Below, in pieces: positions 1 through 33,528 of a stretch of 33,528 bases of DNA. The DNA comes from a virus, in IMG/VR virus record IMGVR_UViG_3300035661_000211, positions 1 through 33,528 of that record; one strand, 5' to 3'. A program made the position numbers and the translations under genes. The notes beneath the pieces were generated by a model. It was not told where the DNA came from and searched no databases. It saw only the letters and a program-made list of their open reading frames with translations. How positions within the stretch are numbered: the stretch's first letter is position 1; the number at the start of each line of letters is the position of its first letter.

Positions 1-127
1 GACGTGGCTTGAGGCCATGCGATCCCAGTACGGCGAGAACTCGCTGTGGTGGTTGTCTCACGTGCTGGCTCTCTTCCCCGGAGAGAGTGACGACACGCTC
101 GTGCTCAAGGCTTGGATCGACTTGGCC
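1..127. repeat. Terminal direct repeat, left copy
   Basis: These 127 bases are identical to the last 127 bases of the window (33402-33528). The terminase reading frame continues without interruption when the two ends are joined, so the window is a closed circle of 33,401 unique bases. A length of 127 is a usual assembler k-mer, so the repeat is more likely an assembly overlap than a packaged terminal redundancy. Confidence 0.95.
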
Positions 128-727
128 TCCAAGATGGTCCACGTCCGATCGGGGCCGACTCGGATCTCGATCGACTTGGGTTTGGGTGTCGGTGGTGGTG
201 ACCGCACTGTGATCGTGGTGCGAGACGACAACGGCGTGCTGGAGATCGCCCACAGCCGAAACTGGAACCTCGAAGTGACGGCATCCCGAGTTGCTCTGCT
301 CGCTCAGAAGCATGAGGTCGATGGCAAGCGGATCTCGTGGGACGCGACTGGCATAGGTGCCGACTTCTTGAACCGCCTCAAGGCCGTCGGCTTGGTCGGT
401 TGTCGGCCCTACATGGGCGGCTTCGGTGGACCCAACATCAGCTTTGCCAACCTTCGATCGGCTTCGGCCTGGGCGGCTCGCCGTCGGCTCGATCCCGAGA
501 CGATCTTGGGCAAGTCGGACGGCGTCACAGTCGCACGAAAGCAACATCCGTTCGCAATTCGTCCCGAGCATGCCCAGCTCCTTCGCGATGAAGTCTGTGC
601 GCATCGCTACTCGCTCGACCCGTCTGGAGCCATCTGCTTGGAGCTGGGCGAAACGATCCGAGCACGACTTCGCCACTCGCCAGACTTTGCCGACGCGTTC
701 TTTCAGTCCTTCGCCTTCCCAGGATGA
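2..727 (+). CDS. terL: Terminase large subunit, C-terminal part (nuclease domain)
   Basis: This is the 3-prime part of the gene that starts at 32713; the first whole codon here is at base 2 and encodes TWLEAM. The large terminase cuts concatemeric DNA and drives it into the procapsid. This part holds the RNase H-fold nuclease. The three acidic motifs are visible: ISIDLG followed by GGDRTVIVV, then WDATGIGAD, and near the end DFADAFF. The complete protein across the join is about 471 residues, a normal size for the family. The portal gene follows after one small gene, as in many siphoviruses. Confidence 0.9.
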   Translation, partial: TWLEAMRSQYGENSLWWLSHVLALFPGESDDTLVLKAWIDLASKMVHVRSGPTRISIDLGLGVGGGDRTVIVVRDDNGVLEIAHSRNWNLEVTASRVALLAQKHEVDGKRISWDATGIGADFLNRLKAVGLVGCRPYMGGFGGPNISFANLRSASAWAARRRLDPETILGKSDGVTVARKQHPFAIRPEHAQLLRDEVCAHRYSLDPSGAICLELGETIRARLRHSPDFADAFFQSFAFPG

Positions 728-733
728 GCCATC

Positions 734-958
734 ATGCGAGCCAAATCACTCGCTCAGATTGCCTACGAAGCCTACTGCAAAGCTGTCGGTGGCAAGGCCT
801 TCAACGGCGACGATCTTCTCGATTGGGGCAAACTGCCCACCAAGATCAAAGACGCGTGGCTCGACTCAGCCGTGAGCGTGGGCCTCACGATTCGCGAGCG
901 TGACAAGTTTACGGCTGAGCAGATGGTTGGTGCAACTGCAGACCTTAAGCGGAGCTGA
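734..958 (+). CDS. Small conserved phage protein between terminase and portal
   Basis: A 74-residue acidic protein with no membrane segment. It has a pattern often seen in small proteins next to terminase or portal genes: an AYEAYCKAVGGK start, then a GDDL-W-L segment, then a helix with DAWLDSA. The role is unknown; a link to packaging or head assembly is only suggested by position. It starts 6 bases after the terminase stop and ends 2 bases before the portal start, so it is part of the late operon. Confidence 0.7.
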   Translation: MRAKSLAQIAYEAYCKAVGGKAFNGDDLLDWGKLPTKIKDAWLDSAVSVGLTIRERDKFTAEQMVGATADLKRS

Positions 959-960
959 CC

Positions 961-2463
961 GTGGACATTCTTCAAGACATCCATTCTGAGATCAGAGCTG
1001 GGCTCGAAAACGAGCGTGATCGGCTCCGCGATGCGCACGACAATCGTCGCTTCGCCGATGGATGCTTCGAAGAGTACCCCACACGGCCCGAGAACAGCCC
1101 TCATCAGCGACTCGACTATCGTCGCACATCCATGATCATGCAGAGAATCATTGATGTGTTGACGGCTCATCTCTACAAGGCCAGTCCCACGAGGCAGGTT
1201 GATGGCAATCCCTTGGCCACTGAGTGGTTGGAACGGGTTTATCGACGTAATGCCATGTTGCCTATGTGGCAAGAGGCCGATCGACTCAGTCACGTGGGTG
1301 ACTTCTGTGCCTTTCAGTTCGCAGGGGACGAAGATCCCCAAGCCCCAGTCAAAGTCCACCTTTGGGGAGCCGATCAGCTCTGTGTATGGCTGGACCCTGA
1401 TGACCAAAAGCGTCCGCTCGCGGTGGCGACGCTCGATCGAGTTGATGCTCGCCGAAGACTCACGCTCTGGAGTGCCGAAGAGAAGTCGATCTTCATGACC
1501 AAGAAGGTGAGCCCTAACCAGACGGCTGGAGGCACTTCCTACGAGCTGGTCGATCAGATCGAGAATCCCTACCGCAAGCCCGACGGCGAAGGCGTGATCC
1601 CATTTTCATTTGTGCACTACAAGTTTCCAGCCACTGACTTCTATACGCGTGGCCCTGGCAATCATCTCAGAGGTGTGAACGAATATTGCAACTTTGATCT
1701 CGACGACATAGGGGATGGCAAGCGGTATCTGAGCAAGCCGATCGGAGTGGCTGAAGGGGTCGACGAGGGCTGGAGTCCGCCGTCGGCTGTGAGGCCGGGC
1801 ATGTTCATCAATCTCGACACGAACACGCTCGATTCGATGGGCAATGCGGTCAAGCCGTCGCTCACCTATCTCACGGCCGATTCGAGCTGGCTTGGAGCGA
1901 ACTGGAGCGACCTCAACTCGTACATCGACCACTCGCTTGAGATGGCTGGAGTCCCACCCGGCACGATTCGACTGAGCGCGTCAGCCAGCTCTGGCATCCA
2001 GATCGTCGCTGAGCAGCTCCCCTTGCTCGCTCTGGCCGAGAAACGTCGCACGCCGTTCGCGTTCTACGAGTCCGAAGCCGCTCGGATCGCGATTTTGGTC
2101 GGTGCCTCACACAGACGGAACAACGCGGCCACGGACCTCACGCTTGAAGCTGCCTCCCATGATTTCAGCCTCTCACTCGGATGGCCGAATCTGTTCGTCC
2201 CATTGCCGGGCCCAGAGAGAAACAACGACTTCGATTGGCTTCTTGAGCATGGTCTCACGGACAAGGTCGAGATCCTCATGACTCGCGAGGGCATCACTGA
2301 GGATCAAGCCTACGAGCGTCTGCAGAAGGTTGCCGAACGTAACAAGAAGCTTGAGGCGATGGGCATCGAGCCGAATTCTTCTGGGATCCAGAAGGCCCAG
2401 CTCGCGGCTCAGTCTCAAGCCAAGGCCCTGGACCATCAGCCGACGGCCAACGTCAACGCGTAA
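961..2463 (+). CDS. Portal protein
   Basis: A 500-residue protein with a GTG start directly after the upstream stop codon. The portal forms the twelve-subunit ring at one capsid vertex through which DNA enters, and it docks the terminase and later the tail. The call rests on length, position between terminase and scaffold/capsid, and the general portal character: a helical N-terminus, a region near residues 100-160 rich in Trp and Asp (VHLWGADQLCVWLDPDDQ), a long central mixed domain, and a helical C-terminus. The last 60 residues (from about 440) are charged and helical, as in the barrel or tail end of portals of the SPP1 gp6 type. No frameshift is seen. Confidence 0.85.
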   Translation: MDILQDIHSEIRAGLENERDRLRDAHDNRRFADGCFEEYPTRPENSPHQRLDYRRTSMIMQRIIDVLTAHLYKASPTRQVDGNPLATEWLERVYRRNAMLPMWQEADRLSHVGDFCAFQFAGDEDPQAPVKVHLWGADQLCVWLDPDDQKRPLAVATLDRVDARRRLTLWSAEEKSIFMTKKVSPNQTAGGTSYELVDQIENPYRKPDGEGVIPFSFVHYKFPATDFYTRGPGNHLRGVNEYCNFDLDDIGDGKRYLSKPIGVAEGVDEGWSPPSAVRPGMFINLDTNTLDSMGNAVKPSLTYLTADSSWLGANWSDLNSYIDHSLEMAGVPPGTIRLSASASSGIQIVAEQLPLLALAEKRRTPFAFYESEAARIAILVGASHRRNNAATDLTLEAASHDFSLSLGWPNLFVPLPGPERNNDFDWLLEHGLTDKVEILMTREGITEDQAYERLQKVAERNKKLEAMGIEPNSSGIQKAQLAAQSQAKALDHQPTANVNA

Positions 2464-2498
2464 CCCAATCACTCCCCTATCCTTTGTGAGTCGATCCG

Positions 2499-3107
2499 AT
2501 GGCAGATGAATCAACCTCCTCCAGCTCGGGCAAGAGCAGCAAGTGGGCTCTCCGCGTTGGTGAAAAGATGAGCAAACTCACGCGTGCCAAGCGTGATCTC
2601 GCCAAGCAGCTCGCTGACACCAAGGCTGAGCTTGAGAAGGCTCCCAAGGTCGAAGACTTCACCAAGCTCCAGCGTGAGGTGACCGCCTCGAAGCATCGCA
2701 AAGTCGTTGAGAAGGCTGCCACCGAGCTGGGCCTCGATCCCGATCGGCTCGACGATCTTTTGAAGCTCTCCGACTATCAGGCTGAAGGCGAGCCCAACCC
2801 GACGCTGATCAAGGCCTTTCTGGGCAAAGCATCAGAGGGCCGAGACTGGGCCAAGGCTCAGACGAAGTCCGTGGCCGGTGACGAGTCTGGCGACGATGGC
2901 GATGGGGATGGTGATGGTGGCTCGACGCCTCCTCCATCGGTCTCCAAACTGCCCAAGGGCGAAGGCCACGGCAAGGGCAAGACTGACAAGCTTGTCGGTG
3001 GCTTGAAAGTCACCCAGTCCCAGCTCAAGAGCCCCGACTGGATTCGAGCCAACAAGGCCGAGATGCACAAGCACTCCGCGGCTGGCACACTGACCATTCT
3101 CGACTGA
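2499..3107 (+). CDS. Putative capsid scaffolding protein
   Basis: A 202-residue highly charged protein between the portal and major capsid genes, the usual place of the scaffold. Residues 20-75 are Lys/Glu-rich and predicted to form a coiled coil (KLTRAKRDLAKQLADTKAEL). Residues 125-160 are a low-complexity Asp/Gly then Pro/Lys linker containing DDGDGDGDGG. The C-terminus is short, helical and basic, like the coat-binding end of many scaffolds. Scaffold proteins diverge quickly, so the call depends on context and composition. It could also be a different internal head protein. Confidence 0.7.
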   Translation: MADESTSSSSGKSSKWALRVGEKMSKLTRAKRDLAKQLADTKAELEKAPKVEDFTKLQREVTASKHRKVVEKAATELGLDPDRLDDLLKLSDYQAEGEPNPTLIKAFLGKASEGRDWAKAQTKSVAGDESGDDGDGDGDGGSTPPPSVSKLPKGEGHGKGKTDKLVGGLKVTQSQLKSPDWIRANKAEMHKHSAAGTLTILD

Positions 3108-3134
3108 TCTGATCGACCCGCCTCGCTCCCCTCT

Positions 3135-3170
3135 GCCTTGCTCCCACCTCTCGGCCCGTTCGCGGCCACG
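3135..3170 (+). promoter_or_regulatory. Conserved leader element upstream of the capsid gene
   Basis: The intergenic leader of the major capsid gene contains GCCTTGCTCCCACC followed by CTCTCGGCCCGTTCGCGGCC (3148-3167). The same two blocks occur before the tail-tube gene (10848-10887) and in reduced form at 28100-28139. The GGCC...GGCC part can form a small hairpin. It may be a late promoter, a regulator site or an mRNA-stabilising leader; the sequence does not say which. Confidence 0.5.
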
Positions 3171-3217
3171 TTCCTTCCCACACTCACATCTCGATTTCCT
3201 CATGAGGGCTCACGCCG

Positions 3218-4153
3218 ATGGCTAACCCCACCTCAGGTCAATTCCAGACCCTTGTCGCGGCCGCGAATATCGCGAGCCAGAATCTGAAGTTTTCGAATCA
3301 AATGCTCAGATCGGTCTATCTGGATTACAAGCCGATCGCTCAGACGCCAGGCGCTACGGTAACGCTCAACGTCAACATCCCGACCGTGAGTGAGGGCGAC
3401 ACCCAAGACATCGGTGGCGGACCGCTCCAGCCCACGGACTACGCCTACACGTCGACCTCGATTCCGTTCAACCACAACGACTCGACTTCGTTCGTGGTCA
3501 AGAACTGGGATGAGATCCGGACTCCAGCCGATCTCTCGAAGATGTTCATCAAGCCACGGCTTGAGTCGCTCTTGCGGAAGATCAACCGTCGGCTCGCGAA
3601 CCTCGTCACGGCCACGAGCTTCAACAGCTACGCGGCCATCACTGGAGCTGGCACTGCCAAGTTCTCGCGTGCCGATCTCGGTGCCGCTTGGGCCTTGCTG
3701 GCGAACAGCGGAGTCAACATCGAAGATCCTGACAACCTCTTCTTGGTCGTCACCCCGACCGCGTACAGCAACATGATGGTCGACACGACCTTCTACTACG
3801 AGAACATCGTAGGCGTCGAGGCGAGCGTTCAGGCCACCCAGAAAGCGATGATCGCTCCGCAGTTCAACGCGAGCATTCGTTGGGATCAACAGATCCCACA
3901 AGCGACTGGCCCAGTCGAGGCTGGCTTGTTCTTCCACCGCAACGCGATCGCGATGGTGACCACGCCTGCGATCCAGGCCAACGATCCGTCAGTGAAGGAG
4001 ACCTTGCTTTTCCCAGTCGAAGGCGTCGATCTCCCAGTGCTGCTCCAGATGCAGTACAGCATCAAGGATCAAGGCACGCTCGTGAACATGATCTGCTGTC
4101 ACGGTGAGACGGTCGTGCGTCCCGAGCACGGCGTCTTCATGAAGGCTTCCTAA
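3218..4153 (+). CDS. Major capsid protein
   Basis: A 311-residue protein at the position of the coat gene, directly after the scaffold candidate. Features fitting the HK97 fold as seen in P22-like coats are: an extended N-terminal stretch with NVNIPTVSEGD, a long helix region near residues 105-130 (MFIKPRLESLLRKINRRLAN), a P-domain segment with LVVTPTAYSNMM, and a C-terminal beta region ending near VVRPEHGVFM. It has a long leader (110 nt) with a repeated element, which is rare in this compact genome and fits strong, separately controlled expression. A hairpin follows the stop codon. Confidence 0.88.
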   Translation: MANPTSGQFQTLVAAANIASQNLKFSNQMLRSVYLDYKPIAQTPGATVTLNVNIPTVSEGDTQDIGGGPLQPTDYAYTSTSIPFNHNDSTSFVVKNWDEIRTPADLSKMFIKPRLESLLRKINRRLANLVTATSFNSYAAITGAGTAKFSRADLGAAWALLANSGVNIEDPDNLFLVVTPTAYSNMMVDTTFYYENIVGVEASVQATQKAMIAPQFNASIRWDQQIPQATGPVEAGLFFHRNAIAMVTTPAIQANDPSVKETLLFPVEGVDLPVLLQMQYSIKDQGTLVNMICCHGETVVRPEHGVFMKAS

Positions 4154-4182
4154 GCCTTCGAAATGGTCGTGATCGATCTCGG

Positions 4183-4207
4183 CGGACGGCTCGCGATGGG
4201 CCGTCCG
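4183..4207 (+). terminator. Hairpin downstream of the capsid gene
   Basis: CGGACGGC pairs with GCCGTCCG across a 9-base loop, giving an 8-bp perfect stem (10 bp if the inner C-G and T-G pairs form). There is no T run after it, so it may be a weak terminator or a 3-prime mRNA stabiliser that raises capsid mRNA over the downstream genes. Confidence 0.45.
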
Positions 4208-4245
4208 ATTACCTCACTCGCATGCTCAATTGACAAGGTGACGAT

Positions 4246-4761
4246 ATGGCAACTGGTGACCGCATCGACTTGATCGACCCGAAGTCGTTGATCCCGATCA
4301 ACGGCATCTTCAACGAAGTGCCGCTCGTCTTGAGCGGCGTCTTCGCTGGTGTCCCACTGCCCAAGTCTGACACCGTCGGTTACGTCTTCGAGAGCCGGAT
4401 TCCGACGACTGGCACTCCGCTCTCGACTGGGCTCACGTTCTCGATCCCGGTCGTTGATGACCCTGGCAACCCGGATGTGGGCAAAGTCGTGAGGCTTGGC
4501 ATCACGGTCAAGCGACTCGTCGGTGGAACGAGCGATTACTCGCTTGCGAGCGCTGCAACGGAAGTCTTCGCGACCGTCACGACCAACGCCACGGCTGGTG
4601 TGATCGTGCTCAGCTCGGTGGCGATCGCCAACGCAGCTCTTCCAGCCTCGCTCGCGGCTGGTGATCGCTTCTTGGTACAGATTCGCCGCAACGGCACGAA
4701 CGTGGCCGACACCCATCAAGGCCGCGTGCTGCTCGGCAAGATCACGGTCTCTGACACCTAA
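4246..4761 (+). CDS. Putative head decoration or accessory structural protein
   Basis: A 171-residue beta-rich protein, low in Cys and charged clusters, directly downstream of the capsid gene. It has alternating hydrophobic strands (TLTFSIPVV-type segments around residues 60-75, and FATVTTNATAGVIVLSSVAI near residues 105-125) and no signal peptide. This position is typical of capsid cement or decoration proteins, but I do not recognise a specific family. The gene stands between two hairpins (4183 and 4780), so its mRNA may be separately stabilised. Confidence 0.55.
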   Translation: MATGDRIDLIDPKSLIPINGIFNEVPLVLSGVFAGVPLPKSDTVGYVFESRIPTTGTPLSTGLTFSIPVVDDPGNPDVGKVVRLGITVKRLVGGTSDYSLASAATEVFATVTTNATAGVIVLSSVAIANAALPASLAAGDRFLVQIRRNGTNVADTHQGRVLLGKITVSDT

Positions 4762-4779
4762 GCCAAACGACTCGAATGA

Positions 4780-4808
4780 CGGCACGCGTCGTTCTCGGAC
4801 GCGTGCCG
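4780..4808 (+). terminator. Strong hairpin after the decoration gene
   Basis: CGGCACGCGTC pairs perfectly with GACGCGTGCCG (11 bp) across the loop GTTCTCG. The downstream sequence is ATCCATTCT, so there is no proper T run. It is likely a partial terminator or an mRNA 3-prime barrier within the structural operon. Confidence 0.55.
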
Positions 4809-4842
4809 ATCCATTCTCCGGGCTTGATGCGTCCACCTCATA

Positions 4843-4858
4843 AATTCGAGGTCGAATT
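4843..4858 (+). repeat. Palindrome overlapping a ribosome binding site
   Basis: AATTCGA and TCGAATT flank GG, forming a perfect 16-bp palindrome whose centre is the GAGG Shine-Dalgarno of the gene that starts at 4859. A loop of two bases is too small for a stable RNA hairpin, so a protein site or chance is more likely than a folded RNA switch. Confidence 0.4.
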
Positions 4859-5290
4859 ATGGCAATGACCATACCCCACGAGGGCGAAGTGCAGCTTCTC
4901 ACCGACCTCTTGGGCGGTGGCTCGCTTGAGAACTGGACGCTGAAGCTGTTCGCCTCGAACACGACTCCAGCTCTCTCTGACACGTCGGCCACATACACTG
5001 AGGCGAGCTTCACTGGCTACTCGGCCAAGACGCTCACTCGCTCGATCGGAGCGAGCACTTGGAACACAGTGACGACGGCTGGAAGCGTCCTTGAGTCAGG
5101 TTGTGCCAAGTCGAGCTACGGCTCGGCCGTCCAGAGCTGGTCAGCCACGTCGGCCCAGACGATCTATGGCTATTACTGGGTCGGTGCCACGTCGGGCAAA
5201 GTGATCGCGGCCGAGCGGTTTGCCAGCTCGATCTCGCTCGTGAATCCGTCGACGCTCACCTTCCAGCCGTCGATCGAACTCGCCACATAA
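4859..5290 (+). CDS. Conserved phage structural protein, capsid-fibre or decoration type
   Basis: A 143-residue protein with a pattern I recognise from many phages of diverse hosts, where it lies just after the capsid gene: an IPHEGEVQLL start, a TLKLFASNTTPA strand, TEASFTGYSAKTLTR, a YGYYWVGATSGKVIAAERFA segment, and a final beta strand. It is probably a virion protein, but the exact role in these phages is not known to me. The start is ATG with a GAGG site in the palindrome at 4843. Confidence 0.6.
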   Translation: MAMTIPHEGEVQLLTDLLGGGSLENWTLKLFASNTTPALSDTSATYTEASFTGYSAKTLTRSIGASTWNTVTTAGSVLESGCAKSSYGSAVQSWSATSAQTIYGYYWVGATSGKVIAAERFASSISLVNPSTLTFQPSIELAT

Positions 5291-5297
5291 CATAAGC

Positions 5298-5318
5298 CGT
5301 TACCGTGTTACCGTAACG
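5298..5318 (+). repeat. Short inverted and direct repeats in an intergenic gap
   Basis: CGTTAC and GTAACG form a 6-bp inverted repeat across 9 bases, and GTTACCGT occurs twice in tandem. They lie in the 49-base gap before the gene at 5340. They could be an mRNA hairpin or a protein site; evidence is weak. Confidence 0.3.
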
Positions 5319-5339
5319 CGATAACAAAGGGGTGTCACC

Positions 5340-5687
5340 TTGGGTTTTCAAGCACGAACTGGGACATGGGTCTCGACATCGACCCCCATTCGAGGGGCTG
5401 CAGTTAATCCCGACGGCCACGCGATCGGGATCTATCAGAGGGCCTCACGCGTGCCGATCTATGGCGCCGACGGACAGGTCGCCACTTACGACGCCTTGCC
5501 CGAGCGAGTCACCTTCGTCCGGCCCGACGGCCGCACTTTGACCACGCTCAACGCTGATGGCAGTGCCGTAGTTGATGTGCACGTCGATCCCGAGCTGCTC
5601 GCCGATCTGGTCGTGATGACAGACCCTACCCACGTCCCTGGCGGTCGAGCTGCTCATCTTCCTGAAGGCTCGACGCTTCCAGTCTGA
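5340..5687 (+). CDS. Hypothetical structural-cassette protein
   Basis: A 115-residue protein starting at TTG, chosen because AAAGGGGTG lies at proper distance and no ATG fits. The sequence has a beta-hairpin character, with repeated D-G turns (NPDGHA, GADGQ, RPDGRT, NADGSA) that suggest short repeated beta units, as in virion or fibre proteins. No membrane segment and no known domain. It is placed between a decoration-type protein and a small membrane protein in the late operon. The function is unknown. Confidence 0.55.
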   Translation: MGFQARTGTWVSTSTPIRGAAVNPDGHAIGIYQRASRVPIYGADGQVATYDALPERVTFVRPDGRTLTTLNADGSAVVDVHVDPELLADLVVMTDPTHVPGGRAAHLPEGSTLPV

Positions 5688-5703
5688 TCGATCGGAGGCA
5701 CTC

Positions 5704-5907
5704 GTGAGAGCGACCACGGCTGGGCTTTGTCTCGTGACTCTTATCGCACTTTTGCTCTGGGATGTCTTCGCGATGGTTCGGTCGGGCCCAGAGGCAACGA
5801 TCTCCGTCGTTGTGCATGACTTCGCCTCACGCAACCCGATCGTACCGCTGTTCGTCGGCATCGTTGTCGGACATATCTTCTGGCCAGTCGGAGGAGGCAG
5901 ACAGTGA
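5704..5907 (+). CDS. Small two-segment membrane protein, holin candidate
   Basis: A 67-residue protein with a GTG start and a clear GGAGG site. Two hydrophobic stretches are visible: residues 5-23 (GLCLVTLIALLLWDVFA) and residues 46-60 (IVPLFVGIVVGHIFWP). The LWDVFA...GHIFW pattern is one I have seen in small phage membrane proteins of unassigned role. The size and two membrane segments suit a holin, but no endolysin is adjacent, so the lysis role is only a guess. Its stop overlaps the start of the next gene by 4 bases. Confidence 0.6.
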   Translation: MRATTAGLCLVTLIALLLWDVFAMVRSGPEATISVVVHDFASRNPIVPLFVGIVVGHIFWPVGGGRQ

Positions 5908-6410
5908 AATATCTCGGGATTGCTGACACTGCCACGCTCCGCACTGAACTGGCAAAAGGCGTCTACGCTGCTATGTCGGACCAAGAGCGATCCGACTATC
6001 TCCACCGTCCCGAAGGCACGATCGCCAACCCGATCCCACAGCCTCAAGTCCCCATCGTGATGGATGTGACGAGCCTCTTGAGCTTGCTCACCGACGCCAA
6101 CAATCACTCGATCGCCAAGCTCGCTGCATGCCCATCAGCTCCAAGCTTGAGAGACGACGTGCTCGCTCAAGACCTACCACGCGTGAAGTCGTGGGCCGAG
6201 TTTTTTGTCGGGGCTGGAATCATCACAGTCGGCGAATATCAGAGCGTGAACACGTATCTGAACTCGATTATGCTCGACCCGACCTGGTCGAGCACGATCC
6301 CAGCTCCGTCACCATGCTTCCGCCTGTTCGGTGGCAAGACTTGGAAGGCTCCTGATGGATCAAGCGTGAACTTTGTGACCATCGAAGATATCGCATCGGC
6401 GAGGAGCTAA
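5904..6410 (+). CDS. Hypothetical protein
   Basis: A 168-residue soluble protein starting at GTG within the GTGA overlap with the previous gene. Residues 1-45 are helical (TATLRTELAKGVYAAMSDQ), followed by a Pro-rich linker (ANPIPQPQVP), a helical middle, and a short C-terminal beta part (KTWKAPDGSSVNFVTIED). I recognise no domain. Its overlap with the membrane protein gene suggests coupled translation. It could be virion-associated, as its neighbours on both sides are. Confidence 0.55.
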   Translation: MKYLGIADTATLRTELAKGVYAAMSDQERSDYLHRPEGTIANPIPQPQVPIVMDVTSLLSLLTDANNHSIAKLAACPSAPSLRDDVLAQDLPRVKSWAEFFVGAGIITVGEYQSVNTYLNSIMLDPTWSSTIPAPSPCFRLFGGKTWKAPDGSSVNFVTIEDIASARS

Positions 6411-6413
6411 TAC

Positions 6414-6794
6414 ATGGCCGCTCCAACGATGACCCTGAATGCTGCCGGAAATATCCGCAGCTCTGCCTCGCTCGCTGCTGGTGCAAACTCCACTTCGAGC
6501 ACGTTCAACGTATCGACCAAGTTTGCAGCCCAGATCCAGATCGGTGCAACCTTCGGAACCTTAGCAGCAACCAACGGCCTACAGATCGACATATTCCGAG
6601 TGATCGGATCAACCCCCGTCGTTGATAACATCCCGATCGTTTCATTTGTGATGGCTGGAGTGGCATCAACCGCTCGTGCCCTGTCCGTCGAACTCTCGAC
6701 GGGGCAATACCAGATCAAGTTCACCAACCTTGATGCAACGAACGGATTGACACTTGTCTACGCCACGGCTGACACCATTGACACGGTAGCGTAA
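6414..6794 (+). CDS. Beta-rich hypothetical structural protein
   Basis: A 126-residue Ala/Ser/Thr-rich protein with repeated short strands and almost no charge in the first 50 residues (SASLAAGANSTSSTFNVST). The C-terminal part (YQIKFTNLDATNGLTLVYAT) looks like an immunoglobulin-like or jelly-roll sheet. It ends in TAATG, overlapping the LamG gene by one base, so the two may be co-translated and may form one appendage. The role is inferred from composition and position only. Confidence 0.55.
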   Translation: MAAPTMTLNAAGNIRSSASLAAGANSTSSTFNVSTKFAAQIQIGATFGTLAATNGLQIDIFRVIGSTPVVDNIPIVSFVMAGVASTARALSVELSTGQYQIKFTNLDATNGLTLVYATADTIDTVA

Positions 6795-8041
6795 TGAACA
6801 GTTTCGTCGCCTCGAAACAATTCTTGCAGAAGCCCACGCGAGGTGCCTTGCTCGATTCAGGGGCAAGCCTCAACCGTGGATGCGTGTTTCGAGCGATTTT
6901 CAACGAAAGGACTGGGCCACCGTTCGACCTTATTTCTCGAACTTTCGGAAGTTTGCAGAGCACTGGGGCCAACCTTCCCACGTGGCAAGCTGCCAAGATT
7001 CCCCCTCTGCCCACCGTCTATTCTGCCACTGTGGCACAGACCATGGGGCCATGCCTTGGAACCGACGGATCCACAAATTGGATTCAATGGCCAAGCACGA
7101 TTCCGGCCGCGAAGCTTGTCACGCCTTTGACGGTTTTTGTCCGCGTTTATATTCCTGCCTGGAATGGCACAGCATCTGTGATTTCTTCCGACGACAGCAA
7201 CGGCGTTTGGTTGATTATTAGTGGCCGCTCGCTCGTCTACCGAATTGGCGGAAGCTCGATATTCAGTTGGGCAACTGGATTCACGACCACGGCTGATGGC
7301 TGCTGGGTAACGATTTCGGTAAGTGACAGCGCTAAAGCGCAGACGCTCTATTGTAATGGCGTACCCGTCGCGACGAGCGCCACGACGACCACGTCGCCAA
7401 CGGCGGCTGGGACCATGTTTTTCGGCACGCGTGGCACGGCCCACACGTTTATAGATTCCCTTATATATCACGATGCTGCTCTGTGGAATCGAGTGCTTAC
7501 CGACCGTGAACACTGGCTGATCGCCAACGATCCAACTTGGGGATTCCTGCAGCCGAACACTCGCCGATTCGCGACCTTCGGATCGGCCTCGTTTATCTCG
7601 GGCTGCCTTGGCGGTTGCCAACTCGGCGGCAACGGAGTCACGACCGTCACCTTCCCCACGCTCAACTCGGGCGGTGTCTTGGTCGGTGGCACAAATATCT
7701 TGTCCTTCGGATTCACAGTCTCGACCAGCTCTCTCGGTGGAGCGTTAGCCGGCGGAGCCAACGCGAGCGGCTTCACTTTCGCCGCAACCACCGCTTCGTC
7801 CGGTGGCTGCCAACTCGGCGGATTGAACGCTTCGGATTTCGGCGTCACGTTTCGACCCTACAGTCTCGGCGGCATCTTGGTCGGTGGCACGGCCACGCTC
7901 AGCTCAGCCTACGTCGAATGCACAACCCAGCTCACGGCCGTCGTGACCGAACAAGACACGTTCCTTGACGAGCGATGGTCGACGGTCATTCAAGCCACGA
8001 GCCAGGTCGATCCCGAATGGTCCACCATCACCCCTAACTGA
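6794..8041 (+). CDS. LamG-like lectin-fold virion protein with glycine-rich repeats
   Basis: A 415-residue protein. Residues about 95-245 look like a concanavalin/LamG sandwich: TVFVRVYIPAWNG, then SVISSDDSNGVWLIISG, then TLYCNGVPVA and the family ending LWNRVLTDREHWLIANDPTW. Such domains bind sugars or surface polymers and are common in phage appendages. Residues about 268-385 are five glycine-rich repeats of about 22 residues. The last 30 residues are acidic with Trp. It has no signal peptide. It may be a head fibre or adhesin, since it lies between capsid and neck genes rather than after the tape measure. The first half is less GC-rich than the neighbours. Confidence 0.7.
   Translation: MNSFVASKQFLQKPTRGALLDSGASLNRGCVFRAIFNERTGPPFDLISRTFGSLQSTGANLPTWQAAKIPPLPTVYSATVAQTMGPCLGTDGSTNWIQWPSTIPAAKLVTPLTVFVRVYIPAWNGTASVISSDDSNGVWLIISGRSLVYRIGGSSIFSWATGFTTTADGCWVTISVSDSAKAQTLYCNGVPVATSATTTTSPTAAGTMFFGTRGTAHTFIDSLIYHDAALWNRVLTDREHWLIANDPTWGFLQPNTRRFATFGSASFISGCLGGCQLGGNGVTTVTFPTLNSGGVLVGGTNILSFGFTVSTSSLGGALAGGANASGFTFAATTASSGGCQLGGLNASDFGVTFRPYSLGGILVGGTATLSSAYVECTTQLTAVVTEQDTFLDERWSTVIQATSQVDPEWSTITPN
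7597..7920 (+). repeat. Five tandem glycine-rich coding repeats of about 66 bp
   Basis: The repeat encodes units of the form SLGG-x-LxGGxN-x-SxFGFT. Near-identical DNA blocks alternate: CAACTCGGCGG follows GGTTGC or GGCTGC in units 1 and 4, and TCTTGGTCGGTGGCAC occurs in units 2 and 5. Mixed spacing of related blocks suggests growth by duplication of a two- or three-unit segment. Confidence 0.7.
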
Positions 8042-8052
8042 TCGAGGCACAC

Positions 8053-8886
8053 ATGGCGGTTCAGCAAGTGCTTGAACTCGAACAAGGGGCTCGTGGTGTC
8101 TGGACCATCACCCTCTCCGACTCACAAGGCGGCTCGCCTTCAGGCTTAAGCGGTGCCGACTCGGTCTCGGCCGCGATCTGGAATGGCGACGACGGAGCTG
8201 TGCTCGCGACTCCTACGTGCGTCTGGGCCACGGCTCCCACCTCGCTCACGCTCACGATCACCTCGACCGACACAGCAAGCCTCACAGCTCAGCCTTACCC
8301 GATTCGTGCTTACATCACGCACTCTGGCCAAGTGATCCCAGCTTGGCGAGGTTGGCTCGATCTCAGATCTACGCCTGGCTCAGCCACTGCCAAGCCGACG
8401 TACAGCACGTTCTCTGATATGTGTCTGTACGCTGGTGATTGGATTCGCAAGGTGATGATCGAGACATCCGAGAGCGGATTCCAGACAGAGCGAGCACGCG
8501 CTCGAACGCGGCTTGAGGAAGTCATCCTCGCACGCTATCGACCTTCAGCCTTCATGTATCGAGCAGACCTTTCGCTCGGTGGCTATGGCACGAACTTCGC
8601 CCCCGAAGCTCCTAACCCTTGGCTCAAGACTCAGCTCGCTGCCAACTATCTGATCGTCACAAATAAGGTCATCGAGATCTGTTCGCGTCTGGCCATTTAT
8701 TACGCGTGCACACAGTCGCTCGGCACTCCGGGCAAAGACAACGTCTACGAGGCTGAAGGCATGAGGCAGAAGGCCGAAGCTTCACGACTGTTCAAGTCGT
8801 ATGTCGCCGAGATCGACATCAACTCGGATGGTCTGCCCGACCTCACGATCAATTGTGGCGTCCTCAACGTGAGGAGTCTTCGCTGA
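8053..8886 (+). CDS. Putative head-tail connector protein with N-terminal beta domain
   Basis: A 277-residue protein in two parts. Residues 1-105 are a beta domain (VLELEQGARGVWTITLSD, then SLTLTITSTD and PIRAYITHSGQ) resembling small Ig-like domains seen in phage neck and baseplate proteins. Residues 115-277 are helical with Arg-rich helices (FQTERARARTRLEEVILARY) and end in DINSDGLPDLTINCG, a pattern found in gp6-type connectors. It is the first gene of the neck/tail block, as expected for an adaptor that binds the portal. The fusion of the two parts is less usual. Confidence 0.6.
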   Translation: MAVQQVLELEQGARGVWTITLSDSQGGSPSGLSGADSVSAAIWNGDDGAVLATPTCVWATAPTSLTLTITSTDTASLTAQPYPIRAYITHSGQVIPAWRGWLDLRSTPGSATAKPTYSTFSDMCLYAGDWIRKVMIETSESGFQTERARARTRLEEVILARYRPSAFMYRADLSLGGYGTNFAPEAPNPWLKTQLAANYLIVTNKVIEICSRLAIYYACTQSLGTPGKDNVYEAEGMRQKAEASRLFKSYVAEIDINSDGLPDLTINCGVLNVRSLR

Positions 8887-9398
8887 TGCCACTCGCTGGA
8901 CTGCCACTGCTACCTGACGAACTCTCGACGGCCTGGCTCGGCTTCGTGGCGATCTTTCGCCGCAACGCCAAGCTCAAGTCGATCGGTCTGCAGATCCACT
9001 CGTGGACTGGTGATCCGACCGACTCTGACGAGCCAGGCGAAGGCAATCTGCCATGGCTCCGCATGACGCCTCAAGCCGAAGAATCGAGCTGGGGACCACA
9101 GCGGACTTTGTATTGTCCGATGCTCGTGGAATTCGACATCGCTCTTGATGGCATCGACCTTGTCGAAGGCATGAGATTCTGGTCGCTCATCGTCTCGATC
9201 ATCTACGGCGTCCGCAACGACTCAGCATCAACCGCAACGGCCAAGGCCGCTCTCAATGCGGTCGGGATCTCGGCCGTCGACGTGGTTAAGCCTGGCTACG
9301 GCCTGAAGGCTGAAGCCAAAGACAATCAGATCATTCAACGATTCCAAGGCATCGTCCGTCTCCAAGTCTTCCAGTGCGCCAACGGCGTTCTCTCTTGA
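8886..9398 (+). CDS. Putative neck or tail-completion protein
   Basis: A 170-residue protein; the ATG at 8886 overlaps the previous stop codon (TGATG), which decides this start over a longer in-frame extension. Predicted alternating helix and strand with a central beta part (RTLYCPMLVEFDIALDG) and a C-terminal strand (GIVRLQVFQC) fits tail-terminator or minor tail proteins. Its place between connector and HK97 gp10-like genes supports a neck role. No specific family is recognised with certainty. Confidence 0.55.
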   Translation: MPLAGLPLLPDELSTAWLGFVAIFRRNAKLKSIGLQIHSWTGDPTDSDEPGEGNLPWLRMTPQAEESSWGPQRTLYCPMLVEFDIALDGIDLVEGMRFWSLIVSIIYGVRNDSASTATAKAALNAVGISAVDVVKPGYGLKAEAKDNQIIQRFQGIVRLQVFQCANGVLS

Positions 9399-9409
9399 GG
9401 CTCAAACTC

Positions 9410-9925
9410 ATGTCGGTCACAAGCCCATATCTCTTCAAAACACCCCGCTCGTCGGGCCTCAATACCAAAGCGCTCAAAGCCGCTGCCTTGCACTTCGCGA
9501 GCAAGCTGGTCGAAGGCGATGAGGTACCAGTCGGCACCTATGACCTCAGTGGCGTGAGGCTCGTGATCGATCTCGGTGAAGGGGCTGTCGTAGTTCGTGG
9601 GCCGGGCGACAATGGCGATGGTTTCGACAAGGCTGGAGCGAAGAAGGTCGTGGTCTCCCACGAAGCCTTGATCATGTTGCTCGATCAAGCTGGGCTGCTC
9701 AAATCGCTCACCGCCGAAGAGTGGAATGCCTTCGCGGCCAATGCTGTAAAGACGATCGGCAAAGGTCGAATCAGTAACAACGGAGCGGCTGCAATCATCG
9801 CCGTCGAGTTGCTCAGCAAGACTCTCACCGAGGGCGCTCCTTCGACGAAGCGTAAGACCCCAGCCAACCGACTCGGCACCGAGCATGCGTCCGTCCGCGT
9901 CTCGCTCGCGAGCGATCTGGAGTAA
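9410..9925 (+). CDS. Hypothetical protein of the neck/tail block
   Basis: A 171-residue protein. ATG at 9410 is chosen because a GAGG site, overlapping the previous stop, lies 9 bases upstream. Residues 20-65 have strand-turn-strand character (VRLVIDLGEGAVVVRGPGDN). Residues 75-130 are helical (LIMLLDQAGLLKSLTAEEW), and the C-terminus is basic (TKRKTPANR). I do not recognise a family. Position suggests a neck or tail assembly factor, possibly not in the virion. Confidence 0.5.
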   Translation: MSVTSPYLFKTPRSSGLNTKALKAAALHFASKLVEGDEVPVGTYDLSGVRLVIDLGEGAVVVRGPGDNGDGFDKAGAKKVVVSHEALIMLLDQAGLLKSLTAEEWNAFAANAVKTIGKGRISNNGAAAIIAVELLSKTLTEGAPSTKRKTPANRLGTEHASVRVSLASDLE

Positions 9926-9931
9926 GACCCC

Positions 9932-10294
9932 ATGGGCAGGATTCTGGACGCACTGAGCAGCTTCCGTGATCGGTTCAAAAGTCAGCGATCGAAGAACCTC
10001 ACCGAAGCTGCTCAGTATCTCGAAGGGCAGTGGAAGCAAACGTGCTCAGTGCCTGGCACGAAGGAATCCCCTGCCCGGCCTGGCTCCGCTCCTCACATGG
10101 TCCAGGGCGGCATGATGCGAGCCCTCAAGGTCGTGCCCAACACGTCGACCATGACTCTGGAAATGCACTACGGATCGAGCGTCGCGAGCTATCAAGATCA
10201 CGGCACGAGCAAGATGGCCGCTCGACCTCACAGAACGATCACGCTCGATAAGTCTCGACCACAGCTCTTCACGATTCTCGGCAAGAAGAAATAG
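9932..10294 (+). CDS. HK97 gp10-like tail-completion protein
   Basis: A 120-residue basic protein. The segment SYQDHGTSKMAARPHRTITLD near residues 85-105 matches the hallmark of the HK97 gp10-like family (Y-x-x-x-GTSKMAA-x-PF). Members sit at the head-tail joint and finish the tail or neck. An N-terminal amphipathic helix (LDALSSFRDRFKSQRSKNL) is also usual for the family. Length is typical. Its Shine-Dalgarno overlaps the end of the previous gene. Confidence 0.75.
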   Translation: MGRILDALSSFRDRFKSQRSKNLTEAAQYLEGQWKQTCSVPGTKESPARPGSAPHMVQGGMMRALKVVPNTSTMTLEMHYGSSVASYQDHGTSKMAARPHRTITLDKSRPQLFTILGKKK

Positions 10295-10303
10295 GAGGCT
10301 CTC

Positions 10304-10831
10304 TTGGCTGTCAGCGGAAATCTAACGGCGGGGATCTCCGTGTCGGAGAAGATCACGCCCACGACGATCGAGAGCATTGCGAGCCGAGCCATCAAAGCTG
10401 GGCAGACTTCGATCACGCTCGACGACGGCACGAGTGACTTTCAGTGCAAGTTCATTTGGTCCGATCGCCTCGCTCTCGCGGCCACGACGAAGACATACGA
10501 CCTCACAGCCTTGCCAGTACCCAACGTGGCTGGCTACGGAACGGGCTCACCGATCATCACCTTGGCCAAGGTTAAGGCCATCTATCTGATCAATGAATCG
10601 ATCACTGACGGACAGATTCTCTACTTCGGCAATGCTGGATCGAATATCTGGTCAGCATGCTTCGACACTTCGACCAATCGTGAGTTGATCATGCCTGGCT
10701 CGCCGATGCTCAAGTCCAACCTGATGGCCCAAGGCTCCAACCCTTGGACCGTCGATGCGACTCATAAAAATATCAAGATCGACTCTGGAGCCAACACGAT
10801 CACATACACGATCGTGATTCTCGGCTCTTGA
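10304..10831 (+). CDS. Conserved beta-rich structural protein
   Basis: A 175-residue protein starting at TTG after a GGAGG site. The central and last parts carry a pattern known to me from phage structural proteins of unassigned role: YLINESITDGQILYFGNAG, then NPWTVDATHKNIKIDSGA and a final ITYTIVILGS strand. It lies between the gp10-like gene and the tail-tube gene, so it is probably a virion protein of the tail or head surface. It is followed by a leader element shared with the capsid gene. Confidence 0.6.
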   Translation: MAVSGNLTAGISVSEKITPTTIESIASRAIKAGQTSITLDDGTSDFQCKFIWSDRLALAATTKTYDLTALPVPNVAGYGTGSPIITLAKVKAIYLINESITDGQILYFGNAGSNIWSACFDTSTNRELIMPGSPMLKSNLMAQGSNPWTVDATHKNIKIDSGANTITYTIVILGS

Positions 10832-10847
10832 TCTGATCTCGCCTCTC

Positions 10848-10887
10848 GCCTTGCTCCCACCCACCTCTCGGCCCGTTCGCGGCCACG
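10848..10887 (+). promoter_or_regulatory. Conserved leader element upstream of the tail-tube gene
   Basis: This second copy of the element at 3135-3170 has the same GCCTTGCTCCCACC block and the same 20-base core CTCTCGGCCCGTTCGCGGCC (10865-10884), with 4 extra bases (CACC) between them. Both copies also follow a TGATCTGATC sequence at the end of the upstream gene. It marks the start of another strongly expressed gene. Confidence 0.5.
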
Positions 10888-10927
10888 CTTCACATCCCAC
10901 ATCACACCACATCAGCGAGGCACACCC

Positions 10928-11320
10928 ATGGCATACACGGCCATTGCACCGACTTACGTTAGCGGCTATGGCGGAGCTGTGCTGATCGACGCGACGGCTC
11001 AGCCGATTACCGATTGGGACGGCAACCAGCAAGTCGGCACATTCGACGCCACCAACTCGACGAGCGGCGGCAACGCCTCCCCCGAACGCACAATCATGTC
11101 CATGACTGGATCATTCACGTGCGTCTGGCCAGTCACGGCTGGATATCCCCCGATCGCCGCGGGTGAGATTCACATTCTGAAGCTGCTCGTTCAGACGGGC
11201 TCGTTCTGGCAGTTCAACGCCCTCATTACTGGCGTGTCTCCCAAGCTCGCCGTCAACGGTGGCGTCACCTATTCCGTCACGTACATGAGCAAGGGGGCGA
11301 TCACCGTCCCGGTCGCATAA
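10928..11320 (+). CDS. Major tail tube protein (probable)
   Basis: A 130-residue beta-rich protein. The pattern of an early strand (YGGAVLIDATAQPITDWDG), TFDATNSTSGGN, a MSMTGSFTCVWPV segment, and a final VTYSVTYMSKGAITV strand fits the compact tail-tube fold of lambda-type and related phages. It precedes a chaperone-like gene and the tape measure, exactly as expected, and has its own long leader with the repeated element, consistent with high copy number. The length is short but within range. Confidence 0.72.
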   Translation: MAYTAIAPTYVSGYGGAVLIDATAQPITDWDGNQQVGTFDATNSTSGGNASPERTIMSMTGSFTCVWPVTAGYPPIAAGEIHILKLLVQTGSFWQFNALITGVSPKLAVNGGVTYSVTYMSKGAITVPVA

Positions 11321-11325
11321 TCGGC

Positions 11326-12084
11326 ATGAGCAACGACATCACCAAAGTTATTCCCTGCCCTATGCCCGTCAGCCTTGGAGGCATCACCGTCATGGTGTCG
11401 CCTCTGAGGCTGCGTGAGTTTGGTCAGCTCCAAGCGTGGCTCAATCGCGTCGTCCCCAATCCGCTCGAAGAGGCCCGAGACTCGATCGACGCGGCCGACG
11501 GCGATGCTCGTCTCGCTGTGCTTGGCGAAGTCTTGGGCAAGCTCGCGACGTGGCCAGTCCGCTATGGCTCTGAGCTAGGTGGCAAGCTGTTCTCGACCGA
11601 AGCTGGGGCTCGATTCTTCCTTGCTGTGGCCTTGTCTCGATCAGATGCCGATGCCACTGAAGAGCTAATCGTCCACCTCGTAAAACGGATCACAGCCGAC
11701 GAGTGGCGACGGCTCTCGTGCGTGCTGTTCGCGAGTGATCCACTCGAGGAAGTGACGCGTCTGCTCGACACCGACCCGAAGCCACAAGCTCCGGGCGAAG
11801 ATCTCAATTGGTCGGAAGCCTTCGCCCAAGTCGCCGAGAGCACTGGCTGGACCTTCGCGGCGATCGCCGACTTGACGCTCGCTCAGTGGTCCGCAATTCG
11901 GACTGGCGGCAAAGCGATCAACCCATTCGAGCCACGTCACGGTGAGAGCTATGCCGACGCCGATCGCCGACGTCGCAAGCTGCTCTATGGCGACGAGGCC
12001 TTCATCACTGAAGCCGAGAAAGACCAGCTCCGAGCCGCGGCGGCGTTGTTCCCTGGCCAGGCCGTCTTACCAGAGGGGATCTAA
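11326..12084 (+). CDS. Tail assembly chaperone-like protein
   Basis: A 252-residue acidic, mostly helical protein located directly between the tail tube and tape measure genes, the place of the gpG/gpT-type tail chaperone. N-terminal strands (VSLGGITVMVSPLRLREFG) resemble those of tail chaperones that mimic tube proteins, and the rest is helical (FFLAVALSRSDADATEELIVHLV). The usual programmed frameshift was not identified: a single frame covers the whole span and stops one base before the tape measure start. The frameshift may be absent here. Confidence 0.65.
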   Translation: MSNDITKVIPCPMPVSLGGITVMVSPLRLREFGQLQAWLNRVVPNPLEEARDSIDAADGDARLAVLGEVLGKLATWPVRYGSELGGKLFSTEAGARFFLAVALSRSDADATEELIVHLVKRITADEWRRLSCVLFASDPLEEVTRLLDTDPKPQAPGEDLNWSEAFAQVAESTGWTFAAIADLTLAQWSAIRTGGKAINPFEPRHGESYADADRRRRKLLYGDEAFITEAEKDQLRAAAALFPGQAVLPEGI

Positions 12085-13644
12085 ATGGGATTCTTCGGCG
12101 GATCGGCAGACGAGGTTTATCGCATTCAGGTCGAAGCCAATGACGCTGAAGTCAAACGGCTCAAGGATGCGATCGAGCAAGAAGAAGCGGCCCTCAAGAA
12201 GCTGATCTCAAGCTTCGGCATGGCGAGCCAGGCTCAGATCAAGTCTGACTCTGAGGTTAAGGCCTACACGGCTTCGATCAAGAATCTGAATCGCGAGCTG
12301 GCGTCCGTTGGCGGCTCGGGCGGTGGCCTCGATCAGATCGGCAATGGGGCTGGCAAAGCTGGCCAGAAGCTGGTGAATCTGGGTCGAATGTTCGACGACT
12401 TGCAATACGTCCCACAGCAAGGCTTGCGGCCGATCATCAATAACGTGATGGAAATGGTGCCAGCGATCGGCATGGCGATGATCGCGGTCCAGCTCTTGAT
12501 CACGAACTGGGATAGCTTCTCCAAGCTCATCGGCATGGGAGCAACGAAGACTGAAGCCGAGCGAATGGATGAGCTGGCCAAGAGCACAAGTCGCACGGCC
12601 GACGAAACCGCTCGACTGGTCAAATACAAAGAACAGCAAGCAACGATTGAAAGTCAGCGTACAAGCAAAACGAGCACTCAAAAAAATCAGGCCAAAGGGG
12701 TTAACGAGGCCGTTGCCGAGACTGGTGTCGACAGCATCGTCAAAGGTTTAGTTGAAACAAATCGTCGTGGAATGATTAACGGAGACCCTGAAGCTGGAAA
12801 GCTAGAAGCCGCTTTTCAGACCCAAGTCAAAGGTCTGAGAATGTCCACGAATTACGCTATGGGTCAAAAGGAAGCCGAGAGTGCCTTAAGCGAATCACCA
12901 GAAATGAAGGCCCTGGAGACTCGGCTCGACCAACTTGCTCGCACTCAAATCGCCGACGCTGCCAACAGCCCCAGCAAGCTTGAAGATCTCCGCAATAAAG
13001 TCGCCAAGAATCCGAAGGCTTTCGGTAAGGGCGGTGCAGACCTTCTCAGCCAGCTCAATGCCTCAAGTGCTACTGGTCAAGCTCAAGACAAAGCTCTCGA
13101 AGCATTTCAGAAAGACTCGGCGTCTGATGCCAATCTCAGGATGAAGGCCGATGATCAGAAGGAAAAAGAAGCGAAAGAGCTGACCAAATCCCTCAACGAG
13201 CAAGGCAAAGCTTCTGAAGAGGCGATGAACCTCGAACGCGACAACAAGAAGAAAGCCCTCAAGGATCAAGTCGACGCTGGCAAAGACAGTGGCGTTATGG
13301 AGCCACTCAAGAATCTGATGATGCATGGCTTGAGCAAAGACGAAGCGGCCAAGATTCTCGCTCCGTCATTTGGCAAAGAAGCGGCTGGGTTGCTCGCCGA
13401 CGATGCTCACGGAGCTGCACAGCGAGGTCTCGCGCATGAGGCCATCCAGCAAGCGAATCAAAAGGGCCCCAACTCCGAGACGGTGGGGTCGATGGAATTC
13501 GCTCGCAAGATTCAATCGGGAGTCAGTCCCGACAAGACACTTGAGAAGCAACTCGCTACCATGAACGCAAGTCGTGAGCTGCTCGCTCAGATCGTCAAAA
13601 ACACCACGGCCGCAAAGAATCAAGCTCCAGTGCTCGGAAAATAA
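12085..13644 (+). CDS. Tail tape measure protein
   Basis: A 519-residue helical protein, the longest coding frame in the tail block. It measures tail length during assembly and passes through the membrane during infection. Residues 20-75 are coiled coil (EVKRLKDAIEQEEAALKKL). One hydrophobic stretch is seen near residues 115-140 (IINNVMEMVPAIGMAMIAVQ), typical of the family. Residues 160-430 are Lys/Glu/Ala/Gln-rich coiled coil. By the family rule of about 1.5 angstrom per residue the tail would be roughly 75-80 nm. Part of 12640-13100 is more AT-rich than its neighbours. Confidence 0.82.
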   Translation: MGFFGGSADEVYRIQVEANDAEVKRLKDAIEQEEAALKKLISSFGMASQAQIKSDSEVKAYTASIKNLNRELASVGGSGGGLDQIGNGAGKAGQKLVNLGRMFDDLQYVPQQGLRPIINNVMEMVPAIGMAMIAVQLLITNWDSFSKLIGMGATKTEAERMDELAKSTSRTADETARLVKYKEQQATIESQRTSKTSTQKNQAKGVNEAVAETGVDSIVKGLVETNRRGMINGDPEAGKLEAAFQTQVKGLRMSTNYAMGQKEAESALSESPEMKALETRLDQLARTQIADAANSPSKLEDLRNKVAKNPKAFGKGGADLLSQLNASSATGQAQDKALEAFQKDSASDANLRMKADDQKEKEAKELTKSLNEQGKASEEAMNLERDNKKKALKDQVDAGKDSGVMEPLKNLMMHGLSKDEAAKILAPSFGKEAAGLLADDAHGAAQRGLAHEAIQQANQKGPNSETVGSMEFARKIQSGVSPDKTLEKQLATMNASRELLAQIVKNTTAAKNQAPVLGK

Positions 13645-13676
13645 CCCTCGTTTCCCACTACCGATCGAGGCCACTC

Positions 13677-14477
13677 GTGCAACTCAGCGACATCACAGTC
13701 CCGTTCACTTTGCTCAACAATCCCGACGGCACAGGCGCTGCGGGCGGCGAGTGGCACGTCGGCGGACGCACTGAGTACATGAGCTTCTTTGTGAAGTATG
13801 AAGATCTTGAAGAGTTCTGTTCGCAAGTGGCTGGAGTCCCCACAAGCTTCGGCACTGGCACTGGCGCAATCATCACTCAGCAAGTTCCTCTGCAGCATCC
13901 TCGCGTGAAGCGTCTGTACGCGTGCCAGATCGAGCACAAGGAAGCCACGAGCGACGAGTTTGTGACCACGTCGCGACCGTTCGCGGCTTGTCAGGTCACA
14001 GTGACATTTAAGGCCTTTGAGTACGATCCAGGGAACGGCGACACGCCCTGGATCAAGATCCAAGCTCAAGGATCTAGCGATATGATCACGCTTCCTGGCG
14101 TGCCGTTCGCTTTCAGCACTGGCGAAAAGATCGAGCAAGACATCGGTCGGATCGTCGGCCAAGTCGCTTTCCAGCTCACGCGATTCCAGATCCCTGACTT
14201 TGATCAGTGGTGTAGCGTGGCCATCCCCTTGATGGGATACGTGAACAGCTCAGCTCTCACGATCTCGAAGACAACCTTCGCGGCTGGGCTCGTACTCTTC
14301 CCCACGTTCGATCTCAGCTCGCAAACCAACTTCCTTGGCTCGCCTCAGACTCAGGTCACATTCCCGATCGTCTATCGAACGCTCAATTGGAATTACGGCA
14401 TGCGATCGGATGGGGTCTATGATGCGATCACGCCATCGCCCTATCCGACGGCCGATCTGTCAGCACTCCTCAAATGA
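13677..14477 (+). CDS. Putative distal tail or tail-tip protein
   Basis: A 266-residue protein with GTG start and GAGG site. It is beta-rich (VTFKAFEYDPGNGDTPW, VAFQLTRFQIPDFDQW, QVTFPIVYRTLNWNYG) and is the first gene after the tape measure, which is the usual place for the distal tail protein. No specific motif of that family is certain. Regular Trp and Tyr near the C-terminus suggest a virion surface protein. Confidence 0.55.
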   Translation: MQLSDITVPFTLLNNPDGTGAAGGEWHVGGRTEYMSFFVKYEDLEEFCSQVAGVPTSFGTGTGAIITQQVPLQHPRVKRLYACQIEHKEATSDEFVTTSRPFAACQVTVTFKAFEYDPGNGDTPWIKIQAQGSSDMITLPGVPFAFSTGEKIEQDIGRIVGQVAFQLTRFQIPDFDQWCSVAIPLMGYVNSSALTISKTTFAAGLVLFPTFDLSSQTNFLGSPQTQVTFPIVYRTLNWNYGMRSDGVYDAITPSPYPTADLSALLK

Positions 14478-14866
14478 ACGACACTAACCTCCCAAGATGG
14501 AAGGCTGGCACTGAGCTGGTCTCCGAGGATCTCAATCAGCTCTCGCGAGCTGGCGACACAGCCCTCTCGTTTTCAGTCGATGCCTCGACTGGTTTGGAGT
14601 TGGTTCGGCTGCCTCACGCTCGGATCTTGCGAGCGAATCGCAAGCTCGAATGCTGGGTCAAGATCACTGGGGGAGGCGCGTCGGGCATCTATGCTGGGAC
14701 TGAGCAGCTCGAAGCGTCGGGCGGAACCTGGTCGAACGGCATACGGAGCTGGACGGCTGGGTCTGGTCTCTTACGCGAGAGTAACGGTCTGACCACTGTA
14801 CCGATCGGTGGCACTGTGATCGTGCGAGCTTGGAACGATCGCTACTTCTGGAGGTTCGTCTATTGA
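14474..14866 (+). CDS. Tail-tip protein, first of a duplicated pair
   Basis: A 130-residue protein starting in the ATGA overlap with the previous gene. Its first 60 residues (NLPRWKAGTELVSEDLNQLSRAG) are paralogous to the next gene (NLPKWRSGVELDSASLNELARG), and the next 60 also align (GTWSNGIRSWTAGSG with GTWANGTRSGTAYEV, and IVRAWNDRYFWRFVY with VVRLHPDRVGAWRFQW). Hence the two came from tandem duplication. The role is probably in the tail tip or a side fibre; no enzyme motif is seen. Confidence 0.6.
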   Translation: MNDTNLPRWKAGTELVSEDLNQLSRAGDTALSFSVDASTGLELVRLPHARILRANRKLECWVKITGGGASGIYAGTEQLEASGGTWSNGIRSWTAGSGLLRESNGLTTVPIGGTVIVRAWNDRYFWRFVY

Positions 14867-15714
14867 ACGGCGAGAACCTTCCCAAGTGGCGATCGGGAGT
14901 CGAGCTGGACTCGGCAAGCCTCAACGAGCTGGCTCGCGGTCTGGAGCTGGCCAACACGTGGAAAGTCGCCCCTGGCACTGGGCTCGTGCTTCGCGAGACT
15001 GGGCACGGCGTGCGACTTCATCGCGAGGCCGTCAAGCCGATCTGGGGCAAGCTCTCGGGCTCGACGTCGCCTTATACCTACGTCGAGCAGCTCGACGACG
15101 GCACTGGCACATGGGCCAACGGCACACGCTCTGGCACGGCCTACGAAGTGAACTCGACCGCATCGCTCGGTGGCAAGGTCGTGAGGTTGCATCCCGATCG
15201 CGTGGGAGCTTGGCGGTTTCAGTGGCACAAGAGCACGACTAGTGATATCACTGTTTGCTCATTGTGCACGCTTCCAACTGTGCTGCACGCGACCGGATCA
15301 TATCAACAAGACCCAGGCGGTTCATTTAGCCCATGCAGCAACTCGGGCGGAACAAGCTACACGACGGTCCCCGTCGCATTCGACCTTACGTACACGCCAG
15401 GATCATTGCCTAACCCGGAATACCTTTCTTCGCTGATTACTGTCACGATGGAAAGATTTCTCATCTTTAATGCCCCTGCATGCTCCAGCACGGTTCAATA
15501 TAAACTTGTGTTTACGCCCGCAAGCATCTCGGGCGGAAATTGTGCAAAGGTTGTGCTTTATGAATCGCTTGACGGAGGCGCATTCAAACAACCTACGGCT
15601 GGAACGCTGCCAGTCTATACAAGTTGCTCTCCGCTCAATTTATCTTTTGCGGGCGGGGGTGGCGTTGGCGTTGGTGGTGTTTATCAGCCGATCACTATGA
15701 CGATCACTATATGA
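14863..15714 (+). CDS. Tail-tip protein, second paralogue with extra Cys-rich C-terminal domain
   Basis: A 283-residue protein; the TTG start overlaps the previous stop (TTGA) and has a GGAGG site, so it is preferred over the in-frame ATG 33 bases upstream. Residues 1-122 match the preceding gene along its whole length. Residues 123-283 are new: beta-rich, with many Cys (VCSLC, SPCSN, APACSS, GNCAK, TSCS) and a glycine run near the end (AGGGGVGVGGV). DNA of this part is lower in GC and uses different codons, suggesting an acquired receptor-binding domain. It is the last large virion gene in the block and may be the receptor-binding protein. Confidence 0.6.
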   Translation: MNGENLPKWRSGVELDSASLNELARGLELANTWKVAPGTGLVLRETGHGVRLHREAVKPIWGKLSGSTSPYTYVEQLDDGTGTWANGTRSGTAYEVNSTASLGGKVVRLHPDRVGAWRFQWHKSTTSDITVCSLCTLPTVLHATGSYQQDPGGSFSPCSNSGGTSYTTVPVAFDLTYTPGSLPNPEYLSSLITVTMERFLIFNAPACSSTVQYKLVFTPASISGGNCAKVVLYESLDGGAFKQPTAGTLPVYTSCSPLNLSFAGGGGVGVGGVYQPITMTITI

Positions 15715-16028
15715 TAACCCGATGCACACACTGCCCAGCCCATCTTGATCATGTTTGCTTAGCGCGTAAAACCGGGCATTATCGCTACTGCGAATTGGTT
15801 GTCAGTCATGAAGGCTATCGGGAGTTGGTTCGATCGCAAAGCGAGCCAAGCGACGGATCACCAATCGTAACGATGCAGGCCGAGCCGATTGATACCGTGA
15901 AGCTCGTAGCGATCGAGACTTGCGACTTTCGGAGGTCGGATTGCAACTGTCTGAGCAAGCCATCCGACTGCCAGCTTGGTGGTTATACGGCCCGTGTTCT
16001 ATGTATGGATTGCAAGGAAATTACCTAG
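15711..16028 (+). CDS. Small cysteine-rich (zinc-binding type) protein
   Basis: A 105-residue protein with 10 Cys. The ATGA overlap with the previous gene decides the start. N-terminal CTHC (Cys5, Cys8) with Cys16 and Cys27 looks like a small zinc ribbon or knuckle, and six more Cys are clustered in the last 40 residues (CDFRRSDCNC, then LCMDC). No membrane segment. It may be a structural or regulatory zinc protein; I do not know its function. Similar CxxC-start proteins are, in my memory, common in planctomycete phages. Confidence 0.55.
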   Translation: MITRCTHCPAHLDHVCLARKTGHYRYCELVVSHEGYRELVRSQSEPSDGSPIVTMQAEPIDTVKLVAIETCDFRRSDCNCLSKPSDCQLGGYTARVLCMDCKEIT

Positions 16029-16046
16029 TAAATCTGACTTGGGCGG

Positions 16047-16052
16047 TATAAT
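16047..16052 (+). promoter_or_regulatory. Possible minus-10 promoter box before the HTH gene
   Basis: A perfect TATAAT lies 42 bases upstream of the gene at 16094, in an AT-richer stretch of a 65-base gap. No good minus-35 box is seen at 16-18 bases upstream (the bases there are CCTAGT or similar), so it would need an activator or be an extended-type promoter. Confidence 0.35.
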
Positions 16053-16093
16053 CGAGTCGTGCGTGACTGCCCACCCACTTCTGAGTCACACCG

Positions 16094-16456
16094 ATGGGCG
16101 ATCTCTGGTCGGTTTTGCCCGATCGGCTCTCGCACGAGCCAGATCCTGATTGTGATCACGAGTCCATCATTCGCCGTTTTGAAACACTCGCCAACGTCTG
16201 TCAAACCCACCAAGCCCAGACCAAAACATGCTCACGAAGGCACGGTTATCGACCGAATGTCGCGATCGACGTGCGTCGATACTTTGAAACCGAAGTGCTC
16301 GGCACGTCGGCACGTCAGATCGCAGAGCATGACGAGCTCAGTCTGAGAGCTGTGCAAAAGTCGATCCGGCGTGGACGCGAGGCCATCCAAGGCCAGTTCC
16401 AATCGCCGGATCAAAACCCCAAGCCAGGCTCGACAAAACAATCACCCAAGTGGTGA
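16094..16456 (+). CDS. Small helix-turn-helix protein, sigma region-4-like
   Basis: A 120-residue protein. Residues about 62-97 (RRYFETEVLGTSARQIAEHD, then ELSLRAVQKSIRRGREAI) form a helix-turn-helix like region 4 of sigma factors or related regulators. The N-terminal half has several Cys and His (PDCDHES, NVCQTHQAQTKTCSRRH) that could bind zinc. It is the last plus gene of the late block and overlaps the opposing gene by 15 bases at the 3-prime ends. It may regulate the late or early operon; this is inference. Confidence 0.55.
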   Translation: MGDLWSVLPDRLSHEPDPDCDHESIIRRFETLANVCQTHQAQTKTCSRRHGYRPNVAIDVRRYFETEVLGTSARQIAEHDELSLRAVQKSIRRGREAIQGQFQSPDQNPKPGSTKQSPKW

Positions 16457-17023
16457 TTTGGCAAAGATCTCACGGCCCAGCTCTTCAGCTCGTGCTGTGA
16501 GTCGCTTCGCTTGCACGTCGATCGCCGCAAGGTAGATTGGCAGCTTGAGATTGTCAGTCATTGGCAATTTTGCCGAGATGGCCGCAACGCACAAAGCGTG
16601 GAGGAGGTCGTTCAGCTCAAACTTCTGCGAAATTTCGTTGATCAGAACCAAGGCTTCGCATACTTGGTTTTGATCGAAACCGAGATCTCGATGCGATTCG
16701 TTCTGGTCGGCAATCTCGGCTTCGGTCGCTGGAATGTCGCGAGTCAGCCCGTATTGCTCGCACACTTTGACCGCGATCTCACGAATGTGCTTGGTGATGT
16801 CTTGAGACTCCATCAGCACATTGATTTGTCTGGATCGTTGCATGCGAATCATCAGCTCTGGCACATTGTTGCCACATGAGTCGATGAGCAGAGATGAGAC
16901 GTGATTGAGTAACAGCCCAGCCGAGATCCCATCAATCACCATGTCTCGGGCAATGTCCTTTTGTCCGACAACCGCGTGGTAGACAGACATGATGCCTTTC
17001 TCTCGGCACTGAATAAAGTTCAT
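16442..17023 (-). CDS. Hypothetical protein, last gene of the minus operon
   Basis: A 193-residue helical protein from ATG 17023 (an in-frame GTG at 17038 is the alternative and would overlap the upstream gene by 10 bases). It is rich in Ile, Asn and Gln relative to neighbours, with segments such as GISAGLLLNHVSSLLIDSCG and DQNQVCEALVLINEISQKFE. No membrane segment or domain is recognised. It ends tail-to-tail over the plus-strand HTH gene with no terminator between them. Confidence 0.6.
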   Translation of the reverse strand: MNFIQCREKGIMSVYHAVVGQKDIARDMVIDGISAGLLLNHVSSLLIDSCGNNVPELMIRMQRSRQINVLMESQDITKHIREIAVKVCEQYGLTRDIPATEAEIADQNESHRDLGFDQNQVCEALVLINEISQKFELNDLLHALCVAAISAKLPMTDNLKLPIYLAAIDVQAKRLTARAEELGREIFAKSPLG

Positions 17024-17028
17024 GCGTT

Positions 17029-17886
17029 CTAGCTCCACAGAAAGCCTTGGTTGCTCTTCGATGCTCCACTCGCAACAAGCGGCGGAGCTGGTCTGGCCAT
17101 GCGTGGTGGCATTGGCGAAGGTTTGGGCGGTGGTGGTGGCGGAGCCGCCTCAACGGTTGGTAGAACAACGCTCGGATCGTCAACAAAGCGAAGCCCGAGC
17201 ATTTCGTTGCGAGCGTTGCAGATCAGCTCAGTGATCGACAGACGGCCATACTCGGCATGCTCAAGGCACTCGCTGAAGTCAGGCCTAGTCCAGCCTTCAG
17301 CCTCGATCCAGATCGAAGGCGATCGGGCTCGCTCTTGAAAAAAGATGACGTCTTCGAATCCAGGCACTCGCGGTGTCCATTGATTCCTCTCGATTGTGTC
17401 TAACGATTTCCGCTCTCGCTCTTCGATCAGTTCTCCGCTCGTCCATCGTTTACGCAGCGAGGCGACATAAATGCCCACGACATTCGGCTTGGGCTTGGTA
17501 GGCTTCGAGCGATCGACAATGGCCAAGCTCTCGCCAGCTCCGTCGCCGATCAGCCATTGGCCACGCATCGCGAGCGAGTAAATCACCCACGCTGGGATCG
17601 AGATCGGATTGCCTTCGACCAGAAGCGTGAGCGAGGTCTCGGCCTGGTCGTAACGAGCACGCGTCGTCTCGTGTCGAGAAATCCGCTCGAATCGACTCAG
17701 CGGTGGCACAGCAACGACGAGCGAGGCCTTGCTGCCTCCAGTCAGCTCTAGACCACCACCGACGGCATTAGCAAAGAACTGCTCGGCGATCGGCTCAAAG
17801 CTTTCGATAGAGTGGTCGGTCGGTCGCACTTCCCCTTCGATCCGATGGATCAAAACCACAGCTCGATAAATGGCCACGCTTGGCAT
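17029..17886 (-). CDS. Hypothetical protein with proline-rich C-terminus
   Basis: A 285-residue protein. Start ATG 17886 has AAGGA upstream, overlapping the end of the microprotein gene. The N-terminal 230 residues are mixed alpha/beta (AIYRAVVLIHRIEGEVRPTD, then SLTLLVEGNPISIPAWVIYS). Residues about 240-275 are a proline tract with PPPPPPKPSPMPPRMARP, which suggests a flexible arm or binding site for a partner. I do not recognise a domain. It is the largest gene in the block of small minus-strand genes. Confidence 0.6.
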   Translation of the reverse strand: MPSVAIYRAVVLIHRIEGEVRPTDHSIESFEPIAEQFFANAVGGGLELTGGSKASLVVAVPPLSRFERISRHETTRARYDQAETSLTLLVEGNPISIPAWVIYSLAMRGQWLIGDGAGESLAIVDRSKPTKPKPNVVGIYVASLRKRWTSGELIEERERKSLDTIERNQWTPRVPGFEDVIFFQERARSPSIWIEAEGWTRPDFSECLEHAEYGRLSITELICNARNEMLGLRFVDDPSVVLPTVEAAPPPPPPKPSPMPPRMARPAPPLVASGASKSNQGFLWS

Positions 17887-17890
17887 GAAG

Positions 17891-17983
17891 TTATCCTTGA
17901 GGGTCGAACCGCTCGTCAGAAAAGTAGATCGAGATGATCACGATGCTGAACACCAAGGCGGCATACGCGAGAGCTACAAGCAT
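17891..17983 (-). CDS. 30-residue membrane microprotein
   Basis: The short frame starts at ATG 17983, 3 bases after the upstream stop codon, and stops at TAA 17891-17893. The product begins MLVALAYAALVFSIVIISIY, a single membrane helix, followed by a charged tail (FSDERFDPQG). It fits exactly into the gap between two accepted genes, and its last codons carry the Shine-Dalgarno of the next gene. A membrane helix in a gap of that exact size is unlikely by chance. Confidence 0.6.
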   Translation of the reverse strand: MLVALAYAALVFSIVIISIYFSDERFDPQG

Positions 17984-17986
17984 GCG

Positions 17987-18217
17987 TCACACGTCCGCAT
18001 CGCGAGATGGAATCCGATCCGAAAACAAAGCCCCATGATAGAGCTTGATGAGAATGCCGTGCGTACAGATGAGAGTCTCAGCGAACGGCACAAACGTGAT
18101 GACGACGGGCGAGGACTCTGGACCATCGACCATCCAATAAGATCCCGCCTCAGTCGGAAGTCGCTTGCGAAGCTTACGGCCTTCAGGAAAGCCCGAAGTC
18201 TTGGCGATCGAAAGCAT
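17987..18217 (-). CDS. Small conserved-type phage protein
   Basis: A 76-residue protein from ATG 18217, chosen because it starts just after the upstream TGA; a longer frame exists but overlaps the upstream gene. The pattern EAGSYWMVDGPESSPVVITF, then a Thr-His-Gly strand and FSDRIP at the C-terminus resembles small phage proteins of unknown function that are widespread. No membrane segment is seen. It belongs to the tightly packed minus operon. Confidence 0.6.
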   Translation of the reverse strand: MLSIAKTSGFPEGRKLRKRLPTEAGSYWMVDGPESSPVVITFVPFAETLICTHGILIKLYHGALFSDRIPSRDADV

Positions 18218-18221
18218 CGGC

Positions 18222-18590
18222 TCACCCGTAATACGACGAGAGGATTGAAGCCTTGCTGGCAAGGACTAGAAGCTTTCCGATGGTGTACTGATGGCCGTCT
18301 TCATCTTGTACGATGGTCGACCAAGGCTCTTTCGTCGGGTTGTCGTAAACGCACATTTCCTCACGAGTCACTCCAGTCTCCGCGATCGCTGTTTGGATCG
18401 CTCCCTCCCACGTCGGAGCGGCCCACACTTCGTCGTCACTGATGCGCCACGCGTGCAACCGTTTCGGATTGAGAATCCAACGCACAACACGACCCGCGTG
18501 ATTGACCTTAGCTCGAACACGTTGAAGGCCCTTTTCCCATTTGAGCCGAGTGAGGAAAAGCTTGATCCGAAAACCGTTGACGATGTTCAT
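18222..18590 (-). CDS. Hypothetical protein
   Basis: A 122-residue protein with a GGGAG site 6-7 bases before ATG 18590. The N-terminus is basic (KLFLTRLKWEKGLQRVRAKV), the middle is acidic (WRISDDEVWAAPTWEGAIQT), and the end has a short strand and helix. No known domain. It lies next to the gene at 17987 with only 4 bases between stop and start. Confidence 0.55.
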   Translation of the reverse strand: MNIVNGFRIKLFLTRLKWEKGLQRVRAKVNHAGRVVRWILNPKRLHAWRISDDEVWAAPTWEGAIQTAIAETGVTREEMCVYDNPTKEPWSTIVQDEDGHQYTIGKLLVLASKASILSSYYG

Positions 18591-18619
18591 GGGTTGCTCC
18601 CTGGTCTGGCTGGAATAGT

Positions 18620-18982
18620 TCAGCGGTTACTGATGCTCACGACGACACCGCAAAGATCAAACAGTGCCACAGCTTGCTCAGGGGTAAACTTGTCCGCTAC
18701 GCGATTCACTTTGAAGGCCTCAAGCAATCGCCTCGCGGCTCTTAACAGAGCGTCTCGCTCGACTGTCACATGCGAGCCTTCAGCCTTAATCGTCGTGCAG
18801 ATCGGCACAGCGATCGAGCCATGTCGCTCATGCATCATCACAGCATCTTGCGAAGCCGTGACGGAATACCAGACTTCGTTGTTGCCCTCCCAGACTCCAC
18901 CATCTCGCCACACTTGTGGAGGATGCCAGATCGCGAAGAGCTGGGGTGGCAATGGAGGCGGTTGTAGGCCGGTTTCAGGCAC
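18620..18982 (-). CDS. Hypothetical protein
   Basis: A 120-residue protein with GTG start at 18982; GAGGAGAG lies in good spacing right after the upstream microprotein. It has an aromatic N-terminal half (LFAIWHPPQVWRDGGVWEG) and a helical C-terminal half (ERDALLRAARRLLEAFKVN). Function is not recognised. Confidence 0.55.
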   Translation of the reverse strand: MPETGLQPPPLPPQLFAIWHPPQVWRDGGVWEGNNEVWYSVTASQDAVMMHERHGSIAVPICTTIKAEGSHVTVERDALLRAARRLLEAFKVNRVADKFTPEQAVALFDLCGVVVSISNR

Positions 18983-18995
18983 GTAATCTCTCCTC

Positions 18996-19121
18996 TTAAT
19001 CGTCGTGATGTGGATTGGCGGCTTCGGGGCTGTCAGGGTCAGGCTGATGTGATAACCACACCGTAAACCAGATTGCCGAAATCAGCCCCGCTGTGATCAG
19101 AATCGCTGTTGTCGTTGTCAT
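18996..19121 (-). CDS. 41-residue membrane microprotein
   Basis: ATG 19121 overlaps the stop of the upstream gene (ATGA). The product starts MTTTTAILITAGLISAIWFT and continues VWLSHQPDPDSPEAANPHHDD: one membrane helix, then an acidic, His-ending tail. The stop codon lies next to the strong GAGGAGA site of the next gene. The overlap, helix and exact fit into the gap support it, though it is shorter than usual gene-finder limits. Confidence 0.65.
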   Translation of the reverse strand: MTTTTAILITAGLISAIWFTVWLSHQPDPDSPEAANPHHDD

Positions 19122-19399
19122 GTCGTTTGCTCACTTTGCCACAAAGGATAGCTATCGCTTGAGCATGCCACTTCAACGTGCGGCTGAATTTTCTTAGTGG
19201 CGAATGCTCTAGTGAGGCAAACCACATAAGCTTCGCTGGTCGTTATGGTTTCGAACGTGCACGTCACTCCTTGGCCTTCAGTGACCACGACGGACACTTC
19301 CGTACCAATTGGGATGTTGCGGTTGAAGACGTTCACCAAGTCTTCAGACCATTGCTTGCGACTTAGTTCTCGATTGCTCAGATTTAGCAGCTTTGGCAT
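19118..19399 (-). CDS. Conserved-type small phage protein
   Basis: A 93-residue protein. The pattern LLNLSNRELSRKQWSEDLVN, then FNRNIPIGTEVSVVVTEGQG near residues 24-45 is one I have seen in small phage proteins with variable C-termini (L-P-N-R-x-L-x-R-E-Q-W and NRN-IP-GTDV). The function is unknown. The start lies 56 bases inside the upstream gene; the conserved N-terminus argues that this long overlap is real. Confidence 0.6.
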   Translation of the reverse strand: MPKLLNLSNRELSRKQWSEDLVNVFNRNIPIGTEVSVVVTEGQGVTCTFETITTSEAYVVCLTRAFATKKIQPHVEVACSSDSYPLWQSEQTT

Positions 19400-19742
19400 T
19401 CTCCGCTCGTTTCTTCAGCTCGACGTGGAATTCGTCTCGTTGCTCCCAATACTCTCGGTACAGATCGAAGGCATGGGCTCGCGGAGTGATCGCGATCGCT
19501 TGCTCACCACTGCATTCTTCGATCACCCACCTCGATCCGTCTGGGATCGGAAGCGTCTCGACATAGCGAGCCAGCTCACCCCGCGAGGCACCACCTTGAG
19601 CCCAAATCCAGTGCGGCTCTTCGGTCCTGAAGATTGAGCCGAGCAGACCTGTCAAAGCAGACGTCCGACGACGGCCAACCCGGAAGAATCGCATGATGAT
19701 GCAATCAAACCAAGGTTGCTTGGAGAGAGCTGGCTCAGCCAT
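19344..19742 (-). CDS. Hypothetical protein
   Basis: A 132-residue protein from ATG 19742 with GAGG upstream. The middle has a small alpha/beta core (RYVETLPIPDGSRWVIEECS), and the C-terminus is a charged helix (YREYWEQRDEFHVELKKRAE). The last 18 residues overlap the next gene in another frame. No family is recognised. Confidence 0.5.
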   Translation of the reverse strand: MAEPALSKQPWFDCIIMRFFRVGRRRTSALTGLLGSIFRTEEPHWIWAQGGASRGELARYVETLPIPDGSRWVIEECSGEQAIAITPRAHAFDLYREYWEQRDEFHVELKKRAENAKAAKSEQSRTKSQAMV

Positions 19743-19751
19743 TGGATGACC

Positions 19752-19970
19752 TCAGTGACTTTCGTGATTAAGGGCTGGTATTCGCGATCGTCGGACCAAT
19801 TCCGAGTAATGCTTCTCGGGCATCACGACGTAGAACTTTTCGTTCACGCACACAACCTTCGGTGGCGTGCAATGAGAAACCATCGTCTGCTCGCAAAACA
19901 CTTTGCCGATCGCGGAGCCAGCGAGGAGGCCAGAGGCAAACATGCCGACTCCAAATGCCCAGATAATCAT
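19752..19970 (-). CDS. Small membrane protein
   Basis: A 72-residue protein with an AGGAG site 8 bases before ATG 19970. Residues 1-24 (MIIWAFGVGMFASGLLAGSA) form a glycine-rich membrane helix; the rest is soluble with Cys (FCEQTMVSHCTPPKVVC) and Tyr (YVVMPEKHYSEL). Four Cys on a membrane protein suggests metal binding or a disulfide if outside the cell. Role unknown. Confidence 0.6.
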   Translation of the reverse strand: MIIWAFGVGMFASGLLAGSAIGKVFCEQTMVSHCTPPKVVCVNEKFYVVMPEKHYSELVRRSRIPALNHESH

Positions 19971-19979
19971 GCAAGACTC

Positions 19980-20219
19980 CTACGGTTGAATGTGCGGTTG
20001 AATGTCATAAGACATCGCGATGATCTGCTCGCTCAGATCTTTGAACTCTTTGAAGAGTCGCACTCGGCCCGCTGCGTAACTGCTCAGCAAATTGACGCGG
20101 CCTTCGCTGAGATCGCCTTCGTGGCACCGAAGCGTCATCAAGAGTCCGGCCGCGAGCCGTTCTGTGCGAGCGAGCTTGTCTTGCAACGACTCGACTGCGA
20201 TATGCTCTTGGGTTTTCAT
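19980..20219 (-). CDS. Hypothetical helical protein
   Basis: A 79-residue mostly helical protein (VESLQDKLARTERLAAGLLM, then RLFKEFKDLSEQIIAM). ATG 20219 overlaps the upstream stop codon by 4 bases. Heptad spacing of Leu suggests a coiled coil. No known domain. Confidence 0.55.
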   Translation of the reverse strand: MKTQEHIAVESLQDKLARTERLAAGLLMTLRCHEGDLSEGRVNLLSSYAAGRVRLFKEFKDLSEQIIAMSYDIQPHIQP

Positions 20220-20629
20220 AACGGTCGATCCTCGTCGTCAAATTTGTCGATGAAATCTGAAGGATGGACTGGCAAGCCACTGAGCCGACGGTGTTCGGTG
20301 TCAACAGCCTGGCTGTTGACTTTGTTCTGAGCGGCGAGCAGCTCGGCTGTGATCGCTCGACGCGTCGAGTAACTTCCTGAAGGCTCGTGGCTCACGAGAT
20401 GCATCGCCGATCGGGCTGTCTCTTCGTCCACATATTGGATCGAGTGCACCGATCCCGCCGAGAAGTAAGTCGTGACGAAGTTCTCACTCAGACCACTCTC
20501 AAGGGCATATTGGATTGGGGTATCGATCCGACCGAGCTTGCCTCCAAATCGCTCCTCTTCGGTCAAGATGCCGACGAGCGTCTTGTGTCCCATCAATCCC
20601 ACGATTGCCCATTGCTTTTCAATGCTCAT
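20216..20629 (-). CDS. Conserved phage protein with MGH and RID-P motifs
   Basis: A 137-residue protein from ATG 20629 (GGAG site present; the longer frame overlaps the upstream gene). Residues 6-40 (WAIVGLMGHKTLVGILTEEE, then GGKLGRIDTP) match a pattern very common in phage and mobile-element proteins of unknown function: W-x-I-x-E-L-MGH-x-x-x-A-G, then an acidic stretch, GG and RIDVP. A short strand and YFSAGSVHSIQYV follow. The function of the family is not known to me. Confidence 0.7.
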   Translation of the reverse strand: MSIEKQWAIVGLMGHKTLVGILTEEERFGGKLGRIDTPIQYALESGLSENFVTTYFSAGSVHSIQYVDEETARSAMHLVSHEPSGSYSTRRAITAELLAAQNKVNSQAVDTEHRRLSGLPVHPSDFIDKFDDEDRPL

Positions 20630-20636
20630 CTCTGCA

Positions 20637-20786
20637 TTACTCCGTTGTAAGGCTATTCGCGAAGCCTTGGTAAAGTGCGATCGCATCGTCCAGATCGCGA
20701 CATGGATACTCGATAATCTTGCCAGCTTGCTCGACGATCACGGATCGCTCTGCCACGAGCAGAGCAGCTCCGTCGATCGTGATCAG
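20637..20786 (-). CDS. Tiny hypothetical protein, start uncertain
   Basis: A short frame, ITIDGAALLVAERSVIVEQ then GKIIEYPCRDLDDAIALYQGF, that looks like a small conserved phage protein. No in-frame ATG lies in a sensible place. The frame could start at a CTG that overlaps the upstream stop (CTGA at 20786), or at GTG 20756. A much longer version reaching 21185 overlaps two good genes and is not accepted. About 39-49 residues. No function is proposed. Confidence 0.4.
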   Translation of the reverse strand: MITIDGAALLVAERSVIVEQAGKIIEYPCRDLDDAIALYQGFANSLTTE

Positions 20787-20956
20787 ATTTTGATGAACCG
20801 CCTCTTGGGCTTGCTCAACGCTCGCCTCTGCCTCTCCATGATCTGGCAGAGATGTTGTGCTTTTTCGTGGGCGATCCACTCGCGGAGATCGGCCTGAATG
20901 TTTGGCTCCGATGCGATCAGAGCGGCGGCGAGTCGTCGGATCACTGCTCTCCACAT
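20783..20956 (-). CDS. 57-residue basic protein
   Basis: ATG 20956 is preceded by a GAGGAG site inside the end of the upstream gene. The product begins MWRAVIRRLAAALIASEP and has an amphipathic middle (DLREWIAHEKAQHLCQIM) and a very basic end (RQRRALSKPKRRFIK). It overlaps the upstream gene by 16 bases and the next by 4, the same packing style as its neighbours. It may bind nucleic acid, by charge only. Confidence 0.55.
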   Translation of the reverse strand: MWRAVIRRLAAALIASEPNIQADLREWIAHEKAQHLCQIMERQRRALSKPKRRFIKI

Positions 20957-21171
20957 TGCTCCTCCTCAAGTAGCTCTCCGATCGAGCTGAAGGTTGTTGG
21001 GCATGCGTTGTAGATCGTGATGAGTTGACCTTCGCTTTGCTCATCGGCTGGAGCAATGGCACCGACAAAGACGTGCACACACGTCTCGTTATCTGTCCAC
21101 CCTTTGAAGTGTTGGAGGGTGCGACCGCAAATCGTGGTATGTTTCCCGGTCGACTCCATGACGATGCGCAT
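20941..21171 (-). CDS. Hypothetical protein
   Basis: A 76-residue protein with a GAGGTGAG site. Cys and His occur in the N-terminal half (MESTGKHTTICGRTLQHFKG, then ETCVHVFVGAI), and the end is acidic (GELLEEEQCGEQ). No domain recognised. It lies 3 bases downstream of the previous gene. Confidence 0.55.
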   Translation of the reverse strand: MRIVMESTGKHTTICGRTLQHFKGWTDNETCVHVFVGAIAPADEQSEGQLITIYNACPTTFSSIGELLEEEQCGEQ

Positions 21172-21174
21172 GGC

Positions 21175-21501
21175 TCACCTCCCATGTTTGGTAAGGGTTG
21201 CCGCTGCCTCGTCGCTCAACTCGTGCAAGCTTTTGGTATCTCCCGGAATGTCGACCTTGACCTTGCCCAACACCTTGAGCGTGAAGCCTGGATCGCTGCC
21301 AAAGTCTTCGATGTGCGAGCGAGTGAATGCGTCCAGAGCTGCAATGGCGTGCGACTCGGTCAGCCACAAGAGCACGGCTGGAGGGCAGTCTGACGACTCG
21401 GGAAAGTTCACGACCAAGAGCCCATGCTTGGGATCTCGGATCGCCCACGCGATCGCTGCCACGTTGGTGAGCAGAGATTCCTCGGAGACTGCCTGGCTCA
21501 T
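21175..21501 (-). CDS. Hypothetical protein
   Basis: A 108-residue protein starting in a 4-base overlap with the upstream gene. It has a small alpha/beta look: VAAIAWAIRDPKHGLLVVNF, then AVLLWLTESHAIAALDAF, and a C-terminal strand with TLKVLGKVKVDIPG. The first part resembles domains that bind small ligands, but I cannot name one. Role unknown. Confidence 0.55.
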   Translation of the reverse strand: MSQAVSEESLLTNVAAIAWAIRDPKHGLLVVNFPESSDCPPAVLLWLTESHAIAALDAFTRSHIEDFGSDPGFTLKVLGKVKVDIPGDTKSLHELSDEAAATLTKHGR

Positions 21502-21866
21502 ATGCGTGTCCCTCGTACCATGTCGAATCGAGCTGTGACTCGATCGGCTGTCCTAAAGATCTGGCCATGTCGTTCCTTCTCCTCACGAGGCGGCAAGCAC
21601 GTCGGGCAGACCAATCGTGCAGACTCCTTCCAGTCCAGCTCGCCTCGCTCCTTACATTCCTGCAACGTGAACACTTCCGAGCCGCAACAGCGGCATGGGC
21701 TGACGTCATCGCGATGCATGGCAAACAAGCCACTGGGCATGACGAGCCATTCGTTAGGATCGAATAGCTGAGTTTTATGGGACGGGAGACCTTTCGGATC
21801 TCCCGCCCCGTTGCGAGCCGTAACCACGGCCGTGGAATACGGCTCGCCAGTCTTGGGCGTGCTCAT
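21498..21866 (-). CDS. Zinc-ribbon-type small protein
   Basis: A 122-residue protein from ATG 21866 with a GGAGG site. Cys58-x2-Cys61 and Cys87-x2-Cys90 (PCRCCG and VCPTC) form a probable zinc ribbon. The first 50 residues are loop-rich, with EPYSTAVVTARNG near the start. It may be a DNA- or RNA-binding accessory factor. It is the first gene after the integrase, 29 bases away, and may be co-transcribed with it. Confidence 0.55.
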   Translation of the reverse strand: MSTPKTGEPYSTAVVTARNGAGDPKGLPSHKTQLFDPNEWLVMPSGLFAMHRDDVSPCRCCGSEVFTLQECKERGELDWKESARLVCPTCLPPREEKERHGQIFRTADRVTARFDMVRGTRI

Positions 21867-21895
21867 ATGTGCCTCCAATCAAAGGCACAGTCAGA

Positions 21896-22858
21896 TCACG
21901 CTTGGCGTTTCACAAACGAGATAATCTTGACCGCCTCTTTGAGCGAGGCGAGATCGTCTTCTGTGTAATGGGCGTAGCTCGTCTTGATCGTGGTATGACC
22001 AAGGTTTTTCGCGATCGTCGCTGGAGCGAGCTGCCAGAGCAGTTGGGCATGGGTGGCCCAAGTGTGTCGAAGCGAGAGCAAGGTGAAGCCTTCGACTCCC
22101 ACCTCGATCGCCGCGGCCTTGAGCTGATTGAGCGGCTTGTTGTGTGCCGAGCCCTCGTGCCAATGCCCAGTCCCGAGACAGTTCGGAAACACCCACTCGG
22201 GATGGCCCGAGACTGTAAGCCAATTGTCCAAGATCTCGCGAAGCGCGTCGGGCATACCGATCGTCCGTTGCGATTCTTCCGTCTTGGTGCGTTCTTCGTC
22301 GGTCCACTCGACTTCGATCGTCTGAGCGTCGAGATCCAGATTCGAGATCTTGAGCTTGAGGCCTTCTGTCTTCCGTAGCCCCGTCATGGCCATCGTGGCC
22401 GCGTAGGCATACAGCCGATGGGTTTTCCAAGAGATCGAAGCATTCTCGCGTAGATGCTCGATCACTCTCACCACGTCGACGTAGGAATGATGACGTTTCT
22501 TTTTCTTGGATCGTTTCCCAGAAGCCTTGGGCACGAGATTCGTGGCGAACGGATTGCAGCTCAGAAAGCCACGTTCCTTGCCATACGTACATAATGTACG
22601 CATCGTCGATAGGTGCGTCTTCTGAGTGTCGTGAGCGAGTCGCGTCTTCTTGGGAGCGAACCACTCGGCGATCGCGACGGGCGTCACTTGGTCGCAGCTC
22701 GTGATGCCCATCGCCCTCAGCTCGCGAAAGAGCAGCTTCACACGCGAGAGAGACTTCTTGACGGTATTGAGGCCATAGATCGCCTCGCACTCGGCTGCCC
22801 AGACGTCGATACTCACAGACGTGGGACTGTCGGTCCCACCCGGAAGGGGGAAGCTCAT
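21896..22858 (-). CDS. int: Tyrosine-type integrase
   Basis: A 320-residue tyrosine recombinase that would insert the phage at the host tRNA site. ATG 22858 is chosen for its GGAG site. The N-terminal part (residues 15-110) is the SAM-like DNA-binding domain, with a very basic stretch (SGKRSKKKKRHH) before the catalytic domain. Catalytic elements seen: Arg in TGLRKTEG, the box SLRHTWATH, LGHTTIK, and Tyr in SYAHYTE. The first His of the usual HxLRH box is Leu (TLLSLRH). The attachment site lies 210 bp upstream of its start, the usual arrangement. Confidence 0.9.
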   Translation of the reverse strand: MSFPLPGGTDSPTSVSIDVWAAECEAIYGLNTVKKSLSRVKLLFRELRAMGITSCDQVTPVAIAEWFAPKKTRLAHDTQKTHLSTMRTLCTYGKERGFLSCNPFATNLVPKASGKRSKKKKRHHSYVDVVRVIEHLRENASISWKTHRLYAYAATMAMTGLRKTEGLKLKISNLDLDAQTIEVEWTDEERTKTEESQRTIGMPDALREILDNWLTVSGHPEWVFPNCLGTGHWHEGSAHNKPLNQLKAAAIEVGVEGFTLLSLRHTWATHAQLLWQLAPATIAKNLGHTTIKTSYAHYTEDDLASLKEAVKIISFVKRQA

Positions 22859-22947
22859 GGATGGCTCCGTGCATAGGGGGTTGCGAGTCACCCCGAAGCA
22901 TGGACCACGGCTTATGTTTTAGCAGAGTCGGAGGCGTGAGAGGGGGG

Positions 22948-22958
22948 AACCTTCGCAT
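22948..22958 (-). repeat. Inverted partner of the attachment core
   Basis: AACCTTCGCAT is the exact reverse complement of ATGCGAAGGTT at 23075-23085 inside the attachment core. An inverted copy between integrase and core could be an integrase or excisionase arm site. Confidence 0.4.
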
Positions 22959-23068
22959 ACACGATGCGTCACTTCCCCTACGACCCTCACAAGCGGATCT
23001 CGCATTTTCCGCTTCCCTCAGTTGCGACTCTGTACAGTGCTTTAGTGTGGACCCATAGAAGTCGAACA

Positions 23069-23110
23069 TTCGCAATGCGAAGGTTGCCGGTTCGATCCCG
23101 GTCCGCTCCA
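23069..23110 (+). other. attP: Phage attachment site (attP) core: 3-prime part of tRNA-Ala(CGC)
   Basis: The bases form the 3-prime part of a tRNA: loop TTCGCAA with CGC anticodon, stem strand TGCGA, variable loop AGGTT, T arm GCCGG-TTCGATC-CCGGT, acceptor strand CCGCTCC, and discriminator A. U70 in the acceptor strand and A73 are alanine identity marks. Bases to the left (GTCGAACA) do not pair properly, so only the 3-prime half is carried. This is the classical form of a phage core that rebuilds the host tRNA on integration. The exact limits of identity need the host sequence. Confidence 0.85.
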
Positions 23111-23217
23111 TTGGAAGTCTGTGGCTCGACTTAGGGCCAGATTTCCTAGCTGTGTGCCGAAGATGGCTCAAGGCTTCAACTCCTTGGGTTGATCACTAGG
23201 TGCACGATCGTCCGTTG

Positions 23218-24375
23218 TCAGCCGCGAGCGGAGTACCGTGGTTGGTGCGCTCCGCTCGCGGTTTTAATTCTCGCGTTGTAGAAACGGGCTGGGTTCCTCA
23301 CCCCGACCTTCAAGGCATCACGCAAGGCGGCGATCACGTCGTCGGGGCCGAGCACGCCGTCTCGCACTTGGCGCATCACCTTGCGGTGGTACGGCCAGTT
23401 TTTGGCGGAGTCGCCCAGCATCGCGGCGACCTTCGCGGCCACGCTGTCACCATGGGCTCCGCTCGGAGCTGTGGCGGTGGCTCGGATCTCTTTGGCCACT
23501 CGATCGACTTCAGTGATCGGGTTGCCCTGGCTGCGCTCGAGGATCGCGAGCTTGGGCGTCTCAAGGCTCGGTCGTGGGAGGTTGGGCCATTGGTCGAGGT
23601 GTTCTTCCTCGAATCGGCCGATGGCGAAGGCCAAGGCCATTTGAGGGAACTTGGCGACGTGCGGAGCGAGCAGCTTGGCCTCGAAGATCCGTCGGGCCTG
23701 GTCGTCAGGGTGGAGCTGGTCCCAAGCGGCTTGGATCTTGGCCTCACGGTCTCGACTGAGCTGCTCGAATGAGATCGTGGGCTTGGTTTCTGAAACCGAT
23801 GGAGAATCGACCGTATCGTTGTTCACTTTCAACGGTTCCTTTAACGGTTCCAATGGAAATGTACAAACTTGTCCATTCTGATTGCACAAGGTTGTACATT
23901 CTGATTGCACAACTGTGTCCAATCCCAGCGGCCACAAAGCCTCTGGATCTTTGAGCGGCGAGCAGAGCCGTCGGACAAAAACCAATATCCGATCGGGATG
24001 GCCGAGATGCTTCGGAAGTGACACCCCGTACACTGGTGCACCTTCAGTCTCGATCCATGCGAGCAGTCGACGTCGCGAGCGGAAGCGGAGCACGCGTCCA
24101 GCGAGCACGAGCTGCGTGAGCCCATACCGAATCTGACGGAGCGAGAGGCTCGTGACGTCGGCGATGTGCTGATCGCTGGGCCAAGCGAAACAGGCCGTGG
24201 GCGACCTGCAATATTGGCCGAGCAAGAGCGACTCAAGCCGAGCAGCGGCTGGAGTGAGCGAGAGATCGCGCAAGGGATCTTGAGGCATCGCGATGGCGGC
24301 AATGGGACTCGGTCGCTCTGAAGCGACGTGCGAGACCACAGCAACCACAGCGTGGCGACTGAGGGCGGCATCCAT
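23218..24375 (-). CDS. Replication initiator-like protein containing the probable origin
   Basis: A 385-residue protein from ATG 24375. Residues about 40-110 hold a winged helix-turn-helix (WPSDQHIADVTSLSLRQIRY, then LTQLVLAGRVLRFRSRRRL) as in lambda O-like and plasmid initiators. A low-GC central stretch (residues 150-185) contains repeats in the DNA, followed by a helical domain and a C-terminal helical region (NWPYHRKVMRQVRDGVLGPD) like replication proteins of that type. It has no primase or helicase motifs, so the host machinery is needed. It lies in the minus operon, with a terminator just upstream. Confidence 0.7.
   Translation of the reverse strand: MDAALSRHAVVAVVSHVASERPSPIAAIAMPQDPLRDLSLTPAAARLESLLLGQYCRSPTACFAWPSDQHIADVTSLSLRQIRYGLTQLVLAGRVLRFRSRRRLLAWIETEGAPVYGVSLPKHLGHPDRILVFVRRLCSPLKDPEALWPLGLDTVVQSECTTLCNQNGQVCTFPLEPLKEPLKVNNDTVDSPSVSETKPTISFEQLSRDREAKIQAAWDQLHPDDQARRIFEAKLLAPHVAKFPQMALAFAIGRFEEEHLDQWPNLPRPSLETPKLAILERSQGNPITEVDRVAKEIRATATAPSGAHGDSVAAKVAAMLGDSAKNWPYHRKVMRQVRDGVLGPDDVIAALRDALKVGVRNPARFYNARIKTASGAHQPRYSARG
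23222..23268 (+). terminator. Intrinsic terminator facing away from the attachment core
   Basis: CCGCGAGCGGAG pairs with CTCCGCTCGCGG (12 bp, perfect) across 16 bases, followed by TTTTAATTC on the plus strand. It lies within the 3-prime coding end of the initiator gene on the other strand. It is oriented to stop plus-strand transcription coming from the attachment site (see findings). Confidence 0.7.
23831..23912. repeat. Iteron-like repeats, probable replication origin
   Basis: Two 21-bp copies of the form TTGTnCATTCTGATTGCACAA occur at 23869-23889 and 23892-23912, with one mismatch and a 23-bp period. A partial related piece (TGTACAAACTTG) lies just left of them, and AACGGTTCC occurs twice at 23831 and 23843. 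They lie within the initiator gene in a lower-GC segment, as in lambda O-type origins. Confidence 0.55.
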
Positions 24376-24469
24376 GTTGTGCACTTCCGTTGTCGAGCCT
24401 GGACCCAAGGCAGTATTTGGTTGGTGCTACCCTGGGTTGGCTCAGAGGCGAAAAGAGAGACTGGGTTCC

Positions 24470-24515
24470 AAGAGAAAAGGCCCACTCCTAGTGGTGGTGC
24501 ACTAGGAGGGGCCTT
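24470..24515 (-). terminator. Intrinsic terminator before the initiator gene
   Basis: On the minus strand a stem of 9 bp plus 7 bp with one bulged base (CTCCTAGTG with CACTAGGAG, extended by AAGGCCC/GGGCCTT) is followed by TTCTCTT. The loop is CACCAC. It separates the upstream genes (24627-26046) from the initiator gene, whose own promoter should lie in the next 90 bases; I could not place it reliably. Confidence 0.75.
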
Positions 24516-24626
24516 CTCAATCACGATTACCGTGACTGCTCGTGAATCGTTGCTCGTGCTCACCACAGCGTTCGAGCGATCTGAGATCACGGTAGTCATG
24601 GGAGAGACGGCTCGCAAGGGGGTCGA

Positions 24627-24899
24627 TTATTTTCGTGCCTTGTCGCCACAGAAGATCACGCACAGCTCACTCGGGTCGTGATAGAAGTCGAAGCCGTGCT
24701 CGCGTGCTCGTTTCGGGGTCGTGATGTTGGCATCACGCAACGCGGCGGCGAGGTGATCGCAAGCCATCTCGGCGAGCGCTTCGGCAAGTCGCACGGTCGC
24801 ATCGTTGTGGCAGTATTGGGCCATATCTCGATAGGCCGTGTTCGCGAATTGATACAGGGCTTGAGCGTCGGCAACGATCTCGCGTCGATTTCGGGCCAT
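24627..24899 (-). CDS. Hypothetical protein
   Basis: A 90-residue helical protein; ATG 24899 is chosen for its GAGG site (an upstream ATG at 24947 is in frame). It contains a long Ala-rich helix (IVADAQALYQFANTAYRDMA) and RLAEALAEMACDHLAAALRD, then a short end HDPSELCVIFCGDKA. No family recognised. It lies between the annealing protein and the terminator, so it may help recombination or replication. Confidence 0.55.
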   Translation of the reverse strand: MARNRREIVADAQALYQFANTAYRDMAQYCHNDATVRLAEALAEMACDHLAAALRDANITTPKRAREHGFDFYHDPSELCVIFCGDKARK

Positions 24900-24975
24900 G
24901 AATTCCTCGCGGTTGGCGGTGGCGTTGACGTCTCGGCAAGTGTTCATTACTGGTCATAACTGACTGCCTCACGTG

Positions 24976-25707
24976 TTAGGCGACGAGCTGACCGTTTGAG
25001 CGGCGGATCACAGCGGCCTTACGTTTGGCCTCTTTCATCCCGAGCGTGAGCTGATCGGGCGTCCATCGCGTCACGACTGGACCCCAGCCCTTGTCAGTCG
25101 CCCACTGCTTGGTGATGTAGGCCGTGAGGTCGAAGCCAATCGCCGACGTCTCGTTGCGAAGGAGGTAGAGCAGATCTTGCGACGTCACGACGTTGGTCTC
25201 GGTCGGCTCGGCTTTCGGCTTGGGCAAGGCTTGCGGAGTCGGAGCGGCTTGAGCTGGGGCTTTGTAGCCACAATGGGCGAGCCGACGCTCTTGGATCGAT
25301 CGCTCAAAAGCCTCGCGAGCAAACTCGGGCACACCGTTACGCCAAAGGTAGCGACCGACGCCGAGAGCCATCGCGGCACGCTTGATCGCATCCGAGAAAC
25401 CAGACTTTTCATCGTCGCCACCGTCGGCCATGCCGTGGTAGCCACCACACTCTTCACGGATGATCACTTCGCCACTGGGCAGAGTGATCGTGAGACGACA
25501 CTGAACGCCACGTGCGAGCTGAGTGTACTGAGCGGTCCAGTTCTGAGGGCCGACAACGTCGTCGAGACGATTAAGCACCGTGGTCGCCGAGACATAAAGC
25601 AGCTCGGTCACTTGGTCTGTGTGCTTGCTCTTCTTTTGGAGCGCTCGCACTTCCCAATCCTCAAACGGCAGCATGAGACGGACGAAGATGTCTTGATTGG
25701 CTTGCAT
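24976..25707 (-). CDS. Rad52-like single-strand annealing protein
   Basis: A 243-residue protein with a GGAG site at good spacing. The core (residues about 35-125) has the Rad52/Sak-type pattern: YVSATTVLNRLDDVVGPQNW, a central beta sheet (CRLTITLPSGEVIIREECGG), GMADGGDDEKS and GFSDAIKRAAMALGVGRYLW. These proteins anneal complementary single strands in phage recombination. The C-terminal part is a Pro/Ala linker (residues 150-170) then a small helical domain. No partner exonuclease was found nearby. Confidence 0.82.
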   Translation of the reverse strand: MQANQDIFVRLMLPFEDWEVRALQKKSKHTDQVTELLYVSATTVLNRLDDVVGPQNWTAQYTQLARGVQCRLTITLPSGEVIIREECGGYHGMADGGDDEKSGFSDAIKRAAMALGVGRYLWRNGVPEFAREAFERSIQERRLAHCGYKAPAQAAPTPQALPKPKAEPTETNVVTSQDLLYLLRNETSAIGFDLTAYITKQWATDKGWGPVVTRWTPDQLTLGMKEAKRKAAVIRRSNGQLVA

Positions 25708-25742
25708 GATCGAGACTCCATGATTTGATGCGTAAGTCAGAA

Positions 25743-25766
25743 CCTCGTCGCCACTTAGCGACGAGG
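25743..25766 (-). terminator. Hairpin between early genes
   Basis: CCTCGTCGC pairs perfectly with GCGACGAGG (9 bp) with a 6-base loop. On the minus strand it is followed by TTCTGACTT, a poor T run, so it is a weak terminator or a processing or stability element between the first early gene and the annealing gene. Confidence 0.45.
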
Positions 25767-25788
25767 CAAAACAAGGATTGGCGACAAC

Positions 25789-26046
25789 TCAAGAGGCGAC
25801 TCGGAGCGGTGGATGATCTTGGCCAATGAAATCGGCCATGTCTTCGCTGGGATTGCCCGACTGGTCAAGTTCCCACTCGTTGTGCATCTCTTCGAAGAAG
25901 TCTTCCGTCAGCTTGCGAATGGCGTCGGCTGCTCCCGAGTCGTAAACACCAAATTGCTTAAGAACATCATAAACCAAGCACATCAAATCGAACTCTGAAG
26001 CTTGAGCGGGGTTGTCAAACTGAGCACTAACGACTAGATTTGACAT
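25789..26046 (-). CDS. Small acidic early protein
   Basis: An 85-residue acidic protein, the first gene of the minus early transcript. ATG 26046 has AGGAG upstream; a longer frame to 26181 would cover the promoter and is rejected. Middle helices (FDLMCLVYDVLKQFGVYDSG, then AADAIRKLTEDFFEEMHNEW) are followed by QSGNPSEDMADF. The function is unknown; first-position early genes often are regulators or inhibitors of host functions. Confidence 0.6.
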   Translation of the reverse strand: MSNLVVSAQFDNPAQASEFDLMCLVYDVLKQFGVYDSGAADAIRKLTEDFFEEMHNEWELDQSGNPSEDMADFIGQDHPPLRVAS

Positions 26047-26081
26047 CTCATCGACTCCTCTGGTGGTTGGCGGTGGCTCTG

Positions 26082-26118
26082 GCTCTCGTGATGTTCCAAG
26101 CATCACGAGAGCTTTTTT
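26082..26118 (+). terminator. Perfect intrinsic terminator in the divergent control region
   Basis: GCTCTCGTGATG pairs perfectly (inner 11-12 bp) with CATCACGAGAGC across loop TTCCAAG, followed by six T. It reads on the plus strand, but no plus gene lies to its left. On the minus strand it is part of the untranslated leader of the first early gene. Confidence 0.75.
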
Positions 26119-26123
26119 CGTTT

Positions 26124-26146
26124 GTCTCGACGACGTTCGTCTCGAC
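26124..26146. repeat. Direct repeat GTCTCGAC in the early leader
   Basis: GTCTCGAC occurs at 26124-26131 and 26139-26146, a 15-bp period, between the terminator hairpin and the minus promoter. Ribbon-helix-helix proteins often bind closely spaced direct repeats, so this is a candidate operator. Confidence 0.4.
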
Positions 26147-26152
26147 AATTCA

Positions 26153-26181
26153 AATATAGAGTTTCTGTCACAGAAAAACAA
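26153..26181 (-). promoter_or_regulatory. Early minus-strand promoter
   Basis: On the minus strand TTGTTT (26176-26181) and TATATT (26153-26158) are separated by exactly 17 bases, a good sigma-70-type promoter in an AT-rich stretch. It would drive the early operon from 26046 leftwards. Confidence 0.6.
26162..26176. promoter_or_regulatory. Palindromic operator inside the early promoter
   Basis: TTTCTGT-C-ACAGAAA is a perfect 7-1-7 palindrome lying almost exactly in the 17-base spacer of the minus promoter and overlapping the minus-35 box by one base. A bound protein would block polymerase, so it is a strong candidate repressor operator for lysogenic control. Confidence 0.6.
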
Positions 26182-26219
26182 GAGGGCAGATTGTGATTTT
26201 CTCGTTTTGTTTTTTCGGA

Positions 26220-26248
26220 TTGATTTTGTCCAGTGATGACACGATAGT
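26220..26248 (+). promoter_or_regulatory. Plus-strand promoter for the regulator gene
   Basis: TTGATT (26220-26225) and GATAGT (26243-26248) are separated by 17 bases, some 50 bases upstream of the ribbon-helix-helix gene. The region is AT-rich and faces away from the minus promoter. Confidence 0.5.
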
Positions 26249-26297
26249 TAGAACAGATTACAAATAGTTACCGAGAGGCATTAGGGGCAATGAAGTG

Positions 26298-26576
26298 ATG
26301 GACACTAAGACGATGGCTCGCAAGCAAGGACGTCCCAAAGGCAACCGCAACGACGTTACAGTACGTCTGGACGCGGACATTAAGAGGGATCTTGAAACCA
26401 TCGCCGCAAGTAGGGATCTCGACCTCAATGTCTATCTCAGCGATCTTTTGCGGCCGATCGCCGCTCGCGAGCTGGCACTTGAAATCGGCAAGATGCAGGA
26501 TCGCCTCAAGACACAGCAAGAAGCTTCAAGGCCTTCGGAGCGGTCTCCGAAGCGAAGCAAGGGTTCGAAAAACTGA
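26298..26576 (+). CDS. Ribbon-helix-helix regulator
   Basis: A 92-residue basic protein with AGGGG upstream (GTG 26295 is the alternative start). A basic N-terminus (ARKQGRPKGNRN) is followed by the beta strand NDVTVRLDADI and helices IKRDLETIAASRDLDLN and VYLSDLLRPIAARE, the CopG/Arc-type ribbon-helix-helix fold. The C-terminal helix and tail (KRSKGSKN) are basic too. It is divergent from the early operon across a region with a palindrome and direct repeats, so it probably controls the lysis-lysogeny choice. Confidence 0.75.
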   Translation: MDTKTMARKQGRPKGNRNDVTVRLDADIKRDLETIAASRDLDLNVYLSDLLRPIAARELALEIGKMQDRLKTQQEASRPSERSPKRSKGSKN

Positions 26577-26606
26577 CCGCTGATTGATTCCCTCCTAGGA
26601 TTTCCC

Positions 26607-27050
26607 ATGCGTAACCGTCTTGCCACAACGACCGTGTTGATCGTGCTCTCACTTTCGCTTGCGGGCTGTGAGAGCAAATCTCCCTTTGCCGACCAGGCCG
26701 AAGAGCTGGCTTACCTTCAGGCCTTGGGCAATCCGACTCCCGAGCAGTTCAAGCGACGTGGAGAGTTGACAAAGGTCAAGCAAGCTCAAGCCAAAGTGAC
26801 CGAGACGAAGGCGAAGGCTCAAGCCGATCAAGAGCGTGAAAAGCACTTCCAGAAGCTGGTCAAGCTCGCACGTGGAGCTTATGAGACGAGCAATTGGGCT
26901 GATGCTGTCTATTACTTCGGCGAGCTGGTCGAACAGTTTCCCGATCGGGCTGGAGTGAAGGAATTCGCCGCGAAACGAGATGAAGCTCGAGCGAAAGAAA
27001 CCGCCGAGATTGACGCGTTACGCAACGAATCAAATCCCAAAGTTCACTAA
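26607..27050 (+). CDS. Lipoprotein, TPR-like
   Basis: A 147-residue protein with a type II signal peptide: basic start (MRNRLA), hydrophobic core (VLIVLSLSL) and lipobox LAGC with Cys21. Residues 25-90 are a charged coiled coil (LTKVKQAQAKVTETKAKAQA), and residues 90-120 look like a tetratricopeptide unit (ARGAYETSNWADAVYYFGEL). It should be anchored at the outer side of the cell membrane or in the outer membrane. Its place right after the regulator suggests expression in the lysogen, for example as a surface or superinfection-exclusion protein. Confidence 0.75.
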   Translation: MRNRLATTTVLIVLSLSLAGCESKSPFADQAEELAYLQALGNPTPEQFKRRGELTKVKQAQAKVTETKAKAQADQEREKHFQKLVKLARGAYETSNWADAVYYFGELVEQFPDRAGVKEFAAKRDEARAKETAEIDALRNESNPKVH

Positions 27051-27231
27051 CATCGCATGCCTCCTTGGGATCGTGTTCGGCCCACTCGGGGCATTGATCG
27101 AGGTGTTGTTGCCTACGTTACGCACTACCAATCATCGGGCCGTGCAAGACGATGATGGCCGAGCAAGCACGACACGAACGCGAGCTGCGGAAGAGCAAGC
27201 GCAAAACGACGTGGTGACCGAGCTGGGCTGA
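26980..27231 (+). CDS. Small membrane protein overlapping the lipoprotein gene
   Basis: A frame of 83 residues that overlaps the preceding gene by 71 bases; a TTG at 27010 would shorten the overlap. Residues about 24-46 (NIACLLGIVFGPLGALIEVL) form one membrane helix with a GPLG turn, a pattern I remember from small planctomycete membrane proteins. The rest is hydrophilic with Arg and Glu. The start is uncertain, but the helix sits mainly beyond the lipoprotein stop, which supports a real gene. Confidence 0.45.
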   Translation: MKLERKKPPRLTRYATNQIPKFTNIACLLGIVFGPLGALIEVLLPTLRTTNHRAVQDDDGRASTTRTRAAEEQAQNDVVTELG

Positions 27232-27277
27232 CATCATGCCTATCACGGTTTGATAGACTTCACCGATCGGAGGAGTG

Positions 27278-27559
27278 ATGGCAGACGCGAACGGATTGAG
27301 TCATTGGTTGTACTGGCAAGACGAAAAAGAAGAGGAACATCTCTTGAACTTCACCAATGGAGTCAGCTACAAGCGTGACAGCCAGAGCATCACAATCAAT
27401 TCGCGACATGGGAACCCTGAGACATTCCAGGCTGGGCGTCCGGGCTATCACTTGCTGTCGTTGAAGTTTGAATCTGTTCTCGTAGAAGCCCTCAAAGAGC
27501 CCTTAGCCCAGCCATCATCACCACCACGCAAGCCCAAGGCCAGCATTCGAGGCCGTTGA
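27278..27559 (+). CDS. Hypothetical protein
   Basis: A 93-residue protein with a GGAGG site just before ATG 27278 (GTG 27275 is too close to it). The N-terminal half is aromatic and acidic (LSHWLYWQDEKEEEHLLNFT), the middle has a strand, and the C-terminus is Pro- and basic-rich (SSPPRKPKASIRGR). No family recognised. Confidence 0.55.
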   Translation: MADANGLSHWLYWQDEKEEEHLLNFTNGVSYKRDSQSITINSRHGNPETFQAGRPGYHLLSLKFESVLVEALKEPLAQPSSPPRKPKASIRGR

Positions 27560-27619
27560 CGTCTCGTGATGAGTTGGGCATGATTGGCGAGGGATCAACG
27601 CATGCACGGAGAGCGAATT

Positions 27620-27892
27620 ATGGAAATTCTTGTGATCGGCCAGTACCATCTCAACCCCGACAACATCGCCTCGATCGACTTTGGGACCCATGCTGAGTCG
27701 CCCGTTCGCATCAAGCTTGTCGGACCTCACGAGCTAACTCTCGTCGGCGAAGTCGCCAAGGAAGCGAGGTCCAAGTTCCTTCTTCCTCCAATCGTGTCGA
27801 CGCTTCCCGAGCTGGCTTCCGAGACCGAAGCCTGCCCAGTCGAGCCGACTCAGCCCGAAACACCGACGGAGCCGATCGCCGTTCCGTCTTGA
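27620..27892 (+). CDS. Hypothetical protein with small beta domain
   Basis: A 90-residue protein from ATG 27620 with a GGAGAG site. Residues 1-52 form a small beta domain (MEILVIGQYHLNPDNIASID, then VRIKLVGPHELTLVGEVAKE); the last 30 residues are a Pro/Thr/Glu tail (EPTQPETPTEPIAVPS). Its gene is the last before a strong terminator, closing the regulator-lipoprotein transcript. Confidence 0.6.
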   Translation: MEILVIGQYHLNPDNIASIDFGTHAESPVRIKLVGPHELTLVGEVAKEARSKFLLPPIVSTLPELASETEACPVEPTQPETPTEPIAVPS

Positions 27893-27939
27893 TGGAAGTC
27901 AATCTGAGTCTGGGAGTCGCGTCGCACCGACTCTCGCCA

Positions 27940-27985
27940 CGAGGCCGTGAACAGCTCGCACTGTTCACGGCCTCGCTTCGTTTAT
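27940..27985 (+). terminator. Strong terminator closing the regulator module
   Basis: CGAGGCCGTGAACAG pairs perfectly with CTGTTCACGGCCTCG (15 bp) across loop CTCGCA and is followed by CTTCGTTTAT. It separates the lysogeny-type genes from the membrane cluster and late genes. Confidence 0.8.
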
Positions 27986-28044
27986 AGCACCGACACTGCC
28001 ACATACCGATAAACCGAGCATACTTGGACGTGAAAACGTGACTT

Positions 28045-28060
28045 TGTGAAAATATTCACA
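28045..28060. promoter_or_regulatory. Palindromic operator-like site
   Basis: TGTGAA-AATA-TTCACA is a perfect 16-bp palindrome in an AT-rich stretch right after the terminator, preceded by another GTGAAAA at 28030. It resembles a site for a dimeric regulator controlling transcription of the membrane and late genes. Confidence 0.45.
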
Positions 28061-28099
28061 TAGTGTAAGTTCGCATGGTCTCCATTTGGTTGAAGACTC

Positions 28100-28139
28100 G
28101 CCTTGGGCACGCCCCAACTCATCTCTCGGCCGTTCTGGC
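28100..28139 (+). promoter_or_regulatory. Partial third copy of the late leader element
   Basis: GCCTTG (28100-28105) and CTCTCGGCCGTTCTGGC (28123-28139) match the two blocks of the capsid and tail-tube leaders in the same order, with a longer gap and a few changes. It precedes an ATG by 27 bases. Confidence 0.4.
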
Positions 28140-28166
28140 TTTCGACCCTTCACAGGATTTCCCACC

Positions 28167-28193
28167 ATGCCAAATATGACCCACCTCAGCTAA
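28167..28193 (+). other. Eight-codon frame after the leader element
   Basis: ATG followed by PNMTHLS and TAA. The frame stays open for 85 more codons after this TAA (to 28451). It could be a leader peptide, a gene broken by a stop codon, or chance. I give it low weight. Confidence 0.25.
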
Positions 28194-28334
28194 CGCCCTT
28201 GCGCGACGCACCCCGCTCGGCAAGGACGTCGCCACGCCGAGCTGGACCTCACGAGCCTCAGCGGTAGGCGGGCCTTCAAGGTAAGTACGGACTTCCGAGC
28301 GGTAAATTCGCCAGACCTACGATGCAGGACTGCC

Positions 28335-28451
28335 TTGGTCGCATCCGATTCTGAGTCGGCCTCGATCGTGGATCGACAAACGCAATGCCTTGGTTGCGAG
28401 CTGCCTTGCAGCTCTCGCGATCATCAGTCCCGAGCTTGCTCCGCCTCATGA
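28335..28451 (+). CDS. Possible 38-residue cysteine-rich microprotein
   Basis: A frame from TTG 28335 with AGGA 5 bases upstream; it ends 9 bases before the next gene. The product has ALVASDSESASIVDRQTQ in its first half and four Cys, with CLGCELPC. A small zinc knuckle is possible. The start codon and short length make it uncertain. Confidence 0.3.
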   Translation: MVASDSESASIVDRQTQCLGCELPCSSRDHQSRACSAS

Positions 28452-28460
28452 GGATCGCAC

Positions 28461-28583
28461 ATGCTTCGCCGCTGCTCGCGAGCCATCGTGTCAGTGATCA
28501 CAGACCCGATCTTGCACATGATTTTTATCGCGGTCGGAGTCTCGGCGATCGGGGCTTACTTCGCGACTCTGGAACCACAGTAG
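28461..28583 (+). CDS. 40-residue membrane microprotein
   Basis: ATG 28461 has GAGG upstream; the stop is TAG 28581-28583. The basic N-terminus (MLRRCSRA) is followed by a membrane helix around residues 17-36 (ILHMIFIAVGVSAIGAYFAT). Its stop overlaps the start of the next membrane gene (TAGTG), so the two are probably translated together. Orientation by the basic N-terminus would be N-in. Confidence 0.6.
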   Translation: MLRRCSRAIVSVITDPILHMIFIAVGVSAIGAYFATLEPQ

Positions 28584-28915
28584 TGGTCGCTCTGGCACTC
28601 AAGGCCCTTGTCTCGGGAGTGATCATGAGCCTTGTGCATCGACTGCTCGTGCCACCACCGATGCCTCAATTGGATCTCCCGATTGCTGCTCGATACCTTC
28701 CGACCGTCAAGCAAACCATCAATCAAGCGATCACTGGATTCTACTTCGTTGGAGCCGCGGATGGGCTTGGAATTGGAATCACTCTTGGCGTCGTGCTGAC
28801 TCTGTTTTTGCTCGCACTCTTGTGGATCTTTCGGTCGTTTCTCAGCTCGATCTCGACCACGTTTCGATTGCTGGCCACTCGATTCACTATCCCACCACGA
28901 GGACTACTCAAGTGA
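28583..28915 (+). CDS. Two-segment membrane protein
   Basis: A 110-residue protein with GTG 28583 overlapping the previous TAG. One hydrophobic segment at residues 1-20 (VVALALKALVSGVIMSLVHR) and a long one at residues 61-85 (GIGITLGVVLTLFLLALLWI) are separated by a Pro-rich loop (LLVPPPMPQLDLP). The C-terminus is basic (TTFRLLATRFTIPPRGLLK). It may be a holin or a partner of the protease encoded next, whose start lies in the last codons. No family is recognised. Confidence 0.6.
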   Translation: MVALALKALVSGVIMSLVHRLLVPPPMPQLDLPIAARYLPTVKQTINQAITGFYFVGAADGLGIGITLGVVLTLFLLALLWIFRSFLSSISTTFRLLATRFTIPPRGLLK

Positions 28916-30228
28916 GCACGGATATCAACCCATCATCGCCACAGCCCAAGAAGATCGGCCCGATCGCGAGTGGTCTGCTCTCGGCGATTTTGTATCTCTC
29001 GCTGTTGTGCGTGGTCATTAAGCTCGTGGGCTGTTCGGTCGACTCGGTGCGACAGATCGGCCACGGCAAGATCACTGAGGCCCAGCTCCAACGATGTCCG
29101 ATCGATGGCCCTTGCCTTCCGTCGTCGAGCAGCTCGCCAGCCAGCACTCCAGACGCCAAGCCGATGAAGCGGCCGAGCGGTGATGTCATGCCGTGGGAGT
29201 CGGCTGTGCGGATCCGGATCAAGGCCGACAAGTCTGAGACTTCAGGTAGTGGGACGATTGTCGTGGGCTCTCCAGAGCGGTCGATTGTGCTGACGTGTGC
29301 CCATCTCTTTCGAGGCAAGAGCCAGGCCACCCCGAAGACGTTCGCGTTGCCGATCTTTGTCGATCTGTTCAATGGCAAGTTCAAAGCTGAGTATCTCGAA
29401 ACTGTGATCGGATCGTGCATCGACTTCGACCTGGCTCGTGATGTGGCTCTGATTGAGATCAGGCCGAATCGACCGTTAAAGGCATCGATCGTGGCGATTG
29501 GTTGGAGACCAGTCTTGGGCGAGATGTACTTCGCGGTCGGTTGCACGCGCGGCAACTATCCCACGACTTGGGCTGTGGCGAATGTGGGCTCGTTTGGAGG
29601 CCTCGTCGGAAAGTATCGAGCTATCTCGACCACGTATCCACCGATCGAAGGCCGATCGGGTGGAGGCCTCTATCTCGCCGACGATGGCCGCTTGGTCGGT
29701 GTCTGCACTGGCCACGCTGATGGCATCGGTCTCTATGCCGAGACGGCTTCAATCAAGCGAATCTTCGAGACCAACGGACTCACTGAGCTGACGACCTCTC
29801 CGCCTTCAGGAGACCGGATTCCACGAGCCAACATCGAGCCACCGACGGCGATCGATTCGACGGTGCCGATCGGCTCGGGCAAGGTGCAAGGGCTTACGCT
29901 CCCATCTCAGCTCGATCTCGGTCACATCGTGCTCGGTGGCGGTGCTTTGGTCGGTATCTGGCAATGGCTCAAACATGCAGCTCTCGCTCGGCTCACGAGT
30001 GGTCAGTGCGTGCAGGCGTCGCCACTCGTGACGGAGCTGGATACCAGAGTCGCGAAGGCCAGTCCGCACGATCCAATCATGGATCTCGTCGCCGAGCTGC
30101 GGAAGCAACGGCTCGCGAAAGAGGATGAGGCGAAGGCCAAAGCGGCTGCTCAAGAGGTGATCGAACTGGCTGGGAAGATCAAGGCCGTCGTGGACCCTAC
30201 CTCAACGGCCAACGCCGACGGCAAATAA
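28912..30228 (+). CDS. Membrane-anchored trypsin-like serine protease
   Basis: A 438-residue protein with GTG start in the GTGA overlap. Residues 20-40 (LLSAILYLSLLCVVIKLVGC) form a membrane anchor, followed by a Ser/Pro linker. The protease domain spans about 95-290. Catalytic residues seen: His131 in LTCAHLF, Asp177 in LARDVALIEI and Ser249 in EGRSGGGLYL, all in proper order for family S1. Residues about 340-358 (LGHIVLGGGALVGIWQWL) may form a second membrane segment, and the end is a charged helix. I recall related proteases from Isosphaeraceae planctomycetes. Its role in a phage is unknown: lysis, exclusion and virion processing are all possible. Confidence 0.8.
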   Translation: MSTDINPSSPQPKKIGPIASGLLSAILYLSLLCVVIKLVGCSVDSVRQIGHGKITEAQLQRCPIDGPCLPSSSSSPASTPDAKPMKRPSGDVMPWESAVRIRIKADKSETSGSGTIVVGSPERSIVLTCAHLFRGKSQATPKTFALPIFVDLFNGKFKAEYLETVIGSCIDFDLARDVALIEIRPNRPLKASIVAIGWRPVLGEMYFAVGCTRGNYPTTWAVANVGSFGGLVGKYRAISTTYPPIEGRSGGGLYLADDGRLVGVCTGHADGIGLYAETASIKRIFETNGLTELTTSPPSGDRIPRANIEPPTAIDSTVPIGSGKVQGLTLPSQLDLGHIVLGGGALVGIWQWLKHAALARLTSGQCVQASPLVTELDTRVAKASPHDPIMDLVAELRKQRLAKEDEAKAKAAAQEVIELAGKIKAVVDPTSTANADGK

Positions 30229-30280
30229 GCGGACCTCGTTGGATCTATTGCAAGCAACCTCCTCCACGTGAGTGCCCTCT

Positions 30281-30655
30281 ATGCCACGTTTCGTACGAGG
30301 CCCAGTGATCGGGCCGATTGAAAAGAAGGCTCCTCAAGCCGAGCCGACGAGTCACGCGCTCGACCAGGTCGCCGACTTCCTTGGCATGAAGCCGAATGAC
30401 ACGGCCGTGTTCGAAGTCCGACCGCTCGGTGCCGATCAGAATCCGCTTGCGGCGATCCACGTGATTGCCTCGACCAACGCCTCGGACCCGAGCCTCACCG
30501 ACGACGAGCAAGACGCCAAGTGGCTCAGCGAGTCGTCGCCGCGTGGTGAGTATCGAGTGCCACCCGATGGCACGCATTCCAACGTCGAGATCCACGTTCC
30601 CGAAGTGCCTTTCGGGCTGTCGTACTGGGTTACGTTCTTTGAGTACGCGAGCTGA
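30281..30655 (+). CDS. Hypothetical acidic protein
   Basis: A 124-residue protein from ATG 30281 (GTG 30272 is also possible). It is acidic in the middle (TNASDPSLTDDEQDAKWLSE), with strands FEVRPLGADQNPLAAIHVIA before and PFGLSYWVTFFEYAS after. The small beta core may be a virion or packaging accessory. The next gene starts within its stop codon. Confidence 0.5.
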   Translation: MPRFVRGPVIGPIEKKAPQAEPTSHALDQVADFLGMKPNDTAVFEVRPLGADQNPLAAIHVIASTNASDPSLTDDEQDAKWLSESSPRGEYRVPPDGTHSNVEIHVPEVPFGLSYWVTFFEYAS

Positions 30656-31890
30656 TGTCCACCCACGCCCCTGGATCACTGAGGCTCGAATGGGTTGATC
30701 CCAGTTCGTTGGGTCCAAACCCAGCGAACTGGCGCATCCATCCCGAGCCACAGCGAGCGGCTCTGTCTCAGTCGCTCGACCAGGTCGGTTGGGTTAAGCC
30801 TCTGATCTTCAACGCGACCACTGGCCATCTGCTGGATGGCCACATGCGCCGTGAAGATGCGATCAAGCGAAAGTGTCTTGTGCCAGTCGTGATCGGCGAG
30901 TGGGATCTGGCTCACGAGCGAACGATTCTCGCCACGCTCGACCCGATCGCCATGATGGCCGAAGCCGACTCGACGGCGTTCTCTAAGCTGCTCGAAACCT
31001 TGGAGACGACGGGCCCCGATTTGATGGGCCTCATCTCTCAGACGGCTGATGCGTGCGGTCTGTTTGCGGATCTGCAATCGGGCAAAGACGACGACGATGA
31101 TCGCTCGTTGGCTACGGTCGACCCGACGGCTCCGACTGAGGCGACTGACGAGGATCGAGACACGGTCCCCGATGCGATCTACCCGAGCAACAACGATCTC
31201 GGGATCCCGACGCTCGATTTGAAGCTCCAAGCTCGTGCGGTCGACTTCCCAGTCCAGACTTGGGGCTCGATCAGTGCGAATGTGCCGATGACTGGGACGT
31301 GGTGCTTCTACGTCGACGATCATCGCTTCGAGCCGATCTGGAAGAACCCGCTCAAGGTGCTCCGCTCGGCCCCGACTAACGCGATCGAGCCAAACTTCAG
31401 CACACACGAACAACATCCACTCGCCTTCGCGATCTGGCAGACCTATCGCAAGCGCTGGTGTGCTCGATTCTGGCAGACGCGAGGCGTGCGGATCTTCGTC
31501 GACCTCAACGTGGACGCGACGTTTCGAGCGATCAACTTCCTCGGCGTTCCCAAGGGCTGGACAGCCTTCGCGAATCGTGCTCACGACCAAGGCGATGGGC
31601 TGATCGAGGCTCACGCCGCGGCTTGCGAGCACTCTGGCACCGATCAAATCCTCTACCTCGTCTACGGCGGTGGCAAGGCCGTCAAGCAGCTCGCCCAAGA
31701 GCAGTCTTGGATCTGGGTTCCCGAGCAGTACGACACAGCTCACGCTCGGATCGCGGCACAAAAGGAGGCTCAGCATGGGTCGGGGCAAAGCAGCGGTCAA
31801 GAAGGGCATCAGAGGCCGAGCGATCAAAGTTCGGGGGCCAAGCTCGGCAAACCCAAGCTCAAGCGATCGCCCCGTAAAAAAGCTCCTTAA
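30655..31890 (+). CDS. ParB/sulfiredoxin-like domain fused to DUF4417
   Basis: A 411-residue protein whose ATG overlaps the previous stop (TGATG). Residues 12-95 form a ParB-like nuclease domain (LGPNPANWRIHPEPQRAALS, then GHLLDGHMRREDAIKR with the GHxRxxA-type motif). Residues about 200-365 match DUF4417 as I remember it: WCFYVDDHRFEPIWKNPLKV, then FVDLNVDATFRAINFLGVPK and GWTAFANRA. The last 45 residues are Gln/Ser/Lys-rich. Phages often carry such domains next to the terminase, where they may mark or bind DNA for packaging; this role is inference. Confidence 0.72.
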   Translation: MSTHAPGSLRLEWVDPSSLGPNPANWRIHPEPQRAALSQSLDQVGWVKPLIFNATTGHLLDGHMRREDAIKRKCLVPVVIGEWDLAHERTILATLDPIAMMAEADSTAFSKLLETLETTGPDLMGLISQTADACGLFADLQSGKDDDDDRSLATVDPTAPTEATDEDRDTVPDAIYPSNNDLGIPTLDLKLQARAVDFPVQTWGSISANVPMTGTWCFYVDDHRFEPIWKNPLKVLRSAPTNAIEPNFSTHEQHPLAFAIWQTYRKRWCARFWQTRGVRIFVDLNVDATFRAINFLGVPKGWTAFANRAHDQGDGLIEAHAAACEHSGTDQILYLVYGGGKAVKQLAQEQSWIWVPEQYDTAHARIAAQKEAQHGSGQSSGQEGHQRPSDQSSGAKLGKPKLKRSPRKKAP

Positions 31891-32002
31891 TGGCGATCGT
31901 GGGGCTGTAGTGACTGGGAAGAACTCCAAAGCCTCGCAAGCCAACAAGGCTGCCAAGGCTGGATTCTCCAAGTTTGCTGCTCGGCTGAAGGGTCTCGGAT
32001 AA
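31775..32002 (+). CDS. Small highly basic protein overlapping the ParB-like gene
   Basis: A 75-residue protein with an unusually good AAAGGAGG site 7-8 bases before ATG 31775. It starts 116 bases inside the end of the preceding gene and is read in another frame. It is rich in Lys, Arg and Ser (VKKGIRGRAIKVRGPSSANP) and ends in GFSKFAARLKGLG. It probably binds nucleic acid. Strong ribosome binding inside a coding region suggests the overlap is used. Confidence 0.6.
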   Translation: MGRGKAAVKKGIRGRAIKVRGPSSANPSSSDRPVKKLLNGDRGAVVTGKNSKASQANKAAKAGFSKFAARLKGLG

Positions 32003-32047
32003 GCCGAAACGAGTGCATACCAGAGCGCATATTGAGGCTTTTCTCAC

Positions 32048-32614
32048 GTGGCCAAACCTCTCTCCAAAACCCAACGAACCGACCTTGAGGCGAGCGCATG
32101 GGCTCTCTCTCAGCAAGGTTGGAGTCAGCCTCGAATCGCTCGCCACCACGACGTCGATCAAGGCACGGTTTCGAGGGCCTTGGCCAAGGTCAGAAAGCGG
32201 GCATCAGAGAAACTCGACGAGGACGCCAAGCTCTGGCTCGTGACGCTTCTTGAGCAGCTCGAACACGTCGCCGACGAGGCGTTGCAAGCTTGGGAGCGAT
32301 CCAAGAAGCCCAAGAAGAAGGCCTCGCGCAAGTCTGGGCTCTCAGTGGTTGGCACCGACGGCGAAACGACGGCGGGCCAAGATCAGACCATGACAGAGAT
32401 CGTCGAACGTGAAGGCGAGCCAGGCTTCCTCAATGCCTACTTCGGAGCCATTGATCGCATTCGGACGATGCTCAATCTGGACGCTAGGACCATTCCGCGA
32501 GAGTCCGTAACTTACGACGGAGACACACCTTCCGTTCGTGATGCACTCGCCGAAGCTGAAGCCGCTGATGCAGCCTATCGACCCGACCCACCTTCTGAGG
32601 CACATGCACCTTGA
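32048..32614 (+). CDS. terS: Terminase small subunit (probable)
   Basis: A 188-residue protein with a GTG start, directly upstream of the large terminase. Residues 18-46 form a helix-turn-helix (WALSQQGWSQPRIARHHDVD, then QGTVSRALAKV), the DNA-recognition part of small terminases. Helices around residues 65-90 (WLVTLLEQLEHVADEALQAW) could serve as the oligomerisation domain, followed by a Lys-rich linker and a helical C-terminus (FLNAYFGAIDRIRTML). Length is typical. Position and HTH support the call. Confidence 0.75.
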   Translation: MAKPLSKTQRTDLEASAWALSQQGWSQPRIARHHDVDQGTVSRALAKVRKRASEKLDEDAKLWLVTLLEQLEHVADEALQAWERSKKPKKKASRKSGLSVVGTDGETTAGQDQTMTEIVEREGEPGFLNAYFGAIDRIRTMLNLDARTIPRESVTYDGDTPSVRDALAEAEAADAAYRPDPPSEAHAP

Positions 32615-32712
32615 GACGCTCCTTAGCTATCACATTCACCGTGCTCGTCTATCTGGCCGTCTTCACATTCGCGACGGCCTTGGCCCTCCACGCCACGAGC
32701 GAGGCAAGCCCG
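32611..32712 (+). other. In-frame hydrophobic extension upstream of terL
   Basis: From TTG 32611, which overlaps the terS stop (TTGA), a 34-codon stretch runs in frame into terL. It encodes RRSLAITFTVLVYLAVFTFA followed by TALALHATSEASP, a clean membrane helix with mostly G or C at third codon positions. It may be an alternative N-terminus, an ancestral microprotein that lost its stop, or non-coding. ATG 32713 has its own GAGG site. Confidence 0.4.
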
Positions 32713-33528
32713 ATGAAGTCACGCTCTGAGCGGCTCCGTGAACTGGTCAGCTCGTGCAAGGACGATTACACACGCTTCGGTTGGTCGATCCTTGGGCGCG
32801 ATGGGAGCAAGGCCTACTGGTCAAGGCAACGTGAGATCTGTCGATCGGTGGTCGAGTGCCACACGACGGTCGTGCCAGCCGGCAACGCTGTGGGCAAGAG
32901 CTATGTCGCTTCGGGGATCGGTCTTGGCTTTCTGTACACTCGGCCCGGATCGCTCGTGTTCACGAGTGCACCGACGCAAGCCCAGCTCCAAGGGGTGCTC
33001 TGGAAGGAGATGAGTCGAGCGCATAGCTCAGCTCGCGTTCCTCTCGGTGGCAAGATCAGTGGATCGGGCCCGATTAAGCTCGAACTTGGCGACGGCTGGA
33101 TGGCCTATGGGCACGTCTCGGGCAAAGTGGAGGCGATGTCAGGCCACCACGCTCGTGATCTGCTCGCGATCGTCGACGAGGCGTCTGGCGTCCCCCAAGC
33201 CGTCTACGATGCGGTCGATTCGCTCAATCCCAGCCGTCGGCTACTGATCGGCAACCCACTCCGCGGGGAAGGCACGTTCTACGAGCTGTGTCGTCAGGCT
33301 GACGAAGGAGCGGACCCCAAACTGCTGCGCAAGATAGTGATCCCATCGACCGAAAGCCCTCACGCTCATCTCGAACGATCGCCGTGTGGCATGGCCGATC
33401 GGACGTGGCTTGAGGCCATGCGATCCCAGTACGGCGAGAACTCGCTGTGGTGGTTGTCTCACGTGCTGGCTCTCTTCCCCGGAGAGAGTGACGACACGCT
33501 CGTGCTCAAGGCTTGGATCGACTTGGCC
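32713..33528 (+). CDS. terL: Terminase large subunit, N-terminal part (ATPase domain)
   Basis: This is the 5-prime part of the gene that continues at base 128 after circular joining (bases 33402-33528 equal 1-127). Walker A is PAGNAVGKS (residues 55-63), and Walker B is LLAIVDEAS (residues 150-158). Later segments include LNPSRRLLIGNPLRGEGTFY, the usual coupling region. The ATPase drives DNA packaging. ATG 32713 has GAGG 8 bases upstream. The frame stays open to the end of the window. Confidence 0.9.
   Translation, partial: MKSRSERLRELVSSCKDDYTRFGWSILGRDGSKAYWSRQREICRSVVECHTTVVPAGNAVGKSYVASGIGLGFLYTRPGSLVFTSAPTQAQLQGVLWKEMSRAHSSARVPLGGKISGSGPIKLELGDGWMAYGHVSGKVEAMSGHHARDLLAIVDEASGVPQAVYDAVDSLNPSRRLLIGNPLRGEGTFYELCRQADEGADPKLLRKIVIPSTESPHAHLERSPCGMADRTWLEAMRSQYGENSLWWLSHVLALFPGESDDTLVLKAWIDLA
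33402..33528. repeat. Terminal direct repeat, right copy
   Basis: Identical to bases 1-127. See the left copy for interpretation. Counts of genes or bases should use only one copy. Confidence 0.95.

Follow-up and report, generated by a model that had tools for sequence, protein, structure and literature searches.

Lambda-type phages carry a lysis cassette with the order Q-S-R-Rz before terS/terL. The locus described here is similar in that a small membrane protein (ORF2) is encoded directly 5′ of a putative envelope-cutting enzyme and before the terminase genes. It differs in that the enzyme is a protease and not a recognised peptidoglycan hydrolase, ORF2 has no match to a holin family, and no spanin was recognised. 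The protease shares its fold with the HtrA/DegS family (S1C), and DegS likewise has an N-terminal membrane anchor, but the protease of this locus has no PDZ domain, has a second membrane helix and a coiled tail, and is encoded with ORF2. Thioredoxin-trypsin proteins of the Isosphaeraceae have a homologous trypsin domain with the same triad, whereas the usual host form carries a thioredoxin ahead of the trypsin and no ORF2 upstream and the phage protein has membrane helices instead. Trypsin-like folds also occur in tailed-phage proteins in BFVD (e.g., A0A6J5RC96, 18% identity), which were compared as proteins. We found no account of phage exit from planctomycetes in the literature (open-licence papers), and the process appears to be undescribed.

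The window, i.e., the whole stretch of 33,528 nucleotides analysed here, is IMG/VR record IMGVR_UViG_3300035661_000211, the complete circular genome of a temperate phage. The ends of the record share a 127 bp direct repeat (1-127 = 33402-33528), and the circle thus formed measures 33,401 bp. The large terminase gene spans the circular junction, and the genome also encodes an integrase, a Rad52-type protein, portal-region, scaffold and capsid proteins, and further late-type genes. Genes were called by a simple script, and start codons are uncertain. The host group is most likely the Isosphaeraceae (Planctomycetota) because relatives of the terminase (10/45 genomes, ≤53% identity) and of the capsid protein (8/45 genomes, ≤42% identity) are found there. 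In an even draw of 392 Planctomycetota genomes, the top terminase match (36% identity, e-value 8e−43) was in an Isosphaeraceae genome (G001). A stretch at about 23069-23115, close to the integrase, has matches in 32 of the 45 Isosphaeraceae genomes, the best at 94%. Two of the three loci examined have a tRNA-Ala(CGC) gene at the matching stretch, with the match covering the 3′ part of the tRNA, and the stretch is likely to be the attP core.

The cassette and its surroundings are arranged as follows:

961-4153: portal, scaffold and capsid genes
27940-27975, + strand: terminator-like stem-loop with a 15 bp perfect stem and a 6 nt loop, upstream of the cassette
28461-28583, + strand: ORF1, 40 aa, single-TM microprotein
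28583-28915, + strand: ORF2, 110 aa, GTG start, holin-like membrane protein
28912-30228, + strand: protease, 438 aa, GTG start, membrane-anchored and trypsin-like
30272-30655, + strand: companion gene, 127 aa, start uncertain (ATG at 30281)
30655-31890, + strand: ParB-like and DUF4417 fusion, between the cassette and the terminase and adjoining the small terminase gene
32048-32614, + strand: terS-like HTH protein
32611-33528 and across the junction to 727, + strand: terminase large subunit, 505 aa

ORF1, ORF2 and the protease are coupled by overlaps of 1 nt (TAGTG, ORF1/ORF2) and 4 nt (GTGA, ORF2/protease), so that the three-gene chain in the first-pass annotation was reproduced in both coordinates and overlaps. 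The strong terminator that it placed upstream is present as a perfect stem-loop, though with a weak T-tail (CTTCGTTTAT, weakly T-rich). Its operator-like palindrome did not hold up, as the sole longer palindrome found (28485-28510) lies within ORF1. The companion gene has no Pfam or PHROG match; genes of similar size, alike by eye, follow the peptidase in L146, L148, L197, L201 and L181. Relatives of the ParB-like/DUF4417 fusion are present in L175 and L176. Two 48 nt stretches of the cassette (28828-28875 and 29893-29940) are 71% alike and, in the frame of the protease, the part of the first that is 5′ of the start codon resembles the beginning of the C-terminal membrane region. This likeness is either a relic of duplication or chance.

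Phages often encode a protease near their packaging genes, and the location before the terminase could thus suggest a protease for maturation of the capsid or virion. The anatomy of the locus led us to reject this role as exceedingly improbable: the enzyme has two predicted membrane helices and is coupled to membrane proteins, and its gene is distant from the portal, scaffold and capsid genes.

The protease matches Pfam Trypsin_2 above the cut-off (residues 112-264, 4.6e−11). His131, Asp177 and Ser249, proposed earlier as the triad, are invariant in nine aligned homologues. In the alignment of viral contigs, Asp177 and Ser249 are invariant and His131 is nearly so, one row being incomplete. The AlphaFold model places a helix at residues 17-47, a beta-barrel domain at 94-295, a second helix at 344-362 and a helical coiled tail at 388-427. 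The N-terminal helix agrees with the membrane anchor that had been proposed, and the second helix is an addition to it. Compared with the PDB, the modelled domain matches DegP, HtrA1 and DegS (e-value about 1e−11, target TM about 0.75). The protein is a trypsin-like serine protease with a predicted HtrA/DegS-like fold between two predicted membrane helices. Neither Pfam nor the model has a PDZ domain after the protease domain, where the membrane helix and coiled tail are found instead, and Pfam found no thioredoxin domain in this protein. An N-terminus on the cytoplasmic side would put the protease domain in the periplasm.

The resemblance to DegS raises the possibility of regulated proteolysis, in which a DegS-like cut of an anti-sigma factor or other membrane protein would reprogram the envelope stress response of the host. 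DegP, HtrA1 and DegS are the nearest solved folds, the N-terminal anchor is like that of DegS, and host members of the trypsin family appear to carry an ECF sigma factor in the same chain (L138, L147). The phage protein, however, has no PDZ domain and is paired with ORF2 and not with a sigma factor, and the exchange of the trypsin for a papain-like enzyme (below) argues against a narrow signalling cut. We consider this explanation very unlikely.

ORF1 (SVITDPILHMIFIAVGVSAIGAYFATLEPQ) has one TM and is the 40-residue membrane microprotein noted in the first-pass annotation. A motif scan found a counterpart (DPILH-TM) in the IMG/VR phage L201, and another (DPMVH-TM) is immediately 5′ of ORF2 in L198; ORF1 thus likely has homologues in these two phages. 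ORF2 founds, as judged by its sequence, an unnamed protein family that is defined in the present analysis. The family is marked by a PPxMP motif and a GxxxG glycine zipper in a TM helix (G57/G61/G65 in the window's ORF2). All 11 ORF2 homologues that were scanned have the GxxxG, as does the ORF of L216. ORF2 itself matches the profile, has the GxxxG in its TM helix and is directly before the peptidase. Of the two membrane segments previously assigned to it, the one at about 52-84 is conserved, while the N-terminal hydrophobic segment is absent from several homologues. Neither ORF1 nor ORF2 matches a holin family in Pfam or PHROGs.

Scans of IMG/VR or genome contigs with single sequences (protease, portal, capsid and terminase queries) returned no relatives, the exact 8-residue patterns being too strict, and the phage and plasmid collections searched with the protease gave no match. 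Relatives were instead retrieved by genome similarity searches and profile queries. In the 45 Isosphaeraceae genomes, the ORF2 profile has four matches, and the gene that follows directly encodes a peptidase each time, a trypsin in three cases and a papain-like enzyme in one. These are in L146, in L148 and L198 (two prophages of one genome, both with signal-peptide trypsins), and in L197, which has the papain-like enzyme. Prophage L146 has an unrelated terminase, and its ORF2 homologue (43% identity over 46 residues, e-value 5e−10) precedes a 540 aa protein in which a thioredoxin and a trypsin are followed by a membrane helix and a tail. Viral contig L201, retrieved with the trypsin profile, is a counterpart in full, with a related terL and a trypsin with membrane helix and tail. 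Its gene order is an ORF1-like peptide, one small gene, ORF2, trypsin, a 126 aa gene, a 68 aa gene, terS-like and terL.

An IMG/VR search with a profile of the papain-like enzyme found 11 contigs, each with an ORF2-like gene immediately upstream (that of L217 by eye); L218-L223 are near-identical contigs. The ORF2 model, run over 9606 ORFs, recovered those of L215 (2e−22), L213 (2e−19), L214 (1e−4), L216 (0.014) and L218-L223 (0.039). Down to an e-value of 0.04 it recovered only ORFs directly before a peptidase, the sole other match being at 0.47, and the pairing is thus more than chance. The weakest of these assignments rest on position and shared motifs besides the score. The junction between ORF2 and the peptidase ranges from a 7 nt gap to an overlap in 12/12 loci listed. 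The sequences therefore indicate that ORF2 and the peptidase make up a genuine phage cassette, which is mobile and is found in about ten lineages of phages, both related and unrelated, counting L218-L223 and L217 as one and including IMG/VR contigs. This bears out the suggestion that the genes form a unit, with ORF2 preceding either a trypsin or a papain-like peptidase. The co-occurrence is not complete, since viral contigs L202 and the more distant L204-L212 have trypsins without a recognised ORF2; this agrees in part with the observation that the first-pass annotation had named as refuting its proposal. An ORF2-anchored IMG/VR search returned only loci already known. The ORF2 profile found nothing in the 392 planctomycete genomes, which is weak evidence of absence as candidates were partly scored and the profile included a doubtful row from L181. 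The 116 aa membrane protein of L181 was itself considered as an ORF2 homologue and rejected, as the ORF2 profile fails to recover it.

The cassette is before terS/terL in the window, L146, L148, L198 and L201, and after tail-type genes in L218. A sigma-70-like gene, comparable to a late regulator, is upstream in L148, L197 and L216. The locations are those of a lysis cassette, either between a late regulator and the terminase or after the tail genes. They also bear on superinfection exclusion or lysogenic conversion, in which a periplasmic protease and its membrane partners would break down or block envelope proteins on which incoming phages depend. Consistent with exclusion, the cassette is self-contained, is behind a stem-loop terminator in a temperate phage, and has an exchangeable peptidase akin to a host family. 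Yet it is on the terminase strand and adjoins late genes in most loci, it follows tail-type genes in L218, and in several loci a sigma-like gene precedes it. Exclusion therefore seems unlikely to us.

The enzyme that takes the place of the trypsin beside ORF2 is unrelated to it and appears to be papain/C39-like. C79, H164 and the run D180/N181/N182 are invariant, and there is no Pfam match. The model is weak (pLDDT 49); its nine PDB matches below an e-value of 0.001 are to CtaG and a C39-like peptidase, and further papain-fold enzymes rank next. One weaker PDB match is a pseudomurein endoisopeptidase, and the enzyme might thus cut wall peptides, not proteins. Papain-like genes also occur without a confirmed ORF2 in L181 and L177, that of L177 being a true papain-family protein (PF00112, 2.4e−7) before the terminase and without a recognised ORF2. 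A conserved secreted gene with a C-terminal TM follows the papain-like peptidase in L181 (7972-9054), with homologues in L197 and L214-L218. It belongs to no Pfam family, and a thioredoxin-like identity suggested by eye was dropped after an unsupportive profile comparison (probability 4.7%).

Relatives of the trypsin domain (≤46% identity) are present in 44 of the 45 Isosphaeraceae genomes. The typical form has a signal peptide, a thioredoxin, a linker, the trypsin and a disordered tail; the thioredoxin domain is present in the phage L146 protein (PF00085, 2e−7) and in host L139. Read from their sequences, host proteins L138 and L147 appear to be single chains that begin with an ECF sigma factor and also contain a membrane segment and the trypsin. 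In the tree, the proteins of the window, L146, L148 and L198 arise near the base of the Isosphaeraceae clade, those of L201 and L202 are inside it with weak support, and the viral trypsins L204-L212 are a separate group. The tree forces at least two label changes, its long branches making the direction and number of transfers uncertain. Within the separate group, L204, L205, L207, L208, L210, L211 and L212 encode secreted trypsins. On several of these contigs the trypsin is accompanied by a papain-fold gene (C92 or C92-like) and by genes of the TM-coiled-coil and ParB-like kinds, the C92 gene being assigned by Pfam in L210 (5.3e−7) and by similarity in L204/L207/L211. It is the arrangement of the window's protease that is unusual, as had been claimed, and not trypsin-like proteins in phages generally.

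Taken together, the position, the small membrane partner with its glycine zipper and the fact that one peptidase can replace another favor a late-gene device for opening the envelope of the planctomycete host, for lysis or egress, to which we give a probability of about one half. The first-pass annotation offered a lysis module, superinfection exclusion or host-factor processing; the lysis module fits best in position, holin-like partner and peptidase swapping, and the other two fit less well. ORF2, with its glycine-zipper helix, would oligomerise and form part of a pore or behave like a holin, setting the timing of the peptidase or licensing it, with ORF1 perhaps an accessory membrane regulator. 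The protease domain would be placed outside the cytoplasmic membrane, and the peptidase would cut peptide bonds of the envelope, either in envelope proteins or, for the papain-like version, in peptide crosslinks. The trypsin is a member of a family that is also encoded on Isosphaeraceae chromosomes, there as secreted thioredoxin-trypsin fusions; one phage keeps the thioredoxin and the window has a membrane anchor instead.

The absence of a visible endolysin had been brought up in this connection. It is true of the 52 ORFs of the window, among which no peptidoglycan hydrolase was recognised and many have no family, and no peptidoglycan hydrolase family is among those listed for the cassette-bearing relatives (25 of 29 families). 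The argument is nevertheless weak because related prophages without the protease show no recognised peptidoglycan hydrolase either.

For a long time planctomycetes were credited with an SDS-resistant proteinaceous wall, Isosphaera among the cited cases (PMC3422733), but a lysozyme-sensitive peptidoglycan sacculus has since been shown in the planctomycetes examined (PMC4432640). Against lysis, a trypsin is not expected to cut a peptidoglycan sacculus, and a membrane-anchored protease can not diffuse like a soluble endolysin. Since descriptions of the wall include both protein and peptidoglycan, the protease could act on structural protein of the envelope, either by itself or with the help of a wall enzyme that escaped recognition. 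An auxiliary role would follow if some other unrecognised enzyme lyses the cell and the cassette loosens a protein coat or the outer membrane in a spanin-like manner. The many window ORFs without assignment leave room for such an enzyme, and in distant trypsin contigs the gene next to the trypsin is C92 or C92-like, with TM-coiled-coil genes nearby, but no further hydrolase could be recognised among the window ORFs, and we regard a purely auxiliary role as quite unlikely. The bolder proposal, that planctomycete phages lyse protein-rich envelopes with a glycine-zipper protein and an exchangeable peptidase, the protease acting instead of a peptidoglycan hydrolase or as its main partner, is tentative and on balance doubtful.

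The ORF2/peptidase pair with its swappable enzymes is a defined, testable candidate for phage exit from planctomycetes. It bears on the importance of structural protein in planctomycete envelopes, and the cassette could supply tools to open planctomycete cells. In L182 (250-1401), a sigma-like gene, a gene for a 91 aa TM-coiled-coil protein, terS and terL occur in this order. The 91 aa protein has no holin family match but resembles BhlA/UviB holins by eye, and this is another candidate lysis slot.
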